Origin: Candidatus Hydrogenedentota bacterium
GTDB taxonomy: Bacteria; Hydrogenedentota; Hydrogenedentia; Hydrogenedentales; SLHB01
DNA length: 64,000 nt
Assembly (NCBI GenBank): GCA_029552745.1
Contig: JAKPDK010000184.1
Span: forward strand, 551,372-615,371
Direction of reading: 5' to 3'
Shown piece after piece: positions 1 through 64,000 of the stretch (the stretch's first letter is position 1; each line of letters opens with the position of its first letter). Below the pieces are notes generated by a model that made no database searches, had not been told where the DNA came from, and saw only the letters and a program-made list of their open reading frames with translations. Made by a program: the position numbers and the translations under genes.

Positions 1-291
1 CCAAACCCCCAAACACAAGGTCCTTTGGTCTTGATAATTCTTTTCGTCAGCATTGACACGTTGATACCAGATGAGCACACCATTTGGGGCAGCGAACGTG
101 CTCACGGGCGCGTACCAGAGCTTCGGTTTGTTGGGATCAGGAGGGATCAACGGCAGAGTGCGCTCGGGTGCTTGCGGGGCTATCGCGGCGTTGGTCGCAT
201 ATTCCATCGTGCCCGGGTTCACAAAAGGCAAGACCACGTCAGTTTCAAAATATGCACTACTATATAGGAAAAGAATGCTCGCAACGACCAT
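1..291 (-). CDS. N-terminal part of a secreted protein, runs off the left edge
   Basis: The ORF track misses this because the frame is open at the window edge. Read on the minus strand from ATG at 291 it gives 97 uninterrupted residues starting MVVASILFLYSSAYFETDVV, a short hydrophobic leader followed by a proline-rich stretch and LWYAPVSTFAAPNGVLIWYQRV. The leader suggests export. The later part looks like the first blades of a BNR/sialidase-type or other beta-rich protein, but this is only a resemblance. GGGGA lies 6 to 7 bases before this ATG; an in-frame ATG at 327 is the alternative start. It is divergent from the DUF6785-like gene. Function unknown. Confidence 0.6.
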   Translation of the reverse strand, partial: MVVASILFLYSSAYFETDVVLPFVNPGTMEYATNAAIAPQAPERTLPLIPPDPNKPKLWYAPVSTFAAPNGVLIWYQRVNADEKNYQDQRTLCLGVW

Positions 292-380
292 TATCGTTTC
301 CCCGCAGTTCCCTGTATGGTACGCCATGTTGGCGCAAAACACAAACCCATTTTCGGTAGAACCAACCATCCAAAGTGGCG

Positions 381-397
381 CAGGCATTCTTGCCCCT
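381..397. repeat. CAGGCA-ttct-TGCC palindromic dispersed repeat, copy 1
   Basis: An imperfect small palindrome built on CAGGCATTCTTGCC. A better copy lies at 2875-2894. Both sit beside a TGTCATTGCGAGG repeat arm in intergenic DNA. Confidence 0.5.
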
Positions 398-407
398 GCC
401 CCCCGGT

Positions 408-453
408 TGTCATTGCGAGGAGTTCCGCCAGGCACGACGCGGCAATCCCCTTA
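408..453 (+). repeat. TGTCATTGCGAGG dispersed repeat, single arm
   Basis: This is one arm of the MITE-like repeat, running TGTCATTGCGAGGAGTTCCG... to GGCAATCCCC. The complete two-armed copies are at 5885-6025, 9678-9825, 28051-28198 and 46633-46776. Here only the left arm is present. Confidence 0.75.
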
Positions 454-496
454 ACCCGCCGGAAACGACATGGAGATAATCCTAATCAAGGACGCG

Positions 497-525
497 GTAG
501 GGCGAGTCGGTGACTCGCCCCTATC
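497..525. repeat. GGGCGAG palindromic repeat, copy 1
   Basis: GGGCGAGTC-ggt-GACTCGCCC is a perfect 9-bp inverted repeat at 500-520, followed by CCTA. It belongs to a family of short palindromes scattered in the intergenic regions. It lies inside the ORF track's long version of the next gene and is one reason to trim that start. Confidence 0.65.
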
Positions 526-613
526 GGAGGACCGGGACGATCGTGTCCGTGACGCCGCACCACGTCACTTTGCTATAGTATGGTCTCAACCAACTCAAGA
601 AATGGGGAAATGT

Positions 614-2545
614 ATGTCAGAGGACAGACAGAACCAGACAATCACGTTCAGAAGTATTGTCCTCGGCCTTGTTTTGATCCCCATCAACGGCGTTTACCTC
701 ATTGCATCCGAGATCCTTTGGCTTACTTCGGCGCCGACTGCGCTGAGTCTTTTTTATAACGTTGTTTTTGTGCTGTTTTGGCTTGTCATCGCGAATCTCG
801 CCCTAAAACGTTTCAAACCCGCATGGGCACTTCAGCCGGGCGAACTTTTCGTAGTCTACACGATGCTTTCTATCGCCAGCGCCGTGTGTAGCATCGATAT
901 GCTAGACGTCTTGATTCCCACGATGGGTCACCTCTTTCATTTTCAACCCATCGAACAACAATACGACGACATCATGGCAAACCTACCGCGCTGGCTGGTG
1001 GTGCAAGACGAAGCCGCATTAAAAGGTTTTTACCTAGGCCAAGAGAGTATTTTTGACCCAGCCATGTTTCTGCCCTGGCTGAAGCCGTTGTTCCTATGGT
1101 TCTGGTTCATTCTGGCTCTTTTCGCGGTGATGGGTGGGCTCATCCTCACCCTTCGGGTTCCCTGGACAAAACACGAAAAGCTCGCGTACCCGATCATCCA
1201 AGTACCGATGGTCTTAATCACACAACCAGCATCCCTTTTCACCAACCGACTTTTTTGGGCGGGCTTTTTGACAGTCGCTGCCATAGATTTTGTCAATGGC
1301 ATGAACTTTTTCTACCCAACCATCCCCCAAATACCCCTCGTGAAGTTGGTCGACCTCGTAACCTTGTTCCCCGAACGTCCCTGGGCAGCCATGGGACGTA
1401 CCATGGTTTCCTTGTATCCCTTTGCCGTTGCGCTTTGTTTTTTCATGCCCACAGATCTCGTTTTCTCCTGCTGGTTCTTTTATTTTGTCTTCAAAGCCCA
1501 ACGCGTCGCCGCCAGTTACTTCGGTGTCCACGGCATGAGCGGCTTTCCCTATATCGGCGAACAAACCTGCGGCGGGTACTACGCGCTGGCGTTCGCCGCG
1601 CTGTGGGTGTGCCGCAGACACCTCCTGCGCACCATCCGACTTGCCGTGGGCTTGCCTTGCGAAACCACGGAACCGGGAGAACGGGCGGAAACTCGCCTGG
1701 CACTCACGTTGATCTTAGTCGGATTCCTCTTTCTCATTTTCTTCAGCGTGTACCAAGGCATGACACCCGCCATCGCCCTGTTCTTTTTCCTGTCCTATTT
1801 TCTCATCGCGGTGGCAATCACCCGCATGCGCGCCGAGTTGGGCTACTTATCTCACGACCTCCACTTTATCGGACCGCAATTTCAAATCGTTAATGCCATC
1901 GGACAACCCGAAATGGCGCAGCGTTTCCCCCGCGACCTTGTCCTTTTCGGACTCTACCATTTCATCACCCGCGCTTACCGATCTCACCCAATGCCCCACG
2001 GGCTGGAAGCCCTCCGCATTGCGGAACGCCTTGACATGAACCGTCGCCGTTATCTTATCGCCATGGCACTCGCCACTATATTTGGGATTGTCGGGGCGTA
2101 CTGGGCAATTCTTTATGTATTCACAAAATATGGCGCTTCCAACATCTCGATGATCGGTGAATGGCTCGGACGAGAGACATGGACCTTTGTCAATCGCTGG
2201 TTTACTGCTCCCGAAAAGCACGTGCCCTACCCCACCTACGCCATTTTAGTCGGTGTCCTCGTCGGGCTCGGGCTCGCGGTCCTTCGCCTCAACCTCGTTT
2301 GGTGGCCCTTTCATCCTGTAGGCTACGCCGTCAGTGGCTCGTGGTCGATGGACCAGCTCTGGGCGTGTTTCCTCGCTGCATGGATCATGAAAGTGTTACT
2401 ACTCCGCTATGGCGGCGCAAAGGCATACCGCGCTGCCTGGCCCTTACTTATAGGCATCATCCTCGGCGATTTTATAGCCGGCAACGCCTGGACTATTTTT
2501 GGATTGATCACAGAACAAGACGTTTATCACTTTTGGCCCTATTGA
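614..2545 (+). CDS. DUF6785/OPT-like polytopic membrane protein
   Basis: A 643-residue integral membrane protein with at least a dozen hydrophobic segments. It carries the sequence PWTKHEKLAYPI around residue 180, which I associate with the DUF6784/DUF6785 membrane proteins distantly related to oligopeptide (OPT) transporters. These are common in Hydrogenedentota and planctomycete-like genomes and have no proven substrate. The ORF track begins at 470, but that N-terminus translates a palindromic repeat. I chose the ATG at 614 (MSEDRQNQT), which has GGGGA five bases upstream. It is a single-gene unit followed by 518 bp of repeats. A transport role is inference. Confidence 0.75.
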   Translation: MSEDRQNQTITFRSIVLGLVLIPINGVYLIASEILWLTSAPTALSLFYNVVFVLFWLVIANLALKRFKPAWALQPGELFVVYTMLSIASAVCSIDMLDVLIPTMGHLFHFQPIEQQYDDIMANLPRWLVVQDEAALKGFYLGQESIFDPAMFLPWLKPLFLWFWFILALFAVMGGLILTLRVPWTKHEKLAYPIIQVPMVLITQPASLFTNRLFWAGFLTVAAIDFVNGMNFFYPTIPQIPLVKLVDLVTLFPERPWAAMGRTMVSLYPFAVALCFFMPTDLVFSCWFFYFVFKAQRVAASYFGVHGMSGFPYIGEQTCGGYYALAFAALWVCRRHLLRTIRLAVGLPCETTEPGERAETRLALTLILVGFLFLIFFSVYQGMTPAIALFFFLSYFLIAVAITRMRAELGYLSHDLHFIGPQFQIVNAIGQPEMAQRFPRDLVLFGLYHFITRAYRSHPMPHGLEALRIAERLDMNRRRYLIAMALATIFGIVGAYWAILYVFTKYGASNISMIGEWLGRETWTFVNRWFTAPEKHVPYPTYAILVGVLVGLGLAVLRLNLVWWPFHPVGYAVSGSWSMDQLWACFLAAWIMKVLLLRYGGAKAYRAAWPLLIGIILGDFIAGNAWTIFGLITEQDVYHFWPY

Positions 2546-2645
2546 CCAATCCTACGGTTGTCTTGCCAATATTGCCACAGGCTGCAAATATTTCTATGGC
2601 GTTCCCTGGGTAAAACTAACTTCGTACCGAACGGTTGAGGGGTAA

Positions 2646-2665
2646 GGGCGAGGCATGCCTCGCCC
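2646..2665. repeat. GGGCGAG palindromic repeat, copy 2 (perfect 20-bp palindrome)
   Basis: GGGCGAGGCATGCCTCGCCC is a perfect palindrome followed by CCTAC. A further copy lies 55 bp downstream. Confidence 0.7.
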
Positions 2666-2719
2666 CTACGGGGAGGGTGGCATGTGTACGGAGAAGGGGT
2701 TTCTGGGCAAAGACCGGGA

Positions 2720-2741
2720 GGGCGAGCACGGGGATTCGCCC
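2720..2741. repeat. GGGCGAG palindromic repeat, copy 3
   Basis: GGGCGA...TCGCCC arms separated by GCACGGGGAT and followed by CCTACG, as in copies 1 and 2. The central bases vary between copies while the arms and the CCTA flank are kept. Confidence 0.6.
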
Positions 2742-2800
2742 CTACGAGGGATCCAAGGGGCGGGTTTTACCCGAGCTTGTTGGGTTCGGTGTCCCGCCGG

Positions 2801-2847
2801 TGTCATTGCGAGGAGTGCCACCAGGCACGACGCGGCAATCCCCTCAG
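2801..2847 (+). repeat. TGTCATTGCGAGG dispersed repeat, single arm
   Basis: A single left arm running from TGTCATTGCGAGGAGTGCC to GCAATCCCCTC, close in sequence to the arms at 5885 and 28051. No right arm follows within the gap. Confidence 0.75.
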
Positions 2848-2874
2848 GTAACCGAAAGTGACCACACAAGGTAG

Positions 2875-2894
2875 CACAGGCATTCTTGCCTGTG
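2875..2894. repeat. CACAGGCA-ttct-TGCCTGTG palindromic repeat, copy 2
   Basis: A perfect 8-bp inverted repeat with a TTCT loop. It lies 28 bp after the TGTCATTGCGAGG arm, the same association as at 381-408. The rest of the 2546-3063 gap shows nothing else I can support. Confidence 0.6.
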
Positions 2895-3063
2895 ACGCGA
2901 TAATGTCTCGGATACCATGATAAACCTCTCTGAACTCTCCTTTTCCGCCATGGTTCGCCGTTCCGACGCCACCGCAGTCCTTGTAAATTGCTTCCTGACG
3001 GCTCCTAATGCCAAACTAAGGACTTCGACGAAACGTTTATAAATAATAACTTGGAGATTTTTG

Positions 3064-5766
3064 ATGCAGTCCTTGGCTTCATTTTGTTTTTCATTGCTCA
3101 TGACGTACACCGCGTTGGTTGGGCCGGAGGGAATTAACCTGGAAAATAAGCATATCCATGTGACTGCCGCTAGTTCGGAAGGCGCGCTTGTTGAAGAGTT
3201 CCGACTCGTGGCGACAAATCATGATCTGGCTGGAAAGGAGGGTATGTTTCAGGAAGGTTTTGGGATCGGGAGTTTTTACGTGCCCAACCGGCGGCTGAAC
3301 GAACGCATCGAAGTTTTGGAAGACGTCACAGACCACGCTGCGTTTCGGTACTCCTACGATTGCGATGGACCCAATATCAAAAACCTTCACGTGACAAGAA
3401 CTGTTGAGTTTTTCGACGATCGCTCCGGAATCCGAGTCACTTGGCAAGTCGAGAACCGCGGCGATGAGGATCAATGGATCGCCCCGTGGGTGCGGTGTGA
3501 TGTGGCTCCGGGCGGGACGTTCGATTCCCGCGACCGGTTCGACGTGCCTACGCCCGACGGCATTGTTCAACCCCGTCGGAACACCTATGTGCCGGCTAGT
3601 CGTAATTGGGTCGCCGCAACAGACCCCGTTGCAAAAGAAACCGTCTACGGTGTCTTTAATGCCGAAGAACTGCACTCCTTCCTCATTCTTTATGACCTCG
3701 AAGATTCCACCGCGGCGTTTCAAGCCGCCTTTGTGCCGCGTGTGCTGGCCAAAGGACAAAAGTGGCAGACAATCTACTATGTAAATGCCGTTCGCGGGTT
3801 AGAGTATGTGGACTTCGCGTCCGAAGAGTTTGCCGTCCAAGTCGAATACGCGCCGGGCCTGCTACGGACCTACTTTGCTCCGGCGCAACCCCTCGCTTCT
3901 GCCGTCATCCGTACCCGCATCCGTTCGGGCGACGACGTTCAAAAACTGCCAGATAAACAATTCGACTTTAACCCTCCCACCATCGTCCGCTGCACCTACG
4001 ATTGGCGGGCACCCGTCGACGGAATGTACGAACTGCTTGCTCAGATGGAACAACAAGGGAAACCCCTCGCGCTCGGCAAAGACACCGCTTCCCCGCACGG
4101 AGGTATCGACACCTACTTCATCGCCGGTACCCCATCCAGCGTCGTCTTCGAACCGTGGACCGATGCGCCGTACCAATTGGATCACGGCGGCAGAAAGTTG
4201 AAACGTCAACCTGCCGTTGTGCTTGAGAACCTGCACGCGTGGGCCGAATCTTCCCTGACAAAAGTCTTCCGCGAAGATATCCTTGTACCCATAGGCACGC
4301 CCAACCCTACCGCGTCAATCTCTTTAGCTAAAAATGAACATGAATCGTTTCAAATCGTGTTGCGTGCCGCTGGCAGCACCCCCATCACCCAGGTATCTGT
4401 TCGTGTCCATGATCTCGTAAATGCGTCAGGCAGTTCTACCATTCCGGCACAAGATATCACTGCAAGACGCGTCGGCTACTACCCCGTGCGCATCCCCACG
4501 CATTTCGAGACCCCCACAGGCGATTGGCCTGATCCGCTCCTACCTGACGATCCCTTCACCGTACCCGCAGGGGAGTGTGTACCCCTCTGGTTTACCGTCT
4601 ATGCCCGTCCCGACTTGACACCGGGCATATATAAGGGACTGATCGAGATTACCGCTGCGGAGGTTCCACCCGTCGAATTGTTTCTGGAGGCACGTGTTCG
4701 GGGGTTCTCTCTTCCAGATACGCCCCGACTAAAAACGGACATCGGTTTTCTACCAGAAATCGCCCTTGCGCAATCCAAATCGCTTGGGTACCAAGGGTCC
4801 CTCGTGGAATTGATTACAGCATACAAACAAGACGCCTTCGCCCACCGCGTCACGTTGCGGGAAATCGCGCAGCTTCCCCCGGAAAACCCCGACTACACTG
4901 CGGCGCTTCGCAACTTTGAACGCGCTTTCTCGGACTTGACACGCCGCGGCGCAACGACGTTTGCCGTGCCACCCTCACTCATCGATGTACCCGACCAACT
5001 AAAACAAGCCGACGATTTCGTGGCCTCTCATAACCTATCCAAACGCGCGTTCTGTCCGCTTACAGACCAACCCGCTCGTCCCGCCTGGCCTAGACTTCTC
5101 GAACGGATGCAACTCTGGAAAACCACCGCCCCAAACATCCCCGTCATGGTTACCACGTATGGTCTCGAGCCGTTTTTGCCGGATGCTCTGGATATCTGGG
5201 CGGTACATCTACCCGTCATGGATACAACCAACAATCGCCGAATTCTCGAACGCGTTCAAGCTGGCGGAGAAGTCTGGCTTTACGTCAATCATGAGCCCGC
5301 GCGACCTTACCCCAACCTCTTCATCGATTTCGAAAGCATCGAGCACCGCATCCTCTTCTGGCAGGCATGGGCGCTCGGTGCAAAAGGCTTTCATTACGCC
5401 AGTATCAACGCCGCAGAGCCTTCCCAGAATCCCTATACGGATCAGCTTGACATCACCCCGTCCAACGGCAACGGCTTTCTGGTCTACCCCGGCAAAAATG
5501 GACCCATCGCCTCCATCCGCTGGGAAAACATCCGCGACGGCATAGACGACTACGATTATCTCACTATCTTTCACGAACTTCTCGCAAAACTCGAAAAAAC
5601 CTCACCCACTGACCCGTTGATCAAACGTGCGCGAGCCGCTGCCAACCTAAACGAAATCATGCCGAGCCTTGTCGGTTTTTCCCGCGACCCGAACGTCCTG
5701 CTCAACAAGCGTGAGGAACTCGCAGCATTAATCGAAGAGATGACAAAGAAGATACTCGCCAAATAA
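3064..5766 (+). CDS. DUF4091 (GH123-like) secreted glycoside hydrolase family protein
   Basis: 900 residues. The N-terminus is hydrophobic and may be a weak signal peptide (SLASFCFSLLMTYTALV). About 270 residues of beta-rich sequence follow, then a middle region, and a C-terminal DUF4091 signature near residues 800-850 (NGFLVYPGKNGPIASIRWEN followed by RDGIDDYDYL). DUF4091 is related to GH123 beta-N-acetylgalactosaminidases, but most members are uncharacterised. The ORF track starts at a TTG directly before ATG 3064; GGAG six bases upstream of the ATG supports 3064. The gene stands alone between two repeat-rich gaps. Substrate unknown; polysaccharide breakdown is inference. Confidence 0.75.
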   Translation: MQSLASFCFSLLMTYTALVGPEGINLENKHIHVTAASSEGALVEEFRLVATNHDLAGKEGMFQEGFGIGSFYVPNRRLNERIEVLEDVTDHAAFRYSYDCDGPNIKNLHVTRTVEFFDDRSGIRVTWQVENRGDEDQWIAPWVRCDVAPGGTFDSRDRFDVPTPDGIVQPRRNTYVPASRNWVAATDPVAKETVYGVFNAEELHSFLILYDLEDSTAAFQAAFVPRVLAKGQKWQTIYYVNAVRGLEYVDFASEEFAVQVEYAPGLLRTYFAPAQPLASAVIRTRIRSGDDVQKLPDKQFDFNPPTIVRCTYDWRAPVDGMYELLAQMEQQGKPLALGKDTASPHGGIDTYFIAGTPSSVVFEPWTDAPYQLDHGGRKLKRQPAVVLENLHAWAESSLTKVFREDILVPIGTPNPTASISLAKNEHESFQIVLRAAGSTPITQVSVRVHDLVNASGSSTIPAQDITARRVGYYPVRIPTHFETPTGDWPDPLLPDDPFTVPAGECVPLWFTVYARPDLTPGIYKGLIEITAAEVPPVELFLEARVRGFSLPDTPRLKTDIGFLPEIALAQSKSLGYQGSLVELITAYKQDAFAHRVTLREIAQLPPENPDYTAALRNFERAFSDLTRRGATTFAVPPSLIDVPDQLKQADDFVASHNLSKRAFCPLTDQPARPAWPRLLERMQLWKTTAPNIPVMVTTYGLEPFLPDALDIWAVHLPVMDTTNNRRILERVQAGGEVWLYVNHEPARPYPNLFIDFESIEHRILFWQAWALGAKGFHYASINAAEPSQNPYTDQLDITPSNGNGFLVYPGKNGPIASIRWENIRDGIDDYDYLTIFHELLAKLEKTSPTDPLIKRARAAANLNEIMPSLVGFSRDPNVLLNKREELAALIEEMTKKILAK

Positions 5767-5884
5767 GGCTCAGAGACTATCGTGACGGCAGGATACCCCT
5801 GTCCAAATTTCACCGGAACCCGCAATACCCTTGGATGGAGGGACGCGTTTCACCGCGTCCAAATTCATACCGCCCCAACGCGCC

Positions 5885-6025
5885 GTCATTGCGAGGAGTG
5901 CCGTCAGGCACGACGTGGCAATCCCCTCGGGAGTTCGGGGGTGACCCTGCCTTTGCCTGAGGCCCTCTTGCGCTACGCGGTTAAGGGGATTGCTTCGTCG
6001 CTCGGGGACTCGCTCCTCGCAATCA
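5885..6025 (+). repeat. MITE-like composite repeat with TGTCATTGCGAGG inverted ends
   Basis: The left arm CGTCATTGCGAGGAGTGCC...GGCAATCCCCTC is followed by a spacer and a right arm GGGGATTGCTTCGTCG...CTCCTCGCAATCA in inverse orientation. It has the same layout and orientation as the copy at 28051. Copies at 9678 and 46633 have the two arm types exchanged, so they are flipped. Confidence 0.75.
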
Positions 6026-6129
6026 AGGCAGGAGGCAGTGCACGGAAGGGGCCGTCCACGACGGTGCCGTGCCCCTGCAAAACAGGCGGAGGAGGTGGGT
6101 CCAATCCCCAAAAACCTTATTTTTATGCG

Positions 6130-6169
6130 GAACCGTCACATTGTGATAGAATGTGGTTCGTGTTAAAAT
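6130..6169 (+). promoter_or_regulatory. sigma-70-type promoter of the ECF sigma operon with overlapping inverted repeat
   Basis: TTGTGA at 6141-6146 and TAAAAT at 6164-6169 are 17 bp apart, a good housekeeping-type promoter. An inverted repeat, CACATT-gtgatag-AATGTG with outer GAACC/GTTC, spans 6130-6159 and covers the -35 box, which is a plausible operator. GGAACC at 6129-6134 also looks like an ECF -35 element, but I see no matching -10. Confidence 0.5.
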
Positions 6170-6275
6170 AGTTTACATAAACTCTAGAAACTTTTTACGA
6201 AATCTAGGGATAATCTATAACTAGAAGGAGCGACAAGGCGTACGTCGGTGCTTCAGGGCGACGTCTTAAGACGTT

Positions 6276-6947
6276 ATGGCGGAAGGATTAAACAAGGCTA
6301 CAGCGCAGGAGAAAGCTGGTCGATTTTTCGTTATCGACCGGAACGAGGCTCCTTTGTCTGCCTTGAGCGACGAAGAGTTGATGTTGCGGTATGCGGACGG
6401 TTCCGAGGAAGCTTTTGAAGAACTGGTACGACGGCGGCATAAGGGAATCCTGAATTACATGTTTCGCATGGTGCAGAACAGTCAAATCGCCGAGGAGTTG
6501 ACGCAAGAGGTCTTTCTCGCGCTTGTCCAAAACGCGGAACGTTACCAACCCACTGCCAAGTTTACCACCTATCTTTACAAAATTGCCTCCAACATCGTGG
6601 CGAAGGAATGGTCGAAAAGCAAACGTCGTCCGCAGGTTTTTCGCTTGCCAGGTTGGTTGAGCAGTGACGAGGAAGATGTCCTGGAATTGATTGATCAAGT
6701 GGAGGATGAGCGGGCAGATTTTGCCAGGAAATTAGAACGCGACGAAGTTTCAGAAGTCGTGAACGATGCGTTGAAACGTGTTCCGGAGCCATACCGGGAA
6801 GCGTTTGTCCTTCACCGAATGCAAGACCTATCGTATGAGGACGTCGCGGCAATTATGGACGCGCCGGTGGGCACCGTAAAATCGCGCGTGTTTCGCGCAG
6901 AACAAATGCTCCGTCCTCTTCTGAAACGGGTAAAGAAAGATTTATGA
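6276..6947 (+). CDS. ECF-type RNA polymerase sigma factor
   Basis: 223 residues. Sigma region 2 covers about residues 40-115 (EAFEELVRRRHKGILNYMFR, then AEELTQEVFL and TYLYKIASNIV). Region 4 covers about 165-220 (PEPYREAFVLHRMQDLSYED, then APVGTVKSRVFRA), the usual helix-turn-helix. There is no C-terminal extension. The start ATG is preceded by a perfect 14-bp palindrome, ACGTCTTAAGACGT, at 6261-6274 rather than a clear Shine-Dalgarno; an in-frame TAA at 6267 rules out a start further upstream. It heads an operon with an anti-sigma factor 10 bp downstream and a DUF4097 protein, so it probably controls an envelope response. Confidence 0.92.
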   Translation: MAEGLNKATAQEKAGRFFVIDRNEAPLSALSDEELMLRYADGSEEAFEELVRRRHKGILNYMFRMVQNSQIAEELTQEVFLALVQNAERYQPTAKFTTYLYKIASNIVAKEWSKSKRRPQVFRLPGWLSSDEEDVLELIDQVEDERADFARKLERDEVSEVVNDALKRVPEPYREAFVLHRMQDLSYEDVAAIMDAPVGTVKSRVFRAEQMLRPLLKRVKKDL

Positions 6948-6957
6948 GGATATCGGC

Positions 6958-7644
6958 ATGAGCCACCCCAGCGCCAGGGAGTTGTTCGAGTATGCTGAGC
7001 TACTAGCAGATGGCGCCCATGTTATTCCTGCTGCGCACGCACGCCATGTGGCACGCTGTGCGCGCTGCGCGGCAGAGGTGGAACGAATCCGTGCTTCTTT
7101 GGCCTATGTGGCACGAAGCGCAGCGCTGGAGCCGACCGAAGAATGCACGCGGCGGATTCTGGCGGCTGCCCGAGAGGCACGAAAACGTCCCTCAAACAAA
7201 ACAAAACCTGTTATTTCCGGGCTGCGGACAGTTTGGGGTATCACAAAAGCATTTGCATGCGCCGCAACGGTGCTGCTGATGGCAGGGGTATCGTTCCACG
7301 CCGTCCTGAACCAAGCCTCCTCATCTTCCGTCTCTGCCGCCGTTTCCCGCTCCCCGGTGCCCGTGTTGGTTTCTCAGAATCCGGTCGTGTCGCCGCAACT
7401 CGTCGGAAAAGTGTCCCGGGAGATCGGTGAACTCGCTTCCGTGCTGCAAAAAACGTCCCCCAAACAGACGCCAGCAGAATGGCGGAACCGCCGTTTTGCA
7501 TTGGCTGTACGCGAAGATATCACGGCGGCTTCGCAGGCGTTGGAACGTAACCCGGGCTGCGAACGGGCTCTGGATATGATGACACTAAACTTAACCCGCC
7601 AAGCGGACGTATTGAAGACCATCTACGTCGAACGTACATTATGA
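6958..7644 (+). CDS. zinc-binding anti-sigma factor, membrane-anchored
   Basis: 228 residues. The N-terminal half carries HVARCARC, the HxxxCxxC zinc motif of ZAS-type anti-sigma factors, near residue 30. A single membrane segment around residues 92-112 (TKAFACAATVLLMAGVSFHAV) is followed by a Ser/Ala-rich stretch and a C-terminal domain of about 100 residues, presumably periplasmic. The start is 10 bp after the sigma stop, so the two are co-transcribed. By family rule the cytosolic zinc domain would hold the sigma factor until a signal releases it. The signal is unknown. Confidence 0.8.
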   Translation: MSHPSARELFEYAELLADGAHVIPAAHARHVARCARCAAEVERIRASLAYVARSAALEPTEECTRRILAAAREARKRPSNKTKPVISGLRTVWGITKAFACAATVLLMAGVSFHAVLNQASSSSVSAAVSRSPVPVLVSQNPVVSPQLVGKVSREIGELASVLQKTSPKQTPAEWRNRRFALAVREDITAASQALERNPGCERALDMMTLNLTRQADVLKTIYVERTL

Positions 7645-7651
7645 CATTCGT

Positions 7652-9583
7652 ATGATTTTCTCAAAAAGAAAGAGCGTCGGGACCGGGGTCTTGACGCTTG
7701 TTTTATTCTGGACGGGACACGCTATCGCCCAGACGAGTTCGGCAGGTTCCTTTTTCGAGACAATTTCCCGCACGTTGAGCCGCATCGGGGATAAAACCCA
7801 AGAGCTCTTGGCGCCAGCTTTTGGTCCTGTCGGCGGCAATGAGATCCTAGATTTCCGCGATAAAACAGTAGCGCGACGAGAACTCGTTCGCCATATCGAG
7901 GCGCCCCAAGGCACGACCCTATTTGTTGCCAACGAGTTTGGACACATTGAGATAGAGACATGGCGTGAACCGGTAGTTCAAGTGCGCGCAGAAATCCTGG
8001 CAGGGGCACAGACGTTCGACCTGGCGCAACAACTCGCCAATGCCATCGACGTCCAACTAGCCGCAACCGAGAAACACATTGACGTCCGAACGCGCTATCC
8101 CGATATGCGTGAAATTGGGGACATCGCAAAAACGGTCAATTGTAAGATTACCCTGCCGGCGTTTGTGAGCGTAGAATGCACCAACAATTTCGGGGATATT
8201 CGCATCAAAGATGTCCAAGCGCCTGTGGTGCTAGATTGCCGCTACGGTGCGGTCGAGTTGCAGAATATCGGGGGTACCGTACGTGCTCGAGCACGCGGCG
8301 AGTTCCCGCTGCGTGTGAATGGATTAAAAGGCGGCGGTACCTTTGAACTCTGGCGCACCCAAGCGGAATTCCGAAACGTTTCCCAGAATCTCAAGGTTTT
8401 GAACTTTTTCGGGACCATTACTATCGATGATCTCAGCGATGCTGTTGAAGCCGATATTACAAACGATAGCGGACCTATCCGAGTGGTGCTTGCGGATGAC
8501 AAGGTGCCGGATGTGCAGGCCTCTGTCTTTTTTGGGTCTTTGAAATCGGACATCCCCATGAATCCAACAACCAGCGGCGACTTAATATCCGGACGCAGCA
8601 CAAGTACACAATCCAACCAACGCCTCTTCTTGAGCACGACATTCGGCGACATTGAGATTGTGCGTCGCGAAAAGAATGCAGCGGCGCCGCAGCAACAGAA
8701 CGATACCGCGGGCGATTACATGGAAAGTACTTTACCCGAAATCGAACAACTGTTAGCAGAAGGTACGCCTGTCGTCATCGATCTCGAACAGGCAAATGTT
8801 CGGATAGAGGGTGTTGACGAAAACCATGTGCAGGTAACCGGTTCTCAAGTGATGCGCATGAAACCCGGTAGCGACCCGCGTCTTGCAGCAGAAGCCCTCA
8901 CCTTGAGGTTAGAGCCTGCGGAAAACGGCTTGCGAGTGATAGGGAAAGCTCGGGACAACCTAGAAGCACTCGGGTGCACCTACTACCGGTTCGAACTGCA
9001 AATCAAGTGCCCGCGAACCTCCCCTGTATCCGTCAAAAACGTATCCGGGGTTACCACGATCCGCGGACTCGGGGACAAAATATCTATAGAACAGACCGAA
9101 GGGCGGGTAACCATTGAAAATTGCAAGAGTCCGATGGAAATTCACCTGGCACGGGGTGATTTACAGATTAACGAATGTGCTGGACCCGTGACTGCAACGG
9201 TGGACACAGGGAATGTGAGCACGCGTAAAGTGTTCGAAAGCCAGACTATCACTGCGGGACAAGGGAAAACCGTGCTCGATTCTCCTGGAAATGGCCTCAC
9301 CGTGCGGCAACGCGGAGGCGATGTACGCTTGTTGCCTCTCGACGGCATTTTGGGAGATTTTGACGTAAAAGCAGAGGGAGGGAATATCAGTATTCTCATC
9401 CCCGATTCGAGTGACGCCGTCCTGCTAGTTACCGCGCGAAATGGAAACGTTCGTACTGCATACCCTTTGACTGGGGAAATTGGCAGAGATTTTCAACGCC
9501 TCCAAGGTAGACTGCGCCCCGAAGGCGAGGGGAAATACCGCGTGGTATTAGAAACGGTCGGTGGGGATATTATCGTGGACTGA
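7652..9583 (+). CDS. secreted DUF4097-like beta-repeat protein
   Basis: 643 residues. A signal peptide (SVGTGVLTLVLFWTGHAIAQ) is followed by two long runs of short beta-repeats of the DUF4097/adhesin type, visible as recurring patterns such as NEFGHIEIETW, NFGDIRIKD, FGTITIDDL and RGGDVRLLPL. A break near residues 340-380 (NAAAPQQQND) separates the two repeat blocks. Such proteins often follow sigma/anti-sigma pairs and form solenoids in the periplasm or at the surface. The start lies 7 bp after the anti-sigma stop. No catalytic residues can be named. It may be the sensor partner or the main target of the operon. Confidence 0.75.
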   Translation: MIFSKRKSVGTGVLTLVLFWTGHAIAQTSSAGSFFETISRTLSRIGDKTQELLAPAFGPVGGNEILDFRDKTVARRELVRHIEAPQGTTLFVANEFGHIEIETWREPVVQVRAEILAGAQTFDLAQQLANAIDVQLAATEKHIDVRTRYPDMREIGDIAKTVNCKITLPAFVSVECTNNFGDIRIKDVQAPVVLDCRYGAVELQNIGGTVRARARGEFPLRVNGLKGGGTFELWRTQAEFRNVSQNLKVLNFFGTITIDDLSDAVEADITNDSGPIRVVLADDKVPDVQASVFFGSLKSDIPMNPTTSGDLISGRSTSTQSNQRLFLSTTFGDIEIVRREKNAAAPQQQNDTAGDYMESTLPEIEQLLAEGTPVVIDLEQANVRIEGVDENHVQVTGSQVMRMKPGSDPRLAAEALTLRLEPAENGLRVIGKARDNLEALGCTYYRFELQIKCPRTSPVSVKNVSGVTTIRGLGDKISIEQTEGRVTIENCKSPMEIHLARGDLQINECAGPVTATVDTGNVSTRKVFESQTITAGQGKTVLDSPGNGLTVRQRGGDVRLLPLDGILGDFDVKAEGGNISILIPDSSDAVLLVTARNGNVRTAYPLTGEIGRDFQRLQGRLRPEGEGKYRVVLETVGGDIIVD

Positions 9584-9677
9584 CCACGAGGCACGACCGC
9601 TCCGAAACCAATCGCTTGTATAAGTTCACAAACGTTTTCACTGCATCGAGGAGGTAGACCAGGCTCATACGCCCGGT

Positions 9678-9825
9678 TGTCATTGCGAGGAGCGAGTCTC
9701 CGAATGACGAAGCAATCCCCTCAACCGCACAGCGCAAGAGAACCTCGGGCTAAACAGAGTCCGGAGCATCTCCGAATTCCCAAGGAGAATGCCACGTCGC
9801 CCCTTCGGGGCTCCTCGCAATGACA
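9678..9825 (-). repeat. MITE-like composite repeat, perfect 16-bp terminal inverted repeats
   Basis: TGTCATTGCGAGGAGC at the left end is exactly the reverse complement of GCTCCTCGCAATGACA at the right end, bounding a 148-bp element with no coding content. The inner order of the arms is flipped compared with 5885 and 28051. Confidence 0.8.
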
Positions 9826-9869
9826 GGGACGGGCAACACCGCAATAGGACGACGTAATACGAAAAAACA

Positions 9870-10025
9870 AGTAATGTCAAATACTCAAGAGGTTCGTGAA
9901 CGGCTCCATCATACTTTTGGACGCCATGCGGCGGTTCCTTTCCCTTAAGGATCTTCATGGAAAGTCCTCTCTTCAGTTTCTCATCCAATATAATAAAAGG
10001 GCAAAAGGCACTAGACGAATACATC
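9870..10025 (-). repeat. dispersed fossil-ORF repeat, copy A
   Basis: On the minus strand this reads FIILDEKLKRGLSMKILKGK, a P-H-G-V-Q-K-Y stretch, then HEPLEYLTLLV. The same series of residues appears, broken by stops or shifts, in copies at 27730, 31961, 41780 and 46990. This copy keeps the longest open stretch. I do not recognise the family. Confidence 0.6.
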
Positions 10026-10070
10026 GTTTTTACGCAAGCGTACATTTTCGTATATACTCAATACTGGAGT

Positions 10071-10076
10071 TATAAT
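10071..10076 (+). promoter_or_regulatory. possible -10 box of the GAF-protein gene
   Basis: A perfect TATAAT lies 82 bp upstream of the GAF-protein start, in a locally AT-rich stretch. No good -35 box is seen at 16 to 18 bp, so the promoter call is tentative. Confidence 0.3.
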
Positions 10077-10158
10077 TTTAAGGTGCGATCACATAATGTT
10101 CTATGGGGACTCAGGACGCGCGACTTCAAAAAGAAAAGTGTAAAACAGGCGGGAACGC

Positions 10159-11037
10159 ATGACCGACAAAAATAAAACAAAAGAAGAATTGCTCGAGGAA
10201 ATCGAACGTCTTCGCGAACGCATCATGGACCTGGAGCAGGCGAAAGAAACCTCCGAGTACCTTGAGCGGTTGGTGCGAATCAGTGAACAAGCCGAACGCG
10301 AGTTCAGTAAACGCCTGAGTGCCTTGTTGGAAATTGTCAATGAGCTTTCTATGGAACCGACCGTGGATGACCTCTGCCGACGCGCCGTGGAGTTGTCTAC
10401 ACAACGACTGGGTTTTGAACGTATCGGCATCCTTTTCAAAACCGATAATCCGGAAGTGTTTGTTGGGTCGTTTGGGATCGACGAACATGGCCACATTCGA
10501 GACGAGCGAAACACCTACACCCACTTCGACGAGAATTCACCCGAATACCCGATTTTAAACAGTAAAGAGCCGCTGGTGTTTTGGGGCACGGAACCGGTGG
10601 TCGACGCAAAAGGGAAGGTTATCGGCACAGGAAGACGCGTGCTGGCGCCCATGTGGGATGGGCAAAAGGTGATCGGCCACATGAGCATGGACAACCTCAT
10701 CACCAACACGCCGATTACCGAACAACAATGCAACCTGTTTCGAATGTTCAGTACCAGCGTGGGATACCTGGTTACGAGGAAACGTACGGACTTAGAACGC
10801 GAACGGTTAATAACTGAGTTGCAAGCCGCCCTCGCTCAAATCAAGACCCTGAGTGGACTCATTCCCATTTGCGCGTCGTGCAAGAAAATCCGCGATGATA
10901 AGGGCTATTGGAGTCAGGTGGAAGAATACATCCGAGCACACTCCGATGTCGAGTTCACACACAGCATATGCCCTGAATGTATGAAAAAACTCTATCCGGA
11001 AGTTGTTGCAGCGCAACAAAATGACCGACAGATGTAA
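10159..11037 (+). CDS. GAF-domain sensor protein with C-terminal Cys-pair motif
   Basis: 292 residues. A charged coiled coil (about 1-60) precedes a GAF-type domain (about 50-215). A short coiled coil (LERERLITELQAALAQ) follows, then a C-terminal module beginning LSGLIPICASCKKIRDDKGY and ending ICPECMKKLYPE. Two CxxC pairs could bind a metal. That tail is common in bacterial PAS/GAF sensor and response-regulator proteins, but no kinase or cyclase domain is present, so the output is unclear. The start ATG has GGCGGGAA upstream. It is probably co-transcribed with the small gene that follows. Confidence 0.75.
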   Translation: MTDKNKTKEELLEEIERLRERIMDLEQAKETSEYLERLVRISEQAEREFSKRLSALLEIVNELSMEPTVDDLCRRAVELSTQRLGFERIGILFKTDNPEVFVGSFGIDEHGHIRDERNTYTHFDENSPEYPILNSKEPLVFWGTEPVVDAKGKVIGTGRRVLAPMWDGQKVIGHMSMDNLITNTPITEQQCNLFRMFSTSVGYLVTRKRTDLERERLITELQAALAQIKTLSGLIPICASCKKIRDDKGYWSQVEEYIRAHSDVEFTHSICPECMKKLYPEVVAAQQNDRQM

Positions 11038-11069
11038 GCACGTTGAGGCATCTGACTGGGAGGCACCTT

Positions 11070-11420
11070 ATGAAAGCACGTGGTCAATCGAAATCCGAGT
11101 ACAAGATGTCTATCCGGGAACAAGCAAAACAAAAACTTCATCCCGACCATAGCCTGAAACAGGCACAATATCGTAGTGCCGTCGAAAGCGAACGACAAAA
11201 ATTGCTCACGAAATCCTCCGAGGCCGGCGACCCCAAAGCGAAAAAGATCCGAAGCGAGCTAACCTTTTTGCTAAACAATTACACACCCGCCCACGATATG
11301 CGAATAGAACAGCTGATTGAAGAGTGGCGCAAGAGCGGCGATCCTCAATATGACCCCATGATACGGATCAAACTGCGCCAAGCGCGCCAAAGTCACATGC
11401 GGGAGACGCCCTCCGTCTGA
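11070..11420 (+). CDS. small charged hypothetical protein
   Basis: 116 residues, strongly charged and mostly helical, with no recognised domain. The ORF track starts at 11043, but ATG 11070 (MKARGQSKSEYK) has GGGAGG seven bases upstream and is preferred. The gene starts 32 bp after the GAF protein on the same strand, so the two may form an operon. The basic N-terminal half would allow nucleic-acid contact, but nothing in the sequence shows it. Confidence 0.55.
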   Translation: MKARGQSKSEYKMSIREQAKQKLHPDHSLKQAQYRSAVESERQKLLTKSSEAGDPKAKKIRSELTFLLNNYTPAHDMRIEQLIEEWRKSGDPQYDPMIRIKLRQARQSHMRETPSV

Positions 11421-11465
11421 AGCAGTATTCTCTGGCTAAAGAGCGGTGTATTTTAGAAAACGACT

Positions 11466-12647
11466 CTACTTGCCGGAGGCTGGTGTGGTCTCGCCGAAAT
11501 TTGCGGCGCCATTAAACACTTTGTTGAAAAACTCTACCATGTAATATTGACACCGGTCATTGACTTCCTTAGCGAGATCCATCGTATGCGGCCAACCTTC
11601 GAGTCGGTCATACAGGTAAAAAATCCCCAGTTCTTTCAGCTTCTTCGCTAGGAGATCGGATTGAGTTACGGGTACAGTGTCGTCAACCGTCCCCTGCAGA
11701 ATCAACGTCGGCGGGTCATCCGGCGTCAAATAAGTGATCGGCGAAGCTTTCACATACAGATCGGGGTCTTCTTCGTATGTTTTGCCTAGAAACGCCTTCA
11801 CCACATCCGCTTTTTGACCCTCGGGCGCCGTCAAGTCAACCGGGCCATAGAGGTCTACAACGGCTTGCACACGGCTACTGACACCGGCATTTCCTCCAGA
11901 GCCTTCAAACTCCGGGAGATCGCTGGTATATCCTACCATCAGCGCCAAATACCCGCCTGCCGAACCACCGATGACCGCAATCTTGTTAGGGTCAACGTGG
12001 TATTGACTGGCATTGGCACGCATCCAACGGACGGCACATTTTGCATCTTCGACCGCAGCAGGAAATTTCGCTTCACTCGAAAACCGATAAGAAATCGTGG
12101 CGACAACATACCCCCGTTTGGCAAACAGCCCGGTGTAGTACTTGTAATCGGAGCGGTTTCCGCTTTTCCATCCGCCGCCATGAATAAATATCAATCCCGG
12201 ACGCAACTCGGAACCTGCCGTTGCGGGCTGATACAAATCCAAAAGAAGCGGTCGTGTACCGCCTATGTTGCCATACTCAATATCTTTGGTTTCGATTACG
12301 CCTTCCGGCACCGGGGCATCCCTGTCGATTATAGCCACCTTGCCCGACATGACAGCGGCATGCACCTCTGCGGTGGTCGCAAAACCCTTCGGAGCTGGTG
12401 GAGCGCCCTCCAAAGGTGTCACAAGGGAGGAAACATCGTCCTTCTGTCTTTCTTCTGCAGGAGGCGTCTCAGATGCTGACGAAGCTGCTGGAGCAGGGGA
12501 AGGTGTTTGAACAACTGCTGCCGCGGGCGCCTCAGTTGGGGGAGGCGGTTGAGGACTTTCCTTCGGCGCACATGCACTTAGGACTACCAGCAAAAAAACG
12601 AACGACGCAAGAGAAAAAACGCCAGGTCTCTTGTAAAGAACCTTCAT
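11466..12647 (-). CDS. lipoprotein alpha/beta-hydrolase (BD-FAE/carboxylesterase-like)
   Basis: 393 residues. A lipoprotein signal with lipobox LSAC is followed by a Pro/Ala/Ser-rich linker to about residue 75. The alpha/beta-hydrolase domain then shows the oxyanion sequence HGGGW, the nucleophile elbow GGSAGGY, an acid site in GTVDDTVP and a final His in GWPHTMD. This is the full catalytic set of the esterase/feruloyl-esterase-like family that removes acyl groups from carbohydrates or small esters. It is anchored in the envelope, probably facing the periplasm. It lies downstream of the MFS gene on the same strand with a 43-bp gap. The substrate is not readable from sequence. Confidence 0.8.
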   Translation of the reverse strand: MKVLYKRPGVFSLASFVFLLVVLSACAPKESPQPPPPTEAPAAAVVQTPSPAPAASSASETPPAEERQKDDVSSLVTPLEGAPPAPKGFATTAEVHAAVMSGKVAIIDRDAPVPEGVIETKDIEYGNIGGTRPLLLDLYQPATAGSELRPGLIFIHGGGWKSGNRSDYKYYTGLFAKRGYVVATISYRFSSEAKFPAAVEDAKCAVRWMRANASQYHVDPNKIAVIGGSAGGYLALMVGYTSDLPEFEGSGGNAGVSSRVQAVVDLYGPVDLTAPEGQKADVVKAFLGKTYEEDPDLYVKASPITYLTPDDPPTLILQGTVDDTVPVTQSDLLAKKLKELGIFYLYDRLEGWPHTMDLAKEVNDRCQYYMVEFFNKVFNGAANFGETTPASGK

Positions 12648-12690
12648 TTTTCAGCCTTTCTACGTACGCTCTTGTACAACAGGCAAGAGG

Positions 12691-13932
12691 TTACTGGATT
12701 TTCTCAACGCGGTAACCGCCTTTTGCACGGTCACTCAAGTAAATCAAGAAAAATACAATACAGATCACCACCGGCAAAATCGCCCAAATAGGTAGTACTT
12801 TCTCGGGTCCCAGCTTATCATTGATTAGCCCCATCACCGGGCCAGCCACCGCCGTCGAAATACTCCCGGTACCTCCGATGAGAGCAAGACCAAACGCCCC
12901 TGTCCGTGGAAAACGTTCAGAGGTGATACCCAACATGGTAGGCCACCAAAAACACACGCCGAAATACAAAAGGCCGGAGGCGATAAACCACATCAGCGGA
13001 GTCTTTGCGATGTTGCACAAGAAAAGGCCGACGGCCGCAAAGGGGGCGGTAAATGCGATCAAAGATACCGGTGTGAATTTATGCGCAATACCGCTGACGA
13101 ATTGCCTCAATGCCCACATTAAGCCGCTGCCCCACACCAGCAGCAACACCCCAGCACCATGACGGCTCCCCATGACTTGATTGTAAATATTGGTAATCCA
13201 CTGTCCGGGCCCCAGCTCGGTGGCGGCCGTCAACCACATCATCACCCACACCAACCAAAACAAAGGTTGACGAAGTGTTTCTGTGAACATTTCTGAAAAT
13301 GACACCCCTGCCGCTTTACGTTCTGTCGGTGGGAACTTCTCGCCCAGAATCATGACGGTGTAAATAACAGCCGGAATTAGTAGCAAAGCCATCTTAACTT
13401 TCCAGCCGAGTGCACTACCTGGCCCAAACGACGACGTCTGATTCAACGCAACACATAGCAAGCCGCCGATGACAATACCTCCCGGAAACCAGGCATGAAA
13501 AAGGGTCAGTTTTTGCGTTTTCTTTTCCGGGTAGATAGTGGCGATCAGAGGATTGCACGCCGCCTCCACCAAACCGTTCGCGATACCGACCAACAACGTG
13601 GCAAGGAAAAGCACCGTAAAGTTGGGAGCGAAAATAGTGAGAATGGCGCCACCGATGTGCCCTGCCGCCGCCAAGCGAATAATGTTGCCCATTCCCAACG
13701 CATCGCACAAAGGACCGCCAATAAAAATCGAGAGTCCAAATCCCCAAAATGCTGCTCCGGCAATCCACCCGACATTCGTTTTGTTCAAACTAAATACACT
13801 CTCAAAATCGGCCATGATGTCCCCGCGAATAGCAAAGGACATTGCCGTCGCAATCAAAGCGATGCAACTCGCCAAGAAAAGACGATCGGCATTAATTTTT
13901 TGGGTGTCAGAAGCGTCCGCCATGTTTGCCAT
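12691..13932 (-). CDS. MFS transporter (sugar/FucP-like)
   Basis: 413 residues with about 12 membrane segments in two halves joined by a loop near residue 200 (KFPPTERKAAGVSF). ANGLVEAACNPLIATIYPEK in the first half resembles the FucP/sugar-symporter part of the major facilitator superfamily, where this helix also carries E/N residues. The end overlaps no neighbour, and the esterase gene follows 43 bp downstream. A carbohydrate or its breakdown product is the likely cargo. The exact substrate is unknown. Confidence 0.75.
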   Translation of the reverse strand: MANMADASDTQKINADRLFLASCIALIATAMSFAIRGDIMADFESVFSLNKTNVGWIAGAAFWGFGLSIFIGGPLCDALGMGNIIRLAAAGHIGGAILTIFAPNFTVLFLATLLVGIANGLVEAACNPLIATIYPEKKTQKLTLFHAWFPGGIVIGGLLCVALNQTSSFGPGSALGWKVKMALLLIPAVIYTVMILGEKFPPTERKAAGVSFSEMFTETLRQPLFWLVWVMMWLTAATELGPGQWITNIYNQVMGSRHGAGVLLLVWGSGLMWALRQFVSGIAHKFTPVSLIAFTAPFAAVGLFLCNIAKTPLMWFIASGLLYFGVCFWWPTMLGITSERFPRTGAFGLALIGGTGSISTAVAGPVMGLINDKLGPEKVLPIWAILPVVICIVFFLIYLSDRAKGGYRVEKIQ

Positions 13933-14141
13933 CTCGCAATTCCTCCTTCACGATTAGGATTCCGCGCCCCAGCGGAACCCGTTTGCCGCCACTATCCTTT
14001 GTGATACTACTTATGTCTTATGGGCTACGTCAACCCCTTTCTAAAGTTGACGACCCCTCCACCGGTTTTTCCGAAGACGCCCCCACAAGCGTGTCGTAAA
14101 TACCGGGACAGTTCTGTAGTGATCCTGAGAAAAACTGACAC

Positions 14142-14606
14142 CTAACTACGGGTGCGCACAACGCGTTTAATAGCTCGGTCCATCTCCCGTGTCTCTTCAC
14201 GTTCGCGGATCACAGCCCGCTTATCCACCGTATGCCGCCCCCGACAAAGTCCAATCTCCACTTTGACCTTCCCGCGAGAAAAATAAAGACGCAACGGAAC
14301 GAGGGTCAAACCTTTTTCGGCGACTTGCCCGCCCAGTCTCAGAATCTCCCGCTTGTGCATGAGTAGTTTGCGGGGGCGTTCGGGGTCATGGTTCCACACA
14401 GAACCCTTCTCATACGGGCTAATGTGTGCACCGATCAAAAACAGTTCGCCGTTCTCCACATCAGCGTAACTATCTTTTAGGGATATCCTGCCTTCCCGCA
14501 AAGACTTTACTTCCGTGCCGCGCAAGGCGATGCCTGCTTCAAACCGCTCCAGCACCTCATAATCCCGCCGCGCCCGGCGGTTATCGATGATCAATTTTTC
14601 GCCCAC
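14142..14606 (-). CDS. smpB: SsrA-binding protein SmpB
   Basis: 154 residues, the normal length. It has the conserved start IIDNRRARRDYEVLE, the core GIALRGTEVKSLREGR with SLKDSYADV, and the basic tail KRAVIREREETREMDRAIKR. SmpB binds tmRNA and brings it to stalled ribosomes for trans-translation. It starts 20 bp after tolB on the same strand and looks like the last gene of a tonB/tolA-like, tolB, smpB unit. The ssrA gene itself is not in this window as far as I can see. Confidence 0.95.
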   Translation of the reverse strand: MGEKLIIDNRRARRDYEVLERFEAGIALRGTEVKSLREGRISLKDSYADVENGELFLIGAHISPYEKGSVWNHDPERPRKLLMHKREILRLGGQVAEKGLTLVPLRLYFSRGKVKVEIGLCRGRHTVDKRAVIREREETREMDRAIKRVVRTRS

Positions 14607-14626
14607 AGCGGCTCCTAATCAACTTC

Positions 14627-15955
14627 TTAGTTGGCGCCGCGTCGCGGTCCCCAAGAAGGACCCTGACATTCCAGTCCGGGAATATTGATGCGGCGTTGCA
14701 TGCCAGTTTCTACGTTAACCGTCCAGAGCTCCCATCTACCCGAACGACTTGAGGCAAACACAATATGACGAGAATCTTTTGACCAACTCGGTGACTCGTT
14801 ACTGCCCGGCGAATCGGTCAACTTGCGTGGATCGGAACCATCTGCATTCATAACATAAATCTCAAATCCACCACTCTCTACCACATAGACGATTTTCTTG
14901 CCGTCTGGCGACCATTCCGGATCATAGGACCTTCCCCCCTGATAGGAAAGGCGTCTGAGATTACTGCCGTCCAGACCGCTAGCAAAAATCTGGGCACCAC
15001 CTAAACGGTCACTCACAAAAACAATCTCTTTTCCGTCAGGACTGAAGGAGGGCGAGGTTTCCAGTGATTTCGCATTCGTGACACGTCTTTTGCCTGAACC
15101 GTCCGGATTCACAAGATAAATCTCTGCGTTGGCGTCTTTGCTCAAGGCTATTGCCAATTGACTACCATCAGGCGCCCACGCGGGAGAGACATTCATGCCG
15201 ACATCTTTCGACAGGTAGGTGGATTTACCCGTCGTCAGGTCCAACACATAAAGAAAGGGGAAACGGTCCTTGAACGACAAATACGCGATTCGGTTACCCT
15301 CGGGTGAGAATTGGGGCAGAATGGACGTGCTGTTATGTTCCGTAACCCGCTTCAAGTTGGCGCCGTCATAATCCACCACGTAGATTTCTTTATTCCCCGT
15401 GCTTGACGTAAACCCGCTGAAACAAATCTGCGAAGTCGCTATACCTGCCTCACCGGTTAGCGCTAGAACAATCTCGTCTGAGAATTGATGGGCAATATGC
15501 CTTTTCCAATCCGCCGTTGCCGTGAACCGTTTCCCGACATACTGTTGGCCGCTTCGCACCTCAAAAAGCCTGCCTTCCAACACGATTCTTCCTTGCTCCA
15601 TCGTCACGTAAGCATATACGAGGAACTCAATCCCAGTTTGTCCCCATGCCGGGAAATCAATCCTTCCGGCATCGCTGGTGAACCCCACAAAACTTTTGGG
15701 GTAACGATCACGCGATAGCAACGTGAAAAGGCAGGAAAAGTCCAAATCATACCGGACAATTTCGGCAAGTTCTGCGCCTAAAGCTTCCTGGCCAGGCGCG
15801 GCGGCAAAATCCGGCACCGCGATGGCTATTCGTTGATCGACGCGAGTTATGTCGATCCGCACAGCGCCGGGTGCAGAACTTTGTCCAAAAGCAGACGTCC
15901 CCAGCGTCATCGATATTCCCACCAGCAGAACCCATACAATATCACACCGTTTCAC
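14627..15955 (-). CDS. tolB: Tol-Pal system translocation protein TolB
   Basis: 442 residues. A signal peptide ends near SAFGQ. A TolB N-terminal domain (about 30-165) is followed by a six-bladed WD40-like propeller with repeats such as QFSPEGNRIAYLS, AWAPDGSQLAIA, SFSPDGKEIVFVS and EWSPDGKKIVYV. TolB is the periplasmic part of Tol-Pal, which keeps the outer membrane attached during division. It lies 57 bp after the TonB/TolA-like gene on the same strand. Pal, TolQ and TolR are not next to it here. The presence of TolB supports a diderm cell. Confidence 0.93.
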   Translation of the reverse strand: MKRCDIVWVLLVGISMTLGTSAFGQSSAPGAVRIDITRVDQRIAIAVPDFAAAPGQEALGAELAEIVRYDLDFSCLFTLLSRDRYPKSFVGFTSDAGRIDFPAWGQTGIEFLVYAYVTMEQGRIVLEGRLFEVRSGQQYVGKRFTATADWKRHIAHQFSDEIVLALTGEAGIATSQICFSGFTSSTGNKEIYVVDYDGANLKRVTEHNSTSILPQFSPEGNRIAYLSFKDRFPFLYVLDLTTGKSTYLSKDVGMNVSPAWAPDGSQLAIALSKDANAEIYLVNPDGSGKRRVTNAKSLETSPSFSPDGKEIVFVSDRLGGAQIFASGLDGSNLRRLSYQGGRSYDPEWSPDGKKIVYVVESGGFEIYVMNADGSDPRKLTDSPGSNESPSWSKDSRHIVFASSRSGRWELWTVNVETGMQRRINIPGLECQGPSWGPRRGAN

Positions 15956-16012
15956 GTTGTCTTTCTCCTTTTTCTCCTAATCCCGCCCTTTTGAGAATTA
16001 TCGCTATCCACC

Positions 16013-17140
16013 TCATGACCCGATGGTGAAGGTAAACACCACCTGCTGCTCCAATTCCCTAAATCCGTCCGGAAACGGCGGATAGGGTGCAGCTTCCTTC
16101 AAGGCTTTCACCGCAGACTCTGCCACACGCGGGTCGGCTGTGTCTTTAACAATAACTGGGTCGGAAAGCAGATTACCATCTCGGCTAACCCAAACCGAGA
16201 TCTCCACTTGACTGCCAATCGGCGCGCCTGCCGGTTGGACCCACGCACGATCCACCAAACGCTGTACAAGCCGAGACCAAGCGTCTAACTCCGTGGGTAA
16301 CCCCGCGCTTTCCATCGTAATTCCTGTTTTCAGGGGAGTCGTTGGCACGGCTGGCGCCTTCGCCTCTTGGATAGGTTCCCGAATGGGCTCCGTTTTGGGT
16401 TTCGTCTCCGCCTTGGGCTTCGCCTCCGGCTTCGGCTTGGGTTCCGGAGGCTTGGGCTTGGCTTCCTGTTTAGGCGGCTCCGGTTTGGGCTCAGGTTTGG
16501 GTTTCGGCTCCGGTTTCGGCACCTCCGGTTTGGGCTTTGGCGGTTCGGGTTTCGGAGGTTCAGGCTTCGGTTCCGGTTTCGGTTCGGGTGGCGGCGGCGT
16601 TTCAGGTTCCGGCGGCGCCGCTTGTTGTTTCGGCGTTTCCGGTGAAAACTGGTCACTGACCAGTTGGACTTGGTAAATATTCCCCGCGACGGGTGTGCGA
16701 CGCAACATGTATGTCTGACTAAAAACTATAACGGCAAGAACATGTAGCACGATCGATACAATTATCGCATACCGCAAACGACGGTTTGTGGGCAGACGCC
16801 TCCAATAATCTTCATAAGGAGACCGCACCCATTCGGGTATACCGCTGCGCGTACCCGCAACTCGTGGATCCGCTTGCCTTCGGAAAGCGACCAGATTGTC
16901 CTGCGTCGCGCCCGTTGGATTCATCGCAACACGGCGGTTCGTGGAGGCGCCAAACGGAGAGACACGCCTGACCTGCGGCGACGGGTCCCCCGTAAAAACA
17001 CACGGTCGCTCTTCCGAAAACGGTGTTCCTCCCTGACTCGTCGAAGTCGGACGAGTGCCAGGAAGCGAGCGGGCATTCTGGGGACCGCTCAACGGCACAC
17101 CCCGTCTAGGATCTATAGGCTTTTGCGGTCTATTTTCCAT
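16013..17140 (-). CDS. TonB/TolA-like energy-transducing protein with long Pro/Glu/Lys region
   Basis: 375 residues. An unusually long cytosolic N-terminus (about 125 residues, basic, Pro/Ser/Thr-rich) precedes one membrane segment near 125-147 (YAIIVSIVLHVLAVIVF). A run of PEPKPEP-type repeats (about 165-260) is followed by a TonB C-terminal-type domain (VWVSRDGNLLSDPVIVK, then AVKALKEAAPYPPFP). The position directly before tolB suggests TolA function, although the C-terminal domain reads more like TonB. An internal start at Met73 is possible. The low-complexity repeats explain the long glycine-rich shadow ORFs on the other strand. Confidence 0.8.
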   Translation of the reverse strand: MENRPQKPIDPRRGVPLSGPQNARSLPGTRPTSTSQGGTPFSEERPCVFTGDPSPQVRRVSPFGASTNRRVAMNPTGATQDNLVAFRRQADPRVAGTRSGIPEWVRSPYEDYWRRLPTNRRLRYAIIVSIVLHVLAVIVFSQTYMLRRTPVAGNIYQVQLVSDQFSPETPKQQAAPPEPETPPPPEPKPEPKPEPPKPEPPKPKPEVPKPEPKPKPEPKPEPPKQEAKPKPPEPKPKPEAKPKAETKPKTEPIREPIQEAKAPAVPTTPLKTGITMESAGLPTELDAWSRLVQRLVDRAWVQPAGAPIGSQVEISVWVSRDGNLLSDPVIVKDTADPRVAESAVKALKEAAPYPPFPDGFRELEQQVVFTFTIGS

Positions 17141-17280
17141 ACCAAATCAATAAATCTGACACTTTGTCATGAGTCTATTAGAACATTTCAACCATATAAT
17201 AAGCAACAAGACTAGCTCTCTTCCCCCTTGAGTTTAACAGTCTACGTGCCTAGACAATCGGCACAAGATGCGACTTCGAT

Positions 17281-17341
17281 GTATCCAGGAAATCATCTTT
17301 GACTTCTATCCTCTTTGCAAGCAATAAAGTTCCCTGGATAC
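17281..17341. repeat. 61-bp segment bounded by inverted repeat GTATCCAGG/CCTGGATAC
   Basis: GTATCCAGGAAA at the left and TTCCCTGGATAC at the right pair over 12 positions with one mismatch, with 37 bp between. It lies between the end of the rhamnosidase gene and the tonB/tolA-like gene. It could be a terminator-like structure or a small mobile remnant. The rest of the 17141-17378 gap must hold the promoter of the next operon, but no clear boxes are visible. Confidence 0.4.
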
Positions 17342-17378
17342 GAGACGATTACCAAACCGACCTATGCGTTTTCCCCAT

Positions 17379-20300
17379 TCAGTTGACTGTAAAAATATAG
17401 TTTCCTGAACCCAAAGCTAACCTCCAACCGGATGAGGTCTGTTCCGCGTCTTTCGGGAGTTCCTGATTGTTCATTAACACGCGCCCTTCTTGCTTTACCC
17501 GAGGTACCGTAACCACCGCCTCGCTATTTGGAGGAACGCAAACTCTCATCCAAAAACGGTCTTCGTCCCTCCTCCAGTCGCAGGCGATTTCCCCCCGAAC
17601 GGAATCCAGTCTTGTCTGAGCGCCTCCTAAATTATCTGGGATACGCGGCGCTATCTCAATCCGATGAAATCCAGGCTCGGGCAACGCGCCTATACCGCCC
17701 ATTACATCCATCATCCAACCTAGGATGCCCCCAAACATCTGGTGATTATGGGAATTCATCTTATTATCCGTTTCGAGATTCCACAACTCCCATAAAGTCG
17801 TTGCCCCATGGTTTAACATGTAGCCCCAACTCGGAAAATCTTGCTGAAAGACCAACCGAAAAGCCAAATCCTCACGATTTGCGGCTTTGAGTACGTCGAA
17901 CAGGTACTTTGTACCCAAGATCCCCGTTGCAAGATGTCCATTTCGTTTTTCTTCTATGTCTCGTATCAAGTGTTGTAACGCGGACTCTTTTTGTTGGTTT
18001 TGAGCAATTCCAAGATACAGAGGCCATATCTGAGAAAACTGGCTCCCATTGCCGTAACACTGATCCTTCTCGTTCCAAAAACTTCGGTTAAAAGCGTCCG
18101 CGATCCGCGCAGCCCGGTCGGCGAAGCTAATGCGATCTCCTTCGTTTCCGAGAACCGACGCAAACTCCTCTAAAATCTTAGCCGTCCAGTAATAAACCCC
18201 CGTGGAGATTAACGGCCCTGGTGTTTCTTCCAAACCAACCCAGTCACCATAATGGCAATACTCGACAATACCCTCTTTCGCCCTCTTTTCCATCGTGGAA
18301 AACCAGCGCTTGATGTTTTCGTAATGCTCTGACACAGCGCGGACATCGCCGTAATAGCGGTAAAGGTACCATGTAATCAGCGGATAGGCAATTGCCCATG
18401 GGGGGGAACCTTCTACGCGTCCAAAACGCCCCTGCAAAAAGGGGGCAACATCCGGTACATACCCTTCCTCGCTTTGGGAATCCGCAATACAGCGCAACCA
18501 ATTTTCATAATACGCCGCGGCATCGTAATTCATGATGGTACTTTCCGCGGCTAGATGAGCGTCCCCCATCCAGCCCATGCGCTCATCCCGTTGAGGGCAA
18601 TCCGTGGGATGACTCATCGAGTTCGCACGAATACTCCACCGTGTCATGTCCCGAATGGCATTAAGTACCGGGCTCGTCGTGGAAAAACATCCCGCTTCGG
18701 GAAAATCGGTATGAACGACCTCCGCTTGGATGTCATCGGCTTTAAGGTCTCGCGGGTACCCTTTTATTTCAGCATATCGAAAACCGTGTTGCGTGAAACG
18801 AGGAGCATAGACTTCTTCACCGCTCCCCTTAAGGATATATCGGTCTGTCGCCCGCGCCGAACGTAAATTGGACGGATTCAATGTCCCGTCGGGATACAGA
18901 ACTTCGGCATGACGCATCACAATTTCCCTACCGGCATTTCCCTCTACCCTAATGCGCAGCCATCCCGTAAGATTCTGCCCGAAGTCCACTATTTGAGTGT
19001 CGGCATCCAACCGGCTGATCTGTATCGGATGGCGCCGTTCCACAACACGAATTGGAGGCATGCTTTGATTGTTCAACTGCCGGGGTGGTTCCTCGTAAAG
19101 AACCGCAGGCGCCCAATCCGTGTCCTGAAATCCGGGCTCTGCCCACCCCGGAATCTCTTTTCTGGCATCATAGGTTTCGCCATGGTACAGGCTTTCTTCT
19201 CGGATGGGACCATCGACCGTTGTCCGCCAACTTTCATCCGTAACAACGATTTCTTCGCCACCGTCGGCGTATTTCACTCGCAATTGCAACCACGCGGCGC
19301 ATGTACCGTAGTGCCAGCCGTGTCCAAGCATCAGACCTATGGCATTTTCCCCGGAACGGACCGCATCGGTAACGTCGTATACGCTGTACAATGCCCTTTT
19401 TGTCCGGACGGTATCCGCCGGATCAAGGACATGGTCTCCGATACGTTGCCCGTTCAGATACAATTCATAATAGCCGAGAGCGGATACATATGCCCTGGCA
19501 CGCGTGACCTTTTCACGCAAGGAAAATCCTTTTCGAAGCAGCGGAGAATGCAGCGACTCGCCGACATAATTGCATATCCCATCGGTAAGATAAGCAAGGC
19601 TTATTCCATGTTGCTCGCTTTCCTGAGTCGTGGAACAGGTAGCGGATTTTCCCAGGGATAACACGTTCTGTCCCGTTCCCAACAGACGCAGCTCGGCTAA
19701 TGCAAACACGTAGGAGCCCGGTTTTCGTTCATACAAGCGAGTGGCGGAAAGTCGGACATAGCGGGCTGAGATAGGAGTTTCGAGCCGAATGGTCACCGCG
19801 TTGCCGCCAGGATTGGGCACATCCGTCTCGCCGGAGTCGACCGTGTACTTCGGTGATGTGAAACGGTCTTCGTCAGAAAACTCTAAACGATACCTCAGAG
19901 GAAAACCAAAACCCTCGACCGTAGTGTCCCCTTCTTTTTTTGTTGCAGGGTACAGAATAACCGTGGTGATCTCGTCAGAACCGCCCAAATCGAGTTGTAC
20001 CCATTGGGTCTCGTCTGCTTTACCGACCGTTCGCGATTGATATCCTACGTGTTGCTTCGCATCTTGCGGACCACGAATCCACCGGGCTCTAAAATCTTCC
20101 GCATGTAACAACCCCATTTCGAACCAAGCAGGCTCACTCCACGCACTCACACGGTCTTGGGCATCCCATGTGCGCACTTTCCAATAATAGCGTGCAAAAG
20201 AACGAAGTGCGGGACCGGCATACTCGACGTGTATCGAATTGTCAGAAATTATCTTTCCCGAATCCCAATAGGGCGTCCCGTTGTCTAGCTCCTCTAACGA

Positions 20301-20516
20301 GGAAGCAACCATTACCTCATACGCTGTTTGCTTCTGGTTGTTCTCGGCATGTCTCATCCACCAGGAAAAGCGGGGAATCGGCGTATCAATTCCCAACGGA
20401 TTGCACAGGTATTCCGTACGTAAATGGGTAGGAGACATCTGCTCGCTGCCTGACGCGTCCATCAGCGGGATGACCAGTATGAGAAAAATGAGTCCAGTTG
20501 TTCTGTTTCGCATCAT
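17379..20516 (-). CDS. alpha-L-rhamnosidase, GH78, with inserted F5/8-type C domain
   Basis: 1045 residues from ATG 20516 (MMRNRTTGLIFLILVIPLMD), which has a signal peptide and GGAGG 11 bases upstream; the longer ORF would overlap the upstream gene. The order is an N-terminal Fn3-like rhamnosidase domain (PIPRFSWWMRH...YYWKVRTWDAQ), an inserted discoidin-like domain at about 160-285, beta domains, then the (alpha/alpha)6 barrel with the GH78 acid-residue motif DCPQRDERMGWMGDAH. The C-terminal beta domain ends the protein. It is exported and would cut terminal alpha-L-rhamnose. The RhaS-like transporter operon a few kb away fits uptake of the product. Confidence 0.9.
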   Translation of the reverse strand: MMRNRTTGLIFLILVIPLMDASGSEQMSPTHLRTEYLCNPLGIDTPIPRFSWWMRHAENNQKQTAYEVMVASSLEELDNGTPYWDSGKIISDNSIHVEYAGPALRSFARYYWKVRTWDAQDRVSAWSEPAWFEMGLLHAEDFRARWIRGPQDAKQHVGYQSRTVGKADETQWVQLDLGGSDEITTVILYPATKKEGDTTVEGFGFPLRYRLEFSDEDRFTSPKYTVDSGETDVPNPGGNAVTIRLETPISARYVRLSATRLYERKPGSYVFALAELRLLGTGQNVLSLGKSATCSTTQESEQHGISLAYLTDGICNYVGESLHSPLLRKGFSLREKVTRARAYVSALGYYELYLNGQRIGDHVLDPADTVRTKRALYSVYDVTDAVRSGENAIGLMLGHGWHYGTCAAWLQLRVKYADGGEEIVVTDESWRTTVDGPIREESLYHGETYDARKEIPGWAEPGFQDTDWAPAVLYEEPPRQLNNQSMPPIRVVERRHPIQISRLDADTQIVDFGQNLTGWLRIRVEGNAGREIVMRHAEVLYPDGTLNPSNLRSARATDRYILKGSGEEVYAPRFTQHGFRYAEIKGYPRDLKADDIQAEVVHTDFPEAGCFSTTSPVLNAIRDMTRWSIRANSMSHPTDCPQRDERMGWMGDAHLAAESTIMNYDAAAYYENWLRCIADSQSEEGYVPDVAPFLQGRFGRVEGSPPWAIAYPLITWYLYRYYGDVRAVSEHYENIKRWFSTMEKRAKEGIVEYCHYGDWVGLEETPGPLISTGVYYWTAKILEEFASVLGNEGDRISFADRAARIADAFNRSFWNEKDQCYGNGSQFSQIWPLYLGIAQNQQKESALQHLIRDIEEKRNGHLATGILGTKYLFDVLKAANREDLAFRLVFQQDFPSWGYMLNHGATTLWELWNLETDNKMNSHNHQMFGGILGWMMDVMGGIGALPEPGFHRIEIAPRIPDNLGGAQTRLDSVRGEIACDWRRDEDRFWMRVCVPPNSEAVVTVPRVKQEGRVLMNNQELPKDAEQTSSGWRLALGSGNYIFTVN

Positions 20517-20542
20517 AGTTCCTGTTGCCTCCTCTGAGTTAT

Positions 20543-21052
20543 TCAAGCATGTCGAATGCGTTCCACATGAATTTCCTTCCATGTCGTCCCATCAAGGTCA
20601 TACAAAGACGCTCCAATTTCGTGCGGTACTATTCGCACGATCGCAAAACTCGGCGGTACTCCCGTCCGGTCGTTTACCTTCAAGTGACCCGGATTCACAT
20701 GAAGCGCTTTTCCCATCCACTCAATCTTCGCCCGATGGGTATGCCCGGTTAGAATAAGATCTGCCTCATAATCTTGGGGTAACAAGTCTTTCGGCGCATG
20801 CACCGCTACCAACGTCAGCCCGTCGATATCCTCCACGATGCGTTTGGGAATGTGAGGGTGGTAATACTCCGAACACCAAAGTCCCGGCACAGCAGTGACG
20901 TTATACCCCGCATCACGCAAAACTTCCGCATCTGAAAAGTCATCGCCCAAATGAAAAAATCGATCGGCATGATAGATTCTCACGGCAACATCCGCCACCG
21001 ACAACATCAGCGGCAGATTCCCATGAGTATCGCTCATCACACCAATAATCAC
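20543..21052 (-). CDS. YfcE/MJ0936-type metallophosphoesterase
   Basis: 169 residues if started at GTG 21052 (VIIGVMSDTHGN), which matches the usual family start; the ORF track's extra 47 Cys-rich residues look non-coding. Metal-site motifs GVMSDTHGN, FHLGDDF, VAVHAPKD and ILTGHTH are present. The middle GN(H/C/M)D motif is replaced by VPGLWCSEYY, so one metal or phosphate ligand is missing. Family members cleave phosphodiesters such as 2',3'-cyclic nucleotides in vitro. The rhamnosidase gene begins 26 bp downstream. The activity of this variant is uncertain. Confidence 0.75.
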   Translation of the reverse strand: MIIGVMSDTHGNLPLMLSVADVAVRIYHADRFFHLGDDFSDAEVLRDAGYNVTAVPGLWCSEYYHPHIPKRIVEDIDGLTLVAVHAPKDLLPQDYEADLILTGHTHRAKIEWMGKALHVNPGHLKVNDRTGVPPSFAIVRIVPHEIGASLYDLDGTTWKEIHVERIRHA

Positions 21053-21231
21053 TTGAAAAAGGCTTCCGTTTATAAAGTGGCGTTCTTTCCCACACGGGCA
21101 TCCATTCATCGCAATCGAATAATCGAAGTCACAATCGCGAATTGTTGCACACCGGACACAATCAGAGCAATCAGAAATGTCTCGTTGCCGCACGGTATAG
21201 AAGGTTCATGGGGCAACGTGCTACTATATAG

Positions 21232-23130
<1,899 letters not shown>

Positions 23131-23168
23131 TGGCTGCTTTTCGAACTTCCTGTACTCTCAGCTAAACG

Positions 23169-24221
23169 TTAAAAATCGAACTGGTCAATATTGTTACTAT
23201 CAAAGACGATGGGATCGCCCAAAATAATCTCGTCGCCTACCACTTTGACGGCGCCGAGTCTACCTGCGTCAAAAGTCGTCGCGCCGGGTTTGATCTCATC
23301 TTTAGCCGCCGCCACCGCGACGCGAACTGCCAAATACCCCAAATCAACCGCGTTCCAAAGAACGAATTTCTTGACGGTGCCGTCTTTCACATATTCGCGC
23401 ATCATATTGGGCGTGGACAATCCCGTCAAAAAGACACGGTCCGCCGCTTGGGCATTCCGGATGGCTTCTGCCGCGCCCGGCAATGCCACTGACGTGATGG
23501 CAAATATCCCTTGTAACTCGGGATAGGTTTTCAAACAATCTGCCGTGACTTGAGTAGCTAGTTCTTTGTCTTCTTCGGACGCCTTCGGGTCTTTTGACAG
23601 GTTAACCATGTTCGGGTATTTTTCCTGGCGATATTTTTCCATCTCGCGCATCCAGATATTTTGATTCGCTGCCGTAAGCGACCCCGTCAAGATTAAGTAC
23701 TTCGCTTCAGGTCCCACTGCAGATGCCATGACATCCATCAAGGTGCGTGCGACGCTTTCCGATGTGCATTGATTGACAAAAAAGTCGCGGGCGTCTTTCC
23801 GTGCGTCCGCATCCCAAGCGATGACCTTGATACCTGCAGCCCGAGCTTCTTGTAAGACCGGCGCAATCGCATCCGGATCGTTCGGTGCCACGGCGATGGC
23901 ATCGTATTTTTTCGATATCCACGTTTCAATCATCTGCACTTGCTGTTGCACATCGTTGGTAACGGGACCATCATAAACCAGCCGGACATCAAGTTCTGCA
24001 GCCGCTTGTTTTGCGCCTCGCTCCGTTGCGTTGAAAAAGTCAATCCCTATCAGTTTCGGCATAACGCCGATCGTGAGCTGTCTCGGGCTTTCTCCTTGCG
24101 ACGTAGAAGAGTCGGGTGCTGCGCCCGATTTGTCCGTCGCGTCGGGTTGGTTGGGCTTACAACCACAAAGAATTACCAGCGCCGAAAAAACTGCTACAAG
24201 AATCACACACCAGGTTTTCAT
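23169..24221 (-). CDS. RhaS/LsrB-like sugar-binding lipoprotein of an ABC transporter
   Basis: About 350 residues from ATG 24221 (MKTWCVILVAVFSALVILCG), a lipoprotein signal with lipobox LCGC; the ORF track adds ten upstream residues. The mature part starts LTIGVMPKLIGIDFFNATER and has AVAPNDPDAIAPVLQEARAA and VIAWDADARKDARDFFVNQC, which match periplasmic binding proteins of the RhaS/LsrB/ribose group. ATGA overlaps the permease stop, so it is translated with the operon. The nearby GH78 rhamnosidase makes rhamnose the most likely ligand. An AI-2-type or other pentose/hexose ligand is the alternative. Confidence 0.85.
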   Translation of the reverse strand: MKTWCVILVAVFSALVILCGCKPNQPDATDKSGAAPDSSTSQGESPRQLTIGVMPKLIGIDFFNATERGAKQAAAELDVRLVYDGPVTNDVQQQVQMIETWISKKYDAIAVAPNDPDAIAPVLQEARAAGIKVIAWDADARKDARDFFVNQCTSESVARTLMDVMASAVGPEAKYLILTGSLTAANQNIWMREMEKYRQEKYPNMVNLSKDPKASEEDKELATQVTADCLKTYPELQGIFAITSVALPGAAEAIRNAQAADRVFLTGLSTPNMMREYVKDGTVKKFVLWNAVDLGYLAVRVAVAAAKDEIKPGATTFDAGRLGAVKVVGDEIILGDPIVFDSNNIDQFDF

Positions 24222-25183
24222 AATTTGGCTCTCCCTCGAGACGTCATCCATTCGTTCAAAATTGCTGTGATAACCAATAATACGCCAACGGCGATAATCA
24301 CGTACTGGGCACGCACATCAGCCAACAGTAAACCGTGTCTTAGAATACCAATCAAAAAAAGCCCAAGCAACGAACCGACGATGCTACCCTGCCCGCCGCT
24401 TATACGAGTGCCTCCAATCACCACGCACGCTACTACTTCCAACTCGAGTCCTCGCGCCGTGTCGGCTTTCGCGGTTGCATATAAAGCAGTATGAAACAGG
24501 GCTGCAATCCCGCACATGATCCCACAAACCGTGTAGAGCGCCAGGTACATGCGGCTGACCCCGATGGCTGCAAAGCGCGCCGCTATGGGATTTTCCCCGA
24601 TACATTCCGTGAACCGACCCATCCACGTTTTCCGCAGGATGATCCCTGCGAAGATGAAAGCGACCAACAGGAACACAATGGAGAACGGAACGTCTTTCCC
24701 GCCCGAGAATTTAAGCAGGCTCCCCTGGCCTATCCATAGAAAATCTGACGGGAAATCGGCAAGAGCCCGCGCCTTGCTGAGCCCCATAGCGATGCCGCGG
24801 AAAAGTGCCATCGTGGCTAGGGTGGTCACGAGGGGAGGCACCCCCAATCGACTAATCACAAGCCCGTTAGCCATACCACATACACCACCGACCAACACAC
24901 CGACGGCTCCCGCAAGCCAGATGGGCAAATGGACGTCATTGAACAACATGCCGAAGACAACCCCAGAAAGGGCGAGAATGGAGCCTACGGAAAGGTCGAT
25001 TCCGGCTGTTGCCATGATGAACGTCATCGGCAAGGCAAGAAGTCCCGCGGGCACCCAGTATCGGGCACGCCGCAACAGATTGTTCCAATCCGAGAATCCA
25101 TCCACCGTAGCGGCAAAACCCAGATACACCACCAACAATAAGAGGAATAAGATCGCTTCTCTCGACGCTAGAAGGCGTTTCAC
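24218..25183 (-). CDS. sugar ABC transporter permease (RbsC/RhaP-like)
   Basis: 321 residues with about nine membrane segments. The family motif TAGIDLSVGSILALSGVVFG is near residue 65, and VIGGTRISGGQGSIVGSLLG near residue 260 is typical of the BPD-transp-2 sugar permeases. It would pair with the permease half of the upstream fusion protein to make a heterodimeric channel. ATGA overlaps occur at both ends, with the fusion gene (25180-25183) and the binding protein (24218-24221), showing tight translational coupling. Confidence 0.9.
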   Translation of the reverse strand: MKRLLASREAILFLLLLVVYLGFAATVDGFSDWNNLLRRARYWVPAGLLALPMTFIMATAGIDLSVGSILALSGVVFGMLFNDVHLPIWLAGAVGVLVGGVCGMANGLVISRLGVPPLVTTLATMALFRGIAMGLSKARALADFPSDFLWIGQGSLLKFSGGKDVPFSIVFLLVAFIFAGIILRKTWMGRFTECIGENPIAARFAAIGVSRMYLALYTVCGIMCGIAALFHTALYATAKADTARGLELEVVACVVIGGTRISGGQGSIVGSLLGLFLIGILRHGLLLADVRAQYVIIAVGVLLVITAILNEWMTSRGRAKL

Positions 25184-27684
25184 GAAGATTTCTCCGTCAG
25201 ATTCTCATGGAGCAATTTGTCTGCAACCACCGCAAGCAGTATCAATCCGCCAATAAAGAAGTTCTGCCAATAGGAACTGATGCGCATCAGAATCAAGGCA
25301 TTGTAAAGCAAGGCTGTTAAACAGGCTCCCAGCAAAGCCCCAACCGCTGAACCTCTTCCACCAAGTATGTTGGTGCCGCCAATCACCGCCGCTGCAATGG
25401 CACGCAGTTCCCATCCTTCACCGGTATTGGCTTGAACGTTACCGTAGAAACCCGCATGAAGCACCGCGGTAAGACCCACCAATGCCCCACTCATTCCAAA
25501 GGTCAACATCGTTAAGCGTATTTTGGATAACCCAATGAGTTGAGCCGCTCTCGCGGAGTTGCCAAGTGCTAGCACCCTACGTCCCGACAATGTATAACGC
25601 ATGAAAATGTGAATGGCAAGAGTAACGCCTGCCGCATACCAACAGATTTTCGGAACCCCGAGGAAATTACCTAGTCCCAGTGCGCGATAGGCGTCGGGCA
25701 GCTGCAATACCTCCTTACCTGCGGTAACAATACGCATCACACCTCGATAGATACTGATCCCCGCCAACGTAACGATAATCGGGTGAATTCGCGCCAACAA
25801 GGCCGTACCCGCGTTCGCCAGACTCAAAGCCGTTCCCGTCGCAATCGCAAGAGACAGACAAACGATCGGCGGTACGCCTGCTTTAGCAGCCAACGCCGCA
25901 ATAGCGCCCACAAGACCCATCATAGAACCTACCGAAATATCAATGCCGCCCGCACAGATGACCAGCATCGCGCCCTGAGCCATGATGGCGGGCAATGCGG
26001 CATTTGCCAACACGTCCAAAAGGTTTCTCGTATTCGCAAACTCGGCAGGTTTCAAAAAAGCCATTACAAGGGCCAAAGAAAGCGTGAATCCCAACAGACC
26101 CAATTCACGAGCGCGCATCAACACCGCGGCACGAGACCGTTTTCGCTCACGCTGTTTCTTTTCTCTTTCCTGCTCGGCAAGAGAAAGCGGAGATTTCGGC
26201 ACGGCCGCTTGCGCCATGTCATGTTCGGTGTGTTCCCCGGGCTTGAAAATGCCAACGGCTTTGCCTTCCGCCATCACAAGGACACGGTCACTCAGTGCAG
26301 CCACCTCGGGCAATTCGGAGCTAATTAAAACTACCGCAACCCCTCGCGCGGCGGACTCGGTGATAAGGCGGTGAAGTTCCGCTTTTGCGGAGACATCCAC
26401 CCCTCGGGTAGGCTCGTCAAGAATCAGAATTTTTGGGTCCACAGCCCGCCACCGTCCAAAGACGACCTTCTGCTGGTTACCGCCACTCAACGTGGTCATC
26501 GGCTGTTCCATGGAATCGGCCTTGACGCCGGTGTCAGCTATGATACGCGCCGCCAACGCCGATTCACGGGCATGATGGATCCACGTCGCGGTGCAAAGAC
26601 GCTTGAGCACCGAGACGGTGGCATTCGAACGGAGCGGATGGGTTGGGAAAATGCCTTGTACTAGGCGGTCTTCCGGTAGATAAGCCATACCCGCGGCAAC
26701 AGCGTCTTGCGGTGAGCGCACCCGTACCGTAACCCCATCAATCAATACCTCGCCTTGTGCGGCTCGGCGAAGCCCGAAAAGAGTCTGGGCAAGTTCGCTC
26801 CTACCAGCCCCCACAAAACCATATATCCCAAAGATCTCGCCCGCACGCACGTCAAACGTCACGTCGCGGAACGCGCCTGCGACATCCCCGAGATGCTCCA
26901 CCCGAAGTCGTACACCGCCCTTTGCCAAAGAAGGCTTCTCAAAAGGCCGCGCCGAGTCACGGCCTATCATCGCGGCGACGAGACTGTCCATAGTAAAAGC
27001 GGCAGCGCTGTCTTCTGAAACCGTCTCGCCATCTCGCATCACCGTGATACGGTCGCATAATTCCAAGACCTCTTCTAACCGGTGGCTTACATAAACAATG
27101 GCAGTCCCTTCTTCGCGTAAACGACGGATATGCGTAAACAAGCTCTCTATCTCGTGAGAGGTGAGAGCCGAAGTCGGCTCGTCAAGGAAAAGGACCTTTG
27201 TCCGTTGGGCAACCGCTGCGGCGATTTCCGCCATCATGCGACGTGCCACCGACAAACCCGCCGCCGAAGCCCGAACATCAAATGATTCGCCAAAAGTCCC
27301 TATTTCCCGTTCCGCCTCCGCATAGGTGCTTCGCCAATCAATCAAGCGGTAGCGGTTTCGAATCAGACCACGTCGTAACAACATATTTTCCGCTACGCTA
27401 AGCTGTGGAAATAGGTCAGCTTCTTGATGAACGACGGCAATGCCACATGCTGTTGCATGAACCGGACCCGTGAGAGCTATGGGCTTGCCCGAAATCCGAA
27501 GAATGCCCGCGTCGGGCGGAAACACTCCCGACGCGATACGAATCATGGTGCTCTTGCCTGCGCCGTTCTCCCCCACCAAACCATGTATCTCCCCGGGGCG
27601 TACGCGCAGGTGCGCACCACGCAGCGCCTCGACGGCACCAAAACGTTTATAGATATTTTCGAGTTCAAAAATGGGTTGCGTCAT
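25180..27684 (-). CDS. fused sugar ABC transporter: two ATPase domains plus permease
   Basis: 834 residues. Residues 1-240 are a first nucleotide-binding domain (Walker A GENGAGKST, Walker B LFLDEPTS; its signature LSVARRMM is degenerate). Residues 250-500 are a second (LSGGNQQKVVFGR, ILILDEPTRGVD). A charged linker, SLAEQEREKKQRERKRSR, leads to a permease domain of about 310 residues with GGIDISVGSMMGLVGAI and VIGGTNILGGRGSAVGALLG. In RbsA/RhaT-type systems the ATPase and permease are separate proteins. Here they are one chain with no frameshift seen. It is the first gene of the three-gene operon. Confidence 0.9.
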   Translation of the reverse strand: MTQPIFELENIYKRFGAVEALRGAHLRVRPGEIHGLVGENGAGKSTMIRIASGVFPPDAGILRISGKPIALTGPVHATACGIAVVHQEADLFPQLSVAENMLLRRGLIRNRYRLIDWRSTYAEAEREIGTFGESFDVRASAAGLSVARRMMAEIAAAVAQRTKVLFLDEPTSALTSHEIESLFTHIRRLREEGTAIVYVSHRLEEVLELCDRITVMRDGETVSEDSAAAFTMDSLVAAMIGRDSARPFEKPSLAKGGVRLRVEHLGDVAGAFRDVTFDVRAGEIFGIYGFVGAGRSELAQTLFGLRRAAQGEVLIDGVTVRVRSPQDAVAAGMAYLPEDRLVQGIFPTHPLRSNATVSVLKRLCTATWIHHARESALAARIIADTGVKADSMEQPMTTLSGGNQQKVVFGRWRAVDPKILILDEPTRGVDVSAKAELHRLITESAARGVAVVLISSELPEVAALSDRVLVMAEGKAVGIFKPGEHTEHDMAQAAVPKSPLSLAEQEREKKQRERKRSRAAVLMRARELGLLGFTLSLALVMAFLKPAEFANTRNLLDVLANAALPAIMAQGAMLVICAGGIDISVGSMMGLVGAIAALAAKAGVPPIVCLSLAIATGTALSLANAGTALLARIHPIIVTLAGISIYRGVMRIVTAGKEVLQLPDAYRALGLGNFLGVPKICWYAAGVTLAIHIFMRYTLSGRRVLALGNSARAAQLIGLSKIRLTMLTFGMSGALVGLTAVLHAGFYGNVQANTGEGWELRAIAAAVIGGTNILGGRGSAVGALLGACLTALLYNALILMRISSYWQNFFIGGLILLAVVADKLLHENLTEKSS

Positions 27685-27729
27685 GGCGCTCGATAATAAA
27701 ACGCGGCAACTCGCGGGTCAACTCAGTGA

Positions 27730-27875
27730 GTACGTCCTGTACCCCCTTGCGATGTCTTATTCCTTTGAGTGAGAAATTGAATAGCGGGCTTCCCATATAG
27801 GTTATTGCGGGAAAGGCATGGACGCATGGGACTCCTTGCTACGTTTGAGTTATCTATGACCCCCTTGATCGTTTG
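27730..27875 (+). repeat. dispersed fossil-ORF repeat, copy B
   Basis: In one frame this reads LSEKLNSGLPI-stop-VIAGKAWTHGTPCYV-stop-VIYDPLDRL, which follows LNEELKKGFSIMVINGKVPT...GTPKYV...NEPLEHL of copy D position by position. It is clearly decayed, with stops at two places. Confidence 0.55.
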
Positions 27876-27980
27876 TCGGGACACGCCCTTTTTCCGGGGT
27901 AGGTCTTGTCCCACCACGTGCTGATCCCTGTCTTTGCGAAGACCGCCATGAGGAACGACCCGGCAATCCCCCAGGTTTCT

Positions 27981-28010
27981 GTAGGGGCGCTACGTGTTGC
28001 GCCCTCCCGT
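27981..28010. repeat. GGGCGC palindromic repeat
   Basis: TGTAGGGGCGC-tacgtgtt-GCGCCC has the arms and the CCTA/TAGG flank of the GGGCGAG palindrome family. A weaker relative, TAGGGACGCCC...GGTCGCCC, is at 28247-28272. Confidence 0.45.
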
Positions 28011-28050
28011 GTTTCCAGATAGAGATCTTTTCCCTCTAGATTGCCCGCCT

Positions 28051-28198
28051 TGTCATTGCGAGGAGTGCCGTTAGGCACGACATGGCAATCCCCTCAGGTA
28101 TCCGTAAATTACCCTGCCGCCCCTGCCCGACGCCCTCATGCGCTGTGCGGTTAAGGGGATTTCTTCGTCGCATCCGGGACTCGTTCCTCGCAAGGACA
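28051..28198 (+). repeat. MITE-like composite repeat with TGTCATTGCGAGG inverted ends
   Basis: The left arm TGTCATTGCGAGGAGTGCC...GGCAATCCCCTC and right arm GGGGATTTCTTCGTCG...TTCCTCGCAAGGACA span about 148 bp, in the same orientation as 5885. The right end has diverged slightly. The remainder of the 27685-28299 gap shows only short palindromes. Confidence 0.75.
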
Positions 28199-28299
28199 AC
28201 CAGGGGGACAGTAGGCAGAAAAAGAGAGTACTAAAATATGACATTGTAGGGACGCCCGCCTGTGGTCGCCCAACCGCTCATAGCCTCACCCAGAATAGG

Positions 28300-28959
28300 T
28301 TAGTTCGCACGACGTTCCAGAATCCGTGCGCGCAAGGCAGCAGCCGCCTCTCGGACATCTGGCACGGCAGTCACAGCAGTAACCACAGCAATATGTCGTG
28401 CCCCACGCTCTAGAACCAGATCAACATTATCTAGCTTGATTCCGCCCATAGTCGTCCACGGTATGGTGAGGTGTGGCGCTACTTCGCTGATCATTTCTAA
28501 GCCGACTGCCCCGCAGCTCACGGATTTTGTCTGTGTGGGGAAAATGGGGCCGATGTTAACGTAGCTTGCACCCGCGAGCTGGGCGGCAAGGGCTTCTTCC
28601 CGATTGTGCGTCGATGCACCGATAAGAAGCTCTGGCGCCAGACGCCGCGCCTGAGAAACGGGCAAGTCTTCGTTCCCAAGATGCACCCCGTCCGCATCTA
28701 CCGCCAAGGCGATGTCCACGCGGTCGTCAATTATCAACAAAGCGCCTGCTTGTGCTGTACGCTCCCGAAACACACAGGCCCGTGTGTAAAGCTCTCGGTC
28801 CGAACATTCCTTCTCGCGCAACTGAACCAGACGAACTCCCGCCTCCAAGACCCAATCAAGTACTTTTACGGCAGGCCGTCCCGCACAAAATGATTCCGTA
28901 ATCACCACATAAAGGTCTGTTTGTCGGAACAACCGCAAGCGTTCCTCGTGGGTCATCAA
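28300..28959 (-). CDS. thiE: thiamine-phosphate synthase ThiE
   Basis: 219 residues, a TIM barrel of normal length. It joins HMP-pyrophosphate and the thiazole phosphate to make thiamine phosphate. Recognisable parts are GVRLVQLREKECSDREL, LLIIDDRVDIALAVDADGVH with LGNEDLPV, GASTHNREEALAA and YVNIGPIFPTQTK. Last gene of the thiF-G-H-S-E operon; ATGA overlaps the thiS stop at 28956-28959. No thiD is present in the window. Confidence 0.93.
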   Translation of the reverse strand: MMTHEERLRLFRQTDLYVVITESFCAGRPAVKVLDWVLEAGVRLVQLREKECSDRELYTRACVFRERTAQAGALLIIDDRVDIALAVDADGVHLGNEDLPVSQARRLAPELLIGASTHNREEALAAQLAGASYVNIGPIFPTQTKSVSCGAVGLEMISEVAPHLTIPWTTMGGIKLDNVDLVLERGARHIAVVTAVTAVPDVREAAAALRARILERRAN

Positions 28960-29159
28960 CCACCTCCGACAAACCGTACCAGCTCTACCCGATCGCCTTC
29001 GCTGAACTTGGTATCTTCAAATCGTGTGCGGTCGATGATCGTCCCGTTGATTTCCACCACAACGCCCTCAGTTTGAAACCCAAGGTCTTTTAGTAAACCC
29101 GCCACGGTCGTACCATCCCCAACGTCCCGCATCTCGCCATTAAGAGTGATTTTCATCAT
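28956..29159 (-). CDS. thiS: sulfur carrier protein ThiS
   Basis: About 67 residues starting MMKITLNGEMRDVGDGTTVA and ending VELVRFVGGG. The C-terminal Gly-Gly is where ThiF adenylates and sulfur is loaded as thiocarboxylate for thiazole synthesis. The ORF track begins 21 residues earlier; ATG 29159 (or 29156) with GAAGGAAG upstream fits the family start. Its start lies inside the last 20 bases of thiH, so translation is coupled. Confidence 0.92.
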   Translation of the reverse strand: MMKITLNGEMRDVGDGTTVAGLLKDLGFQTEGVVVEINGTIIDRTRFEDTKFSEGDRVELVRFVGGG

Positions 29160-30321
29160 CCGTGCTTCCTTCAACACAAGAACCGACCCATCCGACTTGA
29201 TCGTCAACAAACGCCGCGTCAAAATCTTTCCAAACCGGATCGTATCCCGCTTTTCGAATGGCTTCCGCGACTTCTGCCGGACTCCGAGTGTCTTCTATCT
29301 CGAATTGTTCCAGCGTCTCCTCACCATGTGTGGAATAGCCGCCGGGGCGAGTTGACGAACCTGCACTCATCATCGTTACCCCCAGCGGAATGAGCCTATC
29401 CCGCAAAGACGCCCGTTCCCGCGTAGATAGATTAAAGCCCACCTCCGGCAAAAAGAGCCGTGCTGCAAGCATCAACTGAACCAAATCTCGATCGCTGAGC
29501 GGATTCACAACCCGGAAACGCGGCGGCGTGTGTATCAGCCTCGGAAAAGACATCGAGATGGCGCTTTGCCAACAGGCTTTTTGCAAGTAACGGGCATGCA
29601 ACATCGCCCAAAACCCGTCGATGCGCCAATCATAAAGCCCCAGCAACGCCCCGATACTCAGACGGCGAACTCCTGCCTTGCCGGCACGTTCGATCGCATC
29701 CAAACGATACGCATAATCCCGTTTTCGCCCTTTTAGATGGACGCGCGCATACGTCTCGCGGTCGTAGGTCTCCATGTATAGCGTAACGCCATCAAGTCCT
29801 GCATAAACGAGACGCCTGTACTCGTCCTCATCCAACGCGTAGACCTCAATAGAAACCGAAGCGAAGTACTCCCGCGCTAATGAGACGGCTTTTTCGATGT
29901 ATGAAACCGGCACGGCGCGCGGCGCTTCCCCTGTGAGGAGCAAAACATGCTGGAATCCGCGCGCAGCCAGTGCCTCACACTCCCGCCGTATCTCTGCTTC
30001 GGTCAGAGTCAGTCGCTTCAATTTGCTGCCGGACCGGACCGCATATCCACAATAGACACAATCGGCGCCACAAATGTTGGAAATATACAATGGGGCATAT
30101 AACCCAATGGTTCTTCCGAAAAAACGTCGCGTGCGCCGATGGGCTAGCTGCGCCATAGCTTCCAACCAAGGTCGTGCTGCTTCAGAGAGCAAGGCACAAA
30201 CGTCCGTTTCCGTCAGCTCCTCTTTGGAAAGAGCGCGCTCCACATCCCGCTCGCTGGAAAGAGATATACGCTCCCGCACACGATCGGCGCTCCAGTATTC
30301 CAATACAGATGCAAAACTCAT
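29140..30321 (-). CDS. thiH: 2-iminoacetate synthase ThiH
   Basis: 393 residues. A radical-SAM enzyme that splits tyrosine into dehydroglycine and p-cresol for thiazole formation, the route of anaerobes and many facultative bacteria. The cluster motif CGADCVYCG (CxxxCxxC) is near residue 88, after APLYISNI. LLLTGEAPRAVPVSYIEKAV and FNLSTRERASLRDRLIPLGV follow. The use of ThiH instead of the oxygen-dependent ThiO fits an oxygen-poor life. The gene starts 11 bp after thiG. Confidence 0.95.
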   Translation of the reverse strand: MSFASVLEYWSADRVRERISLSSERDVERALSKEELTETDVCALLSEAARPWLEAMAQLAHRRTRRFFGRTIGLYAPLYISNICGADCVYCGYAVRSGSKLKRLTLTEAEIRRECEALAARGFQHVLLLTGEAPRAVPVSYIEKAVSLAREYFASVSIEVYALDEDEYRRLVYAGLDGVTLYMETYDRETYARVHLKGRKRDYAYRLDAIERAGKAGVRRLSIGALLGLYDWRIDGFWAMLHARYLQKACWQSAISMSFPRLIHTPPRFRVVNPLSDRDLVQLMLAARLFLPEVGFNLSTRERASLRDRLIPLGVTMMSAGSSTRPGGYSTHGEETLEQFEIEDTRSPAEVAEAIRKAGYDPVWKDFDAAFVDDQVGWVGSCVEGSTDDENHS

Positions 30322-30332
30322 ATCTGCCTTTC

Positions 30333-31139
30333 CTATTCAGTCGCGGCCTTCCCGCGCGCGAGCTCGTCCAAAAAACCCGTGAGCGGCGATGATGCCGACG
30401 CCGTATCACGAACGGGACCCATGCCCGCTCGGTACGCCAGTCGACCCGCCTCAACCGCCAGAGCAAACGCACGCGCCATCGCACCGGGATCCTCCGCATC
30501 GGCAAGCGCCGTGTTCACCAGTACCGCGTCCGCACCGAGCTCCATCGCCTCCGCCGCATGAGAAGGCGCCCCAAGTCCCGCATCCACCACTACCGGTACG
30601 GTCGCCTGTTCAATAATAATCCGAATCATGTCCCGCGTGCGCACCCCGCGGTTACTTCCTATAGGGGCCCCCAAGGGCATAACCGTCGCCGTACCTACTT
30701 CTTCCAACTTCTTTGCCAACACCGGATCGGCTTGGATATAAGGCAACACCACGAACCCATCCCGCACGAGCATCTCGGCAGCTTTCAAGGTTTCAATCGG
30801 GTCCGGCAAGAGATATTTGGGTTCTGGAGTGAGCTCCAGTTTCACCCAAGGCTCCAGCCCAGCGGCTCGAGCCATTCTTGCCAGCCGTACCGCTTCTTCC
30901 GCATTTCTAGCGCCCGATGTATTCGGCAAAATGAGATGCCGCTTGGGATCGAGTACCGACATAATGCTGTCTTGTTCCCGGCGCGACAAGTCCGCCCGAC
31001 GCAGCGCCACGGTCACAATCTCTGCGTCGGAGGCGTCCAGAGCCGCCTGCAACGCCGTGGCACTGGAAAATTTGCCCGTGCCCACCATCAACCGAGATCG
31101 AAAACTCCTACCCGCTATCACAAAGGGATCGTCTGTCAT
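30333..31139 (-). CDS. thiG: thiazole synthase ThiG
   Basis: 268 residues. It condenses DXP, dehydroglycine and ThiS-thiocarboxylate to the thiazole. Visible family parts are [81 protein letters not shown] and [20 protein letters not shown]. ThiG starts 4 bp after thiF ends. It works with ThiS, ThiF and ThiH, all neighbours here. Confidence 0.96.
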
Positions 31140-31143
31140 ATTC

Positions 31144-31911
31144 TCACCTTATTGCAGCACAGCCACAGTCTGGACGCCGCCGTACAGTCAACGTCCGCAG
31201 GGACATGGATACACCATCTACACCGTGCAGCCGCCCGCTCCCATCCTCCCGCGGCTGCCATAAACCAACAACCCAACGAATAATTTCAAGCGCCTCTAAA
31301 CTGCCCAGAATTCCCGGTACCGCGCCCAAAACACCAAGCTCCGCCGTGGTAGGCGTACCACGCGGGACTTGTGGGAATAGACACCGCAAACACGGCGTCT
31401 TGCCAGGCACCACAAATTGTGCCTGACCGGACAGCCCTAAAATTCCTGCCGTGGCAAACGGCTTCTTCATACGTAAACACACGTCGTTGATGAGGAATTT
31501 CGATTCAAAATTGTCAGTAGCCTCCGCAACGACGTCATAATTTTCTAAGATTCCTTCCGCCGTTTCCGCGGTGACGCGTCGATCCACCAACACCAAATTT
31601 ACTTCTGGATTCAGCGCTTGTAGCACCTCCGCGGCAGATTCCGTCTTCTTCTTTCCGATGCGTGAAGTGGCATGCAGCACCTGACGCTGTAAGTTGGACA
31701 ACTCAACTACATCCGCATCAATCAACCCAAGAGTACCGATCCCCGCCGCCGCCAAATACAAGCACAGGGGACTACCTAATCCTCCCAGACCTACTACTGC
31801 CACGCGACTCTCCCGCAGCTTCGCTTGGCCCACCTCGCCTATGCCCGGTATCCGAATATTCCGCGCATATCGAATCCGCTGTTCTTCCGTCAAATGCACC
31901 ATTTTTCTCAT
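31144..31911 (-). CDS. thiF: ThiS adenylyltransferase ThiF (HesA/MoeB/ThiF family)
   Basis: 255 residues. ATP-binding [20 protein letters not shown], the Asp/Arg region [16 protein letters not shown] and two zinc-binding Cys pairs (CLRC and CGC near the C-terminus) are present. The position at the head of a thi operon supports ThiF over MoeB. ATG 31902 (MVHLTEEQ) is an alternative start. No TPP riboswitch core was found in the 700 bp upstream on the minus strand. Confidence 0.9.
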
Positions 31912-31960
31912 CCCGGATAAAAATATAGTGTATCAAAATCACCTCACCCCCCGAAAGATA

Positions 31961-32035
31961 CTGTGTTCATTCAGTACCTTTGGAACTCTTTGTTACATTG
32001 GATGAGGAATCGAGGATGGGAAAACCATGAAAGGA
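31961..32035 (+). repeat. dispersed fossil-ORF repeat, copy C (short)
   Basis: Reads HSVPLELFVTLDEESRMGKP before a stop, matching IRPVPLALFDMLNEELKKGF of copy D. Only the first half of the repeat is recognisable. Confidence 0.5.
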
Positions 32036-32632
32036 TTAATGGGGGCACGGTATTGTATGTCAGTAGCTATTGGGCAAGTTTCCTAATTCACAGCGGCACG
32101 TGATCCAATGCGGCTCCGATGGGAAACGGCACATCAGAGCGCTTCTCGTCGTGTCGACCCTACTGCTCGGCAGAAGTAATCGTACTTCTGGAGATTGAAG
32201 CGATGGCAGCAATCGTCCGCCTCTAGAGAAGGCGGATAGATACCGACCCCATGTTTCGCAACGTCAAAAACCACCGTTAGGGCTAGGTCTTGACCATGAG
32301 CGCCTGCGCAGGACCAATGGGGGCGACCGTCACTTCGCCCTTTTGGCACTCATCTACGATCGGTCATATGCTTTTAGCCCCGCCGAAATGTTCCCCATTG
32401 TGCCAAAACTCAAAACCAACACAAAAAAGAACCCCGTACACAGCCTGAGCCTACTTCACAAACTACTTTTCGCGGATCTACCTCTGCCCCCTCATTCATG
32501 CCTTTGCCGGGAAAAGCCGCGTTCGCCTAAAACTGGAGAAGGCTGAGAGTAGGTTGACTCCTTACATGCAGGACTCAAGGAAATTGCCCTAACCCCGTTT
32601 CACAGGCTTTTTAACCACGTCGGCTCTTATGC
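32036..32632. other. gap of about 600 bp without a supported gene
   Basis: No ORF with family resemblance was seen; the 71-aa minus-strand ORF at 32134-32349 has no ribosome site or recognisable domain. A GGGCGA-ccgtcact-TCGCCC palindrome lies at 32321-32340. The promoter of the thiF operon should be near 31912-32000, but no convincing boxes are visible. Confidence 0.4.
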
Positions 32633-33655
32633 TCATTTCTGACGGGGCAATGCCTTTCCTAATGCGCGAAGCTGGTTCAAGAATGGCTCTGGGATATGTC
32701 CGTTCTTCTCAATCGGTACGTCCCACGTGACAGCCCCGCCTTTTTCGACGATCCCGCGTGTGATAGCAATGACCTGTTCGTCCGTAAATCGCGGAGGGCT
32801 CTGAGCCCACCAAGGTCCGAGGTAACTCAACATGTGGAATTGCGCGTGTCCCACTTTAGGTCCTGGGCATTTCACCTTGTCAGGCTCATTGATCTCGCCG
32901 GCTGTATAGTCTTCGTGCTCGGACAACGTGATGATAGGATCGAGCACACCCGGGTTAAACGCGACAATGGCTTGGGGGTTGCCCGCCCGAGCTGCCGCTG
33001 CAAATGAAGCAAAGTTCGGCGGGTCGTCATGATAGTACATCTCGTGCGGGTAGTAACACCCATCGAACCACCAACCGGAAACCTTGGCGCCATAGCGCCC
33101 GGCCCATTCCCGAATTACCGCTTCCCACTTTTTCTGAAACGATGCCAATCGCAAGCCGGCATCGGGTCCCCCTTTTGGAAACGACCAGTACGGATATTTG
33201 CCGGGCTGCCATTCCAATGCTTTGACTGCATCGGCATCGCGGTCCGGCGCACCAGACGGCAGATACAACATAAGCCGAATATTTCGTGCGTGAAGCGCTT
33301 CGTAAAGGTCTGCAATAAGGTCCCTTCGGGAGCATTTGCTGGGTTTGATACCCGTCAAGTTATCGTAAACAGGGTTCGGCGAGCAATAAAATCCCGAATT
33401 TTGTCCCAGGGTGATTATGTAATACCTGGCCCCCGCAGACGCCAGCTGGTCCGCGAGCCCTGCTACATCAAACCCATCCACGGCACGGTTCCACGCCTCG
33501 ATGGTGATAGGTTCTTCTTTGATGACCGTGTCTGCCATATAGTGTGTAAAGACGCCCCACTGCGCCTCGCGCAACCATGCCGCCCGGTCAGAAGCCCCAG
33601 AAGCCTGTTCTGGTGCGGTGACAATTCCACTGAAAACAAGAAGAAACATAGTCAT
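32633..33655 (-). CDS. GH29-like (alpha-L-fucosidase family) secreted hydrolase
   Basis: 340 residues from ATG 33655 (MTMFLLVFSGIVTAPEQASG), with GAGGAGG five bases upstream and a signal peptide; the ORF track's 67 extra residues overlap the sulfatase gene and are dropped. RAAWLREAQWGVFTHYM, AGARYYIITLGQNSGFYCSP and the presumed nucleophile region VSGWWFDGCYYPHEM follow the GH29 plan, where the Asp of W-F-D-G is the nucleophile. It is short for GH29 and lacks the C-terminal beta domain. It follows the sulfatase on the same strand after 61 bp. Fucoside or related substrates are inference. Confidence 0.7.
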   Translation of the reverse strand: MTMFLLVFSGIVTAPEQASGASDRAAWLREAQWGVFTHYMADTVIKEEPITIEAWNRAVDGFDVAGLADQLASAGARYYIITLGQNSGFYCSPNPVYDNLTGIKPSKCSRRDLIADLYEALHARNIRLMLYLPSGAPDRDADAVKALEWQPGKYPYWSFPKGGPDAGLRLASFQKKWEAVIREWAGRYGAKVSGWWFDGCYYPHEMYYHDDPPNFASFAAAARAGNPQAIVAFNPGVLDPIITLSEHEDYTAGEINEPDKVKCPGPKVGHAQFHMLSYLGPWWAQSPPRFTDEQVIAITRGIVEKGGAVTWDVPIEKNGHIPEPFLNQLRALGKALPRQK

Positions 33656-33716
33656 ATTGCCTCCTCTTTGATATAGCCCATAACCCCTGCTGTGCGGTTG
33701 CCATTGATACGCTCTT

Positions 33717-35228
33717 TCACGACTTCGGATAGACATCCGCGGGATGCGCTGGAAATCCCCGTACCCCTCTCGATTGATCAAATTGATAAATTCGTTGACG
33801 AGGACGTTCTTGAAACGGAAACACCCGCAATTTCCCGTCTTCCAACGCACGATCACAGTTAGGTCGTGCTACGGCCAAACAAGCCAACCGCCGCAACCGT
33901 TCGGCGACTTCGGGAACGGTATCGATGCACTGTATCTTTTCTTCGGGGTCTTGCGCCACATTAAATAACTGTTCGCGGCCTCCATTTGCCATAAAAATAT
34001 ATTTCCAATCGCCTTCGCGTATCATGATTTTGAACAAAGGCGTGCCGGGGTTTCCATACATGCCGACGAGATGTTGCCGCGGTTCTGTGGCACCTTCCAA
34101 CATCCCCAGCACATTGACCCCGTCCCGGCATTGGGTGTCGCCCGCCGCGCCCGTGGCGATTCCGTACAAGTCGGTCAGACAAACCAATTCCCTGCGTTCC
34201 ATCTTTGCGGGTATACGCGCAGGCCAACTCATTAAAAAGGGGATATGACACGATGCTTCAAAAAAACTTTCCTTTTGCCAGGCGTGGTGGTCTCCTAGGT
34301 GATCGCCGTGGTCAGAAAAGAAACAAATCAAGGTATTCTCCGCATCACGGCGTCGCTCCAAGGCATCCAAAATCTTGCCTATGCAGTAATCGATGTAGGA
34401 GATCTCCCCATAGTAACGCGCTTTCAGCACACGAGCATGCGAATCGTTGATATCTTCCGCCCAAATCGCGTAATTCATCCACGGAATCTGTTCATCCATG
34501 TGATCAATTGCTATGTCCCCGCGTCGCGGATTAGGCAGACGATCAGGGTCGTACATCCTATTAAAGGGAATGGGTGGGGCACACGGGGGATGCGGCCCAA
34601 TAAATGACACAAAACCAAAAAACGGTCTGTCGTCCTCCGCGTTGATGAGTTCAATGGCGCGGTCAGCCGCCCATCCTTCTACCGTGACCGATGCCGGCAT
34701 AGGACTCATTTGAGGCATGTAGTACATTTCGGTGCGCTCGCCCATGAGACCCTCAATAAAATCATAAGCAGGATGTTCACGGGCAATAAACGCCGCGTAA
34801 GCGTCGCGGGAGCGTTGATCCGGCGTCCCGTACAACTCTTCGCTGTGCAAATGCACCTCGTAGCCAAGGTCTTCATCCCAAGGGAGCGTGTGCGATTTTC
34901 CCACGGCGAAGGTACGATAACCTAGTCGCGCCATCGTTCGAGCCAAATACGAGCCGCATCGCTCTTCCATGGTGCGAGGCTGACCGTCTACAAGATCGGG
35001 AGGAGCATTATGATAAATCCCTGTTTGAAACGGCTCTCGGCCTGTTCGGATCGTATAGCGAGCCGGTACGCATACCGGACACGTCGAGTACGCGTTCGTA
35101 AACACCGCACCCCGCGCAACAAGCCGATCTAGATTCGGCGTATAAATGTCCTGATTTCCCAAAGCGGCAATCGTATCAAAACGTTGCTGGTCGGTCATGA
35201 TGAACAAAATGTTAGGTTTTCGAGACAT
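33717..35228 (-). CDS. type I sulfatase (arylsulfatase family)
   Basis: 503 residues from ATG 35228 (MSRKPNILFIMTDQQRFDTI), with GAGGAG upstream; the longer ORF is trimmed. The sulfatase signature CPVCVPARYTIRTGREP carries a C-x-P-x-R core whose Cys must become formylglycine. Metal-site residues occur in IMTDQQR and CFFSDHGDHLGDHHAW. There is no signal peptide with this start, which would place it in the cytosol. It would free sulfate from a sulfated sugar or phenol, and the GH29-like gene downstream suggests a sulfated glycan. Confidence 0.88.
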   Translation of the reverse strand: MSRKPNILFIMTDQQRFDTIAALGNQDIYTPNLDRLVARGAVFTNAYSTCPVCVPARYTIRTGREPFQTGIYHNAPPDLVDGQPRTMEERCGSYLARTMARLGYRTFAVGKSHTLPWDEDLGYEVHLHSEELYGTPDQRSRDAYAAFIAREHPAYDFIEGLMGERTEMYYMPQMSPMPASVTVEGWAADRAIELINAEDDRPFFGFVSFIGPHPPCAPPIPFNRMYDPDRLPNPRRGDIAIDHMDEQIPWMNYAIWAEDINDSHARVLKARYYGEISYIDYCIGKILDALERRRDAENTLICFFSDHGDHLGDHHAWQKESFFEASCHIPFLMSWPARIPAKMERRELVCLTDLYGIATGAAGDTQCRDGVNVLGMLEGATEPRQHLVGMYGNPGTPLFKIMIREGDWKYIFMANGGREQLFNVAQDPEEKIQCIDTVPEVAERLRRLACLAVARPNCDRALEDGKLRVFPFQERPRQRIYQFDQSRGVRGFPAHPADVYPKS

Positions 35229-35395
35229 ATGCTCTCTCCTCAATGTTACGCCCCTGCGGTCACACATAAATTGGTATTCTAGACCTATTCCTATCACGCT
35301 TTCGAAATTATAAGGAGAATCTAGATTGGCTTGCTTCCAGTGCGAGTGAACCTCTACCCAGTTATCCTACCCAGTTTCCTGCCGTACCTTCGCTT

Positions 35396-35424
35396 GTTGT
35401 TATGAGATTAGAAAAACTGTATCT
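35396..35424 (+). promoter_or_regulatory. possible promoter of the FapA-like gene
   Basis: TTGTTA at 35396-35401 and TATCTT at 35419-35424 are 17 bp apart, in an AT-rich stretch 46 bp before the ATG. Each box matches the consensus at four of six positions. The region is divergent from the sulfatase gene. Confidence 0.35.
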
Positions 35425-35469
35425 TAATCTTTGTTCGTGTTTTAGAGTGTGCAATGACAGGGGTCGGTT

Positions 35470-36978
35470 ATGATGGATGCGGCAAGTGGTGCAAGTTCTA
35501 ACGCGCCGGACATCATTCTTAAATCAGGGGCATATACGCTTCGTGTGACGGCCGACAGCATGCGCATTTTGCTCGATTGCGCTGCTGTTCCGCCCGACAT
35601 CCGTTCTCTTATTGCCGCAATCCGTGCCGACTTGGCGGAAAACGGTGTCCCTGAGGAATGGCTCGGAGAACCATTGGAACAACGCCTGAGACCCTTCGCA
35701 TCAGCGCCTTCGATCTCGGGTGCGGTCATTGTGGAAGGAGAACCGTCTATCCCACCGACAGACGGTCGAATCGAATGGGGCGGTGATTTTTTTGCAGTCG
35801 GGTTTGCAATTGATGAAAAAACAGGCGCAATAGACTACCGGCGTCCCATCGCGCAAACCTCCGTGGAAGAAGGCCAATTTCTTGCCCGCATTATTCCCCC
35901 AAACCCCGGCAAGAACGGCCGTGACGTCTTCGGCAGAATGCTACCTGCCGCAAAAGGCACCTGGCCCACGTTTCGCGCCGGACAGAACGTCCGAGAGGAC
36001 AAAAATAATCGTTGCTACTACGCCACCAAGAGCGGGCGCATCCGTTGGGATGCCAACATGCTGTCCGTCGATGAAGTCTACACAATTCGGGGAAATGTGG
36101 GACTGGAAACAGGGAATATTTCGCATTCCGGCGCCCTTATCGTTGAAGGAGACATTGAGGCGTGTACGGAAGTAGAAGCGCGCGGCGATATTGAAGTGTA
36201 CGGCGTCATCGAACGAGCCGACGTGAGCACCCGCGGCAATCTCTACGTGCGAGGTGGCATCACAGGAAGAGGAAAAAGACCTATTCAAGTTGCCGGCAGA
36301 GTTCAGGCACGATTTATTAATGAAGCCGAATTGGAAGTCGACGGAGATATGGCAATAGAACGGGAAATCGTTCAATCGACTGTAAGAACACGAGGAATTC
36401 TCGCGATGCCGCAAGGACGCGTTGTTGGAGGAGAAATCATGGCGCTTGGCGGCATTCTGATAGGTCAAAGCGGAAGTGAAGCCGGCGTACCCACCTTACT
36501 CACTGCCGGAGAAGATTTCCGCTTACTGCGACGACTGCCGGAGTTACAGGAAGAGATCAATTCATTGGAAACACGGCGCGAACGGGTGAAACAAGTGCTG
36601 GAACCTTTGCGCGGGCGAAAAATGACCCCGGAAATGCATGAAGCCATGGAAAGACTCCTACTGGACTTATCCCTGACTGAAGAGAGAATTGCTGAGCTCA
36701 AGGCGGAGATCGAGCAATTAAAACAAGACGCTAAAGAACGTGCCCGACGCCGCATTGAAGTCGAGAAAAATGTCTTTCCCGAAACAATTTTCAATATCGG
36801 CGGCGACCGAAAACGCATTCGAGAAGCCATTCTTGGCCCTTTATATGCGTTGCCTGTCCGTGGGGAAATTCAGCTTCGCACAGGACGACTCAAATGGGAT
36901 CTGAAAAGCCGCGGCACGACAGATGCCCAGCGAAAACAGGAAGAGCTCGAAGAGAACCCGCCAGAAGAGAAAACCTAA
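35470..36978 (+). CDS. FapA-type (DUF342) protein
   Basis: 502 residues. An N-terminal domain (1-95) precedes a FapA/DUF342 core with repeated short beta turns such as GDIEACTEVEARGDIEVYGV, GNLYVRGGITGRGKRPIQVA and VDGDMAIEREIVQS, a right-handed beta-helix. A coiled coil (about 355-425, LQEEINSLETRRERVKQVLE, then AELKAEIEQLKQDAKERARR) follows and then a short C-terminal domain. FapA proteins are often near flagellar or chemotaxis genes, but none are seen here. Cytosolic, function unknown. A terminator-like hairpin follows at 37000-37035. Confidence 0.8.
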   Translation: MMDAASGASSNAPDIILKSGAYTLRVTADSMRILLDCAAVPPDIRSLIAAIRADLAENGVPEEWLGEPLEQRLRPFASAPSISGAVIVEGEPSIPPTDGRIEWGGDFFAVGFAIDEKTGAIDYRRPIAQTSVEEGQFLARIIPPNPGKNGRDVFGRMLPAAKGTWPTFRAGQNVREDKNNRCYYATKSGRIRWDANMLSVDEVYTIRGNVGLETGNISHSGALIVEGDIEACTEVEARGDIEVYGVIERADVSTRGNLYVRGGITGRGKRPIQVAGRVQARFINEAELEVDGDMAIEREIVQSTVRTRGILAMPQGRVVGGEIMALGGILIGQSGSEAGVPTLLTAGEDFRLLRRLPELQEEINSLETRRERVKQVLEPLRGRKMTPEMHEAMERLLLDLSLTEERIAELKAEIEQLKQDAKERARRRIEVEKNVFPETIFNIGGDRKRIREAILGPLYALPVRGEIQLRTGRLKWDLKSRGTTDAQRKQEELEENPPEEKT

Positions 36979-36999
36979 CTACTCAACTGTATAACATAA

Positions 37000-37035
37000 A
37001 CAGGGCACCGGTGCTTTTCACAAACGGTGCCCTGT
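37000..37035. terminator. bidirectional terminator between FapA-like gene and sugar isomerase
   Basis: ACAGGGCACCG and CGGTGCCCTGT form an 11-bp perfect stem with a 14-base loop. It lies between two convergent genes. The minus-strand side runs into TTTATGTT, better for termination than the plus side. Confidence 0.7.
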
Positions 37036-37050
37036 TGTCCAAATCAAAAC

Positions 37051-38013
37051 CTATGCCCAAGTCATCGCCGTGGTCTTTTGAGTAATGATCACTTGCTTTA
37101 GAAAATCAGCGGCTTTACTCAAGCCTTCCCAGTTCGACATCAGACTGTCTTCGTGTTCAATACTCAACACGTAGTCATATCCCACCATGCGCAACGTCGA
37201 TACGAAATCTTTCCACCATTCGAGGCTATGTCCGTAACCACACGTGCGGAAAATCCAGGAACGGTTAAGCTCGTCGCCGTAATGCTTCGTATCGAGTACG
37301 CCGTTCACACGCGTGTTTTGCGGATACACCATGGAATCTTTGGCGTGAACATGGAAAATGGCTTTGCCGAGTGCGCGCACAGCCTCCACCGGCTCGATCC
37401 CCTGCCAGAATAGGTGACTCGGGTCAAAGTTTGCACCCAGATTCGACCCGCACGCCTTGCGCAGTTTGAGCAACGTCTCGGGATTGTACACCACAAACCC
37501 CGGATGCATCTCGAAGGCAATTTTCACCCCATGATCCGCAGCAAATTTCGCCTGTTTTGTCCAGTACGGAATGACCTTTTTCTCCCATTGCCAATTGAGT
37601 ATCTCCAAATAATCCGGAGGCCACGGACAGGTCACCCAGTTAGGTTTGGTTGAGTTTTCATCCGAACCGGGACATCCCGAAAAATCAATGACCACCTTCA
37701 CCCCAAGCAGCTCTGCAAGGCGGATGGTCTTCGTTTGTACGTCAATATTTTTCTTCGCAAAACCCTCATCCGGATGCAGACAGTTTCCGTGGCAGCTCAA
37801 TGCACTAATCATCAAGCCTTCGCCCTTCAGCATCGCAACCAATTCGTCGCGTTTGGGCTTGGACTCCAGCAGCTCATCCGGATTGCAATGCGCATTCGGC
37901 GGATAGTTACCACAACCCAGCTCAATGGCTTGTAAACCGAGCGGCCGGATCATCTCCAGCACGGCTTTCAACGGTTTATCGGCAAACAAGACAGACAAAA
38001 ACCCCAGTTTCAT
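37051..38013 (-). CDS. sugar phosphate isomerase/epimerase (xylose isomerase-like TIM barrel)
   Basis: 320 residues. An AP-endonuclease-2/IolE-type TIM barrel starting MKLGFLSVLFADKPLKAVLE. Likely metal ligands occur as the E of GVKIAFEMHPG, the D and H of GANFDPSHLFWQG, IFHVHAKDS and VLSIEHEDS. Such enzymes isomerise or epimerise free or phosphorylated sugars; substrate unknown. It is 12 bp downstream of the Gfo/Idh/MocA gene, a pairing typical of inositol and unusual-sugar breakdown. Confidence 0.85.
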   Translation of the reverse strand: MKLGFLSVLFADKPLKAVLEMIRPLGLQAIELGCGNYPPNAHCNPDELLESKPKRDELVAMLKGEGLMISALSCHGNCLHPDEGFAKKNIDVQTKTIRLAELLGVKVVIDFSGCPGSDENSTKPNWVTCPWPPDYLEILNWQWEKKVIPYWTKQAKFAADHGVKIAFEMHPGFVVYNPETLLKLRKACGSNLGANFDPSHLFWQGIEPVEAVRALGKAIFHVHAKDSMVYPQNTRVNGVLDTKHYGDELNRSWIFRTCGYGHSLEWWKDFVSTLRMVGYDYVLSIEHEDSLMSNWEGLSKAADFLKQVIITQKTTAMTWA

Positions 38014-38025
38014 GACAATGTCCTC

Positions 38026-39192
38026 CTATTTCACTTTTTCCCACTTTTTCGTCGCTGCTGCTTTCTCGACGGCATCCAACACCCGTTGGCATTTCACAGC
38101 ATCTTCAAATGTTGGATAGGTCACGTTCTTGCGGTTCAATTGTGTCAGAAAATCGTAAATCTCGTGCACAAACAAATGTTCATATCCGATGATATGCCCC
38201 GTGGGCCACCACGCCTTGATGTAAGGATGGGCGGCGTCCGTGGCATGTACTCGGCGGAATCCCTGCACATGTGCCGGGTCTTTCCGATTATAATAGTGGA
38301 AGAAATTCATATCTTCCTGATTCCACAACACTGATCCCTCACTCCCATATATCTCGATAGAATTGTAGTTTCGTCTGCCCGTCGCAAACCGCGTTGCCTC
38401 AAACGAAGCCAACGTATCCGCCCCTTTAATTCTGCCGATGAACACAGCGGCATCATCCACATCCACCGTATCCATCTTGCTGGATTTCTTGCCTTGAGCG
38501 CCCGCTGTGATGCCGGTGTCTTTCTCCGATACACGCCGCTGCTTGATAAACGTCTCCATAACAGCCGCCACTTCGCTCACCTCACCGACAAGGTAATGAC
38601 ACAGGTCAGTGATGTGGGCGCCGATATCCCCCAGAGCCCCCGAACCCGTATGCTTTTTCTTCAGCCGCCACACCATCGGAAAATCCGGATCGACGATCCA
38701 GTCTTGTTGATAAGCGGCGCGGAAGTGAAATATGCGCCCCAGCTCGCCTTTGTTTATCATTTTCTTAATAGTAGCTACCGCCGGCGCGAAACGATAGGAA
38801 AAGCCACACATATGTTTTATGCCGGCTTTCTTCGCCGCAGCCAACATTTCCTCCGCCTCTTTCAAACTATTCGCCAAAGGCTTCTCACAAACAATGTGTT
38901 TACCCGCTTTCGCTGCAGCAATAGCAATGGGCGGATGCAAAAAGTTCGGTGTGCAAATATCAACAATATCAATGTCCTCCCGCGCAACAACCTCTTGCCA
39001 GTCCAAGCTGGTCTCCTGCCAGCCGTATCGCTCCGCCACCGCCAGCTCTTCCGGATACTTACCGCACAATACTTTCATAACCGGTTGCACGGGCAAGTCA
39101 AAGAACATACCCACTTTCCGCCAGGCATTGCTGTGCGCTTTTCCCATGAACTGCGCGCCTATCAACGCCACATTGACCTGCTTCTTCGCCAT
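38026..39192 (-). CDS. Gfo/Idh/MocA family oxidoreductase
   Basis: 388 residues. An NAD(P)-binding Rossmann fold with VALIGAQFMGKAHSNAW at the start, the catalytic motif CEKPLANS near residue 100 and a C-terminal substrate domain (GALGDIGAHITDLCHYLVGE). These enzymes oxidise sugar or inositol hydroxyls. It forms a two-gene unit with the TIM-barrel isomerase. The protein has no Tat or Sec signal, so it acts in the cytosol. Confidence 0.9.
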   Translation of the reverse strand: MAKKQVNVALIGAQFMGKAHSNAWRKVGMFFDLPVQPVMKVLCGKYPEELAVAERYGWQETSLDWQEVVAREDIDIVDICTPNFLHPPIAIAAAKAGKHIVCEKPLANSLKEAEEMLAAAKKAGIKHMCGFSYRFAPAVATIKKMINKGELGRIFHFRAAYQQDWIVDPDFPMVWRLKKKHTGSGALGDIGAHITDLCHYLVGEVSEVAAVMETFIKQRRVSEKDTGITAGAQGKKSSKMDTVDVDDAAVFIGRIKGADTLASFEATRFATGRRNYNSIEIYGSEGSVLWNQEDMNFFHYYNRKDPAHVQGFRRVHATDAAHPYIKAWWPTGHIIGYEHLFVHEIYDFLTQLNRKNVTYPTFEDAVKCQRVLDAVEKAAATKKWEKVK

Positions 39193-39247
39193 GGTTCTTT
39201 CCCTCCGACTTTGTTAGCCTCTTCTATTCGACCTCAGGAGACGCCAC

Positions 39248-40039
39248 CTACTGGTACGTCTCGTCGTGCCGAAACCGACTAAAGTATTCGTCAATCTCAT
39301 GCCGTAAAGCAAGCCCCACCCGCTCAAAACAACGCAAAAGATCCTCGTATACTCTGTCTCCTGCAAGGAAATCCCAGAACTCCTCAGCCACTTTCAGTTC
39401 TTTGTCAAGATCCAACATACCGCGTAGAGTCCATCGTTCGTAGGGTTGAGGTTCGTACGGATTGTACGGAATCGCGATATAGGAGTGAACATTGGCATCT
39501 GGATGTTCTGTCAAATATACCCCTATCCATTCCAGAAGCGTTCTTTTAAAGTCCTTAAAATTACTTATATTGGGCTTCGCCGTTTTGATATCGAAAAAAT
39601 GCACAGATCCATCAGCACCCTTGACGCATATATCAGCTTTCACCATTCTAGTAGAGGTCAAATCGTCATGTCTTACGGCTTTTCGGATCCGACTTACCTC
39701 CATATCTTTGTTTGGCGTTTTTCCCGTAGATATTTCGTCAATAATTCGTTGTATTTCTGTTTGTGCTGAAGAGCTAATTTTCCCACCCACATCATACTGA
39801 GCCTGGGCGTAAGAAAAACGTTGTCTCGCCAACACCTCTCCGAGAGGCTCAAAAATAGATGTACCAAATGTCGTATTAAGGGATTGTATGAACGAGAATA
39901 AAGCCATTCTGTCTTTGCCGAGCAGACGATAATGAAAAGGCATATGATTCGTTTCTGGCTTGTAAGTGCGTAACTTCTTTCGGATACTAGCAGTGATTAC
40001 CCCTTCGATCTGCCCTAACTGTTCAGGCGATAAAGACAC
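39248..40039 (-). CDS. TdeIII-like type II restriction endonuclease
   Basis: 263 residues from a GTG start. The catalytic core looks like a PD-(D/E)xK site: TRMVKADICVKGADGSVHFF followed by DIKTAKPNISNFKDFKRTLL. That last phrase, with EWIGVYL after it, is what I recall of the TdeIII endonuclease family. It starts one base after the methyltransferase stop, so the two are translated together, the normal arrangement for a restriction-modification pair. The DNA is visibly more AT-rich than on either side, a sign of transfer. The recognition site cannot be read from sequence. Confidence 0.75.
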   Translation of the reverse strand: MSLSPEQLGQIEGVITASIRKKLRTYKPETNHMPFHYRLLGKDRMALFSFIQSLNTTFGTSIFEPLGEVLARQRFSYAQAQYDVGGKISSSAQTEIQRIIDEISTGKTPNKDMEVSRIRKAVRHDDLTSTRMVKADICVKGADGSVHFFDIKTAKPNISNFKDFKRTLLEWIGVYLTEHPDANVHSYIAIPYNPYEPQPYERWTLRGMLDLDKELKVAEEFWDFLAGDRVYEDLLRCFERVGLALRHEIDEYFSRFRHDETYQ

Positions 40040-40040
40040 T

Positions 40041-41663
40041 TCAGCACCCTTTCATATGAAAGATTGTTTCCGAATAGGCATTAGAACGATCCTTTTCCAC
40101 GCGGTTGAGCACGGGACGTTTATATGTTTGAACAATCTTCATGCCTGCTGCTATAGCAATCTGCGGATAAAGGTTGAACTTGTCGTTTGCCACCAGAAAA
40201 ACATCAAAATCTGATTGAAGAAATCTCTTGCAATTCTGAAGCACATCTGCTATGCCGCGCACATAAGAAGTCCTTGCCTCAAAACCCTGTCCTTTATAAA
40301 GTGGACCAATTTCCAAATCATCTTTTCTCTCAAAACCAAACATTTCGTAGGCATACGCATGTTGATCATGATAGTCAATAAGGCCCACATATGGAGGGCT
40401 CGAAAAAATGCCGCGTATCTTCTTTTCGCCTAATAGCCCCGCAAGATTAGGATTCTTGTCTCGCAACTCGCCCCAAATATCAATTGTCCTACTATCTCCG
40501 ACAAGAGCGACTTGCATGGTATTCGTCCGGAGCCGATCAAACTCTTCTAGCCGCTCCAGCGTGTCTAAGGTGTAACGTCTCCACCATTCGCTTATGGAAA
40601 AAATCGGTTTGCAGATTTTTCCGTGTTTCTTACAGTAATAGGTAGTTAATACCGGGTCTTTTAACGTGGCGAGATCGGCATGAGTTGTTGCACGGCAGGA
40701 ACGGGCTGTCCTACTTAAAATAACTGAAACAATGTCTCGTACCTTCTCGTTTTGTATCTTCTTCACACTCTCCAAAAGAAAATCTATTTCTTTCCGGACA
40801 GGGAGCAAAAACCACTTGTTAAGAAAATTCCCAGTGTCTTTCTGCGCTATTTCAATACCATATTTCTGGAGAAGTCGATTGTATATGGGCAAAAATAGTT
40901 GTTGTTTTTCCGCAGCATAGGTATCTTCGTCTATTTCATCGTTCTTCACTTTCCTTCTAAAGTCTGGTGTGGGAAAGTACACGCTGTTGAAACGGGCTAA
41001 CTCATAAAGAAGTTCCTGTTCAAAGACCACATTCTGTTGGCCTTGTTGAAACGCCGTTAACTCTGCAGTCAGTTGCGCTAAGATCCTTCTGAGATGCGTT
41101 AAGTCATGTTTTTCGATCTTCACATTCGAAATCATTACGTTAAAAGCCGATATGTCAATACCTATAGCATGAAGGCCTAATTCGTTCGCTTGGACAAGCG
41201 TAGTCCCACTGCCGCAAAATGGATCAAGTACAATATCCCCGGGACGAAAGAATACTTGTTTCTTAAACTCGTCTGTGTGTGAATCCAAAAAGTACTCAAC
41301 CAGCTGAGGAATGAACTTACCTTTGTAAGGATGGAGACGGTGGACATGTTTTGTTCTTTCTGATTCTTTATACTCGGCAAAAGACAAATGCCAATTAAGA
41401 TCATGACCCAGCTGCTTTTTCCATAGTCCTTGTTTATCCGACGCATCATAGTACTGTTTAAGCTCTTTTAGGCTTACCAATGGATTGCCATCTGTACCAA
41501 AACGCCTTATCCTTCCATATTGGATTAGATAAGATATGTTAGAAACGGTAACCCTACGCTTCAGATAGTTAGAAGCCCACGTGCTAGCCTCTCCCAGTTT
41601 TACCAAGTCAGTGTCTTGTAACGGTTCCCAAAGACTCCAATTGCTCTCCATAGAAAACTCCAA
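40041..41663 (-). CDS. type II DNA methyltransferase (N4-cytosine/N6-adenine family)
   Basis: 540 residues. An N-terminal region looks like a helix-turn-helix (TVSNISYLIQYGRIRRFGTD). The SAM-binding motif VLDPFCGSGTTLVQANELGL is near residue 145 and the catalytic motif SSPPYVGLIDYHDQ near residue 425; SPPY is usual in N4-cytosine enzymes. The long stretch between them would hold the target-recognition part. It is the partner of the TdeIII-like nuclease and protects the cell's own DNA. AT-rich composition as in its partner. Solitary pair, no Vsr or control protein. Confidence 0.85.
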   Translation of the reverse strand: MEFSMESNWSLWEPLQDTDLVKLGEASTWASNYLKRRVTVSNISYLIQYGRIRRFGTDGNPLVSLKELKQYYDASDKQGLWKKQLGHDLNWHLSFAEYKESERTKHVHRLHPYKGKFIPQLVEYFLDSHTDEFKKQVFFRPGDIVLDPFCGSGTTLVQANELGLHAIGIDISAFNVMISNVKIEKHDLTHLRRILAQLTAELTAFQQGQQNVVFEQELLYELARFNSVYFPTPDFRRKVKNDEIDEDTYAAEKQQLFLPIYNRLLQKYGIEIAQKDTGNFLNKWFLLPVRKEIDFLLESVKKIQNEKVRDIVSVILSRTARSCRATTHADLATLKDPVLTTYYCKKHGKICKPIFSISEWWRRYTLDTLERLEEFDRLRTNTMQVALVGDSRTIDIWGELRDKNPNLAGLLGEKKIRGIFSSPPYVGLIDYHDQHAYAYEMFGFERKDDLEIGPLYKGQGFEARTSYVRGIADVLQNCKRFLQSDFDVFLVANDKFNLYPQIAIAAGMKIVQTYKRPVLNRVEKDRSNAYSETIFHMKGC

Positions 41664-41779
41664 AAGCTACCGAAAAGCTATTTTCTTCGTGAATCTTTCC
41701 GTCGTACCTACTCACATAGACTCAATTATAACCGTGGCGGGAATTACTTTCACACCAAGACAAAGGCATATTCAAATGT

Positions 41780-41940
41780 TTTGTATTCGTCCAGTACCTT
41801 TGGCGCTTTTTGATATGTTGAATGAGGAATTGAAGAAAGGGTTTTCCATAATGGTCATTAACGGAAAGGTACCGACGCGTGGCACCCCAAAGTACGTTTG
41901 ATCCACTAACGAACCCCTTGAGCATTTGGAATTACTCATT
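41780..41940 (+). repeat. dispersed fossil-ORF repeat, copy D (best preserved)
   Basis: One frame reads IRPVPLALFDMLNEELKKGF, SIMVINGKVPTRGTPKYV, a stop, then NEPLEHLELLI. All other copies align to this one. Flanks 41664-41779 and 41941-42074 show nothing further. Confidence 0.6.
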
Positions 41941-42074
41941 TAAGAACTGCCCAGGGTTTCCCAATCGGACGGGTGACGGTTTCGCACAACGTGTTGAAGA
42001 CTTAAGGAAAATAATGGCAAAATAACAAAACGTATGAAATAACTTTTGGGATGTTGCCCTGGCAAGGAGTGAAG

Positions 42075-42662
42075 ATGCAGGAAGAAGGACAAGAAAAAGC
42101 GGAACCAAAACGTGCGGATGGTCTTATCGATCGCCTTTTGAAGACACGTACGGTTGTATTAGCGGGCGAAGTGGATCAGGATTTGGCAGAGCGGATCATC
42201 ACCCAGCTCATGATTCTGGACGCGGACTCAAATGACCCAATTCGCGTATTGGTGACCTCGCAAGGAGGACATGTCGATTCCGGGTTTGCTATTCACGACA
42301 TCATGCGGTTTCTTAAGTCCCCGGTGCTCACAATCGGCGTCGGCTGGGTGGCAAGCATCGCTGTACCGATCATGTTTGGAGCGGAAAAGACCAACCGGTT
42401 CTCCTTACCCAACACACGTTTTCTCATTCACCAACCCAGTGGCGGCATCGGAGGACAATTGCAAGATATCCGCATTGAAGCCCAAGAAATGATCCGTATT
42501 CGGGAGAGGTTAAACCAACTCATTGCACGGGAAACGGGACAACCTGTCGAAAAGGTTCGGGCCGACAGCGATCGCAATTTCTGGATGACCGCGGAGGAAG
42601 CCCTCGAGTACGGACTCATTTCGCGTATCGTTACCAGCATAGATGATTTGAACAAAAAATGA
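42075..42662 (+). CDS. clpP: ClpP-family serine protease subunit
   Basis: 195 residues from ATG 42075 (MQEEGQEKAEPKR), with AAGGAG six bases upstream; the track start 42051 lacks a site. The Ser of GWVASIAVPIMFG (usually AASMGA), the His of RFLIHQPSGG and the Asp of DSDRNFWMTAEEA give the full triad. QGGHVDSGFAIHDIMRFLKS and AEEALEYGLISRIV are also normal. ClpP forms a barrel that degrades proteins fed by ClpX, ClpA or ClpC. No chaperone gene adjoins it, so it may be a second, specialised ClpP. Confidence 0.9.
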   Translation: MQEEGQEKAEPKRADGLIDRLLKTRTVVLAGEVDQDLAERIITQLMILDADSNDPIRVLVTSQGGHVDSGFAIHDIMRFLKSPVLTIGVGWVASIAVPIMFGAEKTNRFSLPNTRFLIHQPSGGIGGQLQDIRIEAQEMIRIRERLNQLIARETGQPVEKVRADSDRNFWMTAEEALEYGLISRIVTSIDDLNKK

Positions 42663-42722
42663 CATTCAGCGATGCTTCGGCGTCGCTTCGCAAAATAGCT
42701 GTCGGTCTGGGGAGCGACATGA

Positions 42723-44174
42723 GTGTTATTTAACTCGGTCAAGTTTGTCGTTTTCTTCCCAGCGGTTGTATTTCTATATTTTGCTCTTCCACACCGTTTT
42801 CGTTGGGCCCTTTTGCTGGCTGCCAGTTACTACTTCTACATGTGCTGGAAAGCCGAGTACCTGGTCTTAATCATCATTTCCACCGCGATTGACTACTTCG
42901 CCGCGTTAGTCATCGCACAAACTTCGCGTAAACTCTACCGCAGGCTGCTCCTTGCATGTAGTCTCGCTGGCAATTTCGGGCTACTATTCGCTTTCAAATA
43001 TTTCAATTTCGTCAACGACTCGTTGCGTGCCGCCCTTAATCATTTCAATATCATGTATGACGTCCCCGCCCTACACGTTTTGCTTCCCGTGGGCATTTCG
43101 TTCTACACCTTCCAAACGGTCAGTTACACCATCGACGTGTATTTGGGAAAACAACAGCCGGAACGGCACCTCGGTATTTTTGCGTTATATGTCTCTTTTT
43201 TTCCTCAATTGGTAGCCGGACCAATCGAACGGCCACAACGCCTTTTACCCCAATTCTTCGAAAAACACTCCTGGAACAAAGCCCTCGCCATTGATGGTCT
43301 CCAACTCATGCTCTGGGGATTTTTCAAGAAGATCGTCATTGCAGACCGACTGGCGATTTATGTAAATGAAGTCTTCAATCATCCCGGTGCTTATCATGGC
43401 TTTCCCGTCTGGTTGGCGGCATATTTTTTCTCTATCCAAATCTATTGCGATTTTTCGGGTTATTCAGACATTGCGGTCGGCTCAGCGCAAATCATGGGCT
43501 TCCGCCTCATCGAAAACTTTCACCAACCTTATTTCTCTCAGAATATCGCCGAGTTTTGGCGCCGTTGGCACGTGTCCCTGTCGACATGGTTTCGCGACTA
43601 CGTGTTCATCCCTTTGGGAGGAAGCCGCACAACTCCCCTGCGCCGCATGCGTAACATTATGATCACGTTTCTCGTAAGCGGCTTATGGCATGGGGCAAAC
43701 TGGACTTTCGTCATCTGGGGCGGTTTGCACGGATTGTACTATGTCTTCTCGCAACTTACCCAAAACATCCGCGAAATTTTTGTCAAACGAACGGGCTTGG
43801 TTCACCTACCTACCTTGCATCGCCTAGCTCAAATCATCATCACGTTCCATCTCGTCACCTTCGCATATATCTTTTTCAGGGCAAACGGACTTCGAGATGC
43901 AGCAGTCCTGGTTCAAAACCTCGCGCATTTTGGATTCACAAAACAGGCTGTCCGTGTAATAATGACCCCGCGTGATTTTACCGCGGTGTGGGTGTTCGTC
44001 ATTGCAATGCTGATCGTGGAATGGCTTTGGCAAACTCAAAAGTCTGGATCGGGGCGCAGTCCTTTTGCTGGCAGGGGAAACAGATTTCAATGGGTTTTTT
44101 ACTACCTCGTGACAGTGTGTATTTTCATTTTCGGAAAATTCGGTTCCAATCCCTTTATTTATTTCCAGTTCTAA
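42723..44174 (+). CDS. MBOAT family O-acyltransferase (AlgI-like)
   Basis: 483 residues from a GTG start in the family's usual form, MLFNSVKFVVFFPAVVFLYF. About ten membrane segments are seen. The MBOAT histidine lies in SGLWHGANWTFVIWGGLHGL, and LPVGISFYTFQTVSYTIDVY and FFPQLVAGPIERPQRLLPQF are AlgI/DltB-type motifs. It moves an acetyl or acyl group across the inner membrane onto a polysaccharide or envelope polymer, normally with an SGNH partner; none is adjacent, though an SGNH protein occurs at 60.4 kb. It begins 61 bp after clpP. Confidence 0.9.
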   Translation: MLFNSVKFVVFFPAVVFLYFALPHRFRWALLLAASYYFYMCWKAEYLVLIIISTAIDYFAALVIAQTSRKLYRRLLLACSLAGNFGLLFAFKYFNFVNDSLRAALNHFNIMYDVPALHVLLPVGISFYTFQTVSYTIDVYLGKQQPERHLGIFALYVSFFPQLVAGPIERPQRLLPQFFEKHSWNKALAIDGLQLMLWGFFKKIVIADRLAIYVNEVFNHPGAYHGFPVWLAAYFFSIQIYCDFSGYSDIAVGSAQIMGFRLIENFHQPYFSQNIAEFWRRWHVSLSTWFRDYVFIPLGGSRTTPLRRMRNIMITFLVSGLWHGANWTFVIWGGLHGLYYVFSQLTQNIREIFVKRTGLVHLPTLHRLAQIIITFHLVTFAYIFFRANGLRDAAVLVQNLAHFGFTKQAVRVIMTPRDFTAVWVFVIAMLIVEWLWQTQKSGSGRSPFAGRGNRFQWVFYYLVTVCIFIFGKFGSNPFIYFQF

Positions 44175-44191
44175 ATAGAACCTAACTTAGC

Positions 44192-44986
44192 TCAGTGCGT
44201 ATCTGTCTTACCCGATGTCGGGGACGCGCCCGGTCTAAATTTCGGTACAGCGCGCAATAGCCGCCGGTAAATACGCACAGAATCACGGAACCGCCGAAAA
44301 TGTGAGGTGGGATTACCCGTCTCGTACAACGTTTGAATCGGCTCGCAAACTACACGATATCCCTGCAAAACCGCCTTTACCAAAATCTCCGTTTCGGTCT
44401 CATACCTTCCCCCTTCCACTGTTCGCAACACATCCTCCAAAAAACGCCGAGAATGCAAGCGATACCCCGACTGGGTGTCTGCAATGTGTTGCCCCAGAAG
44501 ACGACGGACCACCGCAATACTCAACGTATTCCCCACTCGGCTACGCCAAGGAACGTGTTTCAGATCAAAGCGGCGCGCACCAATCACCAAGTCGGCATTT
44601 TGTTCCAGAAAGACACGGTAAAGACGCGGCAGTTCCCGAGGGTCATGTTGGCCATCGGCATCCATAACGGCAACACAATCCACAGAAACATAGCTCACCG
44701 CATGACGAAACCCTTCCAGAAGAGCAAACCCCTTGCCTCGATTGACATCAAAAGACAGGATCGTTGCGGTATCAGCGGGTAATCTCTTTGGTGCGCCATC
44801 CGTGCTACCATCATCTACAACAATCACCCTGTCGACAAACTCACGCGCGCCTAAGACGACAGGGAGCAGTCGTTCGCCGGCGTTATAGCAAGGGATAACA
44901 ACTGCTACATGCGTTCTCAAGGCAGCACCGCAAACATCCATGGCGTTCATTGATATAAACCAATCCCAAAAACGGGCACGCGGCAT
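44192..44986 (-). CDS. family 2 glycosyltransferase (DPM1-like)
   Basis: 264 residues. A GT-A fold with VAVVIPCYNAGERLLPVVLG, the nucleotide site VIVVDDGSTDG and the metal-binding VAVMDADGQHDPRELPRLY. The region QSGYRLHSRRFLEDVLRTVE is typical of polyprenyl-phosphate mannosyl/glucosyltransferases and related enzymes. No membrane segments at the C-terminus. Met13 or Met16 may be the real start (44950 or 44941). It is convergent with the MBOAT gene. Likely role in envelope glycan or glycolipid formation. Confidence 0.85.
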   Translation of the reverse strand: MPRARFWDWFISMNAMDVCGAALRTHVAVVIPCYNAGERLLPVVLGAREFVDRVIVVDDGSTDGAPKRLPADTATILSFDVNRGKGFALLEGFRHAVSYVSVDCVAVMDADGQHDPRELPRLYRVFLEQNADLVIGARRFDLKHVPWRSRVGNTLSIAVVRRLLGQHIADTQSGYRLHSRRFLEDVLRTVEGGRYETETEILVKAVLQGYRVVCEPIQTLYETGNPTSHFRRFRDSVRIYRRLLRAVPKFRPGASPTSGKTDTH

Positions 44987-45093
44987 CGTCTATGTCGGCA
45001 ACGGCACTTTCCCGTCCGCCGAGAAGTCCTTTTTGCTCCTCCGCCTCTACACGTGAACCCTGGTGAGCGGCATACTGCCATCACTCCAACGGC

Positions 45094-46299
45094 TTACTCT
45101 CGACGAAGCCGCTCGATACAATCTAATAAGCTCGCACAGATCCGTTCATTGTCGTCGTCAGACATAATAGGGTGAATAGGCACGCAGAACAGCCGGGCGC
45201 CTAACTCCTCAGATAAAGGCAACCGTTGTCCCGGTGTACGGTCTCTTAAATACTTCCGCACCGTATACGCCGGTGGATTTGCCACCAAGCATTTCACCCC
45301 GTACTCTTCGAACATCATTTTGATGAGCTTATCGCGTTTTTCACCCGCCCACTTCCGACAGATCAAGCACGTATATAAATAATAGGAATGGACACAATCA
45401 TCAGGCTCTATGGGCAACGTCAGTTCCGGAACGTCCGCCAATAATTCATGTCGTCGAAGCGCGAGTCGTCTTCTTGCAGCGATAAAGTCATCCAATTTTC
45501 TTAACTGAACAAGCCCAACCGCCGCCTGCACCTTCGTCATAACAAACGACGATCCCCAAATATCCAAATCATATCCGTAAAAACGCGTGGAGCGCATAAA
45601 CGCGGCAACGTCATCATCGTCCGTTGCCACCATCCCCCCTTCACCCAACGTCGTCATATTCTTCATCGTATGAAACGAAAAAACCGTCATCAACCCCTTC
45701 TTGCCGATTTTTTCTCCGCGGTAAGCTCCCCCGCACGCGCGCGCCGCATCGCCAATCACGGGCAAAGGTCCATGCTGGTCGTGAGGATAACGTTTACCGA
45801 GCTCCACCAAGTCGTCCATCGGTGCTGAAAGCCCATTCATATGCACCGGAAAAATGGCTCGGGTTCGATGCGTGATGCGTTTTTCAACATCATTTGGGTC
45901 CAATTGTAGCGTATCCGGATCCACTTCACCCCATACGATTTGTCCCCCTGCTCCCACAACAGCCAATGGTGCCGCCACAAAATTGATCGCCGGCACAATC
46001 ACCTCATCGCCCGGCTGCAAATTCAGATAACGCATCGCCATATCCAGCCCGGGACCCGCGCTGTTGATTGCGACGCAGTGTTTCACACCGAGGTACTTGG
46101 CGAAGGCTTGCTCAAACTCAATGATACGCGCTGACGAGAAACCAAACCCCGCGTTGATATCTATTGATTCCCGTATCGCCCCAACAGCCGCCTCAATCTC
46201 CTCTTCATCGTAGATGCTTCCTAAGAGAGGCTCCCCTTCCCATAAGATTTTCGGTTTGCCGCGTTTCAACACCGCCTCTTTCCACTGTGCGCTCATCAT
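45094..46299 (-). CDS. DegT/DnrJ/EryC1/StrS-family PLP aminotransferase
   Basis: 401 residues. The PLP lysine is in VFSFHTMKNMTTLGEGGMVA, near residue 205. GDEVIVPAINFVAAPLAVVG and VIGDAARACGGAYRG match sugar aminotransferases of the AHBA/DegT type, which move an amino group to keto-sugars or make nucleotide amino sugars. It is cytosolic. The upstream 46300-46632 stretch holds no gene. Together with the GT2 gene downstream it suggests envelope sugar synthesis. Confidence 0.88.
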   Translation of the reverse strand: MMSAQWKEAVLKRGKPKILWEGEPLLGSIYDEEEIEAAVGAIRESIDINAGFGFSSARIIEFEQAFAKYLGVKHCVAINSAGPGLDMAMRYLNLQPGDEVIVPAINFVAAPLAVVGAGGQIVWGEVDPDTLQLDPNDVEKRITHRTRAIFPVHMNGLSAPMDDLVELGKRYPHDQHGPLPVIGDAARACGGAYRGEKIGKKGLMTVFSFHTMKNMTTLGEGGMVATDDDDVAAFMRSTRFYGYDLDIWGSSFVMTKVQAAVGLVQLRKLDDFIAARRRLALRRHELLADVPELTLPIEPDDCVHSYYLYTCLICRKWAGEKRDKLIKMMFEEYGVKCLVANPPAYTVRKYLRDRTPGQRLPLSEELGARLFCVPIHPIMSDDDNERICASLLDCIERLRRE

Positions 46300-46632
46300 G
46301 ACGAATACCCGCCTCCTTTCCTACCGTTCCGGCATTATACATGACCAAGTTTCATATATAATACACCAAGAACACCCGCTAAAAGCGCCGCAAATCTAAC
46401 GTTTATGCTTAGCGATCGACACCCTACTAGACGCTTGCGGACACCCTAACATAAGCTCAGCATGTTACCCTTATCCCACCCCACTACTACCGCGGCAAAA
46501 GCCCCGTGCTTAACCGGCAAGTGCCCCTAAAAGCGTGTCCTCAGCCTTTGGACATTTTGCCCCTGCAGATGTGTAAGCTTGTAAACCTTTGGCAATACCG
46601 CCAGGAAGTAGACGAGGGCTTATACGGCGGGT
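46300..46632. other. intergenic stretch with no supported feature
   Basis: The start of the 910-bp gap between the aminotransferase and rpsU. It should carry the aminotransferase promoter on the minus strand, but no good boxes are seen. The long plus-strand ORF starting at 46506 runs through the repeat and CRISPR DNA and is not a gene. Confidence 0.4.
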
Positions 46633-46776
46633 TGTCATTGCGAGAGCGAGTCTTCGAAGCGACGAAGCAATCCCCTCAACCGCGTAGCGCAAGAGGGCGT
46701 AATCCGGAAACGGGGCTTCCCCCGAATCCCCCAGAGGATTGCCACGTTGTGGCTAACGGCACTCCTCGCAGTGACA
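46633..46776 (-). repeat. MITE-like composite repeat with TGTCATTGCGAG inverted ends
   Basis: TGTCATTGCGAGAGCGAG...GAAGCAATCCCCTCAACCGC on the left and GAGGATTGCCACG...CTCCTCGCAGTGACA on the right. Same orientation and inner sequence as the copy at 9678 (both share AACCGC-AGCGCAAGAG). It ends 40 bp before the CRISPR array. Confidence 0.75.
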
Positions 46777-46816
46777 GCGTGGAAGGCTTTCTATCCCCTG
46801 CGCACGCGTCAGCCCC

Positions 46817-46966
46817 CTGTATCCCCCCGCACGCGGGGCGACTAGTTTCTTCATCGCTTTCTACCTCCTTTTCGTTCCTGTATCCCCCCGCACGCGGGGG
46901 GACTAAAGATGCGTTGCAGTTCCCAGCTCATCTTCTTACTTGTCTCCCCCGCACGCGGGGGGACCT
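46817..46966. CRISPR. orphan mini CRISPR array, type I-E-like repeat, 3 repeats and 2 spacers
   Basis: Three repeats of 28 nt with the core CCCCCGCACGCGGGG lie exactly 61 bp apart (core at 46828, 46889, 46950). Repeats are at 46817-46844, 46878-46905 and 46939-46966, and the third has diverged at its ends. The two spacers are 33 nt and unlike each other. A GC hairpin repeat of 28-29 nt with a 61-bp period is the form of type I-E arrays. No cas gene lies within 16 kb, so the array has no local machinery. Orientation is uncertain because the repeat is nearly palindromic. Confidence 0.75.
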
Positions 46967-46989
46967 AAAAGGGCATATCAATCGGCAAA

Positions 46990-47062
46990 CCCCAAAATGC
47001 CCTCTTCAATTCCTCATTCAAAAGAACAAAAAGTGCCAACGGTACGGGACTTATACAATGCG
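46990..47062 (-). repeat. dispersed fossil-ORF repeat, copy E
   Basis: On the minus strand it reads SPVPLALFVLLNEELKRAFW, matching RPVPLALFDMLNEELKKGFS of copy D. It ends directly at the -35 box of the rpsU promoter. Confidence 0.55.
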
Positions 47063-47092
47063 TTGACAGATTCGAGGAAAATTTGATAAACT
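47063..47092 (+). promoter_or_regulatory. rpsU promoter
   Basis: A perfect TTGACA at 47063-47068 and TAAACT at 47087-47092, 18 bp apart. The overlapping GATAAA gives 16 bp and is the alternative -10. Confidence 0.55.
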
Positions 47093-47135
47093 CTTTCCTG
47101 CTTCTGGGTGCGCTTCAGATTTCGATAATGGGATC

Positions 47136-47185
47136 ACACGACTTGGTCTTGGGTCGTGTTGTCCGAATTTTCACCTCTGGGTGAA
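47136..47185 (+). promoter_or_regulatory. rpsU leader with two stem-loops
   Basis: ACACGAC-(10)-GTCGTGT at 47136-47159 and TTCACC-tctg-GGTGAA at 47170-47185 are two stable hairpins between the promoter and the GGAGG at about 47196. They could be a binding site for self-regulation by S21 or another ribosomal protein. This is inference from position and symmetry. Confidence 0.4.
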
Positions 47186-47209
47186 GGAAAGAGAGGAGGT
47201 TGAGTTCGG

Positions 47210-47401
47210 TTGACAAAAGTGCGCGTAAAAGCCGATGAGCCCTTTGAAAAGGCGCTGAGGCGATTCAAAAAGAAATGTAATAAAGAAGGGATCATGCAGC
47301 GGCTGAAAGAAATGAAGTATTACGAAAAGCCCAGTGAAAAACGCCGTCGGAAATTAGCAAAAGCGATTGCACGCAATCAGGCGGCAAATACCCCCGAGTG
47401 A
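47210..47401 (+). CDS. rpsU: 30S ribosomal protein S21
   Basis: 63 residues from a TTG start (TKVRVKADEPFEKALRRFKK, then CNKEGIMQRLKEMKYYEKPS), the normal short basic S21 pattern. GGAGG lies 11 bases before the TTG, a rather long spacing, and no ATG is available nearby in frame. S21 helps base-pairing of mRNA with the anti-Shine-Dalgarno end of 16S rRNA. A single-gene unit with its own promoter, leader hairpins and strong terminator. Confidence 0.92.
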   Translation: MTKVRVKADEPFEKALRRFKKKCNKEGIMQRLKEMKYYEKPSEKRRRKLAKAIARNQAANTPE

Positions 47402-47431
47402 GGAATATGAAGCGCACGGGCGAGCAACGTT

Positions 47432-47463
47432 ACAGGACTAGGTGACTAGTCCTGTTTTGTTTT
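47432..47463 (+). terminator. Rho-independent terminator of rpsU
   Basis: ACAGGACTAG-gtga-CTAGTCCTGT is a perfect 10-bp stem with a four-base loop, followed by TTTGTTTT. Confidence 0.9.
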
Positions 47464-47494
47464 ATAGTTTTTGCTTACAAAGAGGAGACGGTCT

Positions 47495-49024
47495 GTGAGC
47501 ATCACGATAGGAATGGACATTGGCACCAGCGGCACAAAAGCCATCGCCGTTGACAATCATGGTACGCTGTTGGCTTCGGCTCTTTTCGAATATCCTCTCA
47601 TAACGCCTAAACCTGGCTGGGCAGAACAAAACCCGGAAGATTGGAAATCGGCAGCACTCCACGCCCTTTCCTCTCTCGCCTACCAACTTGGCGACCGGCG
47701 TCACGATGTCAAGGCAATCGGCTTGACAGGACAGATGCACGGGTCCGTTTTTCTGGACGATAACGGCCAGGTGCTGCGGCCCGCTATTCTTTGGTGTGAC
47801 CAACGCACAGCGAAACAGTGCGACGAAATCACGGAAAAAATCGGCGCGGAAAAACTCATTGAAATGGTGTGCAATCCCGCGCTGACAGGATTTACGGCAC
47901 CGAAGATTCTATGGCTTCGCGAGAATGAACCTCACCATTACGAAAAGACGCGCGCAGTGTTGCTTCCGAAAGATTACATTCGTTATGTGCTCACCGGTGA
48001 ATACGCCACCGATGTTGCAGACGCCTCGGGCACGCTCCTGTTTGACGTCAAGAAACGACAATGGCACCGGGAACTGATGCAGCGTCTTGGAATAGACCCC
48101 GCCTGGATGCCCCGCGCTTACGAGGGACCGGAGGTTACCGGCAAACTCTCTCCAGAAATAGCGGAAAAAACCGGGATTCCTGCACACACCCCGGTTATTG
48201 CGGGTGGCGGTGATCAAGCGGCAGGTGGTGTCGGTTGTGGTATCGTCAAACCCGGGATCATTTCATGCACCGTTGGCACCAGCGGCGTTGTGTTTGCGTT
48301 TTCTGAAAAGATCACACTCGATCCCAAGGGTCGGGTACATACGTTTTGTCATTCAGTGCCCGGCAAATGGCATGTCATGGGTGTCATGCTCAGCGCCGGG
48401 GGTTCCCTCCGTTGGTTCCGCGATGCCCTCTGTGCCAGTGAAAAGGCTGTTGCCGCGGAAACGGGTCACGACCCCTATGAATACATCACGCAGGCCGCCG
48501 GGCGCATACCGGCTGGCGCGGAAGGATTGTTATTCCTTCCTTATTTAACCGGGGAACGGACGCCGCATAAAGACCCATTTGCTCGCGGTGCGTTCATTGG
48601 TTTGTCGCTACGGCATACTCGGGCGCACATGGCACGTGCCGTTTTGGAAGGCGTGGCGTTTGGCATGCGCGACAGCCTCGAAATCATCCGGGAAATGGGG
48701 GTACCCATCCGCGAAGTACGCGCCTCGGGTGGCGGCGCGCGCAGTGTCCTATGGCGTCAAATTCAGGCCGATGTCAACCGCACACCCTTGGTAACCACGA
48801 ACATTGACGAAGGCCCTGCCTATGGCGCGGCATTGTTGGGTATGGTGGGCGCCGGTTTATATAAATCGGTCGAAGAAGCCTGCGACAACACCATTCACGT
48901 CGAGGACATGTGTACGCCTGACACGCAACAGTCTGACGTCTATGACCGTTGGTTCGTTGAATACCAACGCGCTTACATGGCGTTGGCAGAAGGATTCCGT
49001 CGGGCGGCTGCGTTAACAAGTTAA
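47495..49024 (+). CDS. xylB: xylulokinase-like FGGY carbohydrate kinase
   Basis: 509 residues from GTG 47495 (VSITIGMDIGTSGTKAIAVD), with AGGAGA upstream; the track's TTG start is eight codons earlier. The phosphate-binding GMDIGTSGTKAIAVDNHG, the substrate region GLTGQMHGSVFLDD and the second-half ATP site RASGGGARSVLWRQIQADV fit XylB. Xylulokinase phosphorylates D-xylulose for the pentose phosphate pathway. Other FGGY sugars cannot be excluded because no xylose isomerase or transporter gene is next to it. Confidence 0.85.
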   Translation: MSITIGMDIGTSGTKAIAVDNHGTLLASALFEYPLITPKPGWAEQNPEDWKSAALHALSSLAYQLGDRRHDVKAIGLTGQMHGSVFLDDNGQVLRPAILWCDQRTAKQCDEITEKIGAEKLIEMVCNPALTGFTAPKILWLRENEPHHYEKTRAVLLPKDYIRYVLTGEYATDVADASGTLLFDVKKRQWHRELMQRLGIDPAWMPRAYEGPEVTGKLSPEIAEKTGIPAHTPVIAGGGDQAAGGVGCGIVKPGIISCTVGTSGVVFAFSEKITLDPKGRVHTFCHSVPGKWHVMGVMLSAGGSLRWFRDALCASEKAVAAETGHDPYEYITQAAGRIPAGAEGLLFLPYLTGERTPHKDPFARGAFIGLSLRHTRAHMARAVLEGVAFGMRDSLEIIREMGVPIREVRASGGGARSVLWRQIQADVNRTPLVTTNIDEGPAYGAALLGMVGAGLYKSVEEACDNTIHVEDMCTPDTQQSDVYDRWFVEYQRAYMALAEGFRRAAALTS

Positions 49025-49109
49025 GTTGTTCCCGGTGAGGTACGGCGACTCACAGGCGATAAAAGAAAGAAAGATCTGTTTACTCTTTTTAGTGATTGAA
49101 ACATCCCCC

Positions 49110-50102
49110 ATGACAACATGCCACGAGCGCCAGCAAGAGGAAATTTTCGAACTCATCGTCGATGAAGTTTCTGAGGGGCAACGGCTTGATGTATACCTTG
49201 CCGAACAGATTGCCGACGCGTCCCGTTCGTTCATCAAACGTCTAATCAAAGACGATCGCGTGTGGGTCAATGGCAAGTTGTGTACGCGCCCGGCGCGCCC
49301 CGTGACAACGGGGGAACATATTCGCCTTGCGCTGCCTCACCCTCCTACCACAGAGCTTCAACCCGAAAACATCCCCCTGGAAATTCTCTATCAAGACGCA
49401 GATGTCATCGTGGTAAACAAACCAGCCGGGTTGGTCGTACACCCCGCCCCCGGACATTATACGGGTACCCTGGTGCATGCCTTACTTTACCATTGTCCGG
49501 ACTTCCGCCCCTCCGGTTCTGACCCGCTTCGCCCGGGAATCGTTCACCGATTGGATCGAGACACTTCGGGCGTGATGGTCGTTGCCAAAACACCGCTTGC
49601 TTTTTCCGTTTTGTCCGAACAAGCGCGCAATCACGAGTTCGACCGCGAATATCTGGCTTTGGTCCAAGGCGAATTCAAAGAAAACAACGGTCGGATCGAA
49701 GCTGCATTAGGACGGAGTATCGCAGATCCCAAAAAAATCACCATTACCGGAGTCGATGGAAAAGAAGCCGCGACAAGATTTCGCGTACTGAAACGTTTCG
49801 GTGTCGCATCCCTCCTGGCACTCCAATTGGAAACCGGGCGGACTCACCAGATTCGAGTCCACCTCAGATTTGCCGGACACCCCGTTTTGGGAGACCCCGT
49901 CTATGGCGTCACCGACTTCACAACATGGAAAGTACCTACAAACGTGAAGTCTGCCTTACAACACTTACAGGGTCAGGCACTCCATGCCGCTCGTTTGGGA
50001 TTTGTCCACCCTACGACAAAACAACACATGCTTTTCACGGCTCCGGTGCCTCAAGATTTTGAAGGCGCCCTCTCCGCTTTGACAGCATTTGCGGACGCCT
50101 GA
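49110..50102 (+). CDS. RluA/RluD-family 23S rRNA pseudouridine synthase
   Basis: About 330 residues from ATG 49110 (MTTCHERQQEEIFELIVDEV); the track extends 28 residues further without a ribosome site. An S4 RNA-binding domain (EGQRLDVYLAEQIADASRSF, then VWVNGKL) precedes the catalytic domain with the Asp of IVHRLDRDTSGVMVVAKTPL, and ETGRTHQIRVHLRFAGHPVL follows. It converts uridines of 23S rRNA, by family likely the helix 69 sites, to pseudouridine. Its end overlaps the convergent TIM-barrel gene by 52 bp. Confidence 0.9.
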   Translation: MTTCHERQQEEIFELIVDEVSEGQRLDVYLAEQIADASRSFIKRLIKDDRVWVNGKLCTRPARPVTTGEHIRLALPHPPTTELQPENIPLEILYQDADVIVVNKPAGLVVHPAPGHYTGTLVHALLYHCPDFRPSGSDPLRPGIVHRLDRDTSGVMVVAKTPLAFSVLSEQARNHEFDREYLALVQGEFKENNGRIEAALGRSIADPKKITITGVDGKEAATRFRVLKRFGVASLLALQLETGRTHQIRVHLRFAGHPVLGDPVYGVTDFTTWKVPTNVKSALQHLQGQALHAARLGFVHPTTKQHMLFTAPVPQDFEGALSALTAFADA

Positions 50103-50935
50103 ACGCTTTCGCCATGTGAAGCGTTTAGGATCTCACTAACAATCGCGACATTTTCCGCCACTTGATCCCTGTATTTCGGAAACATTCCTACAACCACCGC
50201 ATCACAGGGTTTGATGTTGGCGAAAACTTCCTCAAACACTGCCCGCACTTGTTCCGATGAGCCACAAAGTCTTCCGGCAGCAAATATCTTGAACGCAAGA
50301 CACGTTTTTCGCGTCCGCTGAATGCGCTCATACATTGCTTGCCGGTCCTCAGGGCGGTATTCCTCTTGTACATCCATGTTGCCAGACACAATAGCGCTTT
50401 CACGGGGTTTACGACTCAAGTTGTGGAGGCAAGTCATATAGAAGTCCACGTCAAGGTCTTTCTCTTCTGCATAGTCCACGACCTCTGGAATGTGCGTGCC
50501 CAATCCCGTTTGCACGCCAGTGTCCCGGATGGCTTTCAAAAGCTCCTGCACTTCATGGAATGTCCCCTCTTGAAAATGACGGTCGGTAAATGTACCGTGT
50601 ACATAGATTCCCACAGCCCCAAAACGCGCCAGTTGTTTTACATGTCCCGAAAGATCCCGCAGTTCCGATGCCGTCTGAGCAATAAAATGCAGGCGGCCAC
50701 CCTCAGCCCAATATTCGCGAAGACACGCTTGAATGAACACATCTCCCCGTGCCTGCACCGTGTTGATACCGTGGGCCTCACACGCAGCCAATGTCTTCTT
50801 AATGCGTTCCACCGTAAAGAACTCCAACATTTCCGTACTTAGCTGCGCATTCAAATGCGAGTTACCCCGAAAAGGATTTCCCCCAACAATTAGCCTTGTG
50901 ATATTCAATTCACCAAAAGGAACGGTCGGCAACAT
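50051..50935 (-). CDS. TIM-barrel protein of unknown function (aldo-keto-reductase-like)
   Basis: 294 residues beginning with LNITRLIVGGNPFRGNSHLN, which resembles the start of aldo/keto reductase-fold proteins. TIM-barrel elements follow (HGINTVQARGDVF, RLHFIAQTASEL, IYVHGTFTDRHF, DAVVVGMFPKY). I see no clear AKR tetrad or cofactor site. Family members appear in uncultivated bacteria with no assigned role. The last 17 codons overlap the rluD-like gene on the other strand, and the divergent neighbour is the DHDPS-like gene. Confidence 0.55.
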   Translation of the reverse strand: MLPTVPFGELNITRLIVGGNPFRGNSHLNAQLSTEMLEFFTVERIKKTLAACEAHGINTVQARGDVFIQACLREYWAEGGRLHFIAQTASELRDLSGHVKQLARFGAVGIYVHGTFTDRHFQEGTFHEVQELLKAIRDTGVQTGLGTHIPEVVDYAEEKDLDVDFYMTCLHNLSRKPRESAIVSGNMDVQEEYRPEDRQAMYERIQRTRKTCLAFKIFAAGRLCGSSEQVRAVFEEVFANIKPCDAVVVGMFPKYRDQVAENVAIVSEILNASHGESVQASANAVKAERAPSKS

Positions 50936-51064
50936 CTATCACCTCCATGAATCAGAGAACCTTTTACAAATTATCACATTGGACTCGTAGGTTAAAGAAA
51001 TGTATCCTTATCGTCTGAGCATCATTTTCAACTTTTACGATACGAATAGAAACGGAGAACACCA

Positions 51065-52048
51065 ATGGTACCCGAGTATGTTCATGGACCAATCGCCAAT
51101 GTTTTTACGGTCTTTCATGATGACGGCACGCTGGATGACGAAGGACAACGCAATTTCCTAGATGCCCTGTTAGCCACGGAATGCGTCAGCGCGTTCTTTG
51201 TACGGTCGGGCATGGGGCAAATGTATACGTTTCAATTTGAAGACGTGAAACAGATCGCCCGCAACGCATGCAAACATTTGGAGGGACTCGCCCCTGTTTT
51301 GGTAGGTACTTCCGGAATCTGGGATCGAGACTATGACCGACTTCCCGACAGAGAAGTTTACACACAACAAGCCATCGAACTGAGCAAATATGCGCAAGAT
51401 GTCGGCGCTGCCGGTGTGGTATTGACTATTCCTGATGCGCTCGGGGTATATCCCGGAGAAAAAGTGGAAGACGTCTGCATGGCATACTTCGAAAAAGTCG
51501 CCGAAGCCGTGACCATCCCTATTTTTCTCTATCAACCCAGAACTCCCGAACCCTTTGCTGTCACGCCGGAAACCCTCCGCATGTACGCCGATATCCCCGG
51601 TGTCAAGGGCATTAAGGTATCTACCGCCGACGCGGGTTACATCTTGGACCTATGTCACGCGGTTGCGGGTCACGAAGACTTCGCCTACATCACGGGCAAC
51701 GAAACGGCGTTCTATGCAGGCCTTTGTGTCGGGTCAACTGCAGTTATCGGGCAAGGAGCGTGCATCAATCCCATCATCTTGCGGACAGTCCAAGACCGTT
51801 ACGAACAAGGAGACCATGCCGGCGCGATTGAAGCCCAATATTCGGCCAATCTCTTGGTGAGAAAGGCGAAAAATGCCGTAGAGTTTTTCAAGCGCTATCT
51901 CAACGAGAAGGGGTACCGAATGGGTACTACTGCACGCCCATCAAAGACAACAGGCAAAGCCAAAGACAAAGGGCCCCTTACCGACGAAGACTACAAGACA
52001 TTCAAATTCCTACTCGAATCTGAACTCGCAAAATACGTCCGGGGATGA
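51065..52048 (+). CDS. DapA/NanA-family (DHDPS-like) aldolase
   Basis: 327 residues. A TIM barrel of the dihydrodipicolinate synthase/N-acetylneuraminate lyase superfamily. The Schiff-base Lys is in GVKGIKVSTADAGYIL and the Tyr in IFLYQPRTPEP. The usual GTTGE motif near the start is changed to VGTSGIWDRDYDR, and a 40-residue Lys/Thr-rich C-terminal extension is present, so this is not plain DapA. Likely a lyase or hydratase of keto-acids from sugar breakdown. A ribosome site AACGGAGAACACC precedes the ATG. Confidence 0.8.
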   Translation: MVPEYVHGPIANVFTVFHDDGTLDDEGQRNFLDALLATECVSAFFVRSGMGQMYTFQFEDVKQIARNACKHLEGLAPVLVGTSGIWDRDYDRLPDREVYTQQAIELSKYAQDVGAAGVVLTIPDALGVYPGEKVEDVCMAYFEKVAEAVTIPIFLYQPRTPEPFAVTPETLRMYADIPGVKGIKVSTADAGYILDLCHAVAGHEDFAYITGNETAFYAGLCVGSTAVIGQGACINPIILRTVQDRYEQGDHAGAIEAQYSANLLVRKAKNAVEFFKRYLNEKGYRMGTTARPSKTTGKAKDKGPLTDEDYKTFKFLLESELAKYVRG

Positions 52049-52067
52049 ATCGAAAAGAAAGTTTACA

Positions 52068-53636
52068 ATGTCGTCTCTCATTCGAGAATGCCCTCGCGCA
52101 CTAGGGGGCAAGCCCAAACGCGTCTGGACGGTTTTGTTTTGCTGTTGCCTGACTTTTGCAGCCTCCACGGATGACAGCGAAAAAAGTAACCCTTCCGGAA
52201 ACGTCTTTCAGGGCGGGAAAATACAGATACGTCAGAACCCCACTCCCAAAGAACAGACCCCTTCGGCGCCTGTCACAAGAACTCAAAAAGACACGGTGTT
52301 TTCCTTGGACGAGTTTTTCGGCGCTCCCATCGAAACGCTGGATTACGACCAACTTCTGACGCTGGCTTCGACCTATGTGGAAAGCCAAACTCTTCAAGGT
52401 ATCCCACCCACGACTGCTTGGCAGACGCTCGAAAACAAAATGAAAGCATCTTCCAGAACAGCGCTATCCCCGTCTGCACGCACGCTGCTTGCGTTGGTAA
52501 AAAACATCTTCGCCTGGCAAGAACTGGAAGCTGCGTTCACAACAGACCCATCGGGAAACGCCCTGCGACGGTCTGTCGCGGTCGTCAAGGATCAAGCCGC
52601 AATCGACCCTCAGTTTGATAACGAACGACTCAAACGTATCCTCGAAACTATCGAAACCAAAGGGCTTTTTGTGCCGTCTTCGATCTTGTTTCGACGCTTC
52701 GTCATTCCTTATCGCCCAATGCGAATTCCTTCCGAATCATATCTTCTTGAAATTCCTGTAAAACCTGAATACCAAGACGCCGAACATGAAGTACGAGCCA
52801 CGTTGGATTTCTTGGCTCCGTTCGCGCCTGTTCACCGGATTGATTTCGATACAGTCGGTACCGCAGAAATACGAGTCGACAAAAGCGTCGATGGCAAGAA
52901 ATACGAAAAAGTGCAATCGTGGACAACCCAGCGAAGAGGAGGAATTCGCGGCCCTGTATTCCTCCAACCGCCGCAAAAAACCCGTTTTCTCACTCTCACC
53001 GCAATCGCCCCGGCAGAAACAGCCGTACTCCGTAATATTCGGATCTTCGCTATAAAAGAATCCCCCTTGGCTGTCTGTCCCAAATCTTCGGTTCCGCCCC
53101 TGCTGGATGCCGATTTCAAAGAGTCCTGCTGGCCGCGAGAACCTCAAGTAGATGGTTTTGTACTTAACACCGAACCCGCCTTTGCCGAAGCACAGACCAC
53201 TGTACGTCTGATTCACGATGGCGAAACGCTCTACCTTGCGGCATATCTCCGCGAGCCCCGCATGGCAACTCGCGTCACGCTGCCGCGCCAACGGGATGCC
53301 TCTTTAGATGACGACGAATCTTTTGAGATAGTTTTCGTCTTTTCTGACGACGTTCGATATCGTTTCGCTATCAATGCCTCGGGAACACAGTCTGACAGCC
53401 GAAACAATGATCCCACCTGGGATGCTGCCTGGCGCGTCATTACGAAAGACTATCCGTTGGGTTGGGCTGCGGAAATCGCTATTCCTTTCCAAGCGTTCGA
53501 AGGCCGAATGCTTCCGGGAACTACTTGCGCCGCAAACTTCATCCGAACACGCAAGAATGTAGTTACCGAACGCTCTTCCTGGGCGTTCAGTGCAACCGCA
53601 GAAAAGGAGACGTTTGGCAAAGTGCTGCTTGACTGA
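52068..53636 (+). CDS. secreted protein with C-terminal CBM9-like domain
   Basis: 522 residues. A signal peptide (VWTVLFCCCLTFAAS) is followed by a low-complexity stretch, a helical region (80-210), a discoidin-like beta domain (about 225-330) and a carbohydrate-binding family 9-like domain (about 340-520: TVRLIHDGETLYLAAYLREP, DDDESFEIVFVF, WAAEIAIPFQAF). The last domain is typical of proteins that bind polysaccharide or are part of surface systems. No catalytic domain. It starts 19 bp after the DHDPS-like gene, though it may have its own role. Confidence 0.65.
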   Translation: MSSLIRECPRALGGKPKRVWTVLFCCCLTFAASTDDSEKSNPSGNVFQGGKIQIRQNPTPKEQTPSAPVTRTQKDTVFSLDEFFGAPIETLDYDQLLTLASTYVESQTLQGIPPTTAWQTLENKMKASSRTALSPSARTLLALVKNIFAWQELEAAFTTDPSGNALRRSVAVVKDQAAIDPQFDNERLKRILETIETKGLFVPSSILFRRFVIPYRPMRIPSESYLLEIPVKPEYQDAEHEVRATLDFLAPFAPVHRIDFDTVGTAEIRVDKSVDGKKYEKVQSWTTQRRGGIRGPVFLQPPQKTRFLTLTAIAPAETAVLRNIRIFAIKESPLAVCPKSSVPPLLDADFKESCWPREPQVDGFVLNTEPAFAEAQTTVRLIHDGETLYLAAYLREPRMATRVTLPRQRDASLDDDESFEIVFVFSDDVRYRFAINASGTQSDSRNNDPTWDAAWRVITKDYPLGWAAEIAIPFQAFEGRMLPGTTCAANFIRTRKNVVTERSSWAFSATAEKETFGKVLLD

Positions 53637-53718
53637 TGCAACGGTGACTCACTTTTGATAGAAAATACCCAAAAGGTCATATATCGTTTTTCCGAGTCAC
53701 ATTCAACTCGAGGAAAAT

Positions 53719-55665
53719 ATGCCGGGTTTCAGCGAGACAAACCGTAATCAACCCAATTCAGAGAGCTTTGCCAGCCCACCCCCGACACCTGCTGCAAGTC
53801 ATTCTTTTGACAGTAGCCGACCGCCATTCAGCGCGGGAGATTGTATTGCAGATCAGTTTGAAGTTGTGCGTGTCTTGGGGATCGGCGGCATGGGTGTGGT
53901 GTACGAGGTCATTGATCGTCTCACTCGACAACACCTGGCGCTGAAACAAATCCGTTTCGAACTTGCCAAAAATCAAAAAGTCTGCGAATACTTCCTTCAA
54001 GAGGTCGCTGTGGCTCGACGCCTTCGCCATCCCAACATCGTTGCCGTTTACGATGTGCGAAAAGTGGGCGATTTGCTGTTCTACACCATGGAGCTTCTCG
54101 ATGGGGATTCGCTGCGAAACTGCATGAAGCGGCACGGTCGTTTTGCCTTGCCAGAAGCAGCCGTCATCATGCGCCAGCTATGTCTTGCACTCGAACACGC
54201 CCACGAGTTTACGGTACATCGCGACGTCTCCCCGGAAAATGTCATGGTGACCCGCGACGGAATCAAGTTGCTCGATTTTGGCATCGCCAAGGTGTTGGAA
54301 AGTGCAACAGATGTGAAACGCGCATTTGGAAAAACGTACTATACGGCGCCCGAGCAATTGGAGAATTCCGCCACCGTTGACGCCCGAGCCGATATCTATT
54401 CTTTGGGAGTCATGCTTTTTGAAATGCTCACCGGGCTCGTACCCAAAAAACCGCTTTCCAAAGACTTCACATTCCCTGGTCTATCACCCGACGTATGCCG
54501 CCTCATCGCCCAAGCCGTTGCGCCTGTTGAGGAGCGATTCTCGAGTGTATACGAGTTTCGGCTTGCGTTGGAACAGTGTGCGGAAGCCCACGCAGCGGCT
54601 TCACAGGCAAGCGCTTCTGAAACCATCGAAACGCCGGCATCGGGTATCTTCGATAAGACTCCGCGACAACCGGGAGAAGGCAAAGCCAGGCCCTCGCAAA
54701 AGCCGCCGCCATCTAACAAAGACTTTGCCAAGAAAAAGCGCTCTTTTGAACGTGCCCTTATTTTGACATCCTTATGTACCGTCTTAGGCCTGTTTCTCAT
54801 CGTTTTCATCCTCATCTACAAAGCTCAAGTATCGACCCCCGTGACCCCAAGCGAATCCACACAAGATATCTATCGCCAAAACCCTCCACTTGCAACTCCC
54901 AAAACGGAAAGTTTTGCGCCACGATGGCAGGTTTTTGGCCGCAAAGCAGTTTTGACCTTGCCTAAAAACGTCACCATGGAATTCGTCCGAGTCCGCATGG
55001 GGGCCTTCCGTATGGGCAGCGGCTCGGAACGGGTCAGTGACGCAAGTCCCTCGCATGAAGTAACCCTGACCCAAAGCTTTTGGATAGGCAAAACGGAGGT
55101 CACCCAAGCACAGTGGGAAGCCGTCATGCACACCAAACCATGGGCAAACCAACCCGCTGTCTTAGAGCACCCCGACGCACCCGCTGTATATATCAGTTGG
55201 TACGACGCGCAGGACTACCTCGCACGGCTGAATACCTTTAACGCCGGCATCTTTCGGCTTCCCACGGAAGCAGAATGGGAATACGCATGTCGCGCAGGAG
55301 ACACCGGATCGTTTTGTTTCGGTGACGATGCAGATAAACTCCCGACGTTTGCCTGGTTTCAAAAGAACACACGACAACAGCTTTTCCCGTACGCGCAACC
55401 GGTCGGTCAAAAGAGTCCCAACACGTGGGGGCTCTTCGATGTACATGGAAACGTGGCGGAATGGTGTCACGATTGGTATTCTGCTTCTTATTATACAAAC
55501 CAACCTGTGGAAGACCCGCAAGGTCCGTTGAGCGGCGTATTCAAAGTAATACGCGGAGGTTCCTGGCGCGATTTCGAAAGGAGTTGCACTTGCTTTGCGC
55601 GAGATAAGGAACAACCAACCACTCGTTCCAGCGCCATCGGCTTCCGGATATGTCGCGCATTTTGA
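53719..55665 (+). CDS. membrane Ser/Thr protein kinase fused to an FGE-sulfatase domain
   Basis: 648 residues. A kinase domain at about 48-290 (GIGGMGVVYE, the Lys of LALKQIRFE, HRDVSPENV, LLDFGIAK, YYTAPEQLE) is followed by a Pro/Lys linker, one membrane segment near 347-368 (ALILTSLCTVLGLFLIVFIL) and a formylglycine-generating-enzyme-type domain from about 410 (MGAFRMGSGSERVSDASPSH, FRLPTEAEWEYACRAG, WGLFDVHGNVAEWCHDWYS, GGSWRDF). Of the two FGE active-site cysteines only the second seems kept (GGSWRDFERSC), so the domain probably binds a ligand rather than makes formylglycine. This Pkn1-like architecture suggests a transmembrane sensor kinase. Confidence 0.85.
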   Translation: MPGFSETNRNQPNSESFASPPPTPAASHSFDSSRPPFSAGDCIADQFEVVRVLGIGGMGVVYEVIDRLTRQHLALKQIRFELAKNQKVCEYFLQEVAVARRLRHPNIVAVYDVRKVGDLLFYTMELLDGDSLRNCMKRHGRFALPEAAVIMRQLCLALEHAHEFTVHRDVSPENVMVTRDGIKLLDFGIAKVLESATDVKRAFGKTYYTAPEQLENSATVDARADIYSLGVMLFEMLTGLVPKKPLSKDFTFPGLSPDVCRLIAQAVAPVEERFSSVYEFRLALEQCAEAHAAASQASASETIETPASGIFDKTPRQPGEGKARPSQKPPPSNKDFAKKKRSFERALILTSLCTVLGLFLIVFILIYKAQVSTPVTPSESTQDIYRQNPPLATPKTESFAPRWQVFGRKAVLTLPKNVTMEFVRVRMGAFRMGSGSERVSDASPSHEVTLTQSFWIGKTEVTQAQWEAVMHTKPWANQPAVLEHPDAPAVYISWYDAQDYLARLNTFNAGIFRLPTEAEWEYACRAGDTGSFCFGDDADKLPTFAWFQKNTRQQLFPYAQPVGQKSPNTWGLFDVHGNVAEWCHDWYSASYYTNQPVEDPQGPLSGVFKVIRGGSWRDFERSCTCFARDKEQPTTRSSAIGFRICRAF

Positions 55666-55686
55666 CCGATCCTCGCCTCGCTTACC

Positions 55687-56544
55687 TCAGGCGAGCAATT
55701 TCACCACATCCGAAAACACACGGGCAACCGGTATGCCGGCAGCCTCCAACTTGGCTATTTTTGCGGTGGCTGTCTCATCTTCTCCACCGACAATCGCTCC
55801 CGCATGCCCCATTCTTCTCCCGGGAGGTGCCGTTAATCCCGCCATAAAAGCCACCACCTTCTTCGTCATCGAGGTGCGAAAATACTCTGCGGCGACCACT
55901 TCGTCCTGGCCCCCGATTTCTCCAACCATAACCACCGCATCGGTATCGGGATCTGCCTCAAATAACGGGAGCAAATCCAGAAACGTGCTTCCGATAATGG
56001 GGTCCCCTCCTATACCAATACACGTCGACTGGCCTATACCGGCATCGGTCAATTGTTTCACAATTTCGTACGTCAGCGTGCCGCTCCTTGAAATGACCCC
56101 GACCCGACCTGGCTTATGAATTTCCCCTGGCATGATACCCACCTTACTCTTGCCCGGGGAGATCAAACCGGGACAGTTGGGACCTATCATCCGAATACCA
56201 CGTTCTTGCAACCGCTCGTACGCTTCCAAAACATCCAACGTGGGAATACCTTCCGTAATCACCACCAACAGACGTATGGAAGATTCCGCCGCATCTAACA
56301 TCGCCTCTCGAGCGAAACGCGCCGGGACATACATCACGGAAACATCGGCTTGGGTAGCCGCTACCGCCTCTTTCATCGTATTAAAAACAGGCACCCCTAA
56401 AAACACTTGCCCGCCTTTACCCGGGGTAACGCCTCCAACAATCTTGGTCCCATAGTCAATCATCCGCTGCGCGTGGAACGATCCGTCCCTGCCCGTAATT
56501 CCTTGAACAATCACGCGCGAGTTTTCATCCAACAAGATACTCAT
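55687..56544 (-). CDS. sucD: succinyl-CoA synthetase subunit alpha
   Basis: 285 residues. The CoA-binding start [20 protein letters not shown] and [16 protein letters not shown] lead to the phosphohistidine region [20 protein letters not shown]. SucD carries the phosphorylated His and, with SucC, interconverts succinyl-CoA and succinate with NTP. ATGA overlaps the sucC stop at 56541-56544, so the two subunits are translated together. Confidence 0.96.
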
Positions 56545-57686
56545 CGTAGTGCCCCTACTATTGCCGCAGCGCGTGCCGCCGCTTCGTCCAATGTCGCCGC
56601 CGAAATCACCTGCGCTTCTTTAAGAAGATGTCTTCCTTCTGCTTCGTTCGTGCCTACCAAGCGCACAATCAACGGTACGCGCACCTCAAATTGACGCAAC
56701 GATTCGATGATGCCGCGCGCAATATCATCGCATCGCGTGATACCGCCGAATATGTTCACCAGAATTACTTTGACATCAGGGTTTTTCAGGATTAGCCGAA
56801 ATGCGGCAATCACCTTCTTCGGATCGGAACTACCGCCCACATCAAGAAAGTTCGCTGGCTTACCCCCGTAATGTTTGATAATGTCCATGGTGGCCATCGC
56901 AAGACCGGCGCCATTCACCATGCAACCAATATTTCCATGAAGACGTATAAAGCTTAATCCCTCTTCTTTCGCGGCAACTTCGTCCGCGTCTTCGGCTTCG
57001 GGGTCTCTTAAGTACAATAGTTCCGGATGACGAAACAACGCGTTGTCATCCAAAATCACTTTGGAATCCAACGCTATCACTTTTCCACCCTCATCACAGA
57101 CCAATGGATTGATCTCCACCAAGGAACAATCTTTTTCCGCAAACAACCGCGCCATCTGACGCATCAGATTCGCCGTCTCAGCTGATTCCCGCGGATGAGG
57201 AAACAGGCTGGCGGCTATCGGCATTACACGCTCTAACGGAATATCCCTCAATTCACGCGTCGCAACGTCGAGTCGTAGGATCTTCTCGGGCGATTCCTTC
57301 GCAATGGCCTCAATTTCTACCCCCCCTTCGGCACAGGCAATGAATGAAGCTTTGCGCCGACGCCGGTCTACGATTAGGCTCAAATATACCTCACGTGCGG
57401 CTCGTACTACCTCCGCCACAAGAAGCTTCCTGACCGGTAGACCTTTGATCTCGAGAGCCAGAATCTCGGAAGCCGCTGCCAACATTTGGTCAGCGGTATT
57501 CACAACACGAACGCCACCCGCTTTGCCTCTCCCACCCGCATGCACTTGCGCCTTGAGCACAACGGGAAAACCCAAACGGCCTGCTGCTTCCAAGGCTTCT
57601 TCAGGCGTACAAACAGCAACACCCGAAGGAACGGGTATGCCATAGGCACGAAATAAGTCTGCCCCTTGATATTCGTACAGTTTCAT
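56541..57686 (-). CDS. sucC: succinyl-CoA synthetase subunit beta
   Basis: 381 residues. It starts [20 protein letters not shown] with an ATP-grasp fold, and has [33 protein letters not shown] and [17 protein letters not shown]. This is the NTP-binding half of the synthetase. AGGTGG stands six bases before the ATG. Upstream, TCACG-tt-CGTGA on the minus strand could be an operator. Other TCA-cycle genes are not adjacent. Confidence 0.96.
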
Positions 57687-57777
57687 TTATACCACCTTGA
57701 ACAAAGTTTTCCCTTATCCTTTGATAAAAACAACGCGTATTAGCTAAATATTCACGAACGTGAGAGATGTTACGGGA

Positions 57778-59154
57778 CTAACTTTCCAATAATCCCCGTG
57801 CTTGCCGTGCTAATTCGGGATCGAGGGCTTCCAGGCCTTCCACCTCACGCATCGCCTCTTCCCGATTGCCCTGTCGAAGATATATCTCACATAAAGTCAC
57901 CCGAGCCACCGTATACGTGGGATCAAGTCGCATCGCTTCGCGACAGGACGCAATCGCCTCGTCCACTTGACCCAGTTCCAACAACGCCGCTGCGCGGTTG
58001 TTATAAAGGGAGGGGTTCTGAGCGTCCAATTCCAACGCCCTGTCCCAGAACGCCAACGCGTCTTCATAATGTCCTAATAGGTACTGGGACTCCCCTTTTT
58101 CGATAAGTTCTGAAACCGTTTCGGTGCATGTTGCCTCTGCCTCGGAGAAACCTGCCTCTTCGTAGTCTGTTTCCGCTGCGGAGTATGTCGCGGATGCATC
58201 ACGTGGTTCGCTTTCTTCATCCTCGAAGTCCGTATATACTTGTGGCGATGAGGCAGTTTCGCTTTCAGCGAAATCCCGCCCCCGCTCCGATTGAATGCCA
58301 GAACCCGATGGAGCCGTCTCGTCCAATGCGCTCGGACCCTCCGATACCTTCTCTTCTTGCTCGGTCAAATGCTTGTGTGCCAGCGCAAGACCCGCTTCCG
58401 CTTCCGCGAGTTCCGGTTGGAGCCTCAACGCACGTTGAAATGCGGCGAAAGCACGTTTCCACTGGCTCAAACGGATACAGGTTCGTCCTAGAGCGAGTTG
58501 CGCCCGTGCCGAAAACGGCTGCAGACGCGCCGCCTCTTCCCGCGCCGCCAGTTCGTCCCCATCGCGCCCCAAAGCCTCATAAGCATCCGCCAATCCTTCA
58601 TAAACCATGGGATTTTCTGCGTGAGACGAAGCCAGGCGTTCGAACACTTCGGCGGCAGCAGCCGGTTGTTTCATATCCAGAAGAGACAAACCTTGTCCGA
58701 TAGCGGCCTCGATGCAGTTGGGATCAATCGTCAGCGCCCGTTTGAACGCCGCCTGTGCCTCCGCATGTCCCCCCATTCGGCGGTATGCATTAGCCATTCC
58801 CAAGAAAGCTGCCAAGTGGTTGGACTTTTGCCGCGACGCGCGGCTGTACAACGCTATTGCCTCTTCCAACTGTCCCATCTTCAAACAGACACTGGCTAAA
58901 TCACAAAGGTACTGGGGATCATCCGGCGCCAGTTCTACCGCCCGACGGTACGCCTCCGTCGCGGCGACAAGACGCCCCAATCGAAAATGACAGTATCCTG
59001 CATTGCTCACGGCCCCGGCATCGCGCGCGTCGTTCTGTATGATCTCCTCAAAACAAGCCAACGCATCCTCAAACTCTTCGCGCTCGATATGTCGCAATCC
59101 CTTCCGAAACAAAAACGAAGCGCGCACGCGCTGAAAAATCTTCCGACTTGCCAC
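57778..59154 (-). CDS. TPR-repeat protein
   Basis: 458 residues with a series of 34-residue tetratricopeptide repeats, for example DALACFEEIIQNDARDAGAV, AAFKRALTIDPNCIEAAIGQ and AFAAFQRALRLQPELAEAEA. An acidic, low-complexity region (about 265-350) separates seven or so N-terminal repeats from a C-terminal block that resumes at LIEKGESQYLLGHYEDALAF. No signal peptide or enzyme domain. Such proteins scaffold complexes; no partner is evident. It is downstream of the URO-D-like gene on the same strand. Confidence 0.85.
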   Translation of the reverse strand: MASRKIFQRVRASFLFRKGLRHIEREEFEDALACFEEIIQNDARDAGAVSNAGYCHFRLGRLVAATEAYRRAVELAPDDPQYLCDLASVCLKMGQLEEAIALYSRASRQKSNHLAAFLGMANAYRRMGGHAEAQAAFKRALTIDPNCIEAAIGQGLSLLDMKQPAAAAEVFERLASSHAENPMVYEGLADAYEALGRDGDELAAREEAARLQPFSARAQLALGRTCIRLSQWKRAFAAFQRALRLQPELAEAEAGLALAHKHLTEQEEKVSEGPSALDETAPSGSGIQSERGRDFAESETASSPQVYTDFEDEESEPRDASATYSAAETDYEEAGFSEAEATCTETVSELIEKGESQYLLGHYEDALAFWDRALELDAQNPSLYNNRAAALLELGQVDEAIASCREAMRLDPTYTVARVTLCEIYLRQGNREEAMREVEGLEALDPELARQARGLLES

Positions 59155-59247
59155 GGCTGCCGCTCCTTATACCAAAGTTATTGCTTGCTTAGCAGCACCT
59201 TCACGCCAACCGGTCACCTGTATTGTTCCAAATTACCAAAGCAACGC

Positions 59248-60369
59248 TCAATAACCGCCGTAACGCAATCCGGCATCTATCCATACAAAATAGTTCCGTT
59301 CTGTCTTTTCGGGCAACGGTTCGGTAATCGGCGCCGCGGTCGGCATCATGACATACCCGCCCCCTGCTTTTGCTGCCTCCATCTGACGCCGAACAGTCTC
59401 TTCCACCTCATCGGCGTCCGCATGTTCCAGCACTTTGAGTTCTGTATTGCCAAACAACACAAGGCGATCACCATATAACCGCTTCACTTCAGCCAACTCA
59501 ATATCACCGTCCGGCGGCGGCTCAATAGGGTCCAGTCCCCGAGCACCCGTCGCAACAATCAACGGCAACACATTCCGAATCCGACCGTGGCAATGCAACC
59601 GAACAAAAATACCGCCTTCTTGTAAAATTCGGATGGTCTCCGTGCACCCCGGTACTACCATCTCTTCAAAGTATTCTTTGGGAAGATACGGCGGAGTGTA
59701 ATACTCAGGACCACAAAGACGATAGACAGGTCCCAACTTGTATTCCGCTTCGATTTTGGACTTTGCATAAACAGGTTCTTTCATGGCATCAATGAGTTCA
59801 AGAATCTTGTCCCGGTGTTGACAGCACATCACGGTAAACAAACCAAACTCAAACAAGTCCGGAACAAACGCCGAGGGGTCTCCCCCGCTATTCATCACAA
59901 TGCCGTGTTCGCCCACGCGCTCTTCGGCTATCTGATAGCTTTCCACAGCGGCTTTCACTTTTTTCTCGTCAATACAAAAAAGTTGACGAACCACACTCAA
60001 ATATCGGTCTATATCCTCGGGAGTCTTCAACAAGTGTTCTGTGGTCCACGTCGTATGCACATGTGGATAACGTCGTTGCACCTTCGTCAAATCGCCTTTC
60101 GGTGTGCGTAGCCGCGCATAATACGTAATCGAACCGTCCTCGTGCCGTTCCTCCCTGCCATCCCACAAAGGACATGCCGCCCACGCATCCCATCCCCACA
60201 TATACAAACAATCTGTGTCTGCGCGAATTTTGTCCATCAAACGCTTGTACGAGGGATGTCTGTTCTCAAAACTATCGGGGTTATAGCCGTTCAGTTCATA
60301 CGTGGAAATCGGAACCCGATCCACAGGTTCCCGACGCAACGTCCGCAGAAGTCGTTCACGCGATGTCAT
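59248..60369 (-). CDS. uroporphyrinogen decarboxylase (URO-D) family protein, probable methyltransferase-type
   Basis: 373 residues of the URO-D/MtaA superfamily: MTSRERLLRTLRREPVDRVP at the start, GGIFVRLHCHGRIRNVLPLI with its His, and GARGLDPIEPPPDGDIELAE near the C-terminus. It lacks the surroundings of true HemE (no other heme genes), and the HCHG motif is that of the corrinoid-methyltransferase branch. It may move methyl groups from a methylated compound to a corrinoid protein, but no corrinoid partner is seen. Function inferred only at family level. Confidence 0.75.
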   Translation of the reverse strand: MTSRERLLRTLRREPVDRVPISTYELNGYNPDSFENRHPSYKRLMDKIRADTDCLYMWGWDAWAACPLWDGREERHEDGSITYYARLRTPKGDLTKVQRRYPHVHTTWTTEHLLKTPEDIDRYLSVVRQLFCIDEKKVKAAVESYQIAEERVGEHGIVMNSGGDPSAFVPDLFEFGLFTVMCCQHRDKILELIDAMKEPVYAKSKIEAEYKLGPVYRLCGPEYYTPPYLPKEYFEEMVVPGCTETIRILQEGGIFVRLHCHGRIRNVLPLIVATGARGLDPIEPPPDGDIELAEVKRLYGDRLVLFGNTELKVLEHADADEVEETVRRQMEAAKAGGGYVMMPTAAPITEPLPEKTERNYFVWIDAGLRYGGY

Positions 60370-60378
60370 CGCACCCTC

Positions 60379-62613
60379 CTACCGTATCTCCACTTCGGCA
60401 TAATCCACGCGTTCGGCGCTGTTGGTGTGACCATGAATGTGGATGGTATAGGATGGTTCACACCCTGACCGCCGGTCCGCCAAACAATAGGAAACGAATG
60501 CAGGTTCCAAAGGAATTGGTACCCATTCGATGGTGCGTTCATCAGGATATACCGACGCCAGATAATTCCCCGCCTTTTCACCTTGTGCAAACGCAACCAC
60601 GTAAAGTCGGCCGTCTGGAGTCTCATGAAATCTCGCTTGTACAGGCTCACCCGAAGCATTCCCCTCCCAAATTACGCGACGCTCGATGAGCTTGCCTTGG
60701 TCTACCACCGCAAGAAACAAAGATCTGGTCACCGAAAGCCCCGGGAAAAATCGGTCGCGCAACAATTCCGACGCTACCGGCTGCTCCGTGTACAGAATAT
60801 ACGCTTGCCCGGAAGGGCTTACCCACAGGTCCTGGTTGAAAATGTTCCCCGCTGTCGCATCTACGTTCGCAATCTCAATGGGTTCCATAAAATCTTGCGC
60901 CAAAATATCCGGCGTCCATGTAAAATAGAGAATGCGAAACACATAATCCCACTCGCGTTGAAGTTTCTCCCGCTTGTACGCGCGCCATTCCTCAACAGGC
61001 TCATAGATATCACCCACCGCAAGTACGTACGCCGCCTTTCCTTGAAGCGCCACCTGCGGATAACACGCCCGAATGGGGAAACCAATCGCACCAGAACGCA
61101 GCGTCTCGCCCTCCTCTGTCAGATAACACCAGTGCTGTAAGGAAGTCTGGGCATCAATGTGTAACACGAGCAGTCGTCTCGAGGTAGGATCTGCAGCCAA
61201 CCCCCGGTAAGAGTGATCCGTAAAATGAGGCAACGGGTCGCCCCAGTTCGGCAAAATCCGCTGCGGCTCTTCTTCCAACTCGTCTATGTCAAAACGTAAC
61301 AGCCCCGGCTCGCACCGACCATAGCGTGTCCCGGGAGGCTCCACCAAGTCGTTCACACTCAAAAACAGTCGTTTGCCCATCACGGCCAAGGGACAAGGTT
61401 CCCGTTGAGAAAAGCTCCCCGGCATAGCCACCGTTTCCCACCCTTGTGCCCCACGCCGTAGCAAGCGCCAGCGCGTGTTCGAAAGCGGCAGAACGTCCCG
61501 CCCCGTTTCCATCTGACTTACAAAAACGTCCTCTCCCGAACACACAACTTGGGTATTTCCGTGTGACCACATCGGACCCGACCCATTGTTTGGCGGCTCA
61601 AAACGATAAACTTCTTCCTGAACGCGAACGATCGCCATAGGTTTTGTTCTCCAATCTCCCAGCAGCGCTGCCAATGCCTTGCCCACGGCTTCGTGTCCTT
61701 CCTCGTTCAAATGTACCCCGTCGGTAAACGAATTAGCAGGCAGCGCCCCCGTCTGCCGCAACCCCGAACACATAATCCCAGCCGCAGCAACCTGTTCCAT
61801 AATGTTCTGTTCCACACGGGGATCGTCCATCGGCTCCGCCACTGGACACAACACCAAATGAAGCGCGGCGCCTTTCGGCAGGCACTCCGCAAGGGTGCGC
61901 AATGCTGCCACGTTTGTCGCAATCTGATGTTCCCCCGCAGTCTCGCCGCCCCGCGCGATCGACGACGGCTTCTCCTGCAGCATGTCCCAGCCGAGCAGCC
62001 GTCCCGCGTGCCAACGCAACAGCGCAAAGCCCACAGGCAACGCCCACCGCGGTTTTTCAAGCGGAAACGCCACACTCGAGCCCGTCAGTTCCGTCACAGG
62101 CGGTCGCTCAAAATCGCGAGGAATTGCAAACACCAGCACAAGGTCTGGCTCCAATTCTTTCAAACGACTTTGATAAAGCGCCACCATCTGCGCCACGGAA
62201 TACCCATTCACCCCGGCGTTCACGACCTCGCAGTTGGGCAACTTCCGTTCCAACACCGACGTGAAAAGCTTCTCTTGAGGAATCCCCAACCCGCCCCACG
62301 TTACCGAATCCCCCAATACCAAAATCCGCCGCACCCCCGGCTTGCGCGAGAAAAACGGACGCGCATCGCGCACGCCCCACTCGTTCACCACAACACGCAC
62401 CCCGCCGATGTGCACATCCTGCATCGGCTTCACTCGGTACCCGGCGACATCGTCGCGCTCATACAACACCATGTTGCGGGCGCCCAACACCCGCAAGCCA
62501 CCCTCTACCAACAAGAGCGCCAACGCTACGGAAAAGAAGATAGCCGCTGCCCGACGCCCCATCCAATAAAAACGGTGCTTCACCGGTCGTCTATCCGTGT
62601 TTACGCCATCCAT
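60379..62613 (-). CDS. membrane-anchored SGNH/GDSL hydrolase with large C-terminal beta domain
   Basis: 744 residues. An N-terminal membrane segment (RAAAIFFSVALALLLVEGGL) is followed by an SGNH domain at about 90-320: ILVLGDSVTWGGLGI (Ser), VVNAGVNGYSVAQM (Gly/Asn) and DGVHLNEEGHEAV (Asp/His). The remaining 400 residues look like a beta-propeller with repeated short strands (FVSQMETGRDVL, KRLFLSVNDLVEP, AYILYTEQPV). Related proteins carry O-acyl groups on polysaccharides or remove them. It ends 10 bp before the URO-D-like gene. It could be the SGNH partner of the MBOAT enzyme, although they are 16 kb apart. Confidence 0.75.
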   Translation of the reverse strand: MDGVNTDRRPVKHRFYWMGRRAAAIFFSVALALLLVEGGLRVLGARNMVLYERDDVAGYRVKPMQDVHIGGVRVVVNEWGVRDARPFFSRKPGVRRILVLGDSVTWGGLGIPQEKLFTSVLERKLPNCEVVNAGVNGYSVAQMVALYQSRLKELEPDLVLVFAIPRDFERPPVTELTGSSVAFPLEKPRWALPVGFALLRWHAGRLLGWDMLQEKPSSIARGGETAGEHQIATNVAALRTLAECLPKGAALHLVLCPVAEPMDDPRVEQNIMEQVAAAGIMCSGLRQTGALPANSFTDGVHLNEEGHEAVGKALAALLGDWRTKPMAIVRVQEEVYRFEPPNNGSGPMWSHGNTQVVCSGEDVFVSQMETGRDVLPLSNTRWRLLRRGAQGWETVAMPGSFSQREPCPLAVMGKRLFLSVNDLVEPPGTRYGRCEPGLLRFDIDELEEEPQRILPNWGDPLPHFTDHSYRGLAADPTSRRLLVLHIDAQTSLQHWCYLTEEGETLRSGAIGFPIRACYPQVALQGKAAYVLAVGDIYEPVEEWRAYKREKLQREWDYVFRILYFTWTPDILAQDFMEPIEIANVDATAGNIFNQDLWVSPSGQAYILYTEQPVASELLRDRFFPGLSVTRSLFLAVVDQGKLIERRVIWEGNASGEPVQARFHETPDGRLYVVAFAQGEKAGNYLASVYPDERTIEWVPIPLEPAFVSYCLADRRSGCEPSYTIHIHGHTNSAERVDYAEVEIR

Positions 62614-62649
62614 TTCACTAAGTACAACGAGAGCTCATCCAAAGCCCCT

Positions 62650-63423
62650 TCATGACTCCGGAGGCGAGATAGAAACCGAAACCAAATGCCCCTTGAGGTC
62701 GACAAACTGAAAACCTATTTTCGCTTGCATCGGTTTCTTCTCGCACTCGATCTGATACTTCAATTCCAACTCCGGCGGATTCCCTGCTCGAAATTCCTTC
62801 GATTGCAACGTCAACCCTTTCATCGCACCACTTTCCGGCAACGCAGAGTCCAAAAACGCCTGCAGCTGTTCCGCTGTCAACACCTTCTGTAATTCTTCGT
62901 GCATCATCGCACGCGCCTCGTCAATCTTTCCCGTCATGATTTTCGTCAAACAGTCTTCTGCCTGCTTCTCATAGAGCGCGGTGTCCGAAAGCTCGGTAAA
63001 CCAATCCGCCAACTTATCCGATTGCACGTTAAACTGGATGATCTTCCCATCCCGCAATACCAACGCCGACTGCGCATCCCCTTGCTCAAAGCGCACCGTT
63101 CCGCTACTCTCCGTGATCTTGACACCATCGCGAATTTGCGTGCTCGTGTTAAAATCCGTCGCGCGTAGCCCCTTGCACTTCCCTAACCGAGCCTGCATCG
63201 CTTTCACCCATGCCGCTAACACCGGCGCGTCGATTTGCTGCTGCAACTCGGCATCCAACAGCGCCATCACCTCATCGACATTGCCTGAATCCACCGCCCG
63301 ATAAAACGCCTCTTGTTCCGACGCCCCGCGGTGAAACGCCAACACCAACAACACCAACAACACCCCTAGAACCACCCCAACCAGCACCACCACAGCGCCA
63401 CAACCCGCTAAAAAACTCTTCAT
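62650..63423 (-). CDS. membrane-anchored protein with two DUF3887-like domains
   Basis: 257 residues. One hydrophobic segment (VVVLVGVVLGVLLVLLVLAF) at 11-30 with a Cys before it (AGCGAVV) is followed by two related domains: AFYRAVDSGNVDEVMALLDA...VKAMQARLGKCKGL (about 40-85) and CLTKIMTGKIDEARAMMHEE...DSALPESGAMKGL (about 155-205). Such domains are DUF3887-like and otherwise uncharacterised. It lies 36 bp upstream of the SGNH gene on the same strand. It is the gene directly behind cas2, facing the other way. Confidence 0.6.
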   Translation of the reverse strand: MKSFLAGCGAVVVLVGVVLGVLLVLLVLAFHRGASEQEAFYRAVDSGNVDEVMALLDAELQQQIDAPVLAAWVKAMQARLGKCKGLRATDFNTSTQIRDGVKITESSGTVRFEQGDAQSALVLRDGKIIQFNVQSDKLADWFTELSDTALYEKQAEDCLTKIMTGKIDEARAMMHEELQKVLTAEQLQAFLDSALPESGAMKGLTLQSKEFRAGNPPELELKYQIECEKKPMQAKIGFQFVDLKGHLVSVSISPPES

Positions 63424-63530
63424 GACTCGCTCCCTCCAAAGTTAGCTGTTTCACGTCATGCTACACCCAACCATCCCCTACATCAAGCCCCAGTTGAAAC
63501 ACGCCAAGTCCGTGCGGAAAACTAAAGCCC

Positions 63531-63875
63531 GTGAAAAACAAACGTCGCGAGTTCTCGGAGTACAAAGGCGTGTGGCTCTTCGCCCTCTTCGATCTGCCCG
63601 TAGATACCGCTGAAACCCGCAGAAGCTATACCAAATTCCGCAATGCCCTCATCAAAATGGGCTTCAGTATGCTGCAATACTCCGTTTACGCCCGCTACTT
63701 CAACAGCGAGGAATCTTGCGAACCCTACCGAAAACGCATCCGACAAGCCCTGCCCACAGAAGGCCAAGTGCGACTACTTGCAGTTACCGACAAACAATTC
63801 GGAAAAATGGAAGTTTACAGCGGCAAAAAACAAAAAGAAGTAGAAGAACCTCCCCCACAACTCATGCTTTTCTAA
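63531..63875 (+). CDS. cas2: CRISPR-associated endonuclease Cas2, type II-like
   Basis: 114 residues from GTG 63531. YKGVWLFALFDLPVDTAETR carries the Cas2 catalytic-position Asp, and YTKFRNALIKMGFSMLQYSV with YARYFNSEESC and VRLLAVTDKQFGKMEVYSGK are close to what I know of type II-C Cas2 proteins. The tail PPPQLMLF is also seen there. Cas2 pairs with Cas1 in spacer uptake. No cas1 or cas9 lies upstream: only 107 bp separate it from a divergent unrelated gene. The array starts 51 bp after its stop. Partner genes must be beyond the right edge or missing. Confidence 0.88.
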   Translation: MKNKRREFSEYKGVWLFALFDLPVDTAETRRSYTKFRNALIKMGFSMLQYSVYARYFNSEESCEPYRKRIRQALPTEGQVRLLAVTDKQFGKMEVYSGKKQKEVEEPPPQLMLF

Positions 63876-63892
63876 AGCCCCAAAAAACACTA

Positions 63893-63923
63893 ACCCCCCT
63901 TAACCACTGGGGTTAAGAGGGGT
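63893..63923 (-). terminator. minus-strand terminator between cas2 and the CRISPR array
   Basis: ACCCCCCTTAACC and GGTTAAGAGGGGT pair at 12 of 13 positions with a five-base loop. On the minus strand the stem is followed by TAGTGTTTTTTGG, a T-run fitting Rho-independent termination; on the plus strand no T-run follows. It would end a transcript coming from the array. Confidence 0.65.
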
Positions 63924-63925
63924 CT

Positions 63926-64000
63926 AGTATACCTGAGCGGAGATTCTCCTCAAACCACAGCAATGAAGATTGAACGTGAACCTCGTCAAAAGTATACCTA
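63926..64000 (-). CRISPR. start of a CRISPR array, type II-like 36-nt repeat, cut by the window edge
   Basis: A 36-nt unit from AGTATACCTGAGCGG to CTCAAACCACAGC, a 29-nt spacer, then AGTATACCT again at 63991-63999 give a 65-bp period, the usual one for type II arrays. The next base differs (G versus A), as expected for a worn leader-distal repeat. Read on the minus strand the repeat begins GCTGTGGTTTGAGG, similar to type II-C repeats that begin GTTGTGGTTTGA. With the terminator beside it, this suggests transcription from right to left, towards cas2. Only one repeat and nine bases of the second are visible. Confidence 0.7.

Follow-up and report, generated by a model that had tools for sequence, protein, structure and literature searches.

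A Type II-C CRISPR-Cas9 System of Candidatus Hydrogenedentota Cut by Contig Ends, with cas2, Hairpin and Array Apart from cas9

In this family the genes cas1 and cas2 stand side by side almost without exception, and their products act together in a single complex. At the end of contig C102 of a Candidatus Hydrogenedentota genome (G000), a solitary cas2 gene is followed by the beginning of a CRISPR array, and its upstream neighbour is a divergent, unrelated gene. Where, then, are the cas1 and the effector that belong to this cas2? The DNA analysed here, referred to as the window, consists of the last 64,000 nucleotides of the contig (G000:C102; 615,371 bp), which ends exactly at window position 64000. 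The assembly is a draft of 188 contigs and is 99.7% complete. The system is a type II-C CRISPR-Cas9 of this bacterium, cut by contig ends.

Cas2, hairpin and array at the contig end

The features at the right-hand end of the window are as follows.

62650-63423, minus strand: gene for a DUF3887-domain protein of 257 aa (Pfam PF13026, 44.2 bits; cut-off 31.8)
63424-63530, no strand: divergent intergenic region of 107 bp between the starts of cas2 and the DUF3887 gene (DNA search and tblastn)
63531-63875, plus strand: type II cas2, intact, GTG start, 114 aa (TIGR01573, PF09827, PADLOC Cas2_II)
63924-63892, minus strand: leader-side hairpin with a 14-pair stem, abutting the first repeat; tail AGTGTTTTTT, T-run towards cas2 (folding, relatives)
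63926-63961, minus strand: first CRISPR repeat, complete, 36 nt; crRNA strand GCTGTGGTTTGAGGAGAATCTCCGCTCAGGTATACT (orientation via the tracrRNA anti-repeat)
63926-63953, minus strand: promoter-like site within the repeat, TTGAGG-16-TATACT, directed towards cas2 (one found versus 0.3 expected)
63962-63990, minus strand: spacer, 29 nt (position between repeats)
63991-64000, minus strand: first 10 nt of a second repeat, AGTATACCTA (nine of 10 bases equal the repeat start; cut by the contig end)

Cas2 scores 72.9 bits against TIGR01573 (cut-off 24.5), the PADLOC model that fits it best is Cas2_II (140.3 bits), and it is 52-64% identical to the Cas2 of 10 relatives, with an invariant FDLP motif. 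The DUF3887 gene is outside the CRISPR system, its product has no known CRISPR role, and it marks a foreign left neighbour of cas2. With six Cas1 proteins as tblastn queries, no cas1 was found anywhere in the window, nor any cas1 remnant in the 107-bp gap, which was also inspected by eye. A sequence-only reading of this DNA had described a type II-like cas2, 107 bp from a divergent and unrelated gene, without cas1 or cas9 to its left, and followed by a minus-strand hairpin with a T-run and a 36+29-nt repeat unit; this description is upheld in all its parts.

One and a quarter repeats are weak evidence for an array when taken alone. Two things secure the array: relatives carry near-identical 36-nt repeats equally far after cas2, and the genome itself has a tracrRNA that matches. 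Repeats and spacer are present, as in a type II array, and the repeat family is confirmed in relatives. The orientation of the anti-repeat predicts crRNA on the minus strand; the array would thus run opposite to the cas genes, with putative promoters inside the repeats, as in type II-C systems. A search of IMG/VR gave no exact match for the spacer. The repeat has no further copy in the assembly at up to three mismatches over 33 bases, so that the assembly also lacks the array's far end; in relatives, the last repeat of the array is usually intact or nearly so.

In the window, 50 nt separate cas2 from the first repeat; the length of this stretch is near-constant, mostly 50-56 nt, across 62 II-C loci. 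Most relatives carry an equivalent hairpin in the same place (stretches in L061-L152; window 63873-63925). In 41 of the 62 loci this stretch folds better than shuffled sequence at z below -2, and in 35 of them z is below -3; since the loci are related to one another, these counts are not independent. Equally long stretches past the other end of the array have a median z of -0.3, versus -4.9 on the cas2 side, and z falls below -3 in 0 of 20 at the far end versus 14 of 20 on the cas2 side. Stem sequences differ widely while the pairing is kept, and most of the hairpins have no T-run, which argues that the element is not simply a terminator; it may serve Cas1-Cas2 as an anchor for insertion or give pre-crRNA its 3′ end. 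The literature describes hairpins close to II-C arrays on their upstream side (PMC12080349). A description of the leader-side hairpin was not found in the literature searched, which is no proof that there is none.

The cas9 fragment and its tracrRNA on a second contig

Another contig of the same genome, C100, starts inside a cas9 gene, of which the N-terminal 701 residues are present. The fragment matches TIGR01865 with 590 bits, HNH_4 with 72.4 bits and Cas9_a with 55.4 bits; it aligns from residue 7 with Cas9 models and with solved Cas9 chains, its nearest solved chains being Cas9, and the alpha-helical-lobe and HNH domains are recognised. By this 701-aa N-terminal part it answers to a type II Cas9 with HNH and RuvC nuclease domains, of which the C-terminal RuvC-III part would lie beyond the contig start. 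The frame is Cas9-like up to the last residues of the fragment, so that the break is a contig edge and not a visibly truncated gene. The C-terminus of Cas9 was found nowhere in the assembly. An HNH match to TIGR01865 on C31 was rejected as below the cut-off. Pfam RuvC_III had no match in the genome, which is uninformative, as it had none in the controls either. The Cas9 of G000 used as query against the genome_contigs collection gave no confirmed match.

The RNA partner lies beside the fragment.

C100, anti-repeat from 2181: tracrRNA gene, just upstream of and divergent from cas9 (DNA search, duplex energy)

It comprises a promoter (TTGACT-17-TATCAT), the anti-repeat, stem-loops and a terminator with TTTTTT; Rfam gave no match on the region. 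The predicted duplex of the anti-repeat with the window's repeat has an energy of -54.8 kcal/mol, versus -16.5 ± 3.5 for shuffled anti-repeats, and the genome therefore holds a tracrRNA whose anti-repeat corresponds to the repeat of the array. The sequence-only reading had considered an effector elsewhere and looked to an anti-repeat for the 36-nt repeat; both have now turned up on C100.

Of the II-C gene set, cas9 and cas2 were found in the assembly and cas1 was not, but the assembly also lacks the DNA that follows cas9. cas2 does not stand in one operon with cas9 in the assembly. The only Cas1 proteins found are those of two other systems, and no type II cas1 was found. One of them, at C106:265 with its cas2, was ruled out as the missing partner, as it is accompanied by an array with another repeat and its nearest counterparts are Cas1b/Cas2b; the other, at 453 kb of C106, was ruled out as belonging to a type I-E-like set. 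The former is part of a Cas1b/Cas2b-like adaptation set at the start of its contig (G000:C106:1-2400; L008), with repeat TTAACCCCCTAGACCTGATGAAGAAGGGATAGAAAC. The latter lies in L009 (3567-9495 and 10473-10889; G000:C106, about 448.5-456 kb), where type I-E-like cas genes are followed by cas1 and an apparent further array. The genome seems to hold three CRISPR systems.

Gene order in relatives and its exceptions

Relatives of the same order carry a divergent tracrRNA, then cas9, cas1, cas2 and the array, with repeats much like those of the window; the cas genes in their loci are cas9, cas1 and cas2 only, with neither the csn2 of II-A nor the cas4 of II-B. cas1 lies directly upstream of cas2 in every one of the 13 relatives from the order, in 78 of the best 80 loci from named genomes (a few of these being the same genomes as among the 13), in all eight other Sumerlaeota, and also in L151 and L152. 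An unusual CRISPR layout had been proposed for the window from its letters alone. One part of that claim falls away: transcription against the direction of the cas operon is normal for II-C arrays (PMC3936727), so the convergence of array and cas2 is ordinary. The other part stands, a cas2 without cas1 upstream being unusual against the 13 of 13, 78 of 80 and eight of eight above.

L151 and L152 are IMG/VR contigs of 39.1 and 31.6 kb, each with a complete and ordinary cas9-cas1-cas2-array locus of about 58 and 30 repeats, respectively; they are classed as viral and may be cellular DNA wrongly classed.

Among the nearest known counterparts are the II-C loci of seven other Hydrogenedentota (G037, G038, G033, G061, G036, G041 and G008). 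Their Cas9 is 42-53% identical to that of the window genome over the N-terminal part and their cas2 about 60% identical to the window's; as in the window genome, their 36-nt repeats mostly start with AGTATACC or similar, and the tracrRNA is divergent upstream of cas9. They differ in that cas9, cas1, cas2 and the array are contiguous on one strand, whereas the cas2 of the window has an unrelated divergent neighbour. The EH CRISPR-Cas9 (PMC10281378) is likewise a metagenomic II-C system with a 36-bp repeat, a 29-bp spacer, an array truncated at a contig end and a tracrRNA upstream of cas9, but its gene order is the ordinary cas9-cas1-cas2.

Only two of the 80 are exceptions. In Planctomycetota OFTM389 (L119), the adjacency of cas1 and cas2 is broken as it is in the window: cas1 is divergent upstream of cas9, followed by cas9-cas2-array, so that, unlike in the window, cas9 and cas2 are still adjacent. 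In Candidatus Sumerlaeia SKW40 (L103; JAOAGV010000003.1), a solitary cas2 stands next to an unrelated divergent gene and is followed by a hairpin and then, at the contig end, by two repeats, while the first ~120 residues of cas9 and a matching tracrRNA lie at the start of another contig (G100:C66; L140), and no cas1 was found in the genome. This is the arrangement of the window, but the cas2 of SKW40 is only about 60% identical and the neighbouring genes are others. The repeats of the window genome and SKW40 are AGTATACCTGAGCGGAGATTCTCCTCAAACCACAGC and AGTGTACCTGAGCGGCGATTCTCGTCAAGCCCCAGC. In a weakly resolved tree of few columns the two cas2 genes are not sisters, and a shared origin of the two layouts has no support from it; they may have one origin or separate causes.

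Where the missing stretch may lie

We lean towards the following reading, with only a little more confidence than doubt: the window end is the adaptation end of the system (cas2, leader hairpin, array), and the missing DNA is most likely one stretch between C102 and C100, in which case cas2 and cas1-cas9 would converge on an array lying between them. The array's far end, cas1 and the Cas9 C-terminus would all lie in this stretch, which was either not assembled or not binned. The assembly has no further copy of the repeat, though the last repeats of relatives are nearly intact, which places the far array end there together with cas1 and the rest of cas9. A single gap is the simplest account; cas2 would be followed by the array and, beyond it, by cas1 and cas9 pointing back at the array. 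The orientation of the cas9 fragment is the one expected of a gene on the right-hand side that faces the array, an arrangement that would depart from the normal order. Against this reading count the draft state of the assembly, the loss of everything to the right of position 64000 and the lack of a direct link. No sequence overlap joins C102 to C100, and synteny in same-family genomes of other genera recovered a GDSL-like gene whose neighbours are not conserved; with regard to the single gap, both comparisons are neutral. Moreover, contig breaks inside cas9 need no special layout, as in the relatives G032 and G044, which also break there and for neither of which a cas2 was found.

If the system works like known II-C systems, crRNAs would be transcribed on the minus strand, from repeat-internal promoters towards cas2, and would pair with the tracrRNA to guide Cas9, while Cas1 and the window's Cas2 would insert spacers beside the cas2-side leader. 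Insertion at the cas2-side end agrees with the published II-C polarity (PMC12080349) and with the arrays scanned, seven of which have an imperfect terminal repeat at the far end, whereas no array has one at the cas2 end. With less assurance, we infer that a rearrangement with its breakpoint between cas1 and cas2 split cas2-leader-array from tracrRNA-cas9-cas1.

The detached cas2-leader-array unit is probably real, and the array perhaps sits between convergent cas2 and cas9. That this amounts to a II-C layout found in Hydrogenedentota and Sumerlaeota, and thus in at least two phyla, with the array flanked by a separately transcribed cas2-leader unit on one side and a convergent tracrRNA/cas9-cas1 unit on the other and with Cas1 and Cas2 expressed from its opposite ends, is a tentative proposal that we would sooner doubt than rely on. 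The layout is a modest variation on a known system. If cas1 and cas2 are truly split in two genomes, with cas2 kept beside leader and array, their operon is not required, and it becomes testable whether linkage of cas2 to the leader outweighs its linkage to cas1. A partial II-C Cas9 and its tracrRNA are gained from a little-studied phylum, and the known working of Cas9 immunity is unchanged.

Unlikely by comparison is a chimeric C102, falsely joined between the DUF3887 gene and cas2, behind which the true locus would be an ordinary tracrRNA-cas9-cas1-cas2-array. Such an artefact would suit a draft assembly in which one contig ends in the array, cas9 is cut by the start of another and cas1 is absent, as well as the ordinary order of nearly all relatives. 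False joins in assemblies usually need repeated DNA at the joint. A search of the genome with window positions 62400-64000 matched only the query itself and the tracrRNA anti-repeat, and the junction (63424-63530) contains no DNA repeated in the genome that would cause a false join. The ribosome-binding-like GGAGGGAG ahead of the DUF3887 gene start is also kept inside that same intergenic region, and a solitary cas2 occurs in a second, independent assembly, that of SKW40.

We give similarly little probability to a single inversion or translocation that would have parted cas2-array from tracrRNA-cas9-cas1 and left the halves far apart in the chromosome. One inversion that broke the locus between cas1 and cas2 would be consistent with how the two fragments are oriented, but a contig starting with the far end of the array would then be expected, and no second repeat copy was met with at up to three mismatches, while relatives usually keep their last repeat intact.

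Loss of cas1, leaving a frozen II-C system with interference and no spacer acquisition unless another Cas1 of the genome acts in trans, would accord with the lack of a type II cas1 in a 99.7% complete assembly and in SKW40, and has a precedent in the II-C locus without cas1 mentioned for Flavobacterium branchiophilum (PMC8092290), but we consider it improbable, as both assemblies lack the very place, after cas9, where cas1 would be expected, and cas2 is intact.

Further to the left in the window (60379-62613, minus strand), a 744-aa protein consists of a GDSL-like N-terminal part joined to a C-terminal part in an apparent fusion; in same-family relatives the two parts are separate genes, adjacent in G014 and on different contigs in others.
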